A stretch of 64,000 bases of DNA from Gammaproteobacteria bacterium (GTDB taxonomy: Bacteria > Pseudomonadota > Gammaproteobacteria > JAJPIJ01): positions 62,001 to 126,000 of the forward strand of contig JAJVIQ010000004.1 in assembly GCA_022071965.1 (NCBI GenBank), in the 5' to 3' direction. Numbering within the stretch: the stretch's first letter is position 1; each line of letters begins with the position of its first letter. Shown piece after piece: positions 1-64,000 of the stretch. The position numbers and the translations under genes were made by a program. The notes under the pieces were generated by a model, which was not told the DNA's origin, did not search any database, and saw only the letters and a program-made list of their open reading frames with translations.

Positions 1-147
1 AAGCTGTGATGCAGTTCACTCGATACCCCGATGTGGGTGCGGATCTTGCCTCCATGCATGGCATCGCGTGACAGGCATCCGGGTCCGGCCCCGTCGCCGG
101 GCCGCGGAACTGCAGCGGTGAACAGCGCCAACGAAGGGATGATCCTG

Positions 148-1515
148 ATGAGCACCGAAGTGAACGGACTGTATTATCTGCCCGAGGCATCGGGCGCGGC
201 GCGCGCCACGGACACGAATCGGGGGACGCCGACGACCAGCACGAGCGGCGGGGTGACGGTGGCGGTACTGGAGGGGCGCAACGGCGCACTGCCGGACATC
301 CGTGATCCCTGGCAGCAGTGCCTCGCGGCGGCGCCGGATCACCAGCAACTCTTCAGCTTCGAATATTTCAGCGCGTGGCTGCGGTACGACGCCCGCGGCG
401 GACGCTGGTCCGGGGAGACCCGGCTGCTGCTCGCGCACGACTGCGACGGCGAGCTCGTGGGCATCCTGCCACTGGCATGCAGGCGCTATGGCCTCCTGCG
501 CGTGTGGATGCTGGCGGGACCCTACGAACCACTGCGCGGATTCGTGTGTCACCGGCGACTGGCGGCCGAGGTGGCCGAGGGCTTCGCGCGTCAGCTGGTG
601 TCGATGCACGGCTGGCTGCAGGCGGTTCGGCTGGGGCCGATCGACACGAGCTTCCCGGAGGTCGCCCTGCTGATGGAACATATCCAGCGGCTGACCGGGC
701 GGCTGGCCTCCTTCGTGACGCCCGCCGCGGTGTACGTCGCGAACGTGCCCACGACCGTGGCGCAGTTGCAGGAGCGGACGCGGGCCTCCAGGAGCCTGAG
801 CCGCATCGCCTCGCGGCAGCGGCGGCTGGAACGGGAGGAGGGGATGCGCATCGGGCGCTACACCAATCCGACCGGTGAGCGGCTGCGCGGGGTCCTCGAG
901 GAATGCCGGCTCGTGGAGTCGCGTTCCTGGCTCGCGTCGGCTCCGGACGGCCGCCTGCGATTCGACACGGACGAGCAGCTGAATTTCTGGCGGCACATCT
1001 GCGATCGGGATCCCTCGGCGCGCCGTGACATCGACTTCTGGGTGGTGTATCTCGGGCAGAAGCCCGTTGCGTTCGACGTCGTGATCACCCTCGGCACGGT
1101 TCGCCACCTCTACGCCGGACAGTATGACGATGATTACGCGAAGTACGGGCTCGGCTGGATGCTCTGGATGGCCTATACCCAGGACGGCGTCGAGCGCGGC
1201 GTGCGCACGATCGACATGGGTACCGGCAGCGTGGAGTACAAACAGCAGGCAGGCGGTGCGGTGTTCGACGTGCGCCGCGATGCATGCCTGCTTCCGGGCG
1301 GCGTGTTCGGCACGCTTGTCGCAAAGATGCTCTCGTCCGGGCGGTGGCGCAGGCTGTGGGGCCGTGTGCGGCAGTGGAGGCGCACGGGCCTGACCGGCAT
1401 CCTGACAGTGGCCGCGAGCCCGCAGACCGGGATGGTCGTGGTCAACGCGAGTGACGATCTCGTCGCGACCCCCGTGCTGTTCGTGATGCTGCAGGCGCTC
1501 GTCGCCGTGGTCTAG
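148..1515 (+). CDS. CelD/BioF2-like GNAT-fold acetyltransferase
   Basis: This 455-residue protein resembles the BioF2-like/CelD group of GNAT N-acetyltransferases, which often act in exopolysaccharide or cellulose synthesis. The C-terminal half carries the recognisable core: a conserved FWVVYLGQKPVAF strand, then YDDDYAKYGLGWMLW, then a DMGTGSVEYK stretch typical of the acyl-CoA-binding half of the fold. No signal peptide or membrane span is visible. The ATG at 148 is preferred because GAAGGG lies nine bases upstream; an in-frame ATG at 139 is too close to that site. The gene is convergent with the nos operon and shares no obvious pathway with it. The substrate cannot be told from sequence. 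Confidence 0.75.
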   Translation: MSTEVNGLYYLPEASGAARATDTNRGTPTTSTSGGVTVAVLEGRNGALPDIRDPWQQCLAAAPDHQQLFSFEYFSAWLRYDARGGRWSGETRLLLAHDCDGELVGILPLACRRYGLLRVWMLAGPYEPLRGFVCHRRLAAEVAEGFARQLVSMHGWLQAVRLGPIDTSFPEVALLMEHIQRLTGRLASFVTPAAVYVANVPTTVAQLQERTRASRSLSRIASRQRRLEREEGMRIGRYTNPTGERLRGVLEECRLVESRSWLASAPDGRLRFDTDEQLNFWRHICDRDPSARRDIDFWVVYLGQKPVAFDVVITLGTVRHLYAGQYDDDYAKYGLGWMLWMAYTQDGVERGVRTIDMGTGSVEYKQQAGGAVFDVRRDACLLPGGVFGTLVAKMLSSGRWRRLWGRVRQWRRTGLTGILTVAASPQTGMVVVNASDDLVATPVLFVMLQALVAVV

Positions 1516-1749
1516 GGGGTTTCCGCCACGGCGGCGGGACGACCACGAGGCTTGTGGCCGGGGTGCGTTGTGGTCCGCGAAGGATCGTGTGGGCCACCGT
1601 GGCGTATGCCCGGGTGCCGCGCCTCCGCGCTTCGAGCGCCTCCCGGCGTTCCAGCTTCTCCAAATTCCGGCTTCTCCATCATGATCGTCTCGAGCTCCGC
1701 ACCCGGTGCGGGCCCGGATCCCGTCGCGATCGCCGGCCGCCGGATGCCG

Positions 1750-2274
1750 CTACATCCGCTCGTCGTGATGCGCGCCGCCGCGCAGATCCGCCATCTCGGG
1801 CGTGACCTCCTCGAACCGCAGCACCTTGCCGCCGTGCTTCTGCGCGAAGGCCTCGGCGTCCTCGCGGCGGCTGAAGGCCGCGAAGGTGGGGCCCATGGAA
1901 CCCATCATGCCGCTGCCCCGGACATAGAACGCCCGGAGCGCATCGATCCATTGCCCTCGAGGCTCGTTCCAGTCCGCCCTGGCCATGTCCTGGGTGTAGG
2001 CGGCGACGACGCGCCGGGCTTGCTCGGGCCTCAACAGCATGGAGAACATCTCGACCGTATCGCAGTAGAACTCCGGCTCGCTCTCCGCGTACTGCAACTG
2101 CGCCTTCGGCCCCGGATAGTCGCGCAACAGCATGCCGTCCAGCGCACAGGCCGTCTCATCGCCGGCCTCGACCGGTTTCGGGGACGGTGGCGCCTCGCCG
2201 CAGGCGGCAAGCGCCAGCATGAGCGCCAGCGAAAACGCGCGAAGCGGGCGGAGCGCGGCGGTCCTGAAGGTCAT
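1750..2274 (-). CDS. nosL: NosL, copper-binding lipoprotein of the nos operon
   Basis: A 174-residue lipoprotein with a hydrophobic leader ending in the lipobox LALAAC, so Cys25 is the predicted lipidated residue. NosL proteins bind Cu(I) and help deliver copper to nitrous oxide reductase in the periplasm. The typical C-x3-GM segment just after the leader is present as CALDGM, followed by YPGPKAQL and the FYCDTVEMFSMLL segment, which matches the family pattern. It is the last gene of the nos operon and starts 8 bases after nosY stops. Recognition rests on both motif and position. Confidence 0.88.
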   Translation of the reverse strand: MTFRTAALRPLRAFSLALMLALAACGEAPPSPKPVEAGDETACALDGMLLRDYPGPKAQLQYAESEPEFYCDTVEMFSMLLRPEQARRVVAAYTQDMARADWNEPRGQWIDALRAFYVRGSGMMGSMGPTFAAFSRREDAEAFAQKHGGKVLRFEEVTPEMADLRGGAHHDERM

Positions 2275-2282
2275 GGCATCTC

Positions 2283-3110
2283 CTAGGGTGTCCGAAACGA
2301 TCGATAGGCGAGCGCGAGCGGGACGACGATCCAGGCGAGCATCACCGTGCCCAGCACCCACGGGCTCGCCAGCGTGCCCGGCACCGCGGTGGCCAGACCG
2401 AACAGCGCGCGCATCTCTTCCATCGCGTAGACGTTGAGGATGCGGAAGACGTCGGCGGGATTCAGCAGCAGCAGCGCGGGAAACACGTCCGCGTAGCGCT
2501 GACCCGAGGCGACCACCATCAGCCCCAGCAGGACCAGATCGTAGACCAGCACCAGCAGGAACCACGAGGCGATCGCCATGCCGCTCGCGGTCACGCGGTC
2601 GGCGGCCTTTACGGACAGCAGCACGGCCAGGCTCAGGAATGCGCAGCCGAGGGCCAGCGTGCTGAGCACGAAACCGCCGTAGCGCGCGAGCGCCGGCAGG
2701 CCGACGCCATGGGACAGCACGATGCCCACCAGGCCGAATCCGGCCACGGTGGAGATTGCGAGCGCCGCGGCCAGGCCGAGATACTTCCCGAGCAGCAGTT
2801 CCAGGCGCGAGATGGGTTGCGAGAGCAGCAGATCGAGGGAGCCGCGCTCGCGCTCCCCGACGACCGCGTCGTAGCCGAGCATCAGCGCGATGAGCGGCAC
2901 CAGGTAGATGACCAGGCTCACGAGGCTGGTGATGGTGACGTCCATGCCGTGGAAGCCCACGGCGCCGGCCTGCGCGGCGCCGAAATAGGCGATGACCAGC
3001 GCGAACACCGTGAAGATGCCCGCGACCGCGATCACCCATCTGTTGCGCAGGCGATCCCGGAACTCCTTGCGCGCCAGCACCAGTATCACCCGCGGATCAA
3101 ACCGGCGCAT
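2283..3110 (-). CDS. nosY: NosY, ABC transporter membrane subunit
   Basis: This 275-residue polytopic membrane protein has about six hydrophobic segments. It belongs to the ABC-2 permease type found as NosY in nos operons. Together with NosF and NosD it forms the NosDFY complex required to mature the CuZ cluster of nitrous oxide reductase. The cytoplasmic coupling segment VVGERERGSLDLLLSQPISR, between the second and third spans, is characteristic of this permease class. Its ATG lies inside the 3' end of nosF (14-base overlap), which points to translational coupling. Confidence 0.92.
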   Translation of the reverse strand: MRRFDPRVILVLARKEFRDRLRNRWVIAVAGIFTVFALVIAYFGAAQAGAVGFHGMDVTITSLVSLVIYLVPLIALMLGYDAVVGERERGSLDLLLSQPISRLELLLGKYLGLAAALAISTVAGFGLVGIVLSHGVGLPALARYGGFVLSTLALGCAFLSLAVLLSVKAADRVTASGMAIASWFLLVLVYDLVLLGLMVVASGQRYADVFPALLLLNPADVFRILNVYAMEEMRALFGLATAVPGTLASPWVLGTVMLAWIVVPLALAYRSFRTP

Positions 3111-4041
3111 TGTCGTTCTCCTCCGGTGCGGTGGAGTAGCCGAGGAAGACGTCCTCCAGCGAGGGCTCCTGCACCCTCAGATCGCCCGGCGCGTGATCCG
3201 CGGCCAGCAATGCGGAGAGCACGCCGACCTTGTCCCGCTGCGGGCAGCTGATCGTGCACTCGCCATCCCGGCTCATGTCGATCGTGCAGCCGGGGAATCC
3301 GCCCAGGAGGTCCTTGGGGCTGCCGTCGATGCGTGAATGCCAGGCCGCGTGGATCCTCACCGGCAGGTTCAGCGCCTCGCGCAGCTCATGGATGGTCCCG
3401 GCGGCCTGCAGCCGGCCGCCGCGGATGAGGGCAAGGCCGTCGACGCGATCCTGGAGCTGGGCGAGGTTGTGCGAGGAGAGCAGCACGGTGACGCCCTGCT
3501 GCTTCAAATTCTGGAGCATGCGGTAGAACTCGCGGATGCCTTCGGGGTCCAGGCCGCTGGTGGGTTCGTCCAGGAACAGCACGCGCGGATCGCCGAGCAG
3601 CGCCTGGGCGAACCCGAGCCGCTGCCGCATCCCCTTGGAATAGGTGCGCACCGGGCGATGCGCAGCGTGAGTCAGCTGCAGCCGCTCCAGCAGCGGGGCG
3701 CACGCGCGCGGGTCGACGGACTTCATGTCGGCGTAGAAGCGCAGCGTCTCGGACCCGGTCAGATTGTCGTAGAGGCTCACGTTCTCCGGCAGATAGCCGA
3801 TCCGCCGGCGCACCTCGCGAAAGCGCGGCCCCAGCACCGATTCGCCCAGTATCCTTATCGAGCCGGCGTCGGGCGCGAGCAGGCCGAGCATCAGCCTGAT
3901 GAGCGTGCTCTTGCCGGCGCCATTGTGGCCGATGAGACCGTAGAGCCGGCCGGCGGATACGCCGAAGCTGACGTCCTCGACGGCGAACACCTCGCCGTAG
4001 CGTTTGTGCACGCCCCGGACGTCAATGACCGATGCGCTCAA
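3097..4041 (-). CDS. nosF: NosF, ABC transporter ATP-binding subunit
   Basis: A 314-residue ATPase with Walker A GHNGAGKST near residue 38, signature YSKGMRQR, and Walker B VLFLDEPTSGLDPEG. It powers the NosDFY complex that supports periplasmic CuZ assembly. The start is a TTG at 4041: no ATG is suitably placed, while a strong GGAGGA site lies six bases upstream (4048-4053). The start falls inside the nosD 3' end, a 20-base overlap. The roughly 100-residue C-terminal extension beyond the nucleotide-binding core is usual for this subfamily. Confidence 0.93.
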   Translation of the reverse strand: MSASVIDVRGVHKRYGEVFAVEDVSFGVSAGRLYGLIGHNGAGKSTLIRLMLGLLAPDAGSIRILGESVLGPRFREVRRRIGYLPENVSLYDNLTGSETLRFYADMKSVDPRACAPLLERLQLTHAAHRPVRTYSKGMRQRLGFAQALLGDPRVLFLDEPTSGLDPEGIREFYRMLQNLKQQGVTVLLSSHNLAQLQDRVDGLALIRGGRLQAAGTIHELREALNLPVRIHAAWHSRIDGSPKDLLGGFPGCTIDMSRDGECTISCPQRDKVGVLSALLAADHAPGDLRVQEPSLEDVFLGYSTAPEENDNAPV

Positions 4042-5287
4042 TCCACTTCCTCCAGTCCGCGTGCAACGGCCGCATGCGCGGCCGCTCGTCGACGATGCTT
4101 GGCGCGCGCAGCAGCGGGAACTGCTGAGCGATCAGCCGCAGCGAAAAGACAGCCGGGCTGTGCAGCAGCAACTGGACGTAAGGATAGCGCCAGACGAGCC
4201 GATCGACGATGTCGTTGGCGGTGTACCGCACGTCGCCCCGGCCGTCGCCGTCACGGTCCCAGCCGCTGTAGTTGCTCCAGTAGTTGCCGCCTTCGATCCC
4301 CCAGCGCTCATCGCGCGTGGCCACGTATCGGATCTGTTCCTCGTTGCCGATGAAGTCGTTGTCGTCCACCTGGTTGCGGTAGGAGCCCGCCCAGAGATGC
4401 ACGCCGGTGCGGTTCTCCGCGACCAGGTTGTTGCGCAGGATGTTGTACTCCGCGTCGTAGACGAAGAAGCCCTTGCCGTTGCCGATGACGATATTTCCCT
4501 CGATGACGGAATCCTGGATCGTCCGCAGCATGATGCCGTGGTCGGTGTTGCCCCAGGTGACATTGTTGCGCACGGTCTGGTCGCGCACCTCCATGAGCGC
4601 CAGCCCGCCGCGGTTGAGGTAGGACCAGTTGCCCTCCCAGAGGTTGTGGTGCGAGTTCATGTAGTGCGTGCCGTAGCGCACGTGGTGGATGCGGTTGCCG
4701 CGGAACACCGCGTTGTCGGAGACGTCGACGTAGATGCCGTCGCGCACGAAGCTGATGTGGTTGTCGAGGATGCGCGCGCCGCGGGTGTTGTAGATCTGGA
4801 TGCCGTTGCCGCGCTGCGCCGACTGCAGGTCGCGCTTGCCGGTGACGACGTTGCCGGCGACCTCGATGTCCCCGGCGCCCTCGACGCGGATGCCGAAGAG
4901 GTTGTAGCTCAGGTAGCAGTTGCGCACCCTGGCGCGCGTGCCGTTCTTGCCGATGTACACGCCGGCGTCGGCATGGTTCAGGTCGGAGCCGCTGTCGCGG
5001 ATGATCAGGCCCTCGACCAGCACGTCGGGGCCGAGGATGCGGATGACGTCGCCCCGGCCTCCCGCGGTGAGCGTCGGCCGGTTCACGCCGCGCAGGGTCA
5101 GCGGCTTCCCGATGCGGAGATGCGCCGCGTAGTGGCCGCGCTCGATGAGGATCGTGTCCCCGGGCGCCGCGTCGGCCACCACCTGTTCGAGCGCCGCGCC
5201 GGGCTGCACGCGCCAATCGCGCCCGTCGGCGGCGGGACTGATGAGCGGCAGCAGCCCGAGCAAGGCGAGTCGTCGCCGCGCCATCAT
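4022..5287 (-). CDS. nosD: NosD, periplasmic parallel beta-helix maturation protein
   Basis: About 421 residues with a short signal sequence (RRRLALLGLLPLISPAADG) followed by many right-handed beta-helix repeats of the CASH/NosD type, such as RGNRIHHVRYGTHYMNSHH and NILRNNLVAENRTGVHLW. NosD is the periplasmic partner of NosF and NosY and is needed to build the tetranuclear CuZ site. Two adjacent ATG codons (5287 and 5284) overlap the nosR stop as ATGATG with TGA, so either could be used. Repeats make up most of the chain, and the C-terminal 60 residues return to ordinary sequence. Confidence 0.92.
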   Translation of the reverse strand: MMARRRLALLGLLPLISPAADGRDWRVQPGAALEQVVADAAPGDTILIERGHYAAHLRIGKPLTLRGVNRPTLTAGGRGDVIRILGPDVLVEGLIIRDSGSDLNHADAGVYIGKNGTRARVRNCYLSYNLFGIRVEGAGDIEVAGNVVTGKRDLQSAQRGNGIQIYNTRGARILDNHISFVRDGIYVDVSDNAVFRGNRIHHVRYGTHYMNSHHNLWEGNWSYLNRGGLALMEVRDQTVRNNVTWGNTDHGIMLRTIQDSVIEGNIVIGNGKGFFVYDAEYNILRNNLVAENRTGVHLWAGSYRNQVDDNDFIGNEEQIRYVATRDERWGIEGGNYWSNYSGWDRDGDGRGDVRYTANDIVDRLVWRYPYVQLLLHSPAVFSLRLIAQQFPLLRAPSIVDERPRMRPLHADWRKWIERIGH

Positions 5288-8022
5288 TTCAGCCAGGGAA
5301 GGGTCGACAGTATATCGAACGCACCGGTGGCCTGCAGCGCGAGGAACAGCCCTGCGGCGATGAGGAGATTCTTGGTGGCCACGTAGAACGTGACGTCCAT
5401 CCACGTGCCGGGCCGGTAGTTGCGGCCCCACCAGGGGCCATCTTTCACCAGCGGCTTGTAGTGCATCCGGGTCATGATCTCGTAGACGCTCCATCCGATC
5501 CACCACGCCAGCATGACCGCCGGGCCGATCTGCTGTGTCGCGCTCAGGATCCAGGCGGTCGTCACGGCCACGGCGAGGAACGCCGCAATCGCGCGAATGG
5601 CGAAGATCTCCCGTGCGAAGTCCGCGGTCCACGGGAAGAGATGGAACCACAGTTCCTCGCTCAGGCGCCCGGAGGGCGCGGCAGCGGGCCGCACGCCCCC
5701 GGGCGCGAACACCATGGCCGGGGCGGGGCGCGGCGCGGACGGCAGTGGCTCGAAATAGCCCTCGGGGTTGATGCGGGTGAGCGGCAGGCCCTGCTTCTCA
5801 CGGGCCTTGCGTTCCTTCACCAGGGGCGGGCAGCTGTGCGCGTCGTAATACAGGACCATGCAGTCCAGGCACAGCAGGCATTCGCGCTGATCGATGCGGC
5901 CCTTCCTGTCGATGGCGAGCTGGGTGCAGCCCTTGGCGCAGGCGGCGCAGGTCGTGCACTCCGACTTGCGCCTCAGGCCGAAGAACCGGAACGTGGAGGG
6001 CACTGCGAGCGCCGCCCCGAGCGGGCAGAGATACTTGCAGAATGGCCGCTCGATGAACAGCGAGAGGAAGGCGAGGACCAGCCAATAGGCGACGAACGGC
6101 CAGGAGCGGTTCCACACGCCGACCAGGAAGGTGGTCTTGAACGGCTCCACCTCCGCGTAGCGCTCGGCCAGCGGCATGGAGTAGAAGGACAGCCCGAGCA
6201 GGCCCGCGAAGATGAGGTACTTGGTCCACTTGAGCCGATCGTGCCAGCGCTTCGGCAGGCTGAACTGGTATTTCTTCAGCCCGGCGTGGCCGGCGATCTT
6301 GTGGAGTATCTCGCTGCCCGCCCCATAGGGACACAGCCACCCGCAGAACAGGCCGCGCCCCCAGATGAAGACGGTGACGATGATGAACCACCAGAAGATG
6401 AAGATGAAGGGGTCCGAGAGGAACAGCTCCCACCGCCATTCGTAGACGATGGAGTGGAACCAGGTGAGGACCTGCGTGATCGAGGGCTGCGCCATGGCGT
6501 AGACGCCGAGCAGCAGGACGCTGACGGTCCAGATGAGGTATTTCGGACCCTCCAGCGGCGTCTTGTCGCGGCGCCGGCTGGCCCGCACCAGCTTGTCGCG
6601 GTTGGCGTACATCAGCGCCGTGAGCAGCAGGATGAGCGCGAAGCCGCCGAGCTCCCAGGCGCGGGCCTTCCAGGCCTTCAGCCATGGCGGTTCGGGGCGC
6701 CTGTATTCCGGCCGGCCGCCCTCCATGTAACTGGCGGGCAGCCAGTACTCGGCCGAGAAGTTCGCGAAGGAACGCTCGCCGGTCTGCGGGTCGACGCGGT
6801 TGGCCAGGAACACCAGGCTCCAGGGATAGGCGGGCGAGAAGCCCTCGCGCCGGATGATGAAGATGCCGGATTCGGTGAAGCGCGGCGCGCCCCGCACCTT
6901 CACCGAGTAGAGATTCCGGTAGTCGAGATCGCGGAAGGTGAAGGTGTCCAACTCCTGCGCCACCTGTATGCGGTCGAAGATGCCGCCGCGCACGAACCCC
7001 GAGCCCTTGAACGAGCCCGTGCCGTTGGCAATGATGAAGATGGCGTGCTCGGTCGGCGTCAGCTCCGCCATCAGCCGCCGGTAGTTCTCCTCTCCGAGGA
7101 CGGCGCGACCGGCGGGCGGGGCGTTGAGATAGCCGAAATACATGTCGATGTAGGGCTGGTCGCTCTTCGCCAGCCCCAGATCCGCGGCCTGCACCGTCAG
7201 GCGCTGAACGCTGCCTTCCTTCAGCATCTCCGCCCAGGTGGCGGGCGGATCGCGCGCCGCGAACACCGGCTGCGGGCGCACCCTGGCCTGGATGATGCCG
7301 ACCTGCTTGGCGATCTCGTAGCCGCTGCGCAGGATGACCTGGTTCTCGGCGATGACGGTGACGGTCGCGCCGCTGATGGCGTCGACGCCGATCGCGCCCT
7401 CCCCGGGCTTCACGCTGCCGACCTCGATCTTGTCCCCGACGAACTTGCCGACGTACTGCCTGGTGAACCTGGTGAGCTCCTCCTCGGGTATGCCCACCAG
7501 GAGGATCGGTTCGCTGTGCCTGAGGATCTTCACGCCGGTGATGATCCCGGCGGTGTCCATCCCGATGAGCGTCACCACCGGCTTGCCCGAGTAGGCGGGT
7601 ATGTCGACGATATCGGTGGAGAGGAATACGTATCCGATCAGGCGGCGCCCGTCGGAGCTCCCCTCGTGCGCCGGCCTCGTCTCCTCCTTCACCCCCTCGC
7701 CGTCGTGATCGTCCTCCGCTGCGGAGCTCTCGTCCCGATCGTTGCCGTCCCTCCCCTCGTGGTCCGCGGTGCGGCCATACGCCTCCACGTATGCCGGTCG
7801 CCCCTTGCGCAGCGAGAACGTCTCGGCACCCGGCAGCACCTCCTTGCAGGGCAGGTAGGCGCAGAGGTCCGGGTCGGTGGACAGCTTCGCCGGCAGCGGC
7901 GCCTCGTACGCCGCGGCGCGTGCGGCGGCCGGCAGCATGCACGGCAGCAGGGCGAGCAGCGCGGCGACGAGCAGGCGTCCCGGCGCGCCGCCGCGCGCAC
8001 TGCAGAGGGCGCGTTCGATCAT
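5284..8022 (-). CDS. nosR: NosR, FMN and iron-sulfur membrane protein, long form
   Basis: NosR is thought to feed electrons to NosZ and to be needed for nos expression. Visible parts in order are a signal/membrane segment, an FMN-binding domain with the flavinylation motif ISGAT, several membrane spans, the CxxxCP motifs CGWLCPYG and CKYLCPLG, and two 4Fe-4S motifs, CTTCAACAKGC and CLLCLDC. At 912 residues it is longer than the roughly 700-760 residues I associate with the family. The extra length is a charged acidic/His stretch at about residues 85-126 and a C-terminal membrane extension of about 150 residues. The start is ATG 8022, or the in-frame GTG at 8025; no strong ribosome-binding site helps choose. 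Confidence 0.92.
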   Translation of the reverse strand: MIERALCSARGGAPGRLLVAALLALLPCMLPAAARAAAYEAPLPAKLSTDPDLCAYLPCKEVLPGAETFSLRKGRPAYVEAYGRTADHEGRDGNDRDESSAAEDDHDGEGVKEETRPAHEGSSDGRRLIGYVFLSTDIVDIPAYSGKPVVTLIGMDTAGIITGVKILRHSEPILLVGIPEEELTRFTRQYVGKFVGDKIEVGSVKPGEGAIGVDAISGATVTVIAENQVILRSGYEIAKQVGIIQARVRPQPVFAARDPPATWAEMLKEGSVQRLTVQAADLGLAKSDQPYIDMYFGYLNAPPAGRAVLGEENYRRLMAELTPTEHAIFIIANGTGSFKGSGFVRGGIFDRIQVAQELDTFTFRDLDYRNLYSVKVRGAPRFTESGIFIIRREGFSPAYPWSLVFLANRVDPQTGERSFANFSAEYWLPASYMEGGRPEYRRPEPPWLKAWKARAWELGGFALILLLTALMYANRDKLVRASRRRDKTPLEGPKYLIWTVSVLLLGVYAMAQPSITQVLTWFHSIVYEWRWELFLSDPFIFIFWWFIIVTVFIWGRGLFCGWLCPYGAGSEILHKIAGHAGLKKYQFSLPKRWHDRLKWTKYLIFAGLLGLSFYSMPLAERYAEVEPFKTTFLVGVWNRSWPFVAYWLVLAFLSLFIERPFCKYLCPLGAALAVPSTFRFFGLRRKSECTTCAACAKGCTQLAIDRKGRIDQRECLLCLDCMVLYYDAHSCPPLVKERKAREKQGLPLTRINPEGYFEPLPSAPRPAPAMVFAPGGVRPAAAPSGRLSEELWFHLFPWTADFAREIFAIRAIAAFLAVAVTTAWILSATQQIGPAVMLAWWIGWSVYEIMTRMHYKPLVKDGPWWGRNYRPGTWMDVTFYVATKNLLIAAGLFLALQATGAFDILSTLPWLK

Positions 8023-8040
8023 CACGGCAGGATAAGGGGG

Positions 8041-8080
8041 AAAGGCCCCGGCGGACAGTCGCTGTCCGTCCGCCGGGGCC
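8041..8080 (-). terminator. Hairpin terminator/attenuator between nosZ and nosR
   Basis: Arms 8044-8056 and 8068-8080 form a 13-bp perfect GC-rich stem with an 11-base loop. Read in the nos direction, the stem begins seven bases after the nosZ stop codon and is followed by TTTCCCCCTT. The T tract is short, so partial termination is the most likely outcome. That would give more nosZ transcript than transcript for the downstream assembly genes. Confidence 0.7.
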
Positions 8081-8086
8081 CGCCCG

Positions 8087-10048
8087 TTACGCGGAGCGCT
8101 CCACCACCAGCCGCGAGCGCATCTCCAGGTGCAGGGCGTGGCAGAAGTGCGTGCAGTACGCCCAGTAGACCCCCGGCTTCTCGGCGATGAAGGTCACCGA
8201 CTTCGCCTCCTGCGGGTTGACGATGAAGTTGATGTTGTATTTCGGGATCGCGAAGCCGTGGCTCAGGTCCTCCACCTTGTCGAGGTTGGTGACGATGAGG
8301 GTGACCTCGTCGCCCTGCCTGACGCGGATCTCCGGCAGTCCGAAGGCCGGCGCGATCGCCGTGAGGTGCACGGTGACCTTGCTGCCGTCGCGCTCGATGC
8401 GCGAGCCGCCCATGTCCTTGGTCGCGAGCGGGAAGTCATCGATGTTGCGGACCTGCGTGGTCTTGACGGCGTCGCGCTTGACGATGATGAAGTCGTGCGG
8501 CTCGGGGTAGACCGGCGCCTCGTGCAGGGTCACCATCTTCTCGCCGGAGATGTCGATGAGCACCTCGTTCTCCGGGTGCAGCGGTCCCACGGGCAGATAC
8601 CGGTCCTTGGAGAACTTGCAGCCGATGGCCAGGTACACGCCGTCACACTCCCTGGTCTCGCTCATCGAGGCATTGAGGTGCCCGGGCTGGTAGTGCACGT
8701 CGATGCGGTCGACGACCACCTTGGCGTTCTTGTCGCCCTTGAAGGCCGCGATCGCGGCCTCGATGTTCCACTTGACGACCTGGCTGTCGAGGAACAGGGT
8801 CGTGAACGCATGGCCGCGCCCGTCGAACGCGGTGTGCAGGGGACCCAGGCCGATCTCCGGCTCGGCCACGACGGCGTCGCGCGGATCCTTGAGGTTGCCC
8901 TCGAACCACTCGAGCACCTTCGCCAGCTCGATGACCGAGGCAGTCGGCGACAGCTTGCCGGAGCAGATGAAGTACTTGCCGTCCGGGCTGGCGTTGACGC
9001 CGTGCGGATTCTTCGGGATGGGCACGTAGGCCACCAGCGCGGTCTTCGGATCGGCGTTCGAGGCCCTGGTGCCGTCGACCACCGGCGTGTCCGAGCCGGG
9101 GATCGTGAAGACCTTTCCGTCCTTCACCGCCTGCTCGATGCGCGCGATGTCGAAGAAGATGCAGGCATCGCGCTCCGCCGACATCATCTCGCCGTAGACC
9201 ATCCCGTTCTCGGTGTTGTACTGGTTGGAGGCCGCGAGCTTCCCGTCATAGGAGGTCGCGACGAGGTCCATGTTGCCGTCGATCTTGCACTGCCAGCGCA
9301 CTTCCATGGTCTCGGCGTCCACGCACGTGAACATGGAATAGTATTGCGTGGTGTCGTCCATGTTGCCGCCGTCGTTCGGCAGCGGCAGGGTGAACTCCCC
9401 ACCGCAGAACACGCGTGTGGTGCGGTTGATTGCCGGATCCACCGGGTCGCGCTTGTCGGGGAAGATGCCGTGGAAGCCCTGGATGTTCGGCAGCTCCGTG
9501 ATCCTGTCGCATTCCAGCAGGTCGCCGCGTATCCGGCCGAGGCGTCCGTGGATCTTGTCGTTGACCCAGAAGTACCTGCCGTCGTAGGTGCCGTCGCTGT
9601 AGGAGCCGTGCACGTGATGGGTGTCGCCGGTCGTGTACTTCAGCCGGCCGTCGGGCAGGGTGCCGATGACCGCCCTGGACTCGTTGGTGATGCCCCAGCC
9701 GCTCATGGGGTCGATGTTGAAGACGGGAATTCGCTTGATCTCGCGGCTGGAGGGGATGCCGAGTACGCGCACCTCGCCGGAGTGGCCGCCGCTCCAGACG
9801 CCGTAATACTCGTCGAGCTGTCCGGGCTTGATCTCCGCGCTGTGCGCCGCGCCGGCGTCAGCGGCGGCGGGCGCGGCCGTGCCCGGGCCGGGGGGCTGCT
9901 TGCCGCAGGAGGCCAGTCCGGCCGCCACGCCGGCGCCGGTCAGCCCGACCCATGCCGCGGTGGAGAGGAATTGGCGGCGATGGACGCCGTCGTGTTGCGT
10001 GGGCTCGGTGCCATCGGGGATCTCTGAACTGTCGGTCGCCTTGGTCAT
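8087..10048 (-). CDS. nosZ: NosZ, Tat-exported nitrous oxide reductase (clade I type)
   Basis: The 653-residue enzyme reduces N2O to N2 in the periplasm. It has a twin-arginine signal (RRQFLS at residues 24-29), the N-terminal seven-bladed propeller with CuZ-type histidine segments such as DTHHVHGSY, and a C-terminal cupredoxin CuA domain. The CuA ligand motif reads CTHFCHALHLEM, giving Cys632, Cys636, His640 and Met643. A Tat signal together with this CuA motif places it in the classical (clade I) group. It is the first gene of the operon, ahead of nosR, whereas nosR commonly comes first. The 5' region carries an FNR/DNR-type box. Confidence 0.97.
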   Translation of the reverse strand: MTKATDSSEIPDGTEPTQHDGVHRRQFLSTAAWVGLTGAGVAAGLASCGKQPPGPGTAAPAAADAGAAHSAEIKPGQLDEYYGVWSGGHSGEVRVLGIPSSREIKRIPVFNIDPMSGWGITNESRAVIGTLPDGRLKYTTGDTHHVHGSYSDGTYDGRYFWVNDKIHGRLGRIRGDLLECDRITELPNIQGFHGIFPDKRDPVDPAINRTTRVFCGGEFTLPLPNDGGNMDDTTQYYSMFTCVDAETMEVRWQCKIDGNMDLVATSYDGKLAASNQYNTENGMVYGEMMSAERDACIFFDIARIEQAVKDGKVFTIPGSDTPVVDGTRASNADPKTALVAYVPIPKNPHGVNASPDGKYFICSGKLSPTASVIELAKVLEWFEGNLKDPRDAVVAEPEIGLGPLHTAFDGRGHAFTTLFLDSQVVKWNIEAAIAAFKGDKNAKVVVDRIDVHYQPGHLNASMSETRECDGVYLAIGCKFSKDRYLPVGPLHPENEVLIDISGEKMVTLHEAPVYPEPHDFIIVKRDAVKTTQVRNIDDFPLATKDMGGSRIERDGSKVTVHLTAIAPAFGLPEIRVRQGDEVTLIVTNLDKVEDLSHGFAIPKYNINFIVNPQEAKSVTFIAEKPGVYWAYCTHFCHALHLEMRSRLVVERSA

Positions 10049-10168
10049 TTTGACCTCCGGTGTGATGCGTCAAGTGTGTCCGGCGGGCGGCGCTCCGGGC
10101 AGGTGCCGTCCGTCACCCAGGAAGCTTTTTCCTGCGGCAAAATGTCGCACCGGCAGGCTGCGGCGAAC

Positions 10169-10182
10169 TTGATGGCTGTCAA
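10169..10182 (-). promoter_or_regulatory. FNR/DNR-type box for nosZ
   Basis: The 14-base site TTGATGGCTGTCAA differs from the TTGAT-N4-ATCAA consensus by one base. Its centre is about 128 bases from the nosZ start. A class II position (-41.5) would put the nosZ transcript start near 10134, leaving a leader of about 86 bases. The adjacent Dnr-type regulator is the obvious candidate to bind it. Confidence 0.75.
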
Positions 10183-10264
10183 CTCGGGAGGGGCCCGTCC
10201 GGCCTTCGCGCGCCGCCCTTGACGCCGATCACCTTCCCCGCGCGGCCCCGGGGCGGGGCGGCGC

Positions 10265-10278
10265 TTGACGGATGTCAA
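10265..10278 (+). promoter_or_regulatory. FNR/DNR-type box for the DUF2249 gene
   Basis: TTGACGGATGTCAA is a perfect TTGAC/GTCAA inverted repeat with a 4-base spacer, one base per half-site from the FNR consensus. It lies 59 bases before the DUF2249 start. A class II arrangement would place the transcript start near 10313. It could also act as a second, distal site for divergent nosZ. Confidence 0.7.
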
Positions 10279-10337
10279 GGGTTGTCGCGACGCGGGCCGG
10301 TGAGAATGGCCGCGTCCACGGCATGGAGGGAGGAAGG

Positions 10338-10547
10338 ATGAGAACCGAGATCGACGCGCGCGAGATGCTGCCTCCCGAGCCCTTCGAGCGGGTGGTGGCG
10401 GCGCTGGAGACGTTCGCGCCAGGCGATGAAATCGTGCTGCTGCTCTATCGGGAGCCTTATCCCCTCTACGACATGCTGGCGCGCAACGGCTACCGCTACA
10501 GCACGGAGCACGACGAGGACGGCACCGTGCGCGTGCGCATCGGCTGA
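10338..10547 (+). CDS. DUF2249 small protein
   Basis: A 69-residue protein of the DUF2249 type, with the family-like pattern LPPEPFERVVAALE, then GDEIVLLLYREPYPLYDML, then a glutamate-rich end. DUF2249 genes are often found beside denitrification and nitric-oxide-related genes, but their biochemistry is not settled. The ATG at 10338 is chosen because a strong GGAGGGAGG purine run (10325-10333) precedes it; an in-frame ATG at 10323 lies before that site. Its promoter region is shared with divergent nosZ and contains an FNR-type box, so co-induction under low oxygen or NO is likely. Confidence 0.8.
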   Translation: MRTEIDAREMLPPEPFERVVAALETFAPGDEIVLLLYREPYPLYDMLARNGYRYSTEHDEDGTVRVRIG

Positions 10548-10696
10548 GCCGCGCTCCGTCCGTTACCGGGAGCACGCACGCGGGCCGATATCTCTCTGCG
10601 CCCGGCCGGGCGGCATGGGTGCTCTTGCCTGCAACGCCGCTGCGGGGCCGGCCGCGCCCGGGGCCGTGCGGTGCGAGCTTGTTCGCGCAGGCCGGA

Positions 10697-11392
10697 TCAG
10701 CCGGCGAATTCCCGCAGGCGCCGCAGGTCGTGTATGACGATGTGCCGGCCGTTGACGGAGATGAGGCCTTCCTCGACCAGCCGGTGCTGGACCCGCGAAT
10801 AGGACTCGGGCGTGAGATTCAGGCGTGAGGCGATCACGTGCTTGGAGGTCGGCAGATCGATCTCCACCCGCCCGTGCGATCCCGGATCGCTCTCGCCCAC
10901 CGCCTGCAGCAGGAAACCGATCACGCGCTCCAGGCCCGAGCGCAGCGAGTAGGACTCCACGTCCTGCACCAGGGTATGCAGCCGCATCGACAGCCCGGCG
11001 AGCATGCGCCGCGCGAACATCGGGTCCCTTTCCAGCAGCAGGAACACCGGTTCGCGCGGGATGCGCAGTACGAGGGAATCCACCAGTGCCGCGGCGAACA
11101 CCGGATAGGGGCGATCCATGAACATGACCGCCTCGCCGAAGCTCTGGTTCGGCCCGAGGATGTCCACCACCTTCTCGTCGCCCTGCGCCGAGGAGAAGCC
11201 GAGCTTGATCTGTCCCCTCACCACGACGTAGAAGCCGGTCGCGGGGTCGCCCTTGTTGAACAGGAAATCGCCGCGCTGGAGCGCTCTCTCGCGCGTGCCC
11301 GCGGCGACGGTTGCGATCGCGTCCGGATGGACGTTGGCGAAGATCGGCAGTCGCAGCAGGGTTGCGTGGATGTCCGAGTTGGCTGGCTGCAT
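10697..11392 (-). CDS. dnr: Crp/Fnr-family regulator, Dnr type
   Basis: A 231-residue regulator with an N-terminal cyclic-nucleotide-binding fold, a dimer helix, and a C-terminal winged helix around residues 170-200. The recognition helix has PESYSR, keeping the E-x2-SR pattern that in FNR reads TTGAT half-sites, so the two boxes upstream are plausible targets. The protein contains no cysteine at all, so it cannot hold the FNR 4Fe-4S cluster. That fits the Dnr/NnrR group, in which NO is sensed, in studied members through haem. It is convergent with the DUF2249 gene. The assignment to Dnr rather than another cysteine-free Crp/Fnr protein is inferred from context. Confidence 0.82.
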   Translation of the reverse strand: MQPANSDIHATLLRLPIFANVHPDAIATVAAGTRERALQRGDFLFNKGDPATGFYVVVRGQIKLGFSSAQGDEKVVDILGPNQSFGEAVMFMDRPYPVFAAALVDSLVLRIPREPVFLLLERDPMFARRMLAGLSMRLHTLVQDVESYSLRSGLERVIGFLLQAVGESDPGSHGRVEIDLPTSKHVIASRLNLTPESYSRVQHRLVEEGLISVNGRHIVIHDLRRLREFAG

Positions 11393-11492
11393 GCGTACCC
11401 CGTTCCGATCACTCCTACCGCGGGCCTTCCGCAGGCCTTGCGCGGACGCGCCGCACGGGCGCGCGTCGCAGTGATGGTTGAACTGGCCCGCG

Positions 11493-11498
11493 ATTATA
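11493..11498 (-). promoter_or_regulatory. -10 element upstream of dnr
   Basis: A perfect TATAAT on the minus strand lies about 100 bases before the dnr start and just after the mutH stop. I see no good -35 hexamer 17 bases upstream in this GC-rich stretch, so an activator may be needed. No full FNR box is apparent here. Confidence 0.4.
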
Positions 11499-11527
11499 GC
11501 GAGGCGCGCGGCCTCTCGCCGCCGCCG

Positions 11528-12211
11528 TCAGCGCAGCGGGGCGTACACGCGCCCCAGTATGGCGGCGGTGAACCGCGGGCGTAGGTAGAAACCGAGGGGC
11601 AGGGCGGCGGCGCGGACACCGTCGCCGTCGCTGACCGGGGTGCGGGAGCCGCCGCTCGCCGCCTTCGGGCGCACCTGAAGGACGGCGCCCATCTCGCCGC
11701 GGATCTGGTCGCTGCGTCCCAGTGCGATGAGCTCCATGTGCTCCTCCCAGTCCCGGCGCAGCAGGGCCTCTTCGCGGGTGTCGGGGCTCCACAGGATCGC
11801 CTGACCTATGTGCCGCATCGGAAGGGCGATCGCTGCCGCCGCTTCCACCGGCACCCACAACACGCGCGCGAGCTTGGCGCGGGCGACGGAGGTCTCCCAG
11901 TGCGCGCCCGCCGCCTCGCGCATGGAGATCGCGCAGACGTGGGTGGATTCCTTCGGGGCCCCCTGGGCGTCCACCGGCAGGGTCTTCACCTCGATCCCGA
12001 GCTCGGGAAAGTCCGGTTCCGGTCTCGAACCGGCGCTGGCGCCGAGCGCGAGCTCGACGAGCTCGCCGACCCAGCCCTTGGCACGGCGCAGGTCCGACGG
12101 TACCGGTCGCCGCAGCGAGGCGGCCACCTCGCCGAGCCTCGCGCCGGCGAGCGCGCGTGCGCGACCCAGCAGCTCCTCCTCCGTGCGCGGCCGCGGTGCG
12201 GCTGCCGCCAC
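11528..12211 (-). CDS. mutH: MutH, methyl-directed mismatch repair endonuclease
   Basis: MutH nicks the unmethylated strand at hemimethylated GATC sites during mismatch repair. With the GTG start at 12211 the protein has 227 residues, close to E. coli MutH (229). The catalytic set D-x6-E-x-K is present as DFPELGIEVK, giving Asp67, Glu74 and Lys76. Other family blocks are KGWVGELVELALGASAGS, ILWSPDTREE and LPLGFYLRP. A longer reading from ATG 12262 would overlap glnD by 43 bases and add residues that E. coli MutH lacks. The gene follows glnD directly, 8 bases after its stop. Confidence 0.93.
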   Translation of the reverse strand: MAAAAPRPRTEEELLGRARALAGARLGEVAASLRRPVPSDLRRAKGWVGELVELALGASAGSRPEPDFPELGIEVKTLPVDAQGAPKESTHVCAISMREAAGAHWETSVARAKLARVLWVPVEAAAAIALPMRHIGQAILWSPDTREEALLRRDWEEHMELIALGRSDQIRGEMGAVLQVRPKAASGGSRTPVSDGDGVRAAALPLGFYLRPRFTAAILGRVYAPLR

Positions 12212-12219
12212 GCGGCCGC

Positions 12220-14859
12220 CTAGTCCTGCGCCAGCGTCTCGGTGATCGAGCGGCGCAGGCACTCGAACGTCACCTCGTCGCGCAGGGGCCTGCCCTCCAT
12301 GTCGGTGAGGAAGAACAGGTCCTCGACCCGCTCCCCGAAGGTGGCGATGCGGGCGTTCTGAAGCCGGACGCGGCAGAAGCGCATACCCTGCGCGATGCGG
12401 GCCAGGACGCCCGGACGATCCGTCGTGATCACCTCCATGATCGTGCGTTTGCTCGCCTTGTCGTCGCTGAAGGTGATCCGCGTCGGCACCGAGAAGCTGC
12501 GCAGCTTGCGCGACGGGCGTCTGAACTGCGTGGCAGGCAGCGTGCGGGCGCTGATGTTGCGCTCGATCGTCGAGACGATCTCATCGGCGCGATAGCCGCG
12601 CTCGATGGGCTTGCCGCTGTCGGCGTCGAGCACGATGTAGGTGTCGAGCGTGTAGCCGTTCTCCGAGGTGATGATGCGCGCGTCATGCACGGTGAGGCCG
12701 AGCTGATCGAGCGTGTGGGTCGAGACCGCGAACAGGAAATCCTGGTCGCGCGCGTACACGAAGATCTCGGTGCCGCCGCGTCGCGGGTTGGGGCGCAGCA
12801 GCACCAGCGGCGCGGGGTTCTCGCCGTGGCCGAGTATCACCTCGGTGTGCCACGCGATCTCCTCCGGCGTGTGGCGCAGAAAGTAGTCCTCGCCGAGCGC
12901 GTTCCACTGCCCGAGGACGGCGTCCTTCGTGAGCGACTTGCGGCAGAGCATGGCCAACGCCTCGCCCTGCGCTTCCATGACACGTTCGCGCCGCTGTATC
13001 GGGTTCTCCAGGCCACGGCGCAGCGCGCCGAGCGTTCCGCGGTAGAGCTCGCGCAGCAGTGCGTCCTTCCAGCTCGTCCACAACGTGATGTTGGTGCCGC
13101 GGATGTCGGCGACCGTGAGCAGGTAGAGGTAATCGAGATGCGTCCTGTCGCCGAGGATGCCGGCGAAGTTGTTGACGACGTCCGGGTCCGAGACGTCCAT
13201 GCGCGTTGCCGTGCGCGACATGAGCAGGTGATTGCGCACCAGCCAGCCGACCAGCCTGGTGTCGTACTGGCTGAGCCCGTGCTGCTCGCAGAAGGTGACG
13301 GCCTCCTGCTCGCCCAGCTCGGAATGATCGCCGTTGCGCCCCTTGGCGATGTCATGGAACAGGCCGGCGAGATACAGCAGCTCGGGTTTGGGCAGCTGCG
13401 ACATGATCTCGCGGCACAGCGGCAGATCATCGTCGCGCTCCGGCGTCAGGAACTGCCGCAGGTTGCGCACCACCGTCAGCGTGTGCTCGTCGACCGTATA
13501 GACGTGGAAGAGGTCGAACTGCATGAGGCCGACAATCTTCCCGAACACGGGCAGATAGGCCTCGAGTACGCCATAACGGTGCATGCGCGCCAGCTCATGG
13601 CCGATGCGCCGCGGCTGGCGGATGATCTCCATGAACAGGCTGCGGTTGCGCAGATCGGCGCGGAAGTTCTCGTCGATGAGGTGGCGGTGATCGCGGATGA
13701 GGCGGATCGTGCTGGCGCGCACGCCCTGGATCGACGGATTCCTCTGCAGCAGCAGGAAGATCTCGAGCATGGCGAACCGGTAGCGGCTGAAGACCTGCCT
13801 GGAGGTGGCCTCGATGTAGCCGTTGCGAACCTGGAAGCGGGAGTTCAGCGCGATCACCTCGGCGGGCCTGTCGCTCTCGAGGATGGCCTCCGCGAACAAC
13901 TCCAGCAGCATCTCGTTCAGGCGCTGCAGTTCGAGCGCGGTGCGGTAGTACATCTTCATGAACTGTTCGACACCGCGATTGTTCGCGCCGTCGCGGAAGC
14001 CGAACTGCTCGGCGATCGCCCGCTGGTAGTCGAACAGCAGCCGATCCTCGCGCCGGCCGGCGAGCAGGTGCAGGCCGAAGCGTATGCGCCAGAGGAGGTT
14101 CTGGCCGGCATCGAGGGTCTTGAACTCCTCCTCGGTCAGAAAGCCGTGCCGGACCAGCTCGCGCAGCGTCTCGGCGCCGAAGTGCCGCTTCGCCACCCAG
14201 CCGATCACCTGTATGTCGCGCAGGCCGCCGGGGGCCTCCTTGATGTGCGGCTCCAGCCGCTGGGCGGAATCGTGGTGGCGATGGTGGCGGGCGATCTGCT
14301 CGGCGAGCTTGGCCTCGAAGAACGCGGCCGTCGGCCAGATGCTCTGCGGACCGGTCACCCGGCGCATCTCCTCGAACAGATCCGGATCGCCCGCGAGCAG
14401 GCGGGCCTCCATGAGATTGGTGACCACGGTGACGTCGCGCTCGGCCTCGTCGCGGCACTCGGCCACCGTGCGGACGCTGTGGCCGACCTCCAGCCCGATA
14501 TCCCAGAGGAAGGTGACGAACTGCTCGAGGCGCTGGCTCATGCCGCGATCGGCGCCCTCGGCTAGCACGACGGCGATGTCGACGTCGGAGCCCGGGTGCA
14601 GCTCACCGCGTCCGTAGCCGCCGACGGCCGCCAGCGCGAGTCCGGTCTCCGGCAGGCCGTTGGCCCGCCAGGCCTCGACCAGCACCTCATCGACCAGGCC
14701 TGCCATCTGCCGCACCAGGGATTCCACCGGCGCCCCCGCCTCGAAGTCCTGCCGCAGCCGCCCCCGGCCCTCGGTCAGGCGGCGCTTGAACAGGGCGATG
14801 GATTCGGTGGTGACGGCGGTCCGCTGGTCGACAGGTTCGGCGACCGGGGTGGCGCTCAC
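12220..14859 (-). CDS. glnD: GlnD, PII uridylyltransferase/uridylyl-removing enzyme
   Basis: GlnD senses glutamine and modifies PII proteins, controlling nitrogen assimilation. The 879-residue protein has the nucleotidyltransferase motif GGYGRGELHPGSDVD near residue 85, an HD hydrolase domain with FHDIAKGRNGDHSELG in the middle, and two C-terminal ACT domains that bind glutamine. The GTG at 14859 is used because it overlaps the map stop codon as GTGA and yields a near-standard length (E. coli GlnD is 890). The map-glnD order divergent from rpsB is a gammaproteobacterial arrangement. Confidence 0.96.
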   Translation of the reverse strand: MSATPVAEPVDQRTAVTTESIALFKRRLTEGRGRLRQDFEAGAPVESLVRQMAGLVDEVLVEAWRANGLPETGLALAAVGGYGRGELHPGSDVDIAVVLAEGADRGMSQRLEQFVTFLWDIGLEVGHSVRTVAECRDEAERDVTVVTNLMEARLLAGDPDLFEEMRRVTGPQSIWPTAAFFEAKLAEQIARHHRHHDSAQRLEPHIKEAPGGLRDIQVIGWVAKRHFGAETLRELVRHGFLTEEEFKTLDAGQNLLWRIRFGLHLLAGRREDRLLFDYQRAIAEQFGFRDGANNRGVEQFMKMYYRTALELQRLNEMLLELFAEAILESDRPAEVIALNSRFQVRNGYIEATSRQVFSRYRFAMLEIFLLLQRNPSIQGVRASTIRLIRDHRHLIDENFRADLRNRSLFMEIIRQPRRIGHELARMHRYGVLEAYLPVFGKIVGLMQFDLFHVYTVDEHTLTVVRNLRQFLTPERDDDLPLCREIMSQLPKPELLYLAGLFHDIAKGRNGDHSELGEQEAVTFCEQHGLSQYDTRLVGWLVRNHLLMSRTATRMDVSDPDVVNNFAGILGDRTHLDYLYLLTVADIRGTNITLWTSWKDALLRELYRGTLGALRRGLENPIQRRERVMEAQGEALAMLCRKSLTKDAVLGQWNALGEDYFLRHTPEEIAWHTEVILGHGENPAPLVLLRPNPRRGGTEIFVYARDQDFLFAVSTHTLDQLGLTVHDARIITSENGYTLDTYIVLDADSGKPIERGYRADEIVSTIERNISARTLPATQFRRPSRKLRSFSVPTRITFSDDKASKRTIMEVITTDRPGVLARIAQGMRFCRVRLQNARIATFGERVEDLFFLTDMEGRPLRDEVTFECLRRSITETLAQD

Positions 14860-15641
14860 GGGAACGGCTCGTCCGGGCGGCGGGTCAGGACCTCGAATCC
14901 CTCCCCGGTGACCAGCACGGTATGCTCCCACTGCGCCGAGAGGCTGCGGTCCTTGGTGACCACGGTCCAGCCGTCCGGCAGCAGGGTGACGAAGCGCTTG
15001 CCGGCATTGATCATCGGCTCGATCGTGAAGGTCATACCGGGCTCCAGCGGCAGTCCGGTGCCGGGCGTGCCGTAATGCAGCACCTGCGGCTCCTCGTGAA
15101 ACTGCCGTCCGATGCCGTGGCCGCAGTACTCCCGCACCACGGAGAAATTGTGGCTCTCGGCGTAATGCTGGATGGCCGCGCCGATGTCGCCAAGCCGCAC
15201 CCCCGGCCTTACCATCCGGATGCCCACGCACATGCTCTCGTAGCTCACCTCCGCGAGCCGGCGGGCGCGGATGCCGGGCTCCCCGACCAGGAACATCTTG
15301 CTGGTGTCGCCGTGATAGCCGTCCTTGATGACGGTGATGTCGATGTTGAGGATGTCGCCGTCCTTCAGCGGCCGGTCGTTCGGTATCCCATGGCAGACGA
15401 CGTGATTGATCGAGGTGCAGATGGATTTCGGGTAGCCGCGGTAGTTCAGCGGCGCCGGGACGGCCCGCTGCACCCCGACGATGTATTCGTGGCAGATCCG
15501 GTCCAGCTCGTTGCTGGTGACGCCGGGCCGGACGTGGGGCGCGATCATCTCGAGCACCCCGGCGGCAAGGCGGCCGGCGACCCGCATCCGCTCGATCTCC
15601 TCGGCGGTCTTGATGTTGACGGTAGTGGTCTTCTGCAACAT
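14856..15641 (-). CDS. map: Methionine aminopeptidase, type I
   Basis: This 261-residue enzyme removes the initiator methionine from nascent proteins. All five metal ligands of the family are recognisable: the two Asp in NIDITVIKDGYHGDTSK, the His in GHGIG, the Glu in TIEPM and the Glu in QWEHT. It is a type Ia enzyme, without the SH3-like or zinc-finger extension. The ATG at 15641 gives MLQKTTTVNIKTAEEIERM, a few residues longer than E. coli Map. It is transcribed divergently from rpsB. Confidence 0.96.
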   Translation of the reverse strand: MLQKTTTVNIKTAEEIERMRVAGRLAAGVLEMIAPHVRPGVTSNELDRICHEYIVGVQRAVPAPLNYRGYPKSICTSINHVVCHGIPNDRPLKDGDILNIDITVIKDGYHGDTSKMFLVGEPGIRARRLAEVSYESMCVGIRMVRPGVRLGDIGAAIQHYAESHNFSVVREYCGHGIGRQFHEEPQVLHYGTPGTGLPLEPGMTFTIEPMINAGKRFVTLLPDGWTVVTKDRSLSAQWEHTVLVTGEGFEVLTRRPDEPFP

Positions 15642-15734
15642 GGGTCTCTGCAACCTTCCTGCCGGCGGCAACGCGTCGGCGCGGCCGCCCCGCGAGCTGC
15701 CATCACCCCGGGATGGGACAACGGCCTGAGCCGT

Positions 15735-15763
15735 TTGTTGCCGTCCGGCTTGTATGGTATAAA
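15735..15763 (+). promoter_or_regulatory. Sigma-70-type promoter of the rpsB operon
   Basis: TTGTTG (15735-15740) and TATAAA (15758-15763) are separated by 17 bases. They lie about 170 bases before rpsB, leaving a long leader. In E. coli the rpsB leader is the site of S2 autoregulation; I cannot confirm that fold here. Confidence 0.6.
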
Positions 15764-15930
15764 GCGCCCGCTTTCGAAGCAAACCAAACCGGGCGCAACA
15801 GACACTTGCGCGTCCGGAATTCCGCACACGCGCCGCAACCCGCATCCGGGTGCCCCGCCGAGCAGGCTCGCCGGGGTTCGATGCCGGGGGTGCGTGGAGG
15901 CCCAACCCCATATTTGAGGAGTAGATCGCG

Positions 15931-16821
15931 ATGGCGGAAGTCACCATGCGCCAGATGCTGGAGGCCGGCGTGCATTTCGGCCACCAGACCCGCTACTGGC
16001 ATCCCAAGATGGCCCCCTACATCTTCGGGGAGCGCAACAAGGTCCACATCATCAATCTCGAGAAGACGATGCCGTTGTTCGGCGACGCCGTCAATTTCAT
16101 CGGCCGGCTGGCCGCGCGCAAGGGTACCATCCTGTTCGTCGGCACCAAGAAGGCCGCGCAGGAGGTGGTGCGCACCGAGGCGGCGCGCTGCGGCATGCCC
16201 TGGGTAGACCGCCGCTGGACGGGCGGCATGCTCACCAATTTCAAGACGGTCAAGCAGTCCATCAAGCGCCTGCGCGACCTCGAGCAGATGCAGTTGGACG
16301 GCACCTTCGAGCGGCTGGTCAAGCGCGAACAGTTGACGCTGACCCGCGAACTGGAGAAGCTCAACAAGAGCCTGGCCGGCATCAAGGACATGCCGGGGCT
16401 GCCCGACGCCCTGTTCGTCATCGACATCGGCCACGAGAAGATCGCGATCGCCGAGGCCAGGACCCTGGGCATACCGGTCGTCGGCATCGTCGACACCAAC
16501 AATAACCCGCTGGTCGTCGACTACCCGATCCCGGGCAACGATGACGCGATCCGGGCCATCCAGCTCTACGCCAAGGCCGCTGCGGACGCGGTGCTCGACT
16601 CGCGGCTGGCGATCGTCGAGGCGGCCGCCGAAAGGCGCGATGAGTTCGTCGAGCTGAACGAGGCCGGCGAGCCGGTCAACCTCCTCGCCCCGGAGGAGGA
16701 GAAGAAGGCCGCCCGCAAGAAGGTCGCCGCGCGCCGCCCGGCGGCGGCCCCGAAGAAGAAGGCCACGGTCAAGAAGAAGAGTATCCCCGGCCGCGCCGAG
16801 GAGGCTGGCGAGGCGGAGTAA
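15931..16821 (+). CDS. rpsB: 30S ribosomal protein S2 with basic C-terminal tail
   Basis: The 296-residue protein begins with the family pattern [19 protein letters not shown] and contains the usual blocks [26 protein letters not shown] and DTNNNP. The body matches the standard 30S S2 length of about 240 residues. Beyond that is a tail of roughly 50 residues, rich in Lys, Arg and Ala and ending in acidic residues. Low-complexity tails of this sort occur on S2 in various bacteria. It opens the rpsB-tsf-pyrH-frr translation cluster. Confidence 0.98.
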
Positions 16822-16885
16822 TTCCGCGCTCCGGGGCCGGCCCGACGACCGGGCACGCGACGCGCTCGCATCTGCGTTCCGGCGG

Positions 16886-16919
16886 CGGCAGGCGATGGGG
16901 CACCGCCCACCGCCTGCCG
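16886..16919 (+). terminator. Hairpin between rpsB and tsf (attenuator candidate)
   Basis: Arms 16886-16899 and 16906-16919 form a 14-bp stem with one A-C mismatch and a 6-base loop. No T tract follows, so it is not a standard Rho-independent terminator. It may slow polymerase, protect the rpsB mRNA 3' end, or act as an attenuator between the two genes. Confidence 0.45.
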
Positions 16920-16949
16920 GTGAATCCAAAGCGATCTGGAGACTGGACG

Positions 16950-17828
16950 ATGGAAATCACGGCATCGATGGTGAAGGAGCTGCGCGAGCGTTCCGGCGCC
17001 GGCATGATGGAGTGCAAGAAGGCGCTCGTGGAGAGCAGCGGCGACATGGAGGCCGCCGCGGAGTGGTTGCGCAAGAGCGGTATCGCCAAGGCGGTGAAGA
17101 AGTCCGCCCGGGTGGCGGCCGAGGGTGCCGTGGTCCTGAAACAGGCCGGCAGCAGGGCCGTCATCGTCGAGATCAACAGCGAGACGGACTTCGTCGCCAA
17201 GGACGAGAACTTCCGCCGCTTCGCCGAGGCGGTGGGCGATACGGTTCTGAACGCCCGGCCCGCGAATGTCGAGGCGCTGATGTCCGCCACCATCGCCGGC
17301 GGCGGCGAGACGGTCGAGATCGCGCGCACCGCGCTGGTGGCGAAGATCGGGGAGAACGTCTCGGTGCGGCGCTTCGTCAGCGTCGAGACCGCCGGCGGCA
17401 CGCTCGGCAGCTATCTGCACGGCACGAAGATCGGCGTGCTGGTGGACCTGAGGAACGGCGACGACGCGCTCGCCAGGGACATCGCCATGCATATCGCGGC
17501 CAGCAGGCCCATGTGCGTCGACGAGTCAGGAGTGCCCGCCGCGGTCATCGCCAAGGAGAGGGAGATCTATACCGCGCAGGTCCTCGAGGAAGGCAAACCC
17601 GCCAACATGGTCGGAAAGATCGTCGAGGGCAAGGTCAAGAAATACCTGGGCGAGGTCACGCTGCTGGGACAGCCCTTCGTGAAGGACGACAAGACCACCG
17701 TTGGCAAGCTGCTGCAGTCCAGGGGCGCGAGCGTCGCGTCCTTCGTGCGCATGGAGGTGGGCGAGGGTATCGAGAAGAAGGTCGAGGACTTCGCCGCCGA
17801 GGTCATGAAGCAGGCCCAGGGAGGCTGA
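16950..17828 (+). CDS. tsf: Translation elongation factor Ts
   Basis: EF-Ts exchanges GDP for GTP on EF-Tu. The 292-residue protein has the N-terminal UBA-like helix region (MVKELRERSGAGMMECKKAL), the signature SETDFVAKDENF that contacts EF-Tu, and the C-terminal dimerisation half. The ATG at 16950 is supported by GGAG at 16938-16941. A longer in-frame reading upstream has no family counterpart. The length is standard (E. coli 283). Confidence 0.98.
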   Translation: MEITASMVKELRERSGAGMMECKKALVESSGDMEAAAEWLRKSGIAKAVKKSARVAAEGAVVLKQAGSRAVIVEINSETDFVAKDENFRRFAEAVGDTVLNARPANVEALMSATIAGGGETVEIARTALVAKIGENVSVRRFVSVETAGGTLGSYLHGTKIGVLVDLRNGDDALARDIAMHIAASRPMCVDESGVPAAVIAKEREIYTAQVLEEGKPANMVGKIVEGKVKKYLGEVTLLGQPFVKDDKTTVGKLLQSRGASVASFVRMEVGEGIEKKVEDFAAEVMKQAQGG

Positions 17829-17834
17829 GCGCGC

Positions 17835-18572
17835 ATGACACCATCCCCGGGCACCGCGCCGCGCTACCGGCGCGTGCTGATCAAGCTGAGCGGCGAGGCT
17901 TTGATGGGGGCGGGCGAGTTCGGCATCGACCCGGCCGTGCTCGAACGTATCGCGGATGAGGTGGCGCAGATGGTCGCCGCCGGCGTCCAGGTCTCGATGG
18001 TCATCGGCGGCGGCAACATCTGCCGCGGCACCGGCCTCGCGGCGGCCGGCATGGATCGGGTCACCGGCGATCACATGGGCATGCTGGCCACCGTCATCAA
18101 CGCGCTGGCCCTGCAGGATGCCCTGGAGCGCCATGGCCTGTACGCGCGCGTCATGTCGGCCATCAAGATCAACCAGATCTGCGAGGACTACATCCGGCGG
18201 CGGGCGATACGCCACCTCGAGAAGGGGCGGGTGGTGGTCTTTGCCGCCGGCACCGGCAATCCGTTCTTCACCACCGATTCCGCCGCCAGCCTGCGCGCCG
18301 TCGAGGTGAGCGCCGATCTCCTCGTCAAGGCCACCATGGTCGATGGCGTGTACACCGCCGACCCGAAGCGCGACCCCGGCGCGCGCCGCTACGATCACCT
18401 CAATTACGACGAGGTTCTGGCCCGCAGGCTCGCGGTGATGGACGCGACCGCCGTGGTATTATGCCGCGACAATCGCATGCCGCTGCGCGTGCTCGACATG
18501 ACCAGCCCCGGCTCGATGTTGCGTGCCGTCATGGGGGAAAACGAAGGCACGCTGGTGGACTGCGCGACCTGA
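17835..18572 (+). CDS. pyrH: UMP kinase
   Basis: PyrH phosphorylates UMP to UDP, the gate to pyrimidine nucleotide pools. The 245-residue sequence has the amino acid kinase-type opening [11 protein letters not shown], the [10 protein letters not shown] glycine loop, [13 protein letters not shown] and the C-terminal block. The gene starts six bases after tsf stops and is followed by frr, the standard order. Confidence 0.98.
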
Positions 18573-18595
18573 CGCCAAGCCCGGGAGGACCTTCG

Positions 18596-19153
18596 ATGAC
18601 AGACACCATCATCCGCGATGCCGATGCGCGCATGAACAGGGCGCTGGAGGCGCTCAAGCAGGAGTTCAGCCGCCTGCGCACCGGCCGCGCGAGCACGTCG
18701 CTGCTCGATCACATCCAGGTGGAGTGCTACGGCTCGAAGATGCCGCTCAACCAGACGGCGAACATCGCGGTGCAGGACGCGCGCACGCTGGCCGTCACCC
18801 CCTGGGACAAGAACATGGTCACGCCGGTGGAAAAGGCGATCCGCGAGGCGGGGCTGGGACTGAATCCCGTCACCGCCGGCACGGTCATACGGATCCCGCT
18901 GCCGCCGCTGACCGAGGAGCGCCGCAAGGAACTCACGAAGCTCGTACGCCACGAGACCGAGAATGCGCGCGTGGCGATGCGCAACGTCCGCCGCGACGCC
19001 TTGCAGCAGTTCAAGGACATGGTCAGGGACAAGAGGATCACGGAGGACGAGGAGAAGCGCGCCCACGATCGGGTGCAGAAGCTTATCGACGAGCACATCG
19101 CCAAGGCCGAAGAGCTCACCGCCAGGAAGGAAAAGGAGATCATGGAGGTCTGA
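18596..19153 (+). CDS. frr: Ribosome recycling factor
   Basis: RRF splits post-termination ribosomes together with EF-G. The protein has exactly 185 residues, the family norm, with the two-domain pattern: FSRLRTGRAS in helix 1, the small domain centred on YGSKMPLNQTANI, and the C-terminal long helices ending in KEKEIMEV. The ATG at 18596 follows GGGAGG at 18583-18588, seven bases away. Confidence 0.98.
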   Translation: MTDTIIRDADARMNRALEALKQEFSRLRTGRASTSLLDHIQVECYGSKMPLNQTANIAVQDARTLAVTPWDKNMVTPVEKAIREAGLGLNPVTAGTVIRIPLPPLTEERRKELTKLVRHETENARVAMRNVRRDALQQFKDMVRDKRITEDEEKRAHDRVQKLIDEHIAKAEELTARKEKEIMEV

Positions 19154-19210
19154 CGGGCATGGCGCGCCGCGCCCGCCCTCGCCCCTGCGCCCGGCTATGG
19201 TCAGGCCCTG

Positions 19211-19963
<753 letters not shown>

Positions 19964-20036
19964 ATCGGGCCGCGCGGCGGCCGGCGCGCGGGATCGGGCA
20001 TCGCCGCGCGGCGGCAGGTTCGCGTCATGGGGAGCA

Positions 20037-20891
20037 ATGGTGAGGATGGGCGGGCCGGGCACACGCTACGCGGAGTTGGTGACTCGCGTACTGACGGCGG
20101 CGGTGCTCATGGCCGCGAGCGCCGCGGCCCTGATGCTCTGCCCGACATCGCTCGTCGCAGCATTGTTCGGAGCCGTCGTCCTGCTCGGCGCCTGGGAGTG
20201 GTCCGCGCTGGCCGGGGTCACCGGCAGCGTCGCGCGCGCCGGTTACCTGGCCATCACCGCCGTGCTGCTTGCCGCCGTTTATGCATGGATCGGGGCGGGC
20301 GCCGCCGTGCTCATCGCGCTGCCCGCCCTCGCCTGGTGGGCCCTGGCCGCTTGCCTCGCCCTGCGCTACCAGCTCTCCGGCAGGCCTCCGCCGCGCGGGC
20401 TGTGGTGGCGCTTGCCGGCCGGATGGGTGATCATGCTGCCGGCCTGGGCGACGCTGATCTTCCTGCACCGCACGCACGGACCGGCCGGTGTCTTCGCCCT
20501 GCTGGCGCTCATCTGGGTGGCCGACAGCGCCGCCTATCTCTTCGGGCGCCGCTATGGGCGCCGACGGCTGGCGAGCCGCGTGAGTCCGGGGAAGAGCTGG
20601 GAGGGGCTCGTGGCTGCGGTCGTGGCCGCCGCGCTGTTCGCGGCGTGGAGCGCGGCGTGGGTGGCGGTGCCGGCGGGGTTGCGCTGGCATTACGCGCTGC
20701 TCGCCGTCGGCGTGGTACTGGTGTCCGTGGTCGGCGACCTTACCGAAAGTCTGTTCAAGCGCGCTGCCGGCCTGAAGGACAGCGGTTCGCTGCTCCCCGG
20801 GCATGGAGGTGTGCTCGACCGTGTGGACAGCCTGACCGCGGCCGCGCCGGCGTTCTTGTTGGGTTTGCACTGGTTGGAGGGTTCGGCGTGA
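20037..20891 (+). CDS. cdsA: Phosphatidate cytidylyltransferase
   Basis: CdsA makes CDP-diacylglycerol, the precursor of the membrane phospholipids. The protein of about 284 residues is a multi-span membrane enzyme with the C-terminal signature region: [23 protein letters not shown] and [15 protein letters not shown]. Possible starts are ATG 20037, GTG 20040 and ATG 20046; GGGGAG at 20029-20034 fits the last two slightly better. Its stop codon overlaps the dxr start. Confidence 0.95.
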
Positions 20892-22069
20892 AAGGCGTGA
20901 CCATACTGGGTTCGACCGGCAGCATAGGCGTCAACACGCTCGACGTCCTCGGCCGCCATCCCGGGCAGTATCGCGTCGTCGCCCTGTCCGGCAACTCCAA
21001 TGTCGATGCGATGTGGGAGCAGTGCCGCCGGTTTGTCCCGGCCTGCGCCGTCATGGCGGACCCGGGCACGGCCCGCGAGCTGAGGCAGCGCTGTGCGCAG
21101 GCGGGACTTCGCACGGAGGTGCTCGAGGGGGTTGCCGGGCTCGAGACGGTGGCGAGCCTGCCGGAGACGGATTACGTCATGGCGGCCATCGTCGGGGCCT
21201 CCGGCCTGCTTCCCACGCTGGCCGCGGCGCGCGCCGGCAAGCGGGTGATGCTCGCCAACAAGGAGGCGCTGGTGATGTCCGGCCGCCTGTTCATGGAGGC
21301 GGTGCGCGACCACGGCGCCGAGCTGCTGCCGATCGACAGCGAGCACAACGCGGTATTCCAGTGCATGCCGCCCGGCTTCGAGCGCGGCCTGCCCGCGGTG
21401 GGGGTGCGGCGCATCCTGCTCACCGCGTCGGGCGGCCCGTTTCGCCGCACCCCGCTCAAGGAGCTCGCGGCGGTCACGCCGGACCAGGCGTGTGCGCATC
21501 CCAACTGGGTCATGGGGCGGAAGATCTCCGTGGACTCCGCGACGATGATGAACAAGGGCCTGGAGGTGGTGGAGGCCTGCTGGCTGTTCAATACGACGCA
21601 GGACAAGGTTGACGTGGTGCTGCACCCGCAGAGCGTCATCCACTCGATGGTCGAATACGTCGATGGCTCGGTGCTGGCGCAGCTGGGCAATCCCGACATG
21701 CGCACGCCCATCGCGCACGCGCTTGCCTGGCCGCACCGCATGGATTCCGGAGTGGCCGCACTCGATCTCCTCGACGTGGCCCGGCTGGATTTCGAGCGCC
21801 CCGATGCCCAGCGTTTCCCGTGTCTGCAGCTCGCCAGGCAGGCGATGATCGCCGGCGGCACCTCCACGGCGATCCTCAACGCGGCCAACGAGGTTGCGGT
21901 CGCGGCGTTCCTCGAGGGCAGGGCGGCGTTCCTCGACATCCCGCAGCTCATCGCGGCCGCACTCGACGGCATTGCCGCCGAACCGGCCGACAGTCTCGAT
22001 GCGGTGCTGGCCGCCGACGCCACCGCGCGCGACTTCGTGCACAAGCGCGTGGAGAGGAAGGCGGCGTGA
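20888..22069 (+). CDS. dxr: 1-deoxy-D-xylulose 5-phosphate reductoisomerase
   Basis: Dxr carries out the first committed step of the MEP isoprenoid pathway. The 393-residue protein opens with the NADPH-binding motif GSTGSIG and contains [11 protein letters not shown], the metal-site region [11 protein letters not shown], the flexible loop region containing [16 protein letters not shown], and [10 protein letters not shown]. The start is a GTG overlapping the cdsA stop by four bases (GTGA), so the two are probably coupled. Confidence 0.98.
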
Positions 22070-23436
22070 GCATTCTGCACTCGATCGCGGCGTTCATCGT
22101 CGCCGTTGGCTTGCTGGTCACCATTCACGAGTTCGGACACTTCTGGGTGGCGAGGAAGCTCGGCGTGAAGATCCTGCGCTTTTCGATCGGGTTCGGCCGG
22201 CCGCTCTGGCGGCGGCGGTTCGGGCCCGACGGCACCGAGCTCGTGCTCGCCGCCCTGCCGTTCGGCGGTTACGTGAAGATGCTCGACGAGCGCGAGGGCA
22301 ACGTGCCGGCTGCCGAACTCGGGCGCGCCTTCAATCGCCAGGCGCTTTGGAGGCGCGGCGCCATAGTGCTGGCCGGGCCGATGGCGAACTTTCTCTTCGC
22401 GATCGTGGCCTACGCGGCCACCTACATGCTGGGGATCGAGGGCATCCGTCCGATCATCGGCGAGGTGGAGGTCGGGTCGATCGCGGAGAGCGCGGGCCTG
22501 CGCAAGGGACAGGAGATCCTCGCGCTGGGCGATGAACCCACGCCGACGTGGGGCAATTTCACCGAGGCGAGTTTCCACTACCTCCTCGAGGACGAGCCGC
22601 TGCCGCTCGAGGTCCGCAACCCCGACGGCACGATCGCCCGCGTCGCGCTGCCCGTCGGCAGCGGAGCGATCGACGACATGGCCGCCGGCCGCCTCTTTCG
22701 CAAGCTCGGATTCAGCGAATATTTCCCCGAACATGCGCCGGTCGTGAACCGGGTCATCGGCGGCGGCGCGGCCGAGCGCGCCGGACTGCGCGCGGGCGAC
22801 GTGCTCGCGCGCGTGGATGGCACGCGGGTCACGAGCCTCTCGCAGTTCATCAGCTACATCGAGGCACATCCCGGGCAGAGGATCGCGCTCGAGATCACGC
22901 GCGGCGGATCGACGATGAACGTGGAGGTCGTTCCGGATGCCGAAACGAAGGACGGCAGGACCGTAGGGCGCATCAAGGCCGAGCTCAAGGTACCGGAATA
23001 CGTCGGCGAGGAGCTGCGCAAGCTGGTGGCCACGGAACGATACGATCCACCTACCGCGATCGCGAAGGGCTGGCGCAAGACGATCGACACCTCGGTGCTG
23101 ACGCTGCGCCTGCTCGGCAAGATGCTCGTGCGCGAGGCCTCGATCGAGAACATCAGTGGTCCCATCAGCATCGCGAAGTTCGCCGGCGAGACCGCCTCGC
23201 TCGGACTTTCGGCGTTCGTCGGCTTTCTCGCGGTGGTGAGCGTGAGTCTGTTCGTGCTGAACATGCTTCCGATTCCGCTACTGGATGGCGGACACTTAAT
23301 GTATTACCTTATGGAGCTTGTCATGCGCCGGCCTGTGCCTGAGTCCGTGCAGGCCATCGGCCAGCAGGTGGGGATCGCATTGCTGCTGGCGTTGATGGGT
23401 CTGGCGTTCTACAACGATTTGACGAGGGTACTGTGA
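22066..23436 (+). CDS. rseP: RseP site-2 zinc metalloprotease
   Basis: RseP cleaves anti-sigma factor RseA within the membrane during the envelope stress response and clears signal peptides. The 456-residue protein has the zinc motif HEFGH in the first span, two PDZ domains between about residues 110 and 300, and the third zinc ligand region [11 protein letters not shown] near the C-terminus. The start is a GTG overlapping the dxr stop by four bases. Confidence 0.97.
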
Positions 23437-25784
23437 GGAGCGCGACGGGAAGGCAAATAGGAGAACTTGCACACGTCACTCGGTGGTTTCCGCGCCAAGC
23501 TAGAAAGTACTTTAAGAAAACACTCTACCTGGCTCTCATCACAATACTTGCAGCGCCTGCCTTTGCAGCATCATTCGTCGTCCAGGATATACGCCTGAAG
23601 GGCCTCTCGCGCATCTCCCCGGGTACGGTCTTCAATTATCTGCCCGTGAAGGTCGGCGATACCTTCGATGATCGGCGCTCCGCGGACGCCATCAAGGCGC
23701 TGTTCAAGACCGGGCTGTTCGAGGACGTGCAGCTCGAACGCGAGGGCGACGTGCTGGTGGTGATCGTCAAGGAGCGCGAGGCGATCTCGCAGATCACCTT
23801 CAGCGGCAACGACAACATGAAGACGGAGGATCTCACCAAGGCGCTGAAGGAGATCGGATTCGCCGAGGGCGAGGTCTACGACAAGTCCAGGCTCGACAAG
23901 GTCACCCAGGAGCTGAAGCGCCAGTACTTCGCGCAGGGCAAGTACGGCGTCAGGATCGACACGAAGGTGAGCAGGCTCGAGGGCAACCGGGTTGCCATCG
24001 CCATCGACGTCTCCGAGGGCAAGACCGCCCGCATCCGGCAGATCAACATCGTGGGCAACAAGGCGTTCGAGGACAAGACGCTGCTCAAGCAGTTCAAGCT
24101 GTCGACACCGACGATGTTCTCGTTCTTCACCAAGAACGATCAGTATTCCAAGCAGAAGCTCGCCGCCGATCTCGAGTCGCTGCGCTCGTACTATCTCGAT
24201 CGCGGCTATGTGAACTTCAACGTCGATTCCACGCAGGTTTCGATCACTCCGGACAAGAGCGACGTGTACGTCACCGTGAACATCTCCGAGGGCGACCTGT
24301 TCACGGTCTCCGACGTGAAGCTCTCCGGCCAGCTCATCGTGCCGCAGGAGGATCTCTTCAAGGTCGTCAGCATCCGCAAGGGCATGATCTTTTCGCGCAA
24401 GCTGGTGACCGAGAGCAGCAAGGGCATCACCGAGCGCCTCGGCGACGACGGCTATGCCTTCGCCAACGTCAATGCGGTGCCCGACATCAGGAACGAGGAG
24501 AAGACCGTCGCCATCACCTATTTCATCGACCCGGGCAAGCGCACGTACGTCCGACGCATCAACTTCTTCGGCAACACCCGCACGCGCGACGAGGTGCTGA
24601 GGCGCGAGATGCGCCAGCTCGAGGGCGCGTGGATATCCACCAGCAAGATAAACCGCTCCAAGGTGCGGCTGCAGCGCCTGGGCTACTTCGAGTCGGTCAA
24701 CGTCGAGACGCCCGCGGTCCCCGGCACCACCGACCAGGTCGACGTGAACTTCACGGTCGTCGAGCGCGCCTCCGGGAACCTGCTGCTGGGCCTCGGCTTC
24801 TCCCAGTCCCAGGGCGTCATCTTCAACAGCCAGGTCACCCAGGACAACTTCCTCGGATCGGGCAAGCGCCTGGACTTCGCGTTCAACAACAGCGACGTCA
24901 ACCGGACGTATCGCCTCGGGTACCTGAACCCGTACTGGACCGTGGACGGGGTGAGCCGGGGCATACACGCCGGTTACCGCGAGACCGACGCCGCGAGCGC
25001 CAACGTCACCGAGTATGATTCCGCAGTCCTCAATGCCGGAGCGGAATTCGGCATCCCGCTGACGGAGTTCAATACCCTGAACGTGGGCGTGGATTTCGAG
25101 AATACCCAGCTCGACATCAACGAGTTCGCCTCCGAGCAGGTGCGCGACTTCGTGGATCGCGAGGGCGATGAATTCAATACCGTGCGATTTTCGGGAAGCT
25201 TCGCCTATGACACGCGCAACAAGGCGATACTCCCCGATCGCGGCACCCTGCACCGCATCCGCTCGGAGATCGCGGTCCCGGGCGGGGATCTCGAGTACTA
25301 CAAGGTCGACTACGATGCGCGCTGGTTCTATCCGATCACCAGCCGATACACGCTGGCGCTGCAGGGCCGCGTCGGTTACGGTGACAGCTACGGCGACACC
25401 GAGGTGTTCCCGTTCTTCGAGAATTTCTACGCGGGCGGCCCGCGCTCGGTGCGCGGCTACGAGGACAACACGCTGGGACCCAAGGACAGCCGCGGCGACG
25501 CGCTGGGAGGCAACCTCCTCGTAGTCGGCAACGCCGAGGTGATCCTGCCAGTCCCCTTCCTGCAGGACATCGAATCGCTGCGCATCAGCGGATTCGTCGA
25601 CGCCGGCAACGTCTATGGCGTCGACGAGGATTTCGACGCCGGCACCATTCGTTATTCCGCGGGGCTTTCCGGGCTCTGGCTGTCGCCGTTCGGCGTGTTG
25701 ACAGTCAGCGTGGCGCAGCCCTTCAATACGCAGGACGGTGATAGCGAACAGCCGTTCCAGTTCACGTTCGGCACGAGTTTCTGA
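23433..25784 (+). CDS. bamA: BamA, outer-membrane beta-barrel assembly factor
   Basis: BamA inserts beta-barrel proteins into the outer membrane. The 783-residue protein has a signal peptide (hydrophobic core [15 protein letters not shown]), five POTRA domains to about residue 410, and a 16-strand barrel with the VRGY motif in loop 6 ([12 protein letters not shown]). It ends in the canonical Phe (FTFGTSF). The GTG at 23433 overlaps the rseP stop; that makes the signal-peptide N-region about 30 residues long. The first 100 bases are noticeably less GC-rich than the surroundings. Confidence 0.97.
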
Positions 25785-25849
25785 GAAGGGCGACCGGCGC
25801 GTGGGGCCGAGGGCGCCCCGCAATGATTTCACATCTGGAGTAGCAAACC

Positions 25850-26368
25850 TTGAAGGCCAAATTGATCTTTTCATTCATGACGTTGTTGGCGGTCATGGCG
25901 TTGCCTGGCACCGCCAGCGCCGAACTCAAGATCGGCGTGGTGAACGCCATCAAGATACTCGAAGGGGCTCCGCAGGCCGAGGCCGCGCGCAAGCAGCTGG
26001 AGAAGGAGTTCGCCTCCCGCGATCGCGACCTCGTCGCGCGCCAGAAGACCATCAAGGAGATGGAGGACCGGCTCGCGCGCGACGGCGCCACGCTGAGCGA
26101 GGCCGACGCGCGCAAGCTGGAGCGCGACATCGTGTCGAAGCGGCGCGATCTCAAGCGCGATCAGGACGAATTCCGCGAAGACGTGAACCTGCGCCGCAAC
26201 GAGGAGTTCGGCAAGATCCAGAAGGAGATCGTGCAGTCGATCCAGGACGTGGCCAAGTCGGAGGGTTACGATCTCGTCCTGGGCGAGGGCGTGATCTACG
26301 CCAGCGACAAGACGGACATCACCAACGCCGTGCTGGAACGTCTGCGCAAGGGCAGCAGCTCGCCGTAG
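25850..26368 (+). CDS. skp: Skp/OmpH periplasmic chaperone
   Basis: Skp holds unfolded outer-membrane proteins on their way to BamA. The 172-residue protein has a signal peptide ending near TASAELK, the short beta motif [11 protein letters not shown], then long charged helices that form the tentacle coiled coils. The start is a TTG at 25850, supported by GGAG at 25837-25840 nine bases upstream; no suitable ATG exists. The bamA-skp-lpxD order is the standard one. Confidence 0.95.
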
Positions 26369-26408
26369 TCGCCGGGCAGCAGCGGGCACACGTGCTGCAG
26401 ATGTCCCG

Positions 26409-27413
26409 ATGAAGGTGACGCTGAAGGAGCTGGCCGAACGCACGGGTGCGGCTCTGCGCGGCGACGCGGATATCGCCATCACCGGCATCGCCACCCTCGA
26501 TCGGGCGCAGGCCGGCGATCTCGCCTTCCTGTACAACCGCCGCTATCGCAAGTTTCTCTCGGTGACGGGCGCGTCGGCTGTGCTGCTGGCGCCGGCCGAC
26601 GCCGCCGACTGCCCGGTGCCTGCCCTGGTCATGGACAACCCGTACCTCGGTTATGCGAGGGCCGCGGCCCTGCTGGCGCCGAAGCTGCCGGTCAGCCCCG
26701 GCATACACCCGAGCGCGCACGTGGACGCCGCGGCCCGCGTCGACGCCTCCGCCAGCATCGGGCCGCACGCGATCCTCGAGGCGGGCGTGGAGATCGGCGA
26801 GCAGGTCGTGATCGGCGGCAGCTCCGTCATCGGGCGCGACTCGCGCATCGGCGACCACACGATCGTGAGGCCGGGGGCGTGTCTCTACCACGGCGTGACC
26901 GTGGGCAGGCGCTGCCTGATACACTCCGGCGCGGTGATCGGCGCCGACGGATTCGGCTTCGCGCGTGACGGGACCCAATGGGTCAAGATCCCGCAGGTCG
27001 GCGGGGTGCACATCGGCGATGACGTGGAGATCGGCGCCAACAGCACGATCGATCGCGGCGCGCTGAAGGACACCGTCATCGAGGACGGCGTGAAGATCGA
27101 CAACCTCGTGCAGATCGGCCACAACGTGCGCATCGGCGCGCAGAGCGCCATCGCCGGCTGCACGGGCATCGCGGGCAGCACCACGTTGGGCAGGCGCTGC
27201 CTCATCGGCGGGGCGGTGGGTATCGCCGGCCACATCGAGATCTGCGACGATGTGACCGTGCTGGCCAAGAGCGGCGTGCACAAGTCGATACGGAAGCCGG
27301 GCGTGTACTCCTCCGGCTGGCCGGTACAGGAGGCACGCACCTGGCATCGATACCTGGCGGCCATCGCGCGACTGGCGCGCGGGCGCGGCAAGACCGGGGA
27401 AGCTTCGGAGTAA
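26409..27413 (+). CDS. lpxD: LpxD, UDP-3-O-acyl-glucosamine N-acyltransferase
   Basis: LpxD adds the second acyl chain in lipid A synthesis. The 334-residue protein has the N-terminal uridine-binding domain ([35 protein letters not shown]) followed by left-handed beta-helix hexapeptide repeats from about residue 100. It includes GADGFGFA and the catalytic-His block QIGHNVRIG, and ends in a short helical tail. The next gene is fabZ, 10 bases on. Confidence 0.97.
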
Positions 27414-27423
27414 CGGAAAAACA

Positions 27424-27897
27424 ATGTCGAACACCGGCTCATCCGAACCCGTGCAGATGGATATCCACCGGATCCTCCACCTGCTGCCGCACCGTTATCC
27501 GTTTCTGCTGGTGGATCGCGTGATCGAATGCCGCGCGTGGGAGTCGATCCGCGCACTGAAGAACGTTTCCATCAACGAGCCTTTCTTCCCCGGGCACTTC
27601 CCCTACCGCCCGATCATGCCCGGCGTGCTCATCCTGGAGGCCATGGCGCAGGCCACCGGGCTGCTTGCCTTCCACTCGCTGGGCGAGAACGCCGAGGACG
27701 GCATCATGTATCTGCTGGTCGGTGTGGACAAGGCGCGGTTCAAGCGCCCCGTGGAGGCGGGCGATCAGCTCGTCATGGAGATCCGGCTGAAGCGCGAGCT
27801 GAAGGGGATCTATCGTTTCGAGGGCACCGCGACCGTGGCGGACCGCGTCGTCTGCACGGCGGAGTTCATGACCACCAAGAGTCATATCGAGAAGTAG
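27424..27897 (+). CDS. fabZ: 3-hydroxyacyl-ACP dehydratase FabZ
   Basis: FabZ dehydrates beta-hydroxyacyl-ACP in fatty-acid elongation. The 157-residue hot-dog protein contains the LLPHRYPFLLVDRV opening, the active-site His in PGHFPYRPIMPGVL and the Glu in ILEAMAQ. Its place between lpxD and lpxA lets the cell balance the 3-hydroxyacyl-ACP pool between lipid A and phospholipid. Confidence 0.97.
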   Translation: MSNTGSSEPVQMDIHRILHLLPHRYPFLLVDRVIECRAWESIRALKNVSINEPFFPGHFPYRPIMPGVLILEAMAQATGLLAFHSLGENAEDGIMYLLVGVDKARFKRPVEAGDQLVMEIRLKRELKGIYRFEGTATVADRVVCTAEFMTTKSHIEK

Positions 27898-27932
27898 CGG
27901 CCGCCATTGCCGGCGGCCATCGGGGAGGCGAC

Positions 27933-28703
27933 GTGATCGATACGCGTGCAGTCATCTCGCCGCAGGCGCGCATCGGGGAGAGCGTATCCATCGGGCCGTG
28001 GTGTCTCGTCGAGGGCGAGGTGAGCATCGCCACGGGGACCACCGTCGCCCCGCATGTCGTCATCCGCGGCCCGACCCGTATCGGGCGGGACAACCGCATT
28101 CATTCCTTCTGCGTGATCGGCGGGGATCCGCAGGACAAGAAATACGGCGGCGAGGTCACGCGGCTGGAGATTGGCGACCGCAACACCATCCGTGAACATT
28201 GCACCATCAATCGCGGCACCATCCAGGGCGGCGGCGTCACCAGACTCGGCAACGAGAACTGGATCATGGCCAACGTCCACGTCGCTCACGACTGCCTGAT
28301 CGGCAACGGCGTGGTGATGGCGAACAACACGGCGGTCGCCGGGCACGTGGTCATCGACGACCATGCCACCCTCGGCGGCTTCACCGCGGTGCATCAGTTC
28401 TGCCGCATCGGCGCCTACAGCTTCACCGCGATCGCCTCGGCGGTCACCCGCGACGTGCCGCCGTACGTGATGATGGCCGGCAACTCCGCATCCGTGCACG
28501 GCCTCAATCGGGAAGGCCTGAAGCGACACGGCTTCAGCTCGGAAGCCGTCGAGACCCTGAAGCGGGCCTACAAGATCCTCTACCGCTCCGGCCTCGCGCT
28601 CAGCGAGGCGCTGGCGCAACTGGAGGAGATGGCCGCCTCCTCTCCGGAGGTGCGCCGGCTGGCGGATTTCGTCGCGGCCTCCACGCGCGGCATCGCGCGG
28701 TGA
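27933..28703 (+). CDS. lpxA: LpxA, UDP-GlcNAc acyltransferase
   Basis: LpxA starts lipid A synthesis by acylating UDP-GlcNAc. The 256-residue protein is mostly left-handed beta-helix hexapeptide repeats (IGESVSIGPWCLVEG onward), with the catalytic-His region NVHVAHDCLIG and a helical C-terminal domain (LNREGLKRHGFS). The GTG at 27933 is the start, five bases after GGGGAGG; no ATG is available nearby. Confidence 0.97.
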   Translation: MIDTRAVISPQARIGESVSIGPWCLVEGEVSIATGTTVAPHVVIRGPTRIGRDNRIHSFCVIGGDPQDKKYGGEVTRLEIGDRNTIREHCTINRGTIQGGGVTRLGNENWIMANVHVAHDCLIGNGVVMANNTAVAGHVVIDDHATLGGFTAVHQFCRIGAYSFTAIASAVTRDVPPYVMMAGNSASVHGLNREGLKRHGFSSEAVETLKRAYKILYRSGLALSEALAQLEEMAASSPEVRRLADFVAASTRGIAR

Positions 28704-28719
28704 GGTGGGCGGGGCCGCC

Positions 28720-29877
28720 ATGCTGCGCGTCGCCATCGTAGCCGGCGAACCCTCCGGCGACCTGTTGGCGGCAGGCCTGCTGCGCGCGCTGAAGGCGAAA
28801 TCGCAGGGGCTTGCCGCCGCGGGCATCGCCGGGCCACGGATGCGCGCGCAGGGGTGCGAGGCCTGGGAGAGCATCGATCGCCTCGCGGTCATGGGCCTGC
28901 CGGAGATCATCCGACGCTATCCGGAGCTCCGGGCGCTGCAGCGCGAGACGGTGAGGCGCATCATCGCCATGCGTCCGGACGTCTACATCGGCGTCGACGC
29001 GCCGGAATTCAACCTCGGCATCGAGGTGGAGGTGCGCGCGGCGGGCATCCCCACCGTTCACTATGTCAGCCCGAGCGTGTGGGCCTGGCGGGAGGGCCGG
29101 ATCCGGACCATCCTGCGCGGCGTCGACCTGATGCTGACGCTGTTCCCCTTCGAGGCTCGCCATTTCGAACGGTACTCGCTGCCGGTGGTGTGCGTCGGGC
29201 ATCCCCTGGTCGAGGAGCTGGCGTCCGCGGCCGCTCGCCCCCGGGCCCGCGCGGCGCTCGAGGTGCCCGCCGACACGCCCCTGCTCGCGCTGCTGCCCGG
29301 CAGCCGCATGAGCGAGTTGCGGCACCACGCCGCGCCGTTCCTGCTGGCGGCCGCCGGCTGCAGACGGGCGATGCCCGCGCTGAAGGTGATGGTGCCCCTG
29401 CTGACGCGTGAGGCAGCGGCCAGCGTGCAGGCGGTGCAGGCGAGGGTGGCGCCGGGCCTCGCCGTCGATTACGTCATCGGACGCTCGCGCGAGGTTCTCG
29501 CGGCGGCCGACGCGGCGCTGATCGTCTCCGGCACGGCAACCCTGGAGGCCCTGCTGCTCGACTGCCCGATGGTGGTCGCCTACCGCGCGCACTGGCTGAG
29601 CTATGCGCTCATCCGGCCGCTCATCCGCACCCGGCGTTTCGCCCTGCCCAATCTGCTGGCGGAGGCGGACGTGGTGCCCGAGTGCATACAGCGCGACGCC
29701 AAGCCCGCCACGATGTCCGCGCGCCTGCTCGGGCTGCTCGGCGACGCGGGGTCCGCGCGCCGCCAGCGCGTCGGGTTCGCGGCGATCCGCGCCGCGCTCC
29801 CGGCCGGGGCGAGCGGGCGGGCGGCGGACGCCGTCCTCGCCCTGCGCGAACGCGTGCGGGAAAATAGCGGGCAATGA
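28720..29877 (+). CDS. lpxB: LpxB, lipid-A-disaccharide synthase
   Basis: LpxB joins two acylated glucosamine units into the lipid A disaccharide. The 385-residue GT-B fold enzyme shows the opening [17 protein letters not shown], then [25 protein letters not shown], the [10 protein letters not shown] motif and [20 protein letters not shown] 28720 is chosen; an in-frame GTG at 28705 would add five residues. The stop overlaps the rnhB start (ATGA). Confidence 0.97.
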
Positions 29878-30473
29878 GCGGGCTACTCGCGTACGTCGCC
29901 GGTGTGGACGAGGTCGGTCGTGGGCCGCTGGCCGGGCCGGTGGTGGCGGCCGCCGTCATCCTCGATCCCGCACGTCCCATCGCGGGTCTGGCCGACTCGA
30001 AATCGCTGGGCGCGCGCCGGCGCGAGCGCCTGCGCATGGAGATCGAGGACAGGGCCCTGAGCTTCGCGCTCGGCCGGGCCGAGGTCGAGGAGATCGATCG
30101 CGTCAATATCCTGCAGGCGAGCCTGCTCGCCATGCAGCGCGCCATCGCCGGTCTGCACCTGCGGCCGCAGCGCGTGGAGGTCGATGGCAACCGGTGTCCG
30201 GAGATCGACTGCGAGTGCGTGGCGATCATCGGCGGCGATGCGACCGTCGCGGCGATCAGCGCCGCCTCGATCCTGGCGAAGGTCGCGCGTGATGCCGAGA
30301 TGGACCGTCTCGACGCGACCTACCCGGACTACGGCTTCGTGCGGCACAAGGGCTACCCGACGCCGGCGCATCTGCGGGCGCTCGGACAGTTCGGTCCGTG
30401 CGCCATCCATCGCCGTTCCTTCGCGCCGGTGCGCGCGCTGCTGCGACCGGAGCGTGAGGAGCCACGGCCGTGA
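29874..30473 (+). CDS. rnhB: Ribonuclease HII
   Basis: RNase HII removes ribonucleotides embedded in DNA. The 199-residue protein has the catalytic motif [25 protein letters not shown], and the later acidic residues in VEVDGNRCP and [13 protein letters not shown]. It lies between lpxB and dnaE with four-base overlaps on both sides, the conserved gammaproteobacterial position. Confidence 0.97.
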
Positions 30474-33400
30474 GCATGCCCTTCGTCCATCTGCACCTGC
30501 ACACCGAGTATTCGATCGTCGACGGGCTCGTGCGCGTGGAGCCGTTGCTCGAGGCCGTGGTGCAGGCGCGCATGCCCGCGGTCGCAGTCACCGATCAGTG
30601 CAACCTGTTCGCGATGGTGAAGTTCTGCAAGGCGGCGGAAGGCGCCGGTGTGAAGCCCGTCGTCGGCGTCGAGGTCTGGGTGCGGGCCCGGCAGCGTCCC
30701 GCGCAGCGCGCTCGCCTGGTGCTGCTGGCGAAGGACGCGGCCGGCTACCGCAATCTCTCCGAGCTGTTGACGCGCGCGTACATCGAGGGACAGGAAGGCG
30801 GCGTGCCGCACCTGGAGCGGGAGTGGCTCGACGAGGCCAACGGCGGGTTGATCGCGCTGTCCGGCGCCCAGGAGGGCGACGTGGGCCAGGCCCTGCTGGC
30901 CGGCAACGAGGCGCTGGCCGCGGAGCTCGCCGGCCAGTGGCAGCTGTGGTTCGGCGATCGCTATTACATCGAGCTGCAGCGGACGGGGCGCGCACAGGAG
31001 ACCGAATACCTGCCCGCGGCGCTCCACCTCGCCGCCCACGCCGGGATCCCGGTGGTGGCGACCAACGACGTGCGCTTCCTGGCCGCGCAGGACTACGAGG
31101 CGCACGAGGCGCGGGTATGCATACACGAGGGCCGGACGCTGGCCGATCCGCGGCGCCCGCGGCGCTATTCCCCGCAGCAGTATCTGCGCACCGGCGAGGA
31201 GATGGCGGTCCTGTTCGCGGACATCCCCGAGGCCCTGAGCAACGCCGTCCACATCGCCGAGCGCTGCAACCTGGAGCTGACTCTCGGCAAGTACCATCTG
31301 CCGGCCTTCCCGGTGCCGAATGGCAGCGACGTCAGCGACTGGCTGCGCGCGGAGGCGCAGAAGGGCCTCGAGGCGCGCCTGCCGGCGCTGCTGGACGTCG
31401 ATGCCCCCGGCTTCGTCGAACGCCGCCGGCCCTACGAGGAACGCCTGCGGCGCGAGGTGGAGGTCATCAACCGCATGGGCTTCGCCGGGTACTTCCTGAT
31501 CGTGGCCGACTTCATCCGCTGGGCCAAGAACAACCGCATTCCGGTCGGTCCCGGCCGCGGTTCCGGCGCCGGCTCGCTGGTGGCCTACGCACTCGGGATC
31601 ACGGAGCTCGATCCGCTGCGCTATGACCTGCTGTTCGAGCGCTTCCTCAATCCGGAGCGCATCTCCATGCCGGACTTCGACGTCGACTTCTGCATGGATC
31701 GGCGCGACGAGGTCATCCGCTACGTGTCCGGGCGCTACGGTCGCGATCACGTCAGCCAGATCATCACCCATGGCACGATGGCGGCCAAGGCGGTGGTGCG
31801 CGACGTCGGCCGTGTCCTCGGACTGCCCTACGGCTTCGTCGATCAGGTCGCCAAGCTCATCCCGTTCGCGCTCGACATGACCCTGGAGCGGGCGCTGGAG
31901 GAGGAGCCGCAGCTGAAGGAGCGCTACGAGCACGAGGAGGAGATCCGCGCCCTCGTCGATCTGGCGATGAAACTCGAGGGCATCACCCGCAATGCCGGCA
32001 AGCACGCCGGAGGCGTGGTGATCGCGCCCTCGGCGCTCACCGATTTCATGCCCCTTTATTGCGAACAGGGCGGCGGCACGCCGGTGACGCAACTGGACAT
32101 GGGCGACGTCGAGGCGATGGGCCTGGTGAAGTTCGACTTCCTCGGCCTGCGTACCCTGACCATCATCGACTGGGCGACGCAGGACGTGAACCGCGCCCGC
32201 CAGGCGCGCGGCGAACCCGCGCTCGACATCAATCTGCTCCCGCTCGACGATGCCGCGACCTACGCGCTGTTCGCGCAGGCCAACACCACGGCCATCTTCC
32301 AGTTCGAATCGCGCGGCATGCGCGACATGCTCAAGCGCTCCAGGCCCGACCGCTTCGAGGACATCATCGCGCTGGTCGCGCTCTATCGCCCGGGGCCGAT
32401 GGATCTCATTCCCGATTTCATCGAGCGCAAGCACGGCCGGCAGAAGGTCGTGTACCTGGACCCGAGGCTGCAGCCGATCCTGGGTCCGACCTACGGGATC
32501 ATGGTCTATCAGGAACAGGTCATGCAGATCGCGCAGGCGATAGGCGGCTACACCCTGGGCGGCGCCGATCTGCTGCGCCGTGCCATGGGCAAGAAGAAGC
32601 CCGAGGAGATGGCGCAGCACCGCGGCATCTTCGTCGCGGGCGCGAAGGCGAACGGCGTCGAGGGACACACCGCCCACGAGCTCTTCGACCTGATGGAGAA
32701 ATTCGCGGGGTACGGCTTCAACAAGTCGCACGCCGCCGCCTATGCGCTGGTGGCCTACCAGACCGCGTGGCTGAAGGCGCACTACGGCGCGGAATTCATG
32801 GCCGCGGTGCTTTCCTCCGACATGGACGACACCGACAAGGTGCGCGAGCTCATCAAGGACTGCCGGCGCATGGGCGTCACCGTGCTGCCGCCCTCGGTCA
32901 ACAGTTGCCGCTACCGCTTCACGGTCGCCGATGCGAACACCATCCGCTACGGCCTCGGCGCGGTGAAGGGAGCCGGCGAGGCGGCCACCGAGGCGATCGT
33001 GAAGGAACGCGAGCAGGGCGGGGCCTACGCCGATCTCTTCGATCTCTGCCGCAGGGTGGACAAACGGGTCAACCGGCGCGTGCTGGAGGCCCTGACGCGC
33101 GCGGGCGCGCTCGACGGCCTGGGTCCGGGCCGCGGGAGCATACTGGCGAGCCTCGACCTCGCGCTGCAGCTCTCGCAGCAGGAGGACAGGGCGCGCGACG
33201 CCGGCATGGCCGATCTCTTTGGCGCCGCGACGGCGGCGCAGGGTGAACTGGCGCCGGCGGTGAACTTCGTGCAGGCCCCGGAGCCGCCTGTGCGCGAACG
33301 ACTGCTCGCGGAGAAGGCCGTGCTCGGCTGGTCCCCCGGCGGCCACCTCGTCGACGAGTTCGCCGAGGAGGTGGCGCGCCTGAATGTCTGCCCGCTTGCC

Positions 33401-33913
33401 GGCCTCAAGGCGGGGCGGCGGCGCGTGGCGGGGATCGTCGATGAGCTGCGTGTGCGCCCGAGCCGGCGCGGCCGCATGGCTACCGTCGTGCTCGATGACG
33501 GCACGGCCAGCATCGAGGTGACGGTCTATTCCGAGCTGCTGCAATCCGCCGGTGAGACGCTGAGCAGGAACGAGCTGGTGGTGATGGAGGGCGAGTACGG
33601 CGAGGACCGCTTCAGCGGCGAACCCGGCCTCGTCGCGGAGAAGATCTGGAGCCTCGAGCAGGCACGCAGCGAGTTCGCGCGCGCGGTGATGCTGCGGCTG
33701 GAGCCCGCCGATTTCCGCAACGGCCTGGTTCGCGAGTTGCAGGAGATCTTCGACGGCGCCACGCGCGGGCGCTGCCCCGTGCTGGTGGAGTACCGTCACG
33801 GGGTGGCGGATGCGCAATTGCGTCTGGGGGGAATAGCCATCGTGCCCAGCGCCGCCACCCTCGGGCGGCTGCAGTCGCGCCTCGGGCACGCCAACGTCTG
33901 GGTGGAATACTGA
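30470..33913 (+). CDS. dnaE: DNA polymerase III alpha subunit
   Basis: The replicative polymerase subunit has 1147 residues, the normal DnaE1 length. The parts in order are the PHP domain ([11 protein letters not shown]), the polymerase core with the catalytic aspartates in [11 protein letters not shown] and the [13 protein letters not shown] glycine loop, [20 protein letters not shown], the helix-hairpin-helix region, and the OB fold and C-terminal tau-binding part. The start is GTG 30470 overlapping the rnhB stop, or ATG 30476. No intein or frameshift is seen. Confidence 0.97.
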
Positions 33914-33932
33914 GGCGGGACGGCGGCCCGGC

Positions 33933-33955
33933 CCGCGGGGCGAGAGGCCCCGCGG
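33933..33955 (+). terminator. GC hairpin after dnaE
   Basis: A 9-bp perfect stem (33933-33941 with 33947-33955) and a 5-base loop lie about 20 bases after the dnaE stop. A second GC-rich inverted repeat follows. There is no T tract, so termination here would need Rho or would be incomplete. Confidence 0.4.
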
Positions 33956-34063
33956 CGCAGGGGCCGCCGGCATGGCGTCCTCGCGCCGGCGGGGACCGGG
34001 GGCGGTGCAGCCGGCGGGCTCGTGCATCAAAAACTGTCGTTTGTCCAACGGGTTGCAGACGTC

Positions 34064-34092
34064 TTGTGCAGATCGTTGGCAGCCAGTACCTT
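34064..34092 (+). promoter_or_regulatory. Promoter candidate for accA
   Basis: TTGTGC (34064-34069) and TACCTT (34087-34092) are 17 bases apart, within a 210-base gap between dnaE and accA. Neither hexamer is a close match, so this is only a candidate. Confidence 0.3.
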
Positions 34093-34123
34093 ATGCACCC
34101 CACCACATCCGAACCGGTGCCGG

Positions 34124-35083
<960 letters not shown>

Positions 35084-35094
35084 GGTCCGGGGAC

Positions 35095-36453
35095 GTGCCC
35101 GCGCGGGACGCGAGCGTGTCGCTGCATCGCCTGGTTCGCGAGGCGCTCGCCGGCCTGCCGCCGTCCCACGCCTCCGCGCTGGCCGTGGCCTACAGCGGCG
35201 GGCGCGACTCCACCGTGCTGCTGCACGTCCTGCGCGAGATCGCCCCGCCGCTCCCAGTACGCGCGATCCACGTCCATCACAACCTGCATCGCCAGGCGGA
35301 GCGCTGGGCGGATCTCTGCGCCCGGCAGTGCGCGGCGTGGAACATTCCACTGGAGCTGCTGCGCGTCGATGCACGCCCACCGCGCGGCGAGAGCCCCGAG
35401 GCGTGGGCGCGCCACGCCCGCTACGAGGCACTGCGCGCGGCGCTGAGGGAAGGCGAGGCGCTGCTCACCGCCCATCACCAGCGGGACCAGGCCGAGACAT
35501 TGTTACTGCAACTCGTGCGCGGGTCCGGCCCCGCGGGCCTGGCCGCGATGCCGCGACTGGCGAGGCTGGGCGCGCATCCCCACCTGCGGCCGCTCATCGA
35601 CGTTCCGGCGAGCCTGATCGCCGAGTACGCCGGCGAGCGGCGCCTCGCCTGGGCCGAGGATCCGAGCAACGCAGAGGTGCGCTATGACCGCAATTTCCTG
35701 CGGCACCGGGTGCTGGCGGTCGTGGAGGAACGGTGGCCGCGCGCGGCGACGACGGTGGCGCGCGCCGCGGCCTGGCAGGCGGAAGCGGCGGAACTGCTGT
35801 CCGCGCTCGCGCGATCCGACCTCGCGGCCGCCGCCGGGGCGACGCCGCACCGGTTGCGGCTGGATGCCCTGGCGGCCCTGCCGGTCTCCCGGCGCCACAA
35901 TCTGCTGCGTGGCTGGCTGAAGGGGCTGGGGCTGGCACCGCCGACGGCGGCGCAGTTGCGCGAGGTCGACCGCGCCCTGGCCGCACGCCACGATGGCGCC
36001 AGCTGCGTGTGCTGGCGCGGTGTGGAGTTGCGGCGCTTCCGCGACGAACTCATCGCGATGCACCCCCTGCCGATCTTCACTCCGGCCCGCCCCGTCTCGT
36101 GGCGGCCGGGCGGGGAGGCCCTGCGGCTTCCCGCCGGCAGCCTGGCCGCCAGCCGGTGTCTCGGCGAAGGGCTGGCGCAATCGGCGCTGGCGGGCCGGCG
36201 AATCTCGCTGCGCTACCGTGCCGGTGGCGAGACGCTGCGCCTGCGCGCCGGCGGGCCGGCACGTCCGCTGAAGCTGCTGCTGCAGGAGTGGCGGATCCCG
36301 CCATGGTTGCGCGATCGGCTGCCGCTGCTGTACGTCGAACATGCGCTGGCGGCGGTGGCCGACAGGGCGATCGCGGCGGAATTCCGGGCCGCGCCCGGCG
36401 CGGAGGGTTGGGTGTTGCAGTGGACGTGGGACGCGGCGCACGTGCCGCCATGA
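35095..36453 (+). CDS. tilS: tRNA(Ile)-lysidine synthase
   Basis: TilS converts the wobble cytidine of a minor isoleucine tRNA to lysidine, so that it reads AUA. The 452-residue protein has the PP-loop SGGRDS near residue 34, HVHHNL, then HHQRDQAETLLLQLVRGSG, and the C-terminal TilS substrate-binding domain. The GTG at 35095 is the start. The gene ends the core block and is convergent with the FHA gene, 7 bases away. Confidence 0.95.
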   Translation: MPARDASVSLHRLVREALAGLPPSHASALAVAYSGGRDSTVLLHVLREIAPPLPVRAIHVHHNLHRQAERWADLCARQCAAWNIPLELLRVDARPPRGESPEAWARHARYEALRAALREGEALLTAHHQRDQAETLLLQLVRGSGPAGLAAMPRLARLGAHPHLRPLIDVPASLIAEYAGERRLAWAEDPSNAEVRYDRNFLRHRVLAVVEERWPRAATTVARAAAWQAEAAELLSALARSDLAAAAGATPHRLRLDALAALPVSRRHNLLRGWLKGLGLAPPTAAQLREVDRALAARHDGASCVCWRGVELRRFRDELIAMHPLPIFTPARPVSWRPGGEALRLPAGSLAASRCLGEGLAQSALAGRRISLRYRAGGETLRLRAGGPARPLKLLLQEWRIPPWLRDRLPLLYVEHALAAVADRAIAAEFRAAPGAEGWVLQWTWDAAHVPP

Positions 36454-36460
36454 TGCGCGG

Positions 36461-37030
36461 TCATTCGCCGCGGGTGGTGAATCTGAAGGTCAGGTCGCCG
36501 ACGTCGATGAGGTCGCCGTCGGCGAGCGGTGCGTTCTTGACCTTGCGGTCATTGACGAACACGCCGTTCAGCGACTCCATGTCCGTGATCTCATAGACGC
36601 CGTCCTTGCGCAGGGTGATCTGCGCGTGCCGGCGGGAGATTGACGGGTGCTTCAGGACGACCTCGTTGCGCTCGGTGCCGCGCCCGATGCGGCAGGGCGT
36701 GTGCAGGATCTCGTGACGCATCCCCTCGCCGCCCTGTTGCAGCAGGTAGACGTGGCTCGCGGTGGTCGTCGCGCCGGGTATCGCCACGGCTGCCGCGGGT
36801 TTCAACGACGCGGAGCCGCGGTGGCGGCGCTGCAGCCGGCTGTAGATGATCAGCGCCGCCAGCACCCCCAGCAGGAAGGCGGCCGGGATGGCGTACCAGA
36901 CCCCCTCGCCGGACCCGGTGACCGGGGCCGCGCTCATGTCCCCGGCCCGTGCCACGGTCGCGAGCGTCACCGCGGCCAGTGCGGCGGCGGGCGCGAACTG
37001 CCGGATCAGGCTGTAATGCGTTGATATCAT
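36461..37030 (-). CDS. Membrane-anchored FHA-domain protein
   Basis: A 189-residue protein with a signal-like N-terminus, one membrane span (YAIPAAFLLGVLAALIIYSRL, roughly residues 45-65), and a C-terminal FHA domain. The FHA pattern is complete: CRIGRGTERNEVVL, then HPSISRRHAQI, then MESLNGVFVNDRKV. These are the Arg, Ser-x2-His and Asn that contact phosphothreonine in the family. The ATG at 37030 has GGAG nine bases upstream; a TTG at 37051 is also possible. It is the last gene of the ExbB-like cluster and may bind a phosphorylated partner there. No kinase gene is visible nearby. Confidence 0.8.
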   Translation of the reverse strand: MISTHYSLIRQFAPAAALAAVTLATVARAGDMSAAPVTGSGEGVWYAIPAAFLLGVLAALIIYSRLQRRHRGSASLKPAAAVAIPGATTTASHVYLLQQGGEGMRHEILHTPCRIGRGTERNEVVLKHPSISRRHAQITLRKDGVYEITDMESLNGVFVNDRKVKNAPLADGDLIDVGDLTFRFTTRGE

Positions 37031-37122
37031 CGCTGAAAACTCCGACGCCAAGCATAACAGAGACGTCGCGCCGCGCGACGGCGTATGCCGCGCGGCCGGA
37101 CACGCAGTCCTTCCAGCACCCG

Positions 37123-37614
37123 CTACTTCTCCGGGAACAGCGGGTCAGGCATGTCGAAAAACTGCAGATCGACCTCGAGCCTGCCCGTTACCGCGTTGCG
37201 CACGAGTTCCATCTCCCCGAGCTGCGGCAGGTTCTTGCGCAGCTTCTTGCTCGCCTCGTTGAGCTTGTTGTGCAGCGCCGGGGTGTAGGGGATCTTGTAC
37301 GCGCGGGGGATGTTCTTGCCTATCTGCTGCTCCATGTCGGTCAGCCAGAGATATATGGTGCCCTTGGCCTGCGTGTTCTTGTTGGGCTCGTCGACGTGAA
37401 TGCCGATCAGGTTGAAGCGCTTCGGCAGCTTGATGCCGGTCGGCCAGCCGATGAGCGGCGAGTAGGAGACGACGGTTGAATACATGAGCAGCCCGACGCC
37501 CACGATCGCCAGCCCCTTGATTGTCCAGCTCCAGCGCGTGCGCGTCAGCAGCACGAACAGCAGCAGTGCGAGCATGAGGTAGGCGAAGATTATGCCGATC
37601 ATTCCCCAGTTCAT
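37123..37614 (-). CDS. Uncharacterised membrane-anchored protein, paralogue 2
   Basis: I do not recognise this 163-residue protein. It has three N-terminal hydrophobic stretches within the first 60 residues, then a soluble part. Its core GWPTGIKLPKRFNLIGIHV, followed by EPN, AKGTIYLWLTD and IPRAYKIPYTP, matches the upstream neighbour block for block (GWPSGEDLPKRFGLIAVYV; AKGSVFFWVTD; VPRAYLLDYDP). The two genes are therefore tandem paralogues that have diverged in their tails. The position between the ExbB/ExbD-like pair and the FHA gene suggests a part of the same envelope complex. Confidence 0.7.
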   Translation of the reverse strand: MNWGMIGIIFAYLMLALLLFVLLTRTRWSWTIKGLAIVGVGLLMYSTVVSYSPLIGWPTGIKLPKRFNLIGIHVDEPNKNTQAKGTIYLWLTDMEQQIGKNIPRAYKIPYTPALHNKLNEASKKLRKNLPQLGEMELVRNAVTGRLEVDLQFFDMPDPLFPEK

Positions 37615-37682
37615 GGCGTAGTGTCTTCCCGTCGGGTGGTTGCGGGCAGGCGGCAGGCCGTCTCGCCGGTTTCCGGCCGGCC

Positions 37683-38258
37683 CTAGGGGGGCGGCGGCGC
37701 GGCGCCGTCGTCCGTGGGCGCCGGCATCTCGGCGGTCTTCGATGGCGGCGCCTCGGGCGCGGCGTCGAAGAACTTCACCGTGTACTTGTGCGATTTCGCG
37801 CCCTGGCGCTCCTCGCCCGGCTTGCCCATCTTGGCGAGATCCAGCTCGTCGCCCGAGACCGCCTCGCCGACCTGCGGCACGTTCTTCTGCAGCTTGGCGC
37901 GCGCCTCCCTGGCTCGCGCGTGCAGCTCGGGATCGTAATCGAGCAGGTAGGCCCGCGGCACGTTGGTGCTGCTGGACTTGTCCGTCACCCAGAAGAACAC
38001 GCTGCCCTTGGCACCGGTTATCCTGTCGGGCTCCTGCACATAGACCGCGATGAGGCCGAAGCGCTTCGGCAGGTCCTCGCCGGAGGGCCATCCGAGCAGC
38101 GGCGGAAAGGAGAAGTAGAGCACGAGGTAGGCCGCGGACGTGGCGATGAGGAGCAGGGCCTTCGCCAGCCAGGACAGCGTGGAGAATATGTTCAGCCCTG
38201 CGAGCAGCGCCGCCAGCACGACGTAGGCGGCTATCAGTTGCGCAATACCCAGAGTCAT
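37683..38258 (-). CDS. Uncharacterised membrane-anchored protein, paralogue 1
   Basis: An unrecognised 191-residue protein built like the next gene: about 60 residues with two to three hydrophobic spans, then a soluble domain with GWPSGEDLPKRFGLIAVYV, EPDRITGAKGSVFFWVTD and NVPRAYLLDYDP. Its C-terminus is longer, basic and then proline-rich, ending in a run of prolines. It starts 7 bases after the ExbD-like gene stops, so it is almost certainly in the same transcript. The function is unknown; I infer a structural or anchoring role. Confidence 0.72.
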   Translation of the reverse strand: MTLGIAQLIAAYVVLAALLAGLNIFSTLSWLAKALLLIATSAAYLVLYFSFPPLLGWPSGEDLPKRFGLIAVYVQEPDRITGAKGSVFFWVTDKSSSTNVPRAYLLDYDPELHARAREARAKLQKNVPQVGEAVSGDELDLAKMGKPGEERQGAKSHKYTVKFFDAAPEAPPSKTAEMPAPTDDGAAPPPP

Positions 38259-38265
38259 GCCGGCC

Positions 38266-38889
38266 TCAGCTCCTGTGGAAGATGCGGGCGGTGAGCGACT
38301 TCTCGATGCGGTTGATGTTCGAAAGCCTTCCGTCCTGATCGATGGTGAAGCGCACGGCGGTCTTCTCGTCGCCGGGCTTCTGGAGCTTGATGGTGCCGTA
38401 GTAGATCACCTCGAGCTGCGGGTTCACCTTGTCGACGCGGACGTTGACGTCCACGGGCTTGTTGTCCTCGGAACCGTAGTAAAAGATGTTGACGACGTAT
38501 TCCCCCACGACGGTTCCGCGTATGGTCACCACCTCCTGGTTCAGCGGATTCTGCACCGTCTGGCCGTTGATGGTCAGCGTGTCGTTGACGTTGCCGCGAT
38601 CGTCGCGATCCAGGTGGATCAGCCCGGCCTCCTTGTTCTGGAACCATACAAGGTTGCCGTCGGGCTCCTCCACCCAGGTGTCGATGTCGTTCGGATTGTT
38701 GTCCGGCCACTGCACCGTGATGATGTACTCGGCCTTCGGGTCGATGATGCCCTTCTTCGCCACCGGATTCATGAAGATGACCGAGAGGATGAAGAAGAAG
38801 GTCAGCGCCTGGATGATCTTGAACAGTACCGCCGTGATCGGGTCGAACGGCTGCTGAAACTTCGACTTGGAGCTGAGGCGGAGCGGCAT
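38266..38889 (-). CDS. ExbD/MotB-like single-span protein with beta-rich periplasmic domain
   Basis: This 207-residue protein has a short cytoplasmic N-terminus, one membrane span (about residues 19-40) and a periplasmic domain. At the membrane edge DPITAVL (Asp16) lines up with the proton-binding Asp of MotB (D-F-M-T-A pattern); no acidic residue lies deeper in the span, where ExbD and TolR have theirs. The periplasmic start, WPDNNPNDIDTWVEEPDGNL, resembles the DUF2135/YfaP type of beta domain rather than an ExbD or OmpA-like fold. The gene sits 20 bases after the ExbB-like gene, as stator pairs do. The role as stator partner is inferred from order and topology. Confidence 0.65.
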   Translation of the reverse strand: MPLRLSSKSKFQQPFDPITAVLFKIIQALTFFFILSVIFMNPVAKKGIIDPKAEYIITVQWPDNNPNDIDTWVEEPDGNLVWFQNKEAGLIHLDRDDRGNVNDTLTINGQTVQNPLNQEVVTIRGTVVGEYVVNIFYYGSEDNKPVDVNVRVDKVNPQLEVIYYGTIKLQKPGDEKTAVRFTIDQDGRLSNINRIEKSLTARIFHRS

Positions 38890-38909
38890 ATCGCAGGGCG
38901 ACGCAGGGT

Positions 38910-39656
38910 TTACGTGTCTGCTTTCAGCCGTGGCCAGAGGCGCACTTCAGTCAGGTCGATGGTATTTTCGAGGAGTTCGTCGAGCCCGCGGCCGAGGAGG
39001 TAGTACGGTATCGACAGCAGTATGCCGCACACCAGGCTGACCAGTGTCGTGTTCAGCGCCGTGCTCATGCCGTGGCTCATCTGCTTCAGCACCCGCTGCA
39101 TCATGCTGGCGTCGAGCAGTTCCTGCTGCGACACCGAGCCCAGCATCCAGATGAAGCCGATCAGGGTGCCCAGGAATCCGACCTTCAGATTGAAATCGAT
39201 CAGGAACCAGCCGAACTCGTTGGCACTGCGGATCTTCGAGGCATAGGCCTCGAGGATGTCGTTGCGCGACTCGGCAGGCTTGCCGGCCTCCGCGCGCCGT
39301 TGCTTGGTGCGCACCAGATCGAGCAGGTAACGAGATATGAAACCGTCGGGCAGGGCGCCGCCGCCGACCTGCACGCGTCCGTGCGAGACGCTGACCGGAG
39401 TCTCGGCACTCTGGCTGTCCAGCACCTGGCGCGAACGCGCGACCAGATTGAGCTCGCCCGACAGGACCCAGGTGCGCCACATGGAATGGATCACGCCGAC
39501 CGCGTAGATGGCGATGACCGCCACGCAGATGCGGCTGTGGTCGCTCTCGACCATCTCCTGTATCAGGCCGTTGTCCCAGCAGACGACCAGACCGAAGGCG
39601 ATGAGGCCGGTCGTCAGCAGCCACACGAGAAACAGGAAATGTTCGGTCTTGTACAT
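38910..39656 (-). CDS. MotA/TolQ/ExbB-family proton channel-like protein
   Basis: A 248-residue membrane protein with two N-terminal spans (about 5-27 and 42-64), a cytoplasmic loop, and two C-terminal spans. The last two carry the family motifs GFLGTLIG (160-167) and ALNTTLVSLVCGI (200-212), including the pore-facing threonines known from ExbB and TolQ. The family forms pentameric ion channels that drive a partner across the envelope. This one is not next to tonB, tolA or flagellar genes. The partner gene downstream and the paralogue pair suggest a distinct system. Confidence 0.8.
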   Translation of the reverse strand: MYKTEHFLFLVWLLTTGLIAFGLVVCWDNGLIQEMVESDHSRICVAVIAIYAVGVIHSMWRTWVLSGELNLVARSRQVLDSQSAETPVSVSHGRVQVGGGALPDGFISRYLLDLVRTKQRRAEAGKPAESRNDILEAYASKIRSANEFGWFLIDFNLKVGFLGTLIGFIWMLGSVSQQELLDASMMQRVLKQMSHGMSTALNTTLVSLVCGILLSIPYYLLGRGLDELLENTIDLTEVRLWPRLKADT

Positions 39657-39738
39657 GGTGCGTCCGGCTCTTCGGGATTGTTCGACGTCGCCAGCGCATC
39701 GGGGCTGGACTTGCGGGTCGCGATGGGGTCGGCTGGGG

Positions 39739-39769
39739 AGTATACACGCACAATGACGGTACGCCGCAA
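39739..39769 (-). promoter_or_regulatory. Promoter candidate for the ExbB-like operon
   Basis: On the minus strand TTGCGG (39764-39769) and TATACT (39739-39744) are 19 bases apart, in the 161-base gap between the DUF302 gene and the ExbB-like gene. The -10 is strong; the spacing is long. It would give the five-gene cluster its own start point. Confidence 0.4.
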
Positions 39770-39817
39770 GTCGGGCTCCGGCGCCCTCCACGGTCCGGGC
39801 CGCCCCGCGACGGCCCG

Positions 39818-40324
39818 CTAGGGCGTGGACGGGACGACCGACACCCGGCTCACGGGGGCGTCCTTCTCCAGCGCGAAGGCGGCGATCTCCCGCAGTGTCG
39901 AGTTCATGCGTCGCGCGAAGGCGACCACCCGTGCATCCGGATGATGTTCGGGCAGAAGGATGACACTGATGACGGTCTGCCCGCCAGCCACGTGGACGGT
40001 GATGCGGCAGGGCATCATGGCGATGTAGCCGGGGTCGTACTCGAGCACTTCGCGCGCCACCTCGAGACTGCAGAAGTGGATGACCTCCATATCCGGAAAG
40101 TTCCGGTAGCCGCGCTCACGCATCGCGGAGCCGACCTTGTTGTAGCCGGTGATGCGGAAGTTGCGCTCGGTGATCGCGAACTCCAGCTCCTCGATCACGT
40201 CGGCGAAGGGCTTGTCGGTGACATAGCGGGCCACCGGGCCGGTGCCTTCCCCGACGCCCGCCGGCGGAGCCTTGGAGCAGGCCGTCCCCAGCAGGAGCGG
40301 CAGCACGAGCAGCGCGAGGCGCAT
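39818..40324 (-). CDS. DUF302-family lipoprotein
   Basis: A 168-residue lipoprotein with lipobox LLGTAC, so Cys16 is the predicted lipidated residue. The remainder resembles the DUF302 fold: PFADVIEELEFAITERNFRITG, then EVIHFCSLEVAREVLEYDP and MPCRITVHV. DUF302 proteins are of unknown function. The gene starts 15 bases after the L,D-transpeptidase stops, so the two are likely co-transcribed in the envelope. Confidence 0.75.
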   Translation of the reverse strand: MRLALLVLPLLLGTACSKAPPAGVGEGTGPVARYVTDKPFADVIEELEFAITERNFRITGYNKVGSAMRERGYRNFPDMEVIHFCSLEVAREVLEYDPGYIAMMPCRITVHVAGGQTVISVILLPEHHPDARVVAFARRMNSTLREIAAFALEKDAPVSRVSVVPSTP

Positions 40325-40339
40325 GGCCGCCGGTGCGTA

Positions 40340-40933
40340 TTACTCGCTGATGACGACCTTGGTGCCCACGTCCACGTACCGCATGATCTCCTCGATCTGT
40401 TCGTTGGTGAGCGCGATGCAGCCCTCCGTCCAGTCGTTGCCGAGGTGCAGGTAGACCCGATCGCCGCTCTCATCGCCCAGGCCGTGGATGCCGATGGCCC
40501 CGCCCAGGGGGGTGTCCTGCGGCGGGATCCGGCCGCTGTGGGCCGCCGCCACGATCGCGTCGAACTCCGCGCGCGTGATGATCTTGTTCTTCAGGCCGTA
40601 AAAGGCGTCCTTGACGTTGGGATAGCTCAGCCGCAGGAAGCGGTGGAACTTCTCGCTGTCCTTCAACTCCACAATCCGGTAGATTCCCACCGGGGTCTTG
40701 CGGTCGCCCATCATTTTCTTGTCGCCCTTGCCGCCCTTGCCGGAGGCGACGCGATACTGCTTCTCGACCTTGCCGTCGTGCTTGATGAGCAGCAGGCGCT
40801 GTGACTTGATGACCTGGATCTCGTAATCATCGCGCGGGGCGGCGGCGGCGGCCTCGATCGCAGCGGGCGACAGGACCTCCAGCGCGATGGCCAGCAGCGC
40901 GGCGGTGAGGTGTGTGAAGGTCCTGCGCGGCAT
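40340..40933 (-). CDS. L,D-transpeptidase (YkuD domain), YafK-like
   Basis: A 197-residue secreted protein with a signal peptide (LTAALLAIALEVLSPAAIEA) and a YkuD domain. The catalytic motif is GIHG followed by TEGCIALTN, with the active cysteine. The usual Arg after GCI is replaced by Ala, the pattern seen in YafK-type enzymes. Such enzymes crosslink peptidoglycan, attach proteins to it, or detach them. ATG 40933 gives a clean signal peptide; the in-frame sequence further upstream is not coding-like and overlaps the divergent cytochrome gene. Confidence 0.88.
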   Translation of the reverse strand: MPRRTFTHLTAALLAIALEVLSPAAIEAAAAAPRDDYEIQVIKSQRLLLIKHDGKVEKQYRVASGKGGKGDKKMMGDRKTPVGIYRIVELKDSEKFHRFLRLSYPNVKDAFYGLKNKIITRAEFDAIVAAAHSGRIPPQDTPLGGAIGIHGLGDESGDRVYLHLGNDWTEGCIALTNEQIEEIMRYVDVGTKVVISE

Positions 40934-41077
40934 GCAATTCTGATGATTTGAATTCTTAAAATGCAGCGTTAACTGTGTGCCTGACAGCATATTATCGCAA
41001 AAAGAGAACACGACGAAACCTTCTCGTGCACCGGCCCAGACTCGCGATCCCTTCCCCAGGCAAGCGGAGAACCAGAG

Positions 41078-41650
41078 ATGCAGACCCGGACTGATCTCGG
41101 GGTTCCCGGCGGCGGCGACGCGGCCGTTCTGACCCGCTACACCGCCCCGGCGATGCTGCTGCACTGGCTGACGGCCGCGCTGGTCCTGTTTCTCTTCGGG
41201 CTGGGGTGGTACATGGTCGATCTGCCGAAAGGCCCGGCGCGGAGCGCGGATTTTGCATTGCACAAGTCGGTGGGGATCCTGGTGTTCCTCCTGACCATCG
41301 CCCGCCTGAACTGGTGCCTGCGCCATCCCGCGCCCTCGCTGCCGTCCCTGATGCCCGCCTGGCAGCAGCGCCTGGTGCACATCGTCCACCGAGGTTTCTA
41401 CGTGATGCTCTTCGTACATCCCTTCTTCGGGTACCTCTCGGCCGAGTTCGCCGGCTACGGCACCAGGTTCTTCGGCCTGCCGCTGTACAACTGGGGCTGG
41501 AAGGATCAGAGGATCAACGAGTTCTTCACCGAATGCCACGAGGTGACCGGCGTCGTGCTCCTCATCCTCATCATCTGCCACCTCGCCGGAGCCATCTCGC
41601 ACATGCTGAAGAAGGGCGACCGTACGCTGGCGCGCATGCTGCCCTGGTGA
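41078..41650 (+). CDS. Cytochrome b561 family membrane protein
   Basis: This 190-residue four-span b-type cytochrome transfers electrons at the inner membrane, usually from quinol to a periplasmic acceptor. The spans are around residues 25-47, 63-82, 107-125 and 154-174. Candidate haem ligands are His29 in LLHW, His61 in ALHKSVG, His101/104 and His112, and His153 and His163 near the end. The sequence opening TRYTAPAMLLHWLTAALV is typical. No obvious partner is adjacent. Confidence 0.85.
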   Translation: MQTRTDLGVPGGGDAAVLTRYTAPAMLLHWLTAALVLFLFGLGWYMVDLPKGPARSADFALHKSVGILVFLLTIARLNWCLRHPAPSLPSLMPAWQQRLVHIVHRGFYVMLFVHPFFGYLSAEFAGYGTRFFGLPLYNWGWKDQRINEFFTECHEVTGVVLLILIICHLAGAISHMLKKGDRTLARMLPW

Positions 41651-41697
41651 GGGGCAGCATGCGCGCCCAATCCCGCTGAATTGCCCCCGGCGCGCCG

Positions 41698-42360
41698 CTA
41701 GGGCCGGGGTAAACGCAGAAGCTCCGCCACCTCCGGGTGCGTCGTGTCGGTGGCGATGTCTGCGGCGGTCTTGCCGCGATCATCACGCAACGACGGATCC
41801 GCACCGCGACTGAGCAGCAGCTCGACGGTCCCGGCGTGCCCCTGGCCGGCGGCCCACATCAGCGCCGTCAGCTCGTGCCGGCCGCGGGCGTTCACCTCGA
41901 CACCGTGATCGAGCAGCGAACGCACGCACTCCGCGCATCCCTCGCCGGCGGCGTACACCATCGCGGTCTTCTCGAGCTGATCCCTCGCCGCCGGCTCCGC
42001 GCCGTGGACGAGCAGGTATTCGACGATGCCCGACCTGCCCTCGTAGCAGGCCGCCATGAGCGGCGTGGTCTTGTCGAGCGCGGCGAGATTCACGTCCGCA
42101 CCTTTCCCGACCAGGAACTCGACCACCGGGGCGTTGCCGGCCGCGGCGAACATGTGCAGCGGGGTCTTCCCGACGCGGTTGCGCGAGTTCGGATTGGCGC
42201 CGCTGTTCACCAGCAGCCTGACCCGCTCGGCATCGCCCTGGCGGGCGTAGTCCAGCAGTTGCGCATTCAGCGTCTTCTCGGAAGCCTGTGCCCGGCAGAC
42301 GAACGGCAGGATCGCCAGCAAAAGCACCCCCACCAGATGCCTCGTCTCAGGTCGCTTCAT
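41698..42360 (-). CDS. Secreted ankyrin-repeat protein
   Basis: A 220-residue protein with a signal peptide (LVGVLLLAILPFVCRAQA) followed by five to six ankyrin repeats, for example GKTPLHMFAAAGNAPVVEFLVGK and DKTTPLMAACYEG. Ankyrin repeats mediate protein contacts; periplasmic ones are often found next to catalase or other oxidative-stress genes, but none is here. It is convergent with cytochrome b561. Confidence 0.85.
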   Translation of the reverse strand: MKRPETRHLVGVLLLAILPFVCRAQASEKTLNAQLLDYARQGDAERVRLLVNSGANPNSRNRVGKTPLHMFAAAGNAPVVEFLVGKGADVNLAALDKTTPLMAACYEGRSGIVEYLLVHGAEPAARDQLEKTAMVYAAGEGCAECVRSLLDHGVEVNARGRHELTALMWAAGQGHAGTVELLLSRGADPSLRDDRGKTAADIATDTTHPEVAELLRLPRP

Positions 42361-42459
42361 GGTTGTTCACGATGCGTTGCAACATAGTGTCAGGAGCCTC
42401 CAGAGCATTGCGATAGGTACCACTTTGTAAGTATGCCGGTATCTTTCCCTAGGAGTAGT

Positions 42460-42612
42460 ATGACAAAGACGCCATCGGACCGGGAAATTTTCACGGCTTT
42501 CGCGGAGGGTGGCGCTGCAGATCAAAAGCAATCAGACGCGATCCTACCAACAAGAGCGGAGGGCATATGCAAATCAAGAAAATGCGATTGGCGATCCTGG
42601 CGGCGCTGCTGA
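42460..42612 (+). CDS. Possible 50-residue leader ORF
   Basis: An ATG at 42460 preceded by AGGAG (42451-42455) opens a 50-codon frame that runs past the PQQ dehydrogenase start and stops at 42612. The product (begins [18 protein letters not shown]) is not recognised and its last third is arginine- and tryptophan-rich, as expected for an out-of-frame read. It may be chance, or a translated leader affecting the next gene. Confidence 0.2.
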
Positions 42613-44288
42613 CCGGAGGCACGGGAACGGCCTGGGCCGGCGGCGCGGAAACCGAGGCCGCCACGCGTGTGATGCAGCCGGTACCCACGGACATCAACGT
42701 CTCCCAGGACATGCTCGACAAGGCGGAAGGAGATTCCAGCAACTGGATCCACTCGAACATGTCCTACAGCAACAGCCGCTACTATCCCGCCGATCAGATC
42801 AACGCCGGCAACGTCGCGCAGCTGAAGCCCGCATTCGTCTTCCAGACGGCGGTCCTGGAGTCCATGGAGACCTCTCCTATCGTCGTTGACGGGGTCATGT
42901 TCCTGACCACCTCGTTCAACCACGTCTACGCGATCAACGCGACGACGGGCGAGGAGTACTGGCACTACAAGCACAAGATGGGTCCGGTCACCACCTACTG
43001 CTGCGGCCCGAACAACCGTGGCGTGGCCGTCGCCGGCGGCACGCTGTTCATGGGCACCCTGGATGCGAAGCTGGTGGCGCTCGATGCCAAGACCGGCAAG
43101 CCGCTGTGGGAGACCCAGATCGCCGATCCCGAGCTCGGGTATTCCGAGACCATGGCCCCCGTGGTGGTCGACGGCAAGGTGCTCATCGGCACGAACGGTG
43201 GCGAGTATGGCATACGCGGCTTCGTGAAGGCCTTCAACGCCGCCGACGGCAAGGAGCTGTGGACCTTCTACACGATCCCCGAGAAGGGCCAGGAAGGCGT
43301 GTGGGCAACGCATGACGCCACCGGGCGCGACATGCTGCGCAACATCGAGAAGGAGAAGGCGGATCTCGCGGCCAAGGGCGGCGATTTCTACAAGACCCTG
43401 GGCGGCGGCGTCTGGATGACCCCGGCGGTGGATCGCGCCACCAAGACGGTGTACTTCGTGGCCGGCAATCCCTCGCCCGATCTCTACGGCGAGATCCGTC
43501 CAGGCGACAACCTCTACACCGATTCCATCGTCGCGGTCGACCTGGAGACCGGCGCCTACAAGGCCCACTACCAGTACATCGCGCACGACGTCTGGGACCT
43601 CGACGCGGTGAGCCCCGTCATACTCACCGAGGCGGCGGACAAGGACGGCAAGATGGTCCCAGTCGCCATCCATGGCGGCAAGACGGGCCACATCTACGTG
43701 CACAACCGCAATGATCTGAGCCTGGTGCGATTCTCCGAGGCGATGGTGCCGCAGGAGAACATGTGGGTGCTGCCGACGCCGGACGGCGCGCGCATGCTGC
43801 CCGGCGCCAACGGCGGCGTGGAATGGAACCCGCTGGCGGTCAATCCCAAGCTGCGGATGGCCTACGCGGCCAACCTGCATCAGCCGATGACCTACCATGT
43901 GGAGCCCTCCGAGTATCCGGGCGGCAAGCTGTGGCTCGGCGGCGCCTTCAAGGTCATCCCGGGCGAGGAGCAGGCCGGATTCCTCGTCGGCGTGAACCTC
44001 GACACCGGCAAGGTGGCGTGGAAAGTCAAGACGCCTCAGCCGCTGATGGGCGGCGTACTGGCCACGGGCGGCAACCTGGTGTTCAACGGCGAGGGCAACG
44101 GCTGGTTCAAGGCCTTCGACGCGGGCAACGGGAACGAGCTGTGGAAGTTCCAGTGCGGCGCGGGCGTGAACGCCCCGGCGGTGTCCTACACGGTGGGCGG
44201 CAAGCAGTACGTTGCGGTCGCCGCGGGCGGCAACACCCAGCTCGACTTCAAGCGCGGCAACAGCGTGTTCGTGTTCGCCCTGCCGTAA
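42567..44288 (+). CDS. PQQ-dependent alcohol dehydrogenase, lanthanide-type metal site
   Basis: A 573-residue periplasmic quinoprotein with a signal peptide (cut near AWA-GG) and the eight-bladed propeller of the methanol/ethanol dehydrogenase family. The vicinal disulfide that sits over PQQ is Cys145-Cys146. Metal-site residues by motif are Glu213 (GGEYGIRGF), Asn301 (AGNPSP) and catalytic Asp344 (HDVWDLDAV). Asp346, two residues on, is the extra acidic ligand that marks XoxF and PedH enzymes as lanthanide-dependent; calcium enzymes have Ala or Ser there. Start ATG 42567 follows GGAGGG. The substrate is unknown. The cytochrome downstream is a likely electron acceptor. Confidence 0.88.
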
Positions 44289-44314
44289 AGGCCGTACGTC
44301 CGTTTCGGAACCAC

Positions 44315-44350
44315 GCCACGCCGGGTGGGTCTCACCCGGCGTGGCTTTTC
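44315..44350 (+). terminator. Rho-independent terminator after the PQQ dehydrogenase
   Basis: Arms 44315-44327 and 44333-44345 form a perfect 13-bp GC-rich stem with a 5-base loop, followed by TTTTC. It lies 27 bases after the dehydrogenase stop and just before the cytochrome c gene, so transcription into the cytochrome would be reduced. Confidence 0.85.
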
Positions 44351-44371
44351 TGTGTCGAGGGGAGGGTCTTC

Positions 44372-44950
44372 GTGTTGATGCGACTCACCATGCTGGCGGC
44401 GTGCGGCCTGAACCTGCTGCCCCTGAACGCGCGTGCGGAAGCCCCCGCCGGGCAGGAGAAGGCCGCCGTTTGCGCCGCGTGCCACGGGGTGGACGGGAAT
44501 TCCACGGATCCTCAGTATCCCAAGCTCGCGGGGCAGACCGCCCGCTACCTGTACCTGCAGCTGAAGGATTTCAAGGAAGGCCGGCGCAGCGATCCGCAGA
44601 TGTCACCGATGGCGGCCAGCCTCTCCAGGGAGGACATGCACGCGCTTGCCGACTACTTCGCCGCGCAGAAGCAGGCGCCCAGCACCTACAGCGTGGATCC
44701 GACGAAGGTCAACGAGGGCAGGACGATTGCGGACGCGGCGCTGTGCACCATGTGCCACCTCGGCGGCTTCTCCGGACAGAACGAGGTCCCGCGCGTGGCG
44801 GGCCAGCACTATGCGTACATCGTCAAGCAGCTCACGGACTTTCGCGAGAAGCGGCGCACCAACGATGCGGGCAACATGACCAGCGTTTCGCGCGGGCTGA
44901 GCGACGGGGACATCGACAAACTCGCGCAGTACATCACCAACCTCAATTGA
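44372..44950 (+). CDS. Diheme cytochrome c, c4-like
   Basis: A protein of about 190 residues, with a signal peptide and two c-type haem motifs: CAACH near residue 35 and CTMCH near residue 130. Each half repeats the same layout (KLAGQTARYLYLQLKDFKEG against RVAGQHYAYIVKQLTDFREK), as in cytochrome c4, with methionine ligands in MSPMA and NMTS. It likely carries electrons in the periplasm, perhaps from the quinoprotein upstream. Starts GTG 44372, TTG 44375 and ATG 44378 are all in frame after GGGGAGGG; spacing cannot settle which. Confidence 0.88.
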   Translation: MLMRLTMLAACGLNLLPLNARAEAPAGQEKAAVCAACHGVDGNSTDPQYPKLAGQTARYLYLQLKDFKEGRRSDPQMSPMAASLSREDMHALADYFAAQKQAPSTYSVDPTKVNEGRTIADAALCTMCHLGGFSGQNEVPRVAGQHYAYIVKQLTDFREKRRTNDAGNMTSVSRGLSDGDIDKLAQYITNLN

Positions 44951-45355
44951 TGTGCAGGAACGCCGGGATGGCGTGACGGCCGATGGGCCGCGTCGGACTG
45001 GCGGTCCCGCGGCGGCCTCTCCAGGGGCTGCCGATGCACGCCGTCACTTCGCGGCCGCAACGTACCTCGTCGCAGGCAGGAGCTCCCGGGTCAATCAGGC
45101 GGCCTCACGGTCGGGTCGAAGGGATATGCGCACCGCGATGACTTCAGCCGCCAGGCCTGGGTCCGGTCGGCCGGCCGGAATGCCATCGAAACAAATAGTT
45201 GCTGGCCAGACCTCGCCATCTGCCGATCTTCACGGAGAGCGCCGGGCAGCGTCACCGGCTCATGCCGATCGGCCGGCGGGTTAGGGTCAGCTCCCCGGCG
45301 TGCCGGGCCTGCCCTGGTGCAATCGCTTGCGAAACGCGGGTTTATACTGGCAGGC
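44951..45355 (+). other. Gene-free stretch between cytochrome c and the sensor kinase
   Basis: About 405 bases without a recognisable gene. I see no strong terminator, and short open frames here have no ribosome-binding sites. A GG-N11-GC pair around 45315 faintly resembles a sigma-54 promoter but the spacing is one base too long. Confidence 0.5.
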
Positions 45356-46843
45356 ATGCCGCTCGCCCGATTGCGTTCCCTGCGCAGCCTGCTTCTCGCC
45401 CATGAGCTCGCCTTCCTGTTCCTGGTCATCGTGACCGGGGCGCTGGGCGGTGTGTGGGCCTATTTCTGGCAGAAGACCTCGGCGGAGTCGGTGCGCATCA
45501 ACCAGCTCACCTATTCCTCGCTGCAGATCCGCAGCGATCTGTTCCGCCAGATCAAGGAGGTGACCTACGCGCGCCTGTCCGGCAATGCCGACGCGCTGAG
45601 CCTGTACGGGGAGTACTCCCGCCGGATCGACAAGCACTTCAACACCCTGCGGCAACTCTCGCAGTCCGCGGAGGAGGACGCGGCGGTCCAGGACATGCAG
45701 CGCAGCTATCGCGTGCTGCAGAACGATATGAACAACATCTTCTCCGACCCCTACTTCATCAGCCGCGTGGTGCCGCTGAAGATCCTGGATCTGCAGTACG
45801 AGCAGATCATGGTGGGTGACTTCGAGAAGACGCAGAGCCGGTTCGAGCAGCTCCTGCGCGACAAGCAGCAGAACCTGGACGCCACGCTGGCGACCTGGAC
45901 GCGCTTCGCGCCGTTCATCCTGCCGTTGCCCATCATCGTGGCGTTCGGACTCATCGCGATGGCGCGACGCTGGCTCAAGCGCGGGTTCGTCGAGCCGGTG
46001 AAGGAGATCACGCAGGGGGCGCGGCTCATCAGTATCGGCGACGTCGGCTACGTCATTCCCCAGAGCGGCGTGACGGAGATGACGGAGCTGTCGCGCGCGA
46101 TCAACCAGATGGCCGCCGATCTCTCGCGCTCGCGCGACGCGCTGGTGGAGAGCGAGAAGAGCGGGGCGCTCGGCGCCCTGGTGCCGGTGGTCGCGCACAA
46201 CATCCGCAACCCGCTCGCGAGCATCCGCGCCAGCGCGCAACTGCTCGATCATGCCGACGACAGGGCCGAGATCCTGGAGATCAAGAACGCCATCATCGAG
46301 ACCGTCGACCGGCTCGGGCGCTGGGTCAGCGCCCTGGTCTCCTACCTGCATCCGCTGAAACCTCACCCCGTACCGCGCAGTCCAACGATGGTCGTCGAGG
46401 CGGCCCTCAAGCTGCTCGACAACCGCCTGCGGGAGCGGGAGATCACCGTCGTGCGCCGGCGGTGGGACGCCGACACCGTGGCGCTGGTCGACCCGGACCT
46501 GATGGAGCAGGCCGTCTATGGTCTGCTGTCGAACGCCGTGGATGCCTCGCCGCCCGGCGCCACCCTCACGCTTGCCGCGGCGCAGGAAGGCGGGGAGTTG
46601 CGCATCACCATCGATGACGAGGGTCCCGGCATGCCGTTCGAACCCCAGCCCTCCTCGGGACTCACCCCCGGGCCGACGACGAAGCGCTTCGGCACGGGCC
46701 TGGGCATACCGGTGGCGTTCAAGGTGTGCAAGGCGCACGGTTGGAAACTGCAGTTCGACGGGACGGAAAGTGGCGGCACGCGGGTGATCATCGCCGCGCC
46801 GCTATGCACAGAGGTCGAGGAAAGCGAGAAGACCGATGCCTGA
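45356..46843 (+). CDS. Membrane sensor histidine kinase, NtrB-like
   Basis: A 495-residue kinase with a first span near residues 15-35, a periplasmic helical sensor of about 150 residues, a second span near 185-205, then HAMP, HisKA and HATPase_c domains. The phosphoacceptor is His281 in [12 protein letters not shown]; the ATP-lid blocks are [18 protein letters not shown] and [13 protein letters not shown]. It overlaps the response regulator gene by 8 bases (ATGCCTGA), so the two form a pair. The signal sensed is unknown. Confidence 0.92.
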
Positions 46844-48269
46844 GAGCAGCACGATCTCCGGCGGCGAGGCCGCCGCACCCAAGCGCACGCCGATGGTACT
46901 CATCGTCGAGGACGAGGAACTGTTCGGCAAGGCGGTGGCCAAGCGCCTCGGCAAGTCGGGCTACCACTGCCAGCACGCGACCACGCTCGCCAGGGCGGAG
47001 CAGTCGCTGCGCGAGCTGACGCCCGATCTCATCCTGCTCGACATGCGGCTGCCGGACGGCTCGGGCCTGGATTTCCTCGCCAGACTGCGCGGCGGCGCCG
47101 GGGCCGACATCCCGGTACTGGTCATGTCGGCCTACGGCGAACTCGAGGACGCCGTGTCCGCGATGAAGCTCAATGCGGCCGAGTACCTGAAAAAGCCCTT
47201 CGATCTCGAGGAGCTGCTGGTCAACGTCGAGAAGGTCCTGGCCAAGGCGGAGATGGCGCGCAGCCTGGCGTATTCGCGCAAGCGCGAGCAGCGCAGCGCG
47301 AAGGTCGAATCGGTGCAGATGCTCGGCGAGTGCGAGCCGGTGCGCGCGATACGCGAGCAGGCCGAGCGCATCGGCCGTCTGGTGGCCGCGCCCGACGTGG
47401 TGCCGCCAACGGTGCTTATCCTCGGCGAGACCGGCACCGGCAAGGACGTGACCGCGCGCCTGATGCACGGCGTCAGCGCCCGCCGGGAACGCCCGTTCGT
47501 GCACGTGGATTGCGCCGCGCTGCCGAAGGACCTGATCGAGGCCGAGTTGTTCGGCCACGAGAAGGGCGCGTTCACCAGCGCCCACGTCGAGCGCACCGGC
47601 CTCATCGAGGCCGCCGAGGACGGCACGCTGTTCCTGGACGAGATCGGCGAGCTGCCCCTGGAGCTGCAGGCGAAGCTCCTGGCCGTGCTCGAGCGACGCA
47701 CGCTGCGGCGGATCGGCAGCAGCCAGGAACGGCCCGTGCGCTGCTGGTTCATCGCCGCGACCAATCGCGACATGGAGCAGATGGTCAGGGGAGGCCGGCT
47801 GCGTTCGGATCTTTTCTTCCGGTTGAACGTGCTCACGGTGCGTACCCCGCCGCTGCGCGAACGCGGCGAGGACATCGTGCTGCTGGCGAGGGAATTCGCG
47901 CGGCAGGTGGCGAACCGCTATGGGCAGAGGCCGCCCCAGTTCGACAGCGGCGCGATCGCGGCGCTGCGCCGCTACCACTGGCCGGGCAACGTGCGCGAGC
48001 TGCGCCACGTCATCGAGCGGGTGGTGCTGCTCTCCGGCGGCGGCGCGATCACGGCCGATGCGCTGATGCTGACCGCGCCACAGTCCCCCTCGGCCGGCGG
48101 TGACGACGCGGCCTCGCTCGACGAACTGACGCTGGATCAGGTCGAGAAGCTGCTGATCGAGCGGGCGCTGAAGCGCACCGACAACAACGTCTCGGAGGCC
48201 GCGCGCCAGCTCGGCGTGACGCGCATGGTCATGCGTTATCGCATGAAGAAGTACAACCTCGGCGGCTGA
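46836..48269 (+). CDS. NtrC-family sigma-54 response regulator
   Basis: A 477-residue activator with an N-terminal receiver (phospho-Asp69 in [13 protein letters not shown]), a central AAA+ domain and a C-terminal Fis-type helix-turn-helix ([22 protein letters not shown]). Walker A is GETGTGKD and Walker B is [12 protein letters not shown]. The sigma-54 contact loop reads GAFTSA where GAFTGA is canonical; Ser at this place is an uncommon variant that may still work. Its target promoters are not obvious in the window. Confidence 0.93.
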
Positions 48270-48271
48270 TT

Positions 48272-49606
48272 TCAGTGCAGTTTCAGGCGCGGCTTGATGC
48301 CGCGCGTGAGCAGGTTCGCCAGGGTGGTCAGCGCCACGCGCCACCAGCCCTGGATGGCGAGCAGGTGCATCTTGTACAGGGACAGGTAGGCCATGCGCGC
48401 GAAAAACCCCTCCATGAACACCATGCCGGTCTGCCGGCCCATGAGGTTGCCCATCAGGTTGCCGATGGTGCTTTGGTGGCTCAGGTTGATGAGCGACCCG
48501 AAGTCCTTGTAGACGTACAGCGGCAGGTTCGCGTTGCCGCGCACGCGCTTCTCGATGGCGGTCGCCAGCAGGTCGGCCTGCTGGTGCGCGGCCTGGGCGC
48601 GCGGCGGCACGATGGTCCTGCCGTCCGGCATCGGGCAGGCGGCGCAGTCGCCGAAGGCGAAGATGTCGTCGTCGACGGTGCTCTGCAACGTCGGCCGCAC
48701 CAGCAGCTGGTTGGCGCCGTTTACCTCCAGCCCGTCGAGGTCGCGCAGCAGATCCGGGGCCTTGATGCCGGCCGCCCACACCTTGGTCTCCGCCGGGATG
48801 ACGCGCCCGGTCTGGGTCAGGAAGGCGGCCGGCGTGGCCTCCGTGATGCGCTCGCCGGTGATGATCTGCACGTCGATGCGCGCGAGCACGCGCGCCGTGC
48901 GCTCGGAGATCTCCGGCAGCAGGCCGGGCAGGATGCGATCGGCGCTGTCGATGAGGTAGATCTTCACGTCGCGCTCCGGATCCACCTTGTCCAGACCGTA
49001 GGCCTTCATGGTGAAAAGCGCCGCGTGCAGCTCGGCCGCCAGCTCGACGCCGGTGGCGCCGGCGCCGGCGATCGCGATGTGCAACTGTCCCTCCCGCAAC
49101 GGCCCGGTCTGGACGTTGGCCGCGTACATGTCCCTCAGCAGATCGCGATGGAACTGGTCGGCCTGATCGCGGGTGTCGAGAAACGCGCAATGCTCGCGCA
49201 CGCCCGGCACGCCGAAATCGTTGGCGATGCTGCCGATGCAGACGACGAGCGTGTCGTAGGCAAAGGTGCGGCGCGGTATGAACTCCACGCCCCGGTCATC
49301 GAGCGAAGGCGAGACCGTCAGCGTCTTGTTCCTGCGATCGATCGACTCGAGCGCCCCGAGGCGGAACTTGAAATGGTTCTCGGAGGCGTAATAGAGGTAA
49401 TTGAGCTCGTCCTCGTGCGCGTTCATCGTGCCCGCCGCGATCTCGTGCAGCAGCGGTTTCCAGATGTGCGAGGGCTTCATGTCGACGAGCACCACCTCGG
49501 CCAGTCCGCGCCCGCCCAGCCGCCTGCCGAGCTTGGTGACGAGTTCGAAGCCGCCGGCGCCGCCGCCGATGACGAAGATGCGGTGGGCCTGGGATGCTGC
49601 GTTCAT
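48272..49606 (-). CDS. ndh: NADH dehydrogenase, type II (NDH-2)
   Basis: This single-subunit, non-proton-pumping NADH:quinone oxidoreductase has 444 residues (E. coli Ndh 434). It has an FAD-binding GGGAGGFEL motif at the N-terminus, the NAD-binding AGAGATGVELAAEL motif in the middle, and the second FAD motif DIFAFGDCA, followed by a hydrophobic amphipathic C-terminus (KMHLLAIQGWWRVALTTLANLL) that binds the membrane. It is convergent with the response regulator, two bases apart. A related FAD-dependent sulfide or other quinone reductase is less likely given the close match in layout. Confidence 0.88.
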   Translation of the reverse strand: MNAASQAHRIFVIGGGAGGFELVTKLGRRLGGRGLAEVVLVDMKPSHIWKPLLHEIAAGTMNAHEDELNYLYYASENHFKFRLGALESIDRRNKTLTVSPSLDDRGVEFIPRRTFAYDTLVVCIGSIANDFGVPGVREHCAFLDTRDQADQFHRDLLRDMYAANVQTGPLREGQLHIAIAGAGATGVELAAELHAALFTMKAYGLDKVDPERDVKIYLIDSADRILPGLLPEISERTARVLARIDVQIITGERITEATPAAFLTQTGRVIPAETKVWAAGIKAPDLLRDLDGLEVNGANQLLVRPTLQSTVDDDIFAFGDCAACPMPDGRTIVPPRAQAAHQQADLLATAIEKRVRGNANLPLYVYKDFGSLINLSHQSTIGNLMGNLMGRQTGMVFMEGFFARMAYLSLYKMHLLAIQGWWRVALTTLANLLTRGIKPRLKLH

Positions 49607-49704
49607 GCCGTGATGGTCCTTGTCTTGTTCGTGGAAGTGGGGGCGGATGCGGGCAATAATGATACCCAACCCCGGACCGCCAACCCATCTTGACAGGAAC
49701 GAAT

Positions 49705-50004
49705 ATGGACGAGAAGACGCGCATCGAACTGGAGGCCGCCGCTTTCCGAGCCCTGGTGGATCACCTGCGCGCGCGGACCGACGTGCAGAACATCGACCTG
49801 ATGAATCTCGCCGGCTTCTGCCGCAATTGCCTCTCGAAGTGGTACCAGGCCGCCGCCGAGGAGCGCGGCATCGCGATGACGGCGGAGGTGGCAAAGGAGA
49901 CGATCTACGGCATGCCCTACGCGGAGTGGAAGGCGAGGTTTCAGAAGGAGGCCACCGAGGAACAGAAGGCCGCGTACGCGCACAGCCACCCCGCCGGCCA
50001 TTAA
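49705..50004 (+). CDS. DUF1244 small protein
   Basis: A 99-residue protein of the DUF1244 type, with the conserved block LMNLAGFCRNCLSKWY and ETIYGMPYAEWKA. The two cysteines in CRNC are a family feature. The protein is small, helical and cytoplasmic, of unknown function. The ATG at 49705 is preceded by CAGGA at 49694-49698. It is divergent from ndh. Confidence 0.85.
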   Translation: MDEKTRIELEAAAFRALVDHLRARTDVQNIDLMNLAGFCRNCLSKWYQAAAEERGIAMTAEVAKETIYGMPYAEWKARFQKEATEEQKAAYAHSHPAGH

Positions 50005-50059
50005 CGTCTGCGCGTCGCCGGGCTCACCGCGCGTCCGCCCTGATCTGGGTCGGCGTGCA

Positions 50060-50188
50060 GCGGTCTGCCCGGTCTTGCGCGGCTACCGGTGCGCGGTACA
50101 TCCATGTACCGCTTCCTACCGCGGCGTCGTGCTCGCTGTCCTGCTGCGCGCGCCGCCGAGGCGCGCCGCGCAAGACCGGGCAGACCGC
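50060..50188. repeat. Nested inverted-repeat element, 24-bp perfect arms
   Basis: Two 24-base arms (50060-50083 and 50165-50188) are perfect inverted copies separated by 81 bases. Inside lie a 9-bp inverted repeat with a 2-base loop (50093-50101 and 50104-50112) and a GCGCGCC/GGCGCGC pair near 50147-50165. The whole would fold into a branched structure on either strand. It sits in a 316-base gap between convergent genes (DUF1244 and the GumN/TraB gene), where REP/BIME-like elements, MITE-like elements or bidirectional terminators are common. There is no T tract. Confidence 0.8.
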
Positions 50189-50320
50189 CCGAAACTGCGT
50201 GCCAATGCGACGCAAGAAAGGCGTCTCGACTGAGCGCGCCGATGCGCCTGCTGGATCGCTGACGTGGCGAACGCGCGCTCGGACCGAATCCGACGCCGCC
50301 GGGAAGAGGCAACCACGAAA

Positions 50321-51277
50321 TCAGAACACGCGAGTGATGGTGTAGCCGCGTTTCTCTAGCAGCCGCAGGATCCCGCGCTCGCCGGGCAGGTGCAGCGCGC
50401 CGACGGCGATCAGCGCGCCACCGGCCCGCAGATGCTCGCGCATCCGCGCCACCATCTGTTCGCTGCGCGCGTAAAGCATGCGCTCGTTCATTCGCTGGAA
50501 CAGCGGGTCGCTCTCATGGCCGATCTCGTTCTGGTGCACGATGGCCGCCAGGTCGCCGCGTCCGTACAGCTCGATGAGCCACACGGTGTCCGCCATGATG
50601 CGGGCGTGGTTGCAGACGGTGTCCACGAGCACCGTCACCTGCTCCTCGACGGGCTGTTCCTCCTGCGCCGCGATCAGCTCCTCGATGGTCTCCAGGCCGT
50701 ACACCGGCCGGCCCATCCGCAGCGCGGTCTCACGCAGCACGTCCTCCATCGTCCGGCCGCTGGCCGGGCGCGGGCGGCCGACCAGGCCCGTGGCCGCCCA
50801 GGCCTTCAGGGCGAGGGCCTGCTCCACGGGCACCGCGTAGTGCCTTGCCAGGCGCTCGTAGCGGGCGAGGACCTCGCCGCCCATCCAATCGGCCAGTGAC
50901 CGGTCCGCGGGGAGATTCATCCGGCGCGTGTAGGCCGCCTGCGCGGGCCCGTCGATGAGGGTCTCGAGGACCAGCCGGCTGCCCTGCAGCAGCGCCAGGT
51001 TCACCGGCGTGGGCGGGCGATGCAGGCGCGGGTCGTCCAGGTGTATGGTGCCGAACACGTGGCTGGGGGCCTCTCCGGGCCGCTCGACGCGGAACAGCAG
51101 CCCCTCGCCGTACGGGATGGCCGGGACGACGGCCTCGCGCGCGCTCGTAGGGCTGTCCACGACGGGCGGGCATCGGTCCACGACGGCCGCACCGGCCCGG
51201 GCCGCCGCGTGGTGCCAGAACAGCAGCACCGGCAGCAGGCATGATGCCAGTGCGCGGGCGTGGCGGGGATGGTTCAT
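50321..51277 (-). CDS. TraB/GumN family protein
   Basis: A 318-residue secreted protein with a signal peptide near SCLLPVLLFWHHAAARAGA. The TraB/GumN signature is clear: HVFGTIHLDD near the N-terminus and GGALIAVGALHLPGERGILRLLEKRGY at the end, with the conserved paired histidine-containing motifs and glutamates of this metalloprotease-like fold. Biological roles are unclear in bacteria. Start ATG 51277 gives a good signal peptide; longer in-frame sequence upstream is not signal-like. Confidence 0.85.
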   Translation of the reverse strand: MNHPRHARALASCLLPVLLFWHHAAARAGAAVVDRCPPVVDSPTSAREAVVPAIPYGEGLLFRVERPGEAPSHVFGTIHLDDPRLHRPPTPVNLALLQGSRLVLETLIDGPAQAAYTRRMNLPADRSLADWMGGEVLARYERLARHYAVPVEQALALKAWAATGLVGRPRPASGRTMEDVLRETALRMGRPVYGLETIEELIAAQEEQPVEEQVTVLVDTVCNHARIMADTVWLIELYGRGDLAAIVHQNEIGHESDPLFQRMNERMLYARSEQMVARMREHLRAGGALIAVGALHLPGERGILRLLEKRGYTITRVF

Positions 51278-51504
51278 TGCCGCGAGTATACCGGCTGCCG
51301 ACATGTCCTCGGGGCTGACGCGGCCTCCATATGCCCGTAAGATCACGCACTTCCCGCCCGCGATCGACGGGTGCGGGACCGCATCCCCAACGGAGTCGCT
51401 CCCCAGTGTCCACAGATACGGTCGTGGTCCATGTGTCCGCCGATGGCCGGTCGATCCGGGGGCGCACGCGGCCGGGGGCGAGGCTCCGGCGGCGTCACTG
51501 ATCC

Positions 51505-52917
51505 ATGCGAGCCCTCGCATCGCTCTGGCAGAGTTCCTGGCTGTTGCCGGCCGTGCTGCTGGGCGGCTGCATGTTCCAGCAGTACAAGCCGCGGCCCATC
51601 GAGCCGCGGGCCTTCGTCAGTGCCTACGAGCGGCGGGATCTGGCGGCGCCGGGCCTGCGCGATTTCATGGGGCAGTGCGGGCTGCCGGGTGAACCCTGGC
51701 CGCGCCGGCGCTGGGCGGTGGTGGGGCTGGAGTGCGCCGCACTTTATTTCAACCCGGCGCTTGCCGAGGCGCGGGCGCGGATCGAGGTCGCGAAGTCCGC
51801 GGAGATCACCGCCGGACAGCGCCCGAATCCACAGGCCAGCGCCAATCTCGAGCACCACAGCGACACCTCCGATGACCGCACGCCGTGGAGCATCGGGCCG
51901 AGATTCGACCTCACGATCGAGCAGCCGTCACGGCGCAGCGCCCGCATCGAGGGTGCCATTGCACGCACGGCCGCCGCGGAGATCGACCTGGATGCAGCGA
52001 TCTGGGCGGTGCGGCGGGCCGCGCGCGACCGGGCGCTCGACTTCCTGGCGGCGCAGCGGCAGCGGGAGCTGCTGATCGCGCAGTCCGCGCCGCTGGAGGA
52101 AGGCGTACGGCTCCTCGAGCGCCGGGAGGAGGTGGGACTCACCAGCAGCTTCGAGGTGAGCGCGATGCGCATCGACGCGCAGCGCGCCCAACTCGCGCGC
52201 AGCACGGCCGAGGCAAAGCTCAGGACGGCCGAGGCGGCCCTGGCCGCCGCCGTCGGCCTGCCGGTCGCGGCGATGCGGAACGCGAACATCGAAGCCGCGG
52301 GATCGCCCGGAGACGCGCTGCCCGTCGAGGCGCCGCCCGTGGACGTGCTGCAGCGGCAGGCCCTCACCGGACGCGCCGACATCCGGCGGGCCTTGCAGGA
52401 TTACGCGATCGCGGAGGCGGGGCTGCGCGAGCAGATCGCACGGCAGTATCCGGACCTCACGCTCTCGCCGGGGTATTTCTTCGACCAGGGCGACAACATC
52501 TGGAGCCTCGGCGCGGCGCTCGTGCTGCCGCTGCTCAACCGCAACGAGGGGCCGATCGCCGAGGCCGTCGCCGCCCGCGAGCTCGCCGCGCGCGCCGTGG
52601 AGGCGACGCAGGCTACCATCATCGGCGAGGTCGCCACCGCCCATGCAGGCTACACGGCGCTCCGGCAGGCCGCGCTCGAGTCGGCCATGGTGATCGAGGG
52701 CCTGGAGCAGCAGGAGGCGCGGCTGCAGGAGCAGTTCGAGGCCGGGGAGATCGACCGGCTGGCGGTGGTCCGTGCCCACATTGAAACCACCAACGCGCGC
52801 GTGCTGCGCGAGGATCTGCTCACGGAGACCTGGCGCGGAATGTTCAGGCTCGAGGACGCCGTGCAGAGCTCGCTGCGCGCCGACCGACCAGGCAGCAGCG
52901 AGGAGCATGCGCCGTGA
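51505..52917 (+). CDS. TolC-family outer-membrane efflux lipoprotein
   Basis: A 470-residue outer-membrane channel subunit with lipobox LLGGC (Cys22) and the two repeated helical halves of the OEP/TolC family, for example LYFNPALAEARARIEVAKSAE and LLERREEVGLTSSFEVSAMR. It would form the outer tunnel for the adaptor and pump encoded next. Its stop overlaps the adaptor start by four bases. The heavy-metal (CusC/CzcC) branch is the best fit by context. Confidence 0.88.
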   Translation: MRALASLWQSSWLLPAVLLGGCMFQQYKPRPIEPRAFVSAYERRDLAAPGLRDFMGQCGLPGEPWPRRRWAVVGLECAALYFNPALAEARARIEVAKSAEITAGQRPNPQASANLEHHSDTSDDRTPWSIGPRFDLTIEQPSRRSARIEGAIARTAAAEIDLDAAIWAVRRAARDRALDFLAAQRQRELLIAQSAPLEEGVRLLERREEVGLTSSFEVSAMRIDAQRAQLARSTAEAKLRTAEAALAAAVGLPVAAMRNANIEAAGSPGDALPVEAPPVDVLQRQALTGRADIRRALQDYAIAEAGLREQIARQYPDLTLSPGYFFDQGDNIWSLGAALVLPLLNRNEGPIAEAVAARELAARAVEATQATIIGEVATAHAGYTALRQAALESAMVIEGLEQQEARLQEQFEAGEIDRLAVVRAHIETTNARVLREDLLTETWRGMFRLEDAVQSSLRADRPGSSEEHAP

Positions 52918-54077
52918 GATCGATGTTCAGGTTAGGGCTGACCCTGGCCGTGCTGGCGGTACTGGCCGCGATCGCGCTCGGCGTCCCGCCGGGGACCTGG
53001 CGCGCGTGGACGGGCGAGTTGCGCGAGCGCATCGCCGGCATGCGCGATGGCGGGCAGGCCGCGGCAACGGGCGAGGCCGGGCCGGCGGAGGACGAGGCGC
53101 AGGCACCGGGCGAGGGCGCGGAGGAGGACGACATCGCCGTCCCCTCGCGGGTCGTGAAGGTCGAGGGGTTGAGTGCGGTGCGCATGGCCGCCGAGGAGCA
53201 GCAGCAGACCGGCGTGCGGGTACTGGCGCTCACCGCGACGACCCATCAGTCCGAGACCCTGGCCTCCGGACGGGTCCTGGACATCCAGCCACTGGTGGAT
53301 CTGCGGGCGGAATTCAATGCCGCGCGCGGCGAGCAGGAGGTGGCGCGTGCCGCGGTCGCGGCCTCCTCGCGCGCCGCCGAGCGCATGCGCGTGCTGAATC
53401 GCGAGGGCGGCAACGTCTCCACCCGGCAGCTGCAGGAGGCCACGTCGCAGGCCGCCTCGGACAACGCCCGGCTCGTGGCCGCCGGGCGCCGGCTGCAGGA
53501 CATCCGCAACCAGGCCATCGTGCAATGGGGCCCGACCCTGGTCGATATCGCGCTGGCCGAGACCTCGACGCTGTTCGAGCAACTGATCACGCATCAGGAC
53601 GTGCTGGTGCTCGCGACCCTGCGACCCGGGCAGGAATTGCCGGATGCGACCAGTTTCATCTACGTCGGACCCACCGGGGAGCGCACGCGCGCCCGGAAGG
53701 CCTACCTGGTCTCGCCGGCCTCCCGCACCGATCCGGTGGCGCAGGGCGAGACCTATTTCTTCCGCACCCACGGAAGCAAGCTGCGCGTCGGTATGCACAT
53801 GGACGCGTGGATCCCGCGCCCGGGGCCGGCGCGCGAGGGTGTGGAGGTGCCCGGCACCGCCGTCATCTGGTACGCCAACAAGCTGTGGGTCTACGTGCGC
53901 AAGGGGGAGGATTTGTTCGTGCGGCGGCCGCTGCAGGAGTACGAGGAGACGCGCGACGGTTGGTTCGTCACCAATGGCGTGGCCGCCGGGGAGGAGGTGG
54001 TGGTGAGCGGGGCGCAGATGCTGTTCTCGGAGGAGTTCCGCTCGGCCATCCCCAGCGAAGACGAAGCACGCGAATGA
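52914..54077 (+). CDS. Periplasmic adaptor (membrane fusion) subunit of RND pump
   Basis: A 387-residue protein with an N-terminal anchor (LGLTLAVLAVLAAIALGV), an acidic linker, a barrel-sandwich and hairpin region (coiled coil roughly residues 125-200) and a C-terminal beta domain, ending VAAGEEVVVSGAQMLFSEEF. It links the inner-membrane pump to the TolC-like channel. Start GTG 52914 overlaps the channel gene stop; ATG 52923 is an alternative. No Met- or His-rich metal segment is seen. Confidence 0.85.
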   Translation: MRSMFRLGLTLAVLAVLAAIALGVPPGTWRAWTGELRERIAGMRDGGQAAATGEAGPAEDEAQAPGEGAEEDDIAVPSRVVKVEGLSAVRMAAEEQQQTGVRVLALTATTHQSETLASGRVLDIQPLVDLRAEFNAARGEQEVARAAVAASSRAAERMRVLNREGGNVSTRQLQEATSQAASDNARLVAAGRRLQDIRNQAIVQWGPTLVDIALAETSTLFEQLITHQDVLVLATLRPGQELPDATSFIYVGPTGERTRARKAYLVSPASRTDPVAQGETYFFRTHGSKLRVGMHMDAWIPRPGPAREGVEVPGTAVIWYANKLWVYVRKGEDLFVRRPLQEYEETRDGWFVTNGVAAGEEVVVSGAQMLFSEEFRSAIPSEDEARE

Positions 54078-54175
54078 GCGCCGCGCGCGCGTCGACAGGC
54101 AGCCGTGGGATGGAACGCGCCAACACGCGAGCGCGGTCGTTCGCCACTGCAGTGGATCACAAGGATTTCTGAGCC

Positions 54176-57100
54176 ATGCTTGCCGCGCTGGTTAGATTTT
54201 CGGTGCGCTTCCGCGGCGTGGTGCTGAGTCTCGCCGTGCTGCTCATGGCCTACGGCGTCTACGACCTCTCGCGCGCCGGTCTCGACATCTTCCCGGAGTT
54301 CTCGCCGAAGCTCGTCATCATCCAGACCGAGGCGCCGGGCATGTCCGCCGAGCAGGTGGAGATCCTGGTGACGCAGCCGGTGGAGAACGCCGCCAGCGGT
54401 CTGATCGGCCTCGACTACGTGCGCTCGGAATCCATCCAGGGCCTCTCCGTCGTCACGGCGATCTTCGACGACGACACCGACCGCTACCTCAACCGCCAGC
54501 AGGTGACCGAGCGCCTCGCCGCGGTCGCCGGGAAGCTGCCGCCGGGCGCGGGCCCACCGGCAGTGGTGCCGCTCGCCTCCTCCTCGGCGACCATCCTGAC
54601 CATGGGCGTGACCTCGCCCAGCCGGGATCTCATGGATCTGCGCGCCATCGTCGACTACACCATCGTGCCGCGGGTGATGAGCGTGCGGGGCGTGGCCGAC
54701 GTCAACGTCTTCGGCGGCGAGGAGAAGGAACTGCAGATCCAGGTGCTTCCCGAGGAGCTGCGCCGTTACGGCCTGGGGCTCGATGACGTGGCACAGGCCG
54801 CGCAGCAGGCCACCGGTATCGGCGGCGGCGGTTTCATCGAGAACGAGAACCAGCGCCTGATCCTGCGCACCGTCGGCCAGCCGAGGACGGTCGCGGAGCT
54901 GCGCAAGGTGGTGCTGCGGCGGCAGGCCGGCTACAACGTCACCCTCGGCGACGTGGCCACCGTGCAGTACGGCCCGGCGCCCCCCATCGGCATGGCGGCG
55001 GTCAACGGCGAGCCCGGCATCGTGATGATGGTCATCGGCCAGTTCGGCGCCAACACGCTCACCGTGTCACGGCGCGTGGAGGAGGCGCTGAAGGAGATCG
55101 GGCACACGCTGGCGCAGGACGACGTGCAGCTCTACCCGACGATGTTCCGGCCGGCGAACTATATCGAGGTCTCGGTGCACAACCTCGCCCGCCATCTGCT
55201 GGTCGGCGGCGCCTTCGTCGTCATCGTGCTGTTCCTGTTCCTCTTCAACCTGCGCACCGCCTTCATCTCCACGGTGGCGATCCCGCTCTCGCTGCTGGCG
55301 GCGGTGATCATCCTGCGCCGCTACGGGGTGAACCTGAACATCATGGTGCTCGGCGGGCTCGCCATCGCGCTCGGCGAGGTGGTGGACGACGCCATCATCG
55401 ACACCGAGAACATCTTCCGGCGCCTGCGCGAGAACCGCGCATCGCCCGCGCCGCGCCCGATCGGCGAGGTGGTCTACGAGGCCTCCATGGAGGTGCGCGG
55501 TTCGGTGGTCTACGCGAGCTTCATCGTCGCGCTGGTGTTCGTGCCGCTGCTGACGCTGGGCGGCGTCGCCGGACGCCTGTTCGCGCCGCTCGGCATCTCC
55601 TACATCCTCGCCATCCTCGCCTCGCTCGCCACCGCGCTCACCGTGACGCCGGCGCTCTGCTACGTCCTGCTCGGCCGCGCGCACCTGCACAGCGCGGACC
55701 CGCCGCTCATTCGATGGCTGAAGCCCGCCTACGGGTGGATCCTGCGCGTGCTGGCGAAGATACCGTTGCTGACCCTGCTGGCGAGCATCGGCGTGTGCGT
55801 GCTCGGCGTGACGATGCTGCCGGCACTGGGTGGACGCTTCCTGCCGGAGCTGCGCGAGGGCCACTACATCGTGCACACCACCAGCATGCCCGGCACCTCG
55901 CTGCACGAGACCATAAGGCTGGGGGACGAGCTGCAGCGCCGTTTCCGCGAGGTCGAGGGGGTGATCTCGGTGTCGCAGTTCGCGGGGCGCGCGGAGCGCA
56001 GCGCCGACACCTTCGGCAGCCATTACGCGGAGTACGAGGTCGACCTGAGGCCTTTGTCCGGCAAGCAGCAGCAGCGCGTGCTCGATCGATTGCGTGCGAT
56101 CCTCGCCTCCTTCCCGGGCATCCTGTTCGAGGTGAACACCTTCCTGACCGAACGCGTCGACGAGACCGTCTCCGGCTACACCTCGCCGGTGGTCGTGAAC
56201 CTGTTCGGCAAGGATCTCGACGTGCTCGACGGCAAGGCCGAGGAGGTGGCCGCGATCATGCGCGGGATCCCGGGAGCCGCCGACGTGCAGATCCGCTCGC
56301 CCGCGGGCATGCCGGCGCTGCAGGCGCGGCTGCGCCTGGACGAGCTCGCCAAGTGGGGTCTGCGGCCGCTGCAGGTGATTGAGGCCATGCAGACGGCCTT
56401 CGAGGGCCGCGTCGTCGGCCGCGTCTACGAGGGCAACCGCTCCTTCGAGATCGTGGTGATCCTCGATCGCGAGGCGCGCGACGATCCGGAGGATATCGCG
56501 CACATGCCGCTGCGCACGCCCGACGGCATGGTGGTGACGCTGGAACAGGTGGCCGAGATCCAGCAGACCGGCGGCCGCTACAACATCCTGCACCGCAATG
56601 CGCAGCGCCTGCAGACGGTGACCTGCAGCGTGGCGGGGCGCGACTTCGAGGGCTTCATGGACGCGCTGCGCGCGCGTGTGCTGGCGGAGGTGAAGTTCGA
56701 CGCGGAGACCTACCCGGAATTCACCGGTTCGGCCGTGGAGCAGGCGGTGGCGCGCGAGGAGCTCATCCTGCACTCGCTGTTCGCCGGCGTGGGCGTGCTG
56801 GTGCTGGTGTACGTGGCGATCGCGAGCTTCCGGCACCTGCTGATCATCCTCCTGAACCTGCCCTTCTCGCTGCTGGGCGGCGTGGCCGCGGCCGTCATGG
56901 GCGGCGCGTCACTGTCGGTGGGATCGATGGTGGGCTTCGTGACGCTGTTCGGCATCACCGTGCGCAACTCCATCATGCTGGTGTCGCACTACCGCCATCT
57001 GGTGGAGGTGGAGGGGGAGACCTGGGGCCTGCAGACCGCCATCCGCGGCGCCCAGGAGCGGCTGCCTTCGATCCTCATGACCGCACTGGTGACCGCGCTC

Positions 57101-57265
57101 GCCATGCTGCCCATCGCCTTCGACAGCGACAACCCGGGCCGCGAGATCATGGGCCCCATGGCCGCGATCATCATCGGCGGCCTGGCGTCCTCCACGATAC
57201 TGAACCTGCTCATCCTGCCTACCGTGCTGCTGCGGTGGGGGCGGTTCGTGCGCGACACGGATTGA
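54176..57265 (+). CDS. RND efflux pump, heavy-metal (HME) class, non-copper type
   Basis: A 1029-residue inner-membrane proton antiporter with twelve spans in two repeats and large periplasmic loops. The opening YDLSRAGLDIFPEFSPKLV and the charged span motif GEVVDDAIIDTENIFRRLREN are typical of CusA/CzcA proteins. By alignment with CusA, the three substrate methionines (573, 623, 672) correspond here to His, Glu and Leu, so Cu(I)/Ag(I) export is unlikely. Divalent metals or another substrate are possible. It follows the adaptor by 98 bases. Confidence 0.88.
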   Translation: MLAALVRFSVRFRGVVLSLAVLLMAYGVYDLSRAGLDIFPEFSPKLVIIQTEAPGMSAEQVEILVTQPVENAASGLIGLDYVRSESIQGLSVVTAIFDDDTDRYLNRQQVTERLAAVAGKLPPGAGPPAVVPLASSSATILTMGVTSPSRDLMDLRAIVDYTIVPRVMSVRGVADVNVFGGEEKELQIQVLPEELRRYGLGLDDVAQAAQQATGIGGGGFIENENQRLILRTVGQPRTVAELRKVVLRRQAGYNVTLGDVATVQYGPAPPIGMAAVNGEPGIVMMVIGQFGANTLTVSRRVEEALKEIGHTLAQDDVQLYPTMFRPANYIEVSVHNLARHLLVGGAFVVIVLFLFLFNLRTAFISTVAIPLSLLAAVIILRRYGVNLNIMVLGGLAIALGEVVDDAIIDTENIFRRLRENRASPAPRPIGEVVYEASMEVRGSVVYASFIVALVFVPLLTLGGVAGRLFAPLGISYILAILASLATALTVTPALCYVLLGRAHLHSADPPLIRWLKPAYGWILRVLAKIPLLTLLASIGVCVLGVTMLPALGGRFLPELREGHYIVHTTSMPGTSLHETIRLGDELQRRFREVEGVISVSQFAGRAERSADTFGSHYAEYEVDLRPLSGKQQQRVLDRLRAILASFPGILFEVNTFLTERVDETVSGYTSPVVVNLFGKDLDVLDGKAEEVAAIMRGIPGAADVQIRSPAGMPALQARLRLDELAKWGLRPLQVIEAMQTAFEGRVVGRVYEGNRSFEIVVILDREARDDPEDIAHMPLRTPDGMVVTLEQVAEIQQTGGRYNILHRNAQRLQTVTCSVAGRDFEGFMDALRARVLAEVKFDAETYPEFTGSAVEQAVAREELILHSLFAGVGVLVLVYVAIASFRHLLIILLNLPFSLLGGVAAAVMGGASLSVGSMVGFVTLFGITVRNSIMLVSHYRHLVEVEGETWGLQTAIRGAQERLPSILMTALVTALAMLPIAFDSDNPGREIMGPMAAIIIGGLASSTILNLLILPTVLLRWGRFVRDTD

Positions 57266-57450
57266 TCGCTGTCCGGATGCGATCGCCGTTCGCCCGGCCC
57301 GTGATCGCAGGATAACCGTGAGCAATGCGCCATTCGGATACGGCGATGAACGGCATCCATGCCCGCCGGGAACCTTTCGGGGCCGCCGAGTGTCGCAAGT
57401 TTCAGGGTTGCCGAGCGGCGCCGACGAACCATTCGGAAGAGGAGGCGGTC

Positions 57451-58419
57451 ATGGGCACCAAGAGCTTCGACGTGTTTCCCGGCGGCGCGGACGGGCTCTG
57501 CGCGGCACATCAACTGCGGATGGTCTATCCGGTCGATGCCCGCCCCGTGACCGGGGTGCGGCGCGACACTCGCCTCCTCGAGCGCGTCGAGGCCGGCTAC
57601 GGCGACGCCATCACGGTCTTCAATCTCCCCATGGGGGAAAACCGCGTGGCGCTGAACCATCTGCTGCGACTGGGCGCGACGATCCGGTATTTCGACCATC
57701 ACTACGTCGGGGTGGAGAGCAAGCAGCCTGGCCTCAAGGCCATGGTCAACGGCGATCCGAGCACCTGCACCAGCGCCCTCGTCGATCGCTACCTGGGCGG
57801 GCAGCACCGTGCGTGGGCGGTCGTCGGTGCCTTCGGTGTCGGCCGCGACGAACTGGCCACGCAGTTGGCCGGCCCGCTCGCTCTGAAGGACGCGGCGCTC
57901 GAGAAGATGCGCGAGCTGGGCCTGTGCCTGAGCTATAACGCCTACGGCGAGCGGGAGGAGGACACGGTCGTCCACCCCGCGGAGTTGTACGGCCTGCTCC
58001 ATGATTACGCGGACCCCCTGCGTTTCGTCGCACGCGAACCGGCGTGCGGGCAGATTCGGGACGCGCGCGAGGCCGACGCTCGCGCGGTGGCCGACGTCGC
58101 GCCTCAGGCGGTCACGGATGAGGCGGCGGTGTACGTGCTGCCGGATGTGCCCGGCAGCCGGCGGGTACGCGGCGAAATGGCCCGCAGGCTCGCAAGCGAG
58201 CATCCGCATCGGGCGCACGCGGTGCTGGCGCCGAATTGCCGCGGTGGATACGCGGTGAGCGTGCACGCGCCAATGGCCCGGCCGCGCCACACGAGTGCCG
58301 ATGCCTTCTGCCGCCGATACGGCGGTAGCGGGGCGGAGGCCGCCGCAGGCATCGGCGACCTGCCGGCCGCGGATCTCTCGCGGTTCACCGGCGCGTTCAT
58401 GGTGGAGTACTCGCACTGA
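57451..58419 (+). CDS. DHH-family-like protein with altered first motif
   Basis: A 322-residue protein resembling a group of DHH phosphoesterase-like proteins. The second motif is intact (IRYFDHHYVG), and downstream blocks CTSALVDRYLGG, WAVVGAFG and LSYNAYGE fit. The first motif, normally NGDADG, reads PGGADG: the metal-binding Asp is Gly. Loss of that residue suggests a non-catalytic or altered protein. The ATG at 57451 has GAGGAGG five bases upstream, better than ATG 57325. No functional partner is apparent nearby. Confidence 0.72.
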   Translation: MGTKSFDVFPGGADGLCAAHQLRMVYPVDARPVTGVRRDTRLLERVEAGYGDAITVFNLPMGENRVALNHLLRLGATIRYFDHHYVGVESKQPGLKAMVNGDPSTCTSALVDRYLGGQHRAWAVVGAFGVGRDELATQLAGPLALKDAALEKMRELGLCLSYNAYGEREEDTVVHPAELYGLLHDYADPLRFVAREPACGQIRDAREADARAVADVAPQAVTDEAAVYVLPDVPGSRRVRGEMARRLASEHPHRAHAVLAPNCRGGYAVSVHAPMARPRHTSADAFCRRYGGSGAEAAAGIGDLPAADLSRFTGAFMVEYSH

Positions 58420-58441
58420 GCGTCGGCAGGGGGATGAGGTA

Positions 58442-58609
58442 ATGGAGGTAGTCTTCGCCGCCGAAAAAGCGGGCGCCCCGATTGTTGCCGCGTTGGACGA
58501 GATGGGCAGGTACGCCCGGCAGTTCCATCCGTGGCCTGCGTGGCACGGCAGTTCCCTTGCCTTCGAAAATGCATCGCTCCGGCGATCCCAGCCAGAGCGT
58601 GCACTATAA
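58442..58609 (+). CDS. Possible 55-residue small ORF
   Basis: An ATG at 58442, after GGGGGATGAGG, opens a 55-codon frame (begins MEVVFAAEKAGAPIVAALDE, ends QPERAL). It lies 22 bases after the DHH-like gene on the same strand. The product is not recognised. Codon choice looks plausible for the GC content, but no motif supports it. Confidence 0.3.
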   Translation: MEVVFAAEKAGAPIVAALDEMGRYARQFHPWPAWHGSSLAFENASLRRSQPERAL

Positions 58610-58629
58610 AGAAATCACTGCGACCCTTA

Positions 58630-59643
58630 TCAGATGTCCTTGAGGATATCCTGGCGGCGGGATTCGTATTCCTCCGGCGATATCAGTCCCTTCTTCTTCA
58701 GATCGTCCAGCGTGGCCAGTCGATCTTCGACGGATGCGCCCGAGGCGCCGCCCCCGGTCTCCAATTCCTTGCGCATGCGCGCCATCTCCTCGCGCATCTG
58801 GCGGCGCTCGGCGGCGGCGCGTGCCGCCTCGAGCTTCGCCGCGCGGCGCTCCTTCTCCAGCGCCGGCGGCAGACGGTTCTTCTGCCTCTCGACGTTGGCG
58901 ATGATTGTCGGCACGTCGAGGACCAGCCAGTCACCACGAACCTTGTTGCCCTGCTTCTTGAAGTCCACGCCCGCGATAGTGGAGATGGGCTCCGGCAGTT
59001 TGCCGACTTTGTTGCGGGACGCGGGCCGGAAATAGATCACGCGCTCGTCGATGGGGCAGTCACCGCAGCCGGCGGCCAGCGCCCGTTCCTTCTGGTTCTT
59101 GTCCATCAGAGGCTTGTGGACCTCGCCCAGGATCAGGTTGAGCTTTCCTTCGGAGTAAAAAACGCGCCCGGTGGAACCCATGACCTCCTTGGTGATCGCC
59201 CCTGGATGCCGGCCCGCAACCATGAAGATGATCTCCTCGTCGGGCTGCGCGCGGGCCAGTCCACGCGAGATGTGGGGCGCGAGCGTCTGAATCTCCCGCT
59301 CGCTGAACACCGGCAGTGCCTCGGTTTTCTCGACGATGACGCCGCCGGTGTGCTGCATGGTGATCATTCCGAGGACGGTCGCGACCTGGTCGGCGCCAAG
59401 CTCCGCCGGGTGATCGTTGACGGCGTCCCTGGCGGCGCCATCCTCCTGCTCGCGCTTGACGAGCTTCACGTACTGCTTGCCGCCCTGGAACAGGTAGGTG
59501 CCCTCGGGTTCCTTGCCCCCGAACAGGTCGGGCAGCAGATCGATCCCGTAGCCTGGCGCCGGGTGGGCGAGGAAGGCGGCAAACAATGCCATGGCGGCGA
59601 GGGGTCGGCAGCACCACGCACGAACGCTGGAAACTCGGGTCAT
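58630..59643 (-). CDS. Secreted protein with C-terminal SHOCT domain
   Basis: A 337-residue protein with a signal peptide (PLAAMALFAAFLAHPAPGYG), an unrecognised central region containing CGDCP, a coiled-coil stretch of Arg, Ala and Glu (about residues 265-290), and a C-terminal SHOCT motif (LATLDDLKKKGLISPEEYES). SHOCT domains are short helical tails for oligomerisation. I do not recognise the main domain. It may be a periplasmic or surface protein. Confidence 0.7.
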   Translation of the reverse strand: MTRVSSVRAWCCRPLAAMALFAAFLAHPAPGYGIDLLPDLFGGKEPEGTYLFQGGKQYVKLVKREQEDGAARDAVNDHPAELGADQVATVLGMITMQHTGGVIVEKTEALPVFSEREIQTLAPHISRGLARAQPDEEIIFMVAGRHPGAITKEVMGSTGRVFYSEGKLNLILGEVHKPLMDKNQKERALAAGCGDCPIDERVIYFRPASRNKVGKLPEPISTIAGVDFKKQGNKVRGDWLVLDVPTIIANVERQKNRLPPALEKERRAAKLEAARAAAERRQMREEMARMRKELETGGGASGASVEDRLATLDDLKKKGLISPEEYESRRQDILKDI

Positions 59644-59684
59644 TAATTTACGGATCCCCGGAGGTGGACATTTATGGGTTGCGG

Positions 59685-59690
59685 ATTATA
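59685..59690 (-). promoter_or_regulatory. -10 element for the SHOCT gene
   Basis: A perfect TATAAT on the minus strand lies 42 bases before the SHOCT-domain gene start. The matching -35 region is weak. Confidence 0.45.
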
Positions 59691-59850
59691 AACCTCAAAT
59701 CCCCCGAGGGGTTAGTGTGGCATCGGCCCGTCAAGTTCCCGGATTCCCGAGAACTTTCGTGCGGATCCGGGCGGCCATGGGTACGCGTACGAGTATCGGT
59801 GGAGGGCCTGCCGTGCGCAGCGCGCGGCGCAACGACGCAGGCCGCGGCGA

Positions 59851-61785
59851 CTACTCGAGCCCGAGGGCCTCCTTCAGCGGCCCCAGGTGCTGTTCGTAGT
59901 TCCGCCACCGCTGCGCCGAGCGGGTGTAGATGGGCTGGCGTACCTGCGCGATGCTGGCGGTCCGCACGTCGCGCTTCTGCTCGTGGAAGGCCAGGCAGCG
60001 CTCCTCCCAGGGGAGCCCGCAGGCGGCGACGAGCGCGCGCGCCCTCGCCTCGGGATTCGCCACCAGCTCCTCGTAGCTGCTGGTGTGGATCCTGCCCGGG
60101 AGTACCAGCTCCCAGTGCCGCATCATGCGCGCGTAGCGGTTGTACGTCTCGCCGATCTCCCGAAGCTCGTAGGAGTACTCGTGGCCCTTCTGGAACGACT
60201 GGAAGTAGATCGACAGGCAGGTGTCCATGGCGTCGCGCGTGCAATGGATGATCGCCGCCTTCGGAAACAGCGTGGCGATGAGGCCGAGATAGCGATAGTT
60301 GGTCGGCATCTTGTCGGTGATGCGCGGCGCCGTCGCCGAATGCCAGCGCAGCAGCTTCAGATACGGGTCCACGAGCGTGGCGGCGTTGGCGTTGTCGATG
60401 GCCGCGCAGCAGAATGGAAATCGCTCCGGAGTCCTGAGCAGCGCGTGCAGACCGTGGGCAAGGCGGGCGAAGTAGGCGAGCTCGCCGGCGCCGTGCACCG
60501 AGGGATGACTGGAGATGATCTGCTCGGTCAGCGTGGTGCCCGAGCGCGGCATGCCGACGATGAAGATGGGTACGTCGGAGTCCGAGCCGATGCCGCGGTG
60601 GCCGGCGAAATAGCGCTCGTCGAAGAAGCCGATGATCTCTTCCGTCAGCGCCGCCAGATCGGGCACGCTGCCGGTCAGCGCACGCCGGCGGATCGTGTTG
60701 CCGAGATGGTAGTGGCGGAACGCCTCGTCATATCGGCGGCAGTCGTCATGGGCCTTCCCCAGGGCGAAATGCAGCGCGGAACGGGCCGCATCGTCGAGAC
60801 CTTCGCTCGCGACCAGGCGCTCCATGGCGGCGATGTCCCCGGTATCGTCCTCGCGGAATTTCTTCGCGGAGCTCAGGCCGTACCACGCGCCCGCGGAGTC
60901 CGGGTCGCACTTCAATACCGTCCGGTAGGCCGCCTCGGCATCCTGGAGTCGGCCTGCCACCTCGAGCGCCCGCCCGAGGACCAGGTGCGCGGTTCGGCGG
61001 TGGGCGGGGTTCGTCGTCAACTGGCGCAGCAGCGGTATGGCCTTCTCGATCTGCCAGGTGTCCACGAGTGCCGTGGCCAGCCCCAGCTTGGCGTCCGGGT
61101 ATTCCGGTGCAAGCTCGAGAGCGCGGCGAAAGCTGGCGACGGCCGCCTCGTTGCGCTCCAGCGCCATCTGCACCTGGCCCAGCATGACGTGGCCGATCGC
61201 CAGATCGGGTCGGATGCGCAGGGCGTTCTCGAAGGCGATGGATGCCTGCTCCTGCACGCCCACGGCGCGCAGCACGATGCCGAGATTGTAATGGGCATCG
61301 GCGAAGTCGGGCTCGAGCCGCACGGCCTCCCGAAGGGCGTTCAGCGCCTCCTCGGACTTCCCCATCCGGAACAGGGTCTGTCCGAGATTGGCCCACGCCT
61401 GCGCGTACGCTGGCGCCAGCGCCAGCGCCTTGCGGAAGCAATGCTCCGCGGCGGCGAGGTTGCCGGTCGCCAGGTGGATGCTGCCGAGATCGTTCTGATA
61501 GTCGGCGTTGGCCGGCGCGAGATCGGCGGCCATGGCGAAGTATCGCTGGGCGGAGACGAGATCGTCCAGTTGCAGATGTACCCCGGCGACAGTGTGCGAG
61601 GTCTGCGCATCGGCGGGGTGCGCCTTCAGATGCTCGAGGTAGGCCTTCAGTGCGGGCTGCAGCGCGCCCTGCTGGTGCGCCCGCAGCGCGCGCCCCAGGG
61701 CGGAAGCGCCTGCCGCGGCCATCGGGCCGGAGGCCGGGGATGCCGAAGGGGTCGGGCTGTTTCGATTCCGCGTCTTCTTGGGCAT
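59851..61785 (-). CDS. TPR-sulfotransferase fusion protein
   Basis: A 644-residue protein with about nine tetratricopeptide repeats (roughly residues 30-330) followed by a sulfotransferase domain. The PAPS-binding loop is PIFIVGMPRSGTTLTEQIIS near residue 405, and a second conserved block is AAIIHCTRDAMDTCLSIYFQ. The TPR part probably holds the protein or sugar substrate. The start ATG 61785 follows soon after the porin terminator, and an upstream reading runs into that terminator. No promoter is clear. Confidence 0.85.
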   Translation of the reverse strand: MPKKTRNRNSPTPSASPASGPMAAAGASALGRALRAHQQGALQPALKAYLEHLKAHPADAQTSHTVAGVHLQLDDLVSAQRYFAMAADLAPANADYQNDLGSIHLATGNLAAAEHCFRKALALAPAYAQAWANLGQTLFRMGKSEEALNALREAVRLEPDFADAHYNLGIVLRAVGVQEQASIAFENALRIRPDLAIGHVMLGQVQMALERNEAAVASFRRALELAPEYPDAKLGLATALVDTWQIEKAIPLLRQLTTNPAHRRTAHLVLGRALEVAGRLQDAEAAYRTVLKCDPDSAGAWYGLSSAKKFREDDTGDIAAMERLVASEGLDDAARSALHFALGKAHDDCRRYDEAFRHYHLGNTIRRRALTGSVPDLAALTEEIIGFFDERYFAGHRGIGSDSDVPIFIVGMPRSGTTLTEQIISSHPSVHGAGELAYFARLAHGLHALLRTPERFPFCCAAIDNANAATLVDPYLKLLRWHSATAPRITDKMPTNYRYLGLIATLFPKAAIIHCTRDAMDTCLSIYFQSFQKGHEYSYELREIGETYNRYARMMRHWELVLPGRIHTSSYEELVANPEARARALVAACGLPWEERCLAFHEQKRDVRTASIAQVRQPIYTRSAQRWRNYEQHLGPLKEALGLE

Positions 61786-61885
61786 GTATCGAGCGAGGCC
61801 TTGCAGGCGCTGCGCGCGCGCATGCCTCAATGATACCTCAGCACGTGTCCCGCGGATTGATGTCAGCGTGCGCGCGCAGCGCAGG

Positions 61886-61920
61886 CAAAAAGAAAGGCGC
61901 ATCCGAAGATGCGCCTTTCG
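61886..61920 (-). terminator. Rho-independent terminator of the porin gene
   Basis: Arms 61893-61903 and 61908-61918 form a perfect 11-bp stem with a stable UUCG loop on the minus strand, followed by CTTTTTG. It lies about 40 bases after the porin stop, a textbook terminator. Confidence 0.92.
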
Positions 61921-61960
61921 ATACTACTGCCCGTTTCAGCCCTTGCGGGCCGTTGCGAAC

Positions 61961-63229
61961 TTACCAGGTCATGAACGCGCCAACGCTGAACGCATCGGCC
62001 TCGATCTCGGTGGAGGTCTGATCGCCAGCCACCGCGCTGTTCACTTCCTTGTCGATGTTGTTGTACTCGGCCACCAGCTTCAGCCAGGAGGTGAGGTCGT
62101 GGTACACACCGACGGTCCACATCTCGTTGGTGACGTCGTTGAACACCAGTGCTCCGGTGGAGTCCGTGTCGCCGTCCTGGCTGGATTCGCCATACGACAT
62201 GGCGACCTTGGTGCCCTGGCCGAAGTTGTAGGCGCCCTGGACATAGAAGCCGTCGTTATCGGCCGCGTTACAGGTGCCGGTAGCGATGACGCAATTGACG
62301 CCCTGAGACAGGATGCCGCCTGCGCTACGGCCGTCACCGAGGTTCTTCAGGCCGATGCCGAGCGCCTCGCCGGTGTAGTAATAGCCGGTCAGCGCGAAGC
62401 CCATGTAGCCGACCTCGCCGCCGACGTCCACGCCCCAGCTCGTCACGGAGTCGTTGGTGACGGTGTCGTCCATCTCCTGCCAGGTGCCGCCGCCCCACAG
62501 CAACAGGTTGCCGTTGGTGAAGCTGGTGGCATAGGAGACCTCACCCTCGAACTTCGGGACGCTGGTCTCGAAGTCGGCGCTGCCGGTCGGCTCCTGAGGA
62601 TCGAACAGGCCGACCTCCGCCTTGAAGCCGTTGATGCTCGGCGTGGCGTAGGAGAAGCGCGTACGGAACTCGGGATAGACGTAGCCGATGCCGATGCGGC
62701 CCAGGGTCGTGCCGCCGTTGTCGACGCCCAGCGGGTCACCGACGCCGAACAGGGTCTGGTCGTGCAGGATCGCCTGACGGCCGAAGAGGCCCAGCGTACG
62801 GCCGAAGCTCACGGTACCGAAGCTGCCCGCGACGTTGGCGACGACTTCACGCATGTCGATCGCGCTGCCGCCCTTGTCGTTGAAGGTGTGCTTGTCGCTG
62901 GAGGAGTCCGGCGCGAAGCTGATACGCGCGGTACCGGTCAGGCCATTGACCGTCGGGCTCTTGATGTTGGTCGAGAAGAACGCCGGCAGCAGGCCTTCCT
63001 GCAAGTGCGAGGAGGTGCCATTCGTGCCGTTGTCGGGCACCGTGGTGCTGACGCCACCAGCGGTCGTGGTGGTGGTCTCGAAATCGTAATAGTTGTAGAA
63101 GAGGTTGATGTTACCGTCGAAGCTCACTTCCCAGCCGTTGTCACCACCCACAACGACGACGGCCCCGGCCGAGGACGCCATCGTTGCAGCGGCGATGGCG
63201 GCTGCAATCTTGCTCATGCGAAATTTCAT
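61961..63229 (-). CDS. Outer-membrane porin
   Basis: A 422-residue Gram-negative porin with a signal peptide (IAAAIAAATMASSAGA) and a beta-barrel of alternating polar and hydrophobic strands, such as WEVSFDGNINLFYNYYDFE and GTVSFGRTLGLFG. It ends in a short strand (DAFSVGAFMTW), close to the usual terminal aromatic residue. The ATG at 63229 follows GGAGGAAC. Strong promoter and terminator suggest high expression. It is likely a general porin; ion preference cannot be read. Confidence 0.88.
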   Translation of the reverse strand: MKFRMSKIAAAIAAATMASSAGAVVVVGGDNGWEVSFDGNINLFYNYYDFETTTTTAGGVSTTVPDNGTNGTSSHLQEGLLPAFFSTNIKSPTVNGLTGTARISFAPDSSSDKHTFNDKGGSAIDMREVVANVAGSFGTVSFGRTLGLFGRQAILHDQTLFGVGDPLGVDNGGTTLGRIGIGYVYPEFRTRFSYATPSINGFKAEVGLFDPQEPTGSADFETSVPKFEGEVSYATSFTNGNLLLWGGGTWQEMDDTVTNDSVTSWGVDVGGEVGYMGFALTGYYYTGEALGIGLKNLGDGRSAGGILSQGVNCVIATGTCNAADNDGFYVQGAYNFGQGTKVAMSYGESSQDGDTDSTGALVFNDVTNEMWTVGVYHDLTSWLKLVAEYNNIDKEVNSAVAGDQTSTEIEADAFSVGAFMTW

Positions 63230-63264
63230 TGTTGTTCCTCCTAACGGAAGTTAACCCAGTAACG

Positions 63265-63282
63265 TTAAAGCTTAAGCTTTAA
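63265..63282. repeat. 18-bp perfect palindrome in the porin leader
   Basis: TTAAAGCTTAAGCTTTAA is a perfect palindrome 36-53 bases upstream of the porin start, within the predicted leader. It could be a regulator operator or a weak RNA hairpin. An AAGCTTTA copy recurs at the -35 region. Confidence 0.55.
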
Positions 63283-63363
63283 GCGCTTCCCCCTAACCTG
63301 CCCTGTGGGCTTCCCCGGAGCCGCTAGAGGTTCAAACGCGTATCCCTTGCGAGGACATCCGCG

Positions 63364-63392
63364 AATTTAGTGCATCGGCTGGACGAAAGCAA
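63364..63392 (-). promoter_or_regulatory. Sigma-70-type promoter of the porin gene
   Basis: On the minus strand TTGCTT (63387-63392) and TAAATT (63364-63369) are 17 bases apart, giving a leader of about 125 bases. Confidence 0.55.
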
Positions 63393-63795
63393 GCTTTAGC
63401 GCAACATATATTGGGTCGAGGTGGGGCCAAAAGTTGCGGCGATGCCACATACCGTACGGACATGTCGACCCTGCCTGGTGCGCGAGCAGTGGGTCAGCGG
63501 GGGGCGCGGGGACGGAGTTGCCCGGTCTTCGGCGAGCGGACCGGCGCGAGCGATGCGGCCGTGGCGACGGTCCGGACGGGGCCGAGGATCGACGAGGAGG
63601 CGCCGGTCCGGGGAAATCGCCCTGAACGGTCGTGGCCATATGGCCTCTAATGGCCATGCCGGGGGATGGAAAAGCTCGCGGGAAAAACTCCCGAGCTGCC
63701 CCGTCGATCTTATATGTGTGCCGCGTGATCCATTAAAGTCCCTGCCGTGGCGGGTGGCAGGGGCCACGACAGCGTGAGCGAGAGAGGAGGGCACG
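63393..63795 (+). other. Gene-free stretch upstream of the last gene
   Basis: About 400 bases without a supported gene. It holds small inverted repeats: GGCCATATGGCC near 63634, a TGGCCAT pair (63633 and 63651), and a hairpin at 63673-63697. A TTATAT near 63709 could be part of a promoter for the last gene, but no clear -35 is seen. Confidence 0.5.
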
Positions 63796-64000
63796 ATGAA
63801 GCAAGAGAGTCGGGCAGTGTGTGCGCTGCTGTCGGTGTGGCTGACCGCCGGGATGGCCTTGACGTCCGCCGTTCGCGCGGCGGATGCCGACGAGGTCGAG
63901 ATCCTGTTCGTCGGCGACCAGGGCCGCTCCGCGTGGGAGGGCGCCTCCCAGGGCCTGATCGAGGCCAACCTGCAGGGCAAGTTCCTCGGCAAGACCTTCA
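63796..64000 (+). CDS. Secreted protein, N-terminal fragment (cut by window edge)
   Basis: Sixty-eight residues are visible: a signal peptide (ALLSVWLTAGMALTSAVRAADA) and the start of a mature domain, VEILFVGDQGRSAWEGASQG then LIEANLQGKFLGK. The layout of a signal peptide followed by a Rossmann-like strand and GASQGLIEAN recalls periplasmic substrate-binding proteins, but the fragment is too short to name. GAGAGGAGGG precedes the ATG. The gene continues past the window. Confidence 0.6.
   Translation, partial: MKQESRAVCALLSVWLTAGMALTSAVRAADADEVEILFVGDQGRSAWEGASQGLIEANLQGKFLGKTF

Follow-up and report, generated by a model that had tools for sequence, protein, structure and literature searches.

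A conserved channel, partner and M gene unit of the PF01618 motor family, apparently undescribed and common to bacteria and phages

The PF01618-type channel family powers the Ton, Tol, Mot, gliding and Zorya systems, and, to our knowledge, the PF01618 motor systems known so far (Ton, Tol, flagellar, gliding, Zorya) are all bacterial. A five-gene cluster in the window (the whole 64-kb stretch of DNA that was analysed) raises the question of whether this series has a further ion-driven member. A preliminary description had read the cluster as just such a separate system. Its five genes lie, as claimed, on one strand (-) at 36461-39656, downstream of two other genes:

Channel gene, 38910..39656 (-): 248 aa, MotA/TolQ/ExbB family (PF01618, E=7e-8)
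Partner gene, 38266..38889 (-): 207 aa, TM helix 17-40 and outer beta-sandwich (AF2, residue tables)
M3, 37683..38258 (-): first tandem paralogue, two membrane helices and a C-terminal domain (family profile, hydropathy)
M4, 37123..37614 (-): second paralogue, predicted OB-like C-terminal domain (AF2 pLDDT 92)
FHA protein, 36461..37030 (-): membrane span and cytoplasmic FHA domain (PF00498, E=1e-19)
DUF302 protein, 39818..40324 (-): upstream of the channel gene (PF03625, E=7e-11)
YkuD L,D-transpeptidase-like protein, 40340..40933 (-): upstream (PF03734, E=7e-23)

The GTLIG and ALNTT motifs attributed to the channel are both seen in the sequence, the claimed tight spacing of 20 and 7 bases holds exactly (ORF coordinates put the two later gaps at 68 and 92 bases), and the proposed identities of the ExbB/TolQ/MotA-like channel, the M3/M4 tandem paralogues (phmmer 3e-32) and the membrane FHA protein are borne out. 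The promoter assigned to the cluster is not: 36200-41000 holds no sigma-70-like promoter, with 0.6 expected by chance, and the DUF302 gene possibly shares a transcription unit with the cluster. A terminator-like hairpin lies between M4 and FHA (37080-37064, -), but chance alone would give 2.3 of these in the region. The channel gene is the one PF01618 match in the window, the nearest other on the contig being a TtpC/ExbB-like pair about 39 kb off, outside the window, and Pfam and NCBIfam profiles find no TolA, TolB, Pal or TonB among the five genes.

At 32.7 bits against PF01618, the window channel scores above the curated cut-off of 22.9, and PF01618 is matched by all 43 family channels, phage ones included (E<=0.1). 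Four hydropathy peaks indicate four membrane spans in a MotA-like layout, with a cytoplasmic loop that is shorter in phage copies. G160, G163, A200 and T204 are invariant in the family and T164 and T203 nearly so; the conserved Gly/Thr positions fall in the last two, pore-lining helices, and the family profile matches the MotA, TolQ and ExbB structures. Among 369 genomes of the class, 41 channel matches reach at least 116 bits, followed by a gap down to the next subfamily at 79.5 bits or less. All 41 adjoin a partner gene; a coordinate check of 37 of them places the partner within 0.8 kb in 36 and at 2.7 kb in one. The clear separation in score supports a subfamily of its own for this channel.

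The partner and M proteins matched no curated family in Pfam or NCBIfam and no PDB fold at E<=0.001; a fold search against viral structures gave eight weak partial matches, among them to long phage proteins, which were left unused. In its AF2 monomer model (pLDDT 89), the partner has a membrane helix at 17-40 followed by an all-beta domain, and its relatives show weak DUF2135/PPC similarity. It has no Pfam match to PF02472 (ExbD/TolR), and hhalign gives a probability of 1% against 12 ExbD/TolR; searches for an OmpA-like peptidoglycan-binding domain (Pfam) and a vWA domain (VWA profiles) likewise found no match in this all-beta protein. The M4 model (pLDDT 92) comprises two helices and a beta domain, the C-terminal domain of M matching OB folds repeatedly but weakly (E 0.03 or above throughout), and the M family profile finds matches in both genomes and phages. 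From the distribution of positive residues, the M loop is predicted to be cytoplasmic and the FHA domain to lie inside.

All five genes of the proposed cluster exist, but the conserved core consists of three, channel, partner and M in fixed order, with FHA optional. Accordingly, channel homologues do occur apart from the FHA gene, since it is optional, but are not scattered without partner and M. A scan of genome contigs found at least 358 relatives, among whose titles Alpha-, Beta- and Gammaproteobacteria appear, and the order channel-partner-M is seen in 78 of the best 80 of these. Because the 80 retained loci are ordered by their resemblance to the window, counts over them are not frequencies. 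Whole genomes were scanned with a bacterial partner alignment, since the first, broader alignment was too diverse: the partner occurs in 40 of the 369 class genomes and M in 37, every one among the 40 (Fisher 9e-48, computed ignoring species relatedness), while neither M nor the channel subfamily appears without the partner in any of the 369. The three genes are genetically inseparable. A draw across the phylum found the unit in 17/398 genomes, ten of them in one large-genome family. Many genomes keep stable synteny of the unit with tilS/accA. The cultured laboratory strain Azospirillum brasilense Sp7, which would be a practical host for experiments, carries a divergent copy on plasmid p1 (L225), and two contigs labelled Klebsiella pneumoniae (L150, L151) hold window-like units, one with the tilS/accA synteny; these are probably mislabelled environmental bins.

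Counted over the best 80 of at least 358 loci, the FHA protein follows the unit in 27 and a lipoprotein of one family in 29 others, the two never occurring together at one locus. Full-length FHA relatives combine a vWA domain, a membrane span and FHA (L164 is an example); by ORF length, the window protein does not have the periplasmic vWA part. Before the unit, a YkuD gene stands in 41 and a DUF302 gene in 33 of the same 80 loci. These neighbours come mostly from one syntenic lineage, so the link to the envelope that they offer is weak. A MreBCD/RodA neighbourhood, confined to one alphaproteobacterial lineage, was not used as evidence. In a large-genome, alphaproteobacterial-looking family (L276-L279), metallophosphatase-like and Ser/Thr-kinase-like genes follow the unit in 2 of 4 loci.

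The unit is phage-borne as well as chromosomal, as its presence in cultured Rhizobium phages and in at least 306 viral contigs shows. By tblastn, the partner is present in 27 phage records, all from Rhizobium or Sinorhizobium phages; in four of these the flanking genes match the channel and M profiles, and in phage 16-3 and two relatives both matches are weaker but present. The three genes encode about 150, 200 and 150 residues in Rhizobium phages. IMG/VR yields at least 306 relatives with one pattern set and 292 with another, and the gene order is kept in 79 of the best 80 viral contigs, the other being cut by the contig end. Genes for phage heads, tails, polymerases and sigma factors are among the viral neighbours, and no fixed functional partner beside the unit emerged when neighbours were tallied in 49 viral contigs. 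On the unrooted partner tree, phages span several deep lineages, with the main chromosomal clade as one group among them, and phage and chromosome states require 2 changes, where shuffling gives a mean of 24 to 27. Conservation across hundreds of genomes and viral contigs places the cluster beyond chance; it is a real, conserved variant of the PF01618 motor family, common to bacteria and phages and apparently undescribed.

Several candidate companions of the phage unit were rejected. The p044-like 420-aa genes beside 16-3-type units are not vWA proteins, and an RHph_I1_18 gene labelled vWA proved to be DUF7788/DUF2828 and was dropped. A link to lysis cassettes is not claimed because the 49-contig tallies hold only single endolysin or rII matches. 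A prophage-like locus (L283:5714-10230) has an endolysin-like gene and a trypsin-like lipoprotein ahead of channel, partner and M. A trypsin-like secreted protease gene recurs close to the phage unit (L222, L223, 16-3 p036, RHph_X2_25), and a cluster read as trypsin-like is present in eight viral contigs. ClpS genes lie just downstream of M in L062, L079, L097, L117 and L120, some of these contigs having a ClpA-like gene further on.

Among described systems, the TolQ-like + TPH-vWA motor, predicted in silico in 2025 (PMC12204202, Fig. 4c,d), comes closest. In both, a TolQ-like channel adjoins a partner that is not ExbD and whose N-terminal helix bears an Asp; the partner domain, however, is vWA there and an all-beta sandwich here, and the present unit adds the two-span M, a separate channel subfamily and phage copies. 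The next-best channel subfamily (L364-L366) has vWA partners with an N-terminal helix, a layout that matches the second vWA family of the same study. ExbBD, TolQR and MotAB share with the unit a PF01618 channel with conserved Gly/Thr positions and, in most copies, an Asp where the partner helix begins; unlike theirs, the partner is unrelated by profile to PF02472 and has no OmpA-like domain, and the unit includes M and no TonB, TolA or Pal. Zorya (ZorAB) likewise has a channel of PF01618 type and, as a separate protein, a single-span partner, whereas the present unit has fixed chromosomal synteny and phage copies; PADLOC ZorA models match the channel weakly (7e-5), far below its PF01618 match, and the Zorya models (ZorB, ZorC/ZorD, ZorE) gave no PADLOC match in the other four proteins. 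By its channel the unit would belong to the broad GIT class of non-flagellar ion transporters, for which A subunits that carry DUFs and compact B subunits that bind PG are described (PMC12505986); its partner and M differ from these. The open-access literature (bioRxiv outside this scope) yielded no published description of the unit. Fixed three-gene order, complete co-occurrence and a channel subfamily of its own thus support a channel-based system that is separate from Ton, Tol, Mot and Zorya and apparently undescribed.

One residue of the partner bears on whether this system is ion-driven. In 5:2 ion-driven motors the TM helix of the partner is expected to carry an acidic residue at its start. 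Partner position 20 corresponds to the Asp in the PFID of ExbD and to the Asp of the source genome's own TolR-like VVPYID motif, and each of the 31 letters at this TM position from outside the window clade is Asp (alignment A3). Two states alone occur in 207 paired loci: Asp20, usually with Asn24, in 180, and Lys24, accompanied by Ala20, Val20 or a gap, in 27. The window partner has Ala20 and Lys24, that is, Asp replaced by Ala and, four residues on, Asn by Lys; the acidic residue at the TM start is absent from this copy and from the other LFK clade. The stator-like partner of the preliminary description is therefore single-span, as proposed, but bears no acidic residue at the stator position. 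Lys24 is found in the window clade and in one large-genome alphaproteobacterial family (its class inferred from kinship and genome size), and these copies form two tree groups, although the AU test does not reject a single origin (p=0.079). With the usual Asp lost, an ion-driven reading is weaker for the window copy than for the family: the claim of a separate channel-based system stands, and that of ion drive is weakened here. Asp16 is retained in the window partner.

Channel, partner and M are likely to form a complex. We favour, with a probability of about 55%, a stator-like inner-membrane complex that in most of the family is driven by ions through the Asp of the partner and the threonines of the channel; ion drive is probable for most copies and less sure for the window copy. 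The channel subunits, probably five, would form a ring that encloses the membrane helices of a dimeric partner, and ions passing the Asp and threonines in most of the family would turn or strain the periplasmic beta-sandwich of the partner. The two-span M may relay or cap this movement, and an optional fourth protein, vWA-TM-FHA or in other lineages a lipoprotein, may pass it on, either into the cytoplasm or, probably, towards the outer membrane. The role would be in the cell envelope, perhaps in wall upkeep or envelope sensing. Because its usual Asp is gone, the window copy would have to use the conserved Asp16, work by an altered coupling or be a non-driven regulatory version. Phages, which carry the bare three-gene unit, would probably use it to modify the host envelope during infection.

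The replacement of Asp in two clades, the window's included, with its matched Asn-to-Lys change, would also suit an envelope sensor or scaffold without ion drive, in which the ring holds the partner while vWA/FHA or two-component neighbours read the envelope state. The vWA-TM-FHA fourth protein and the response regulators and kinases near several loci point in this direction, yet Asp and the channel threonines are kept in most copies, phage ones included, as expected if ions pass, and we consider a sensor or scaffold rather unlikely. It is improbable that the chromosomal units serve a Zorya-related anti-phage defence and the phage copies act as counter-defence decoys: such a role would fit the weak ZorA match and the carriage of homologues by phages, but that match is much weaker than the one to PF01618, the five proteins have no other PADLOC defence match of note, and the unit sits in stable tilS/accA synteny in many genomes, not in variable islands.

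The unrooted partner tree, with its main chromosomal clade among deeper phage lineages, and the copy in a prophage-like region (L283) would allow the chromosomal units to be domesticated phage-gene remnants with no motor role of their own. The tree, however, fixes neither root nor direction of transfer, and three intact genes long conserved across proteobacterial lineages argue for function, which makes remnants quite improbable. Most improbable is descent from a duplicated Tol or Ton motor that then diverged: the channel does belong to PF01618, but the partner is not PF02472, and TolQ, ExbB and MotA channels, together with three PF02472 partners, are encoded elsewhere in the source genome, which rules out a simple duplicate.

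Returning to the stator-like complex, we tentatively extend it, with somewhat less than even confidence, to the proposal that phages across deep lineages encode a complete ion-driven envelope motor, that Proteobacteria carry the same motor on the chromosome with a vWA-FHA or lipoprotein output, and that two clades, the window's among them, swapped the drive residue for a Lys one turn further along the helix and so acquired a charge-swapped form. If so, phages bring their own energised envelope machine. A compact three-gene unit in bacteria and phages offers a small system for structural work on motor-load coupling, and the paired Asp loss and Lys gain is a natural test of the role of the acidic residue. 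Tandem copies of M occur only within the Ala20/Lys24 clade to which the window belongs (L142-L153); since L153 combines Ala20 with a single M, the residue change probably preceded the duplication.
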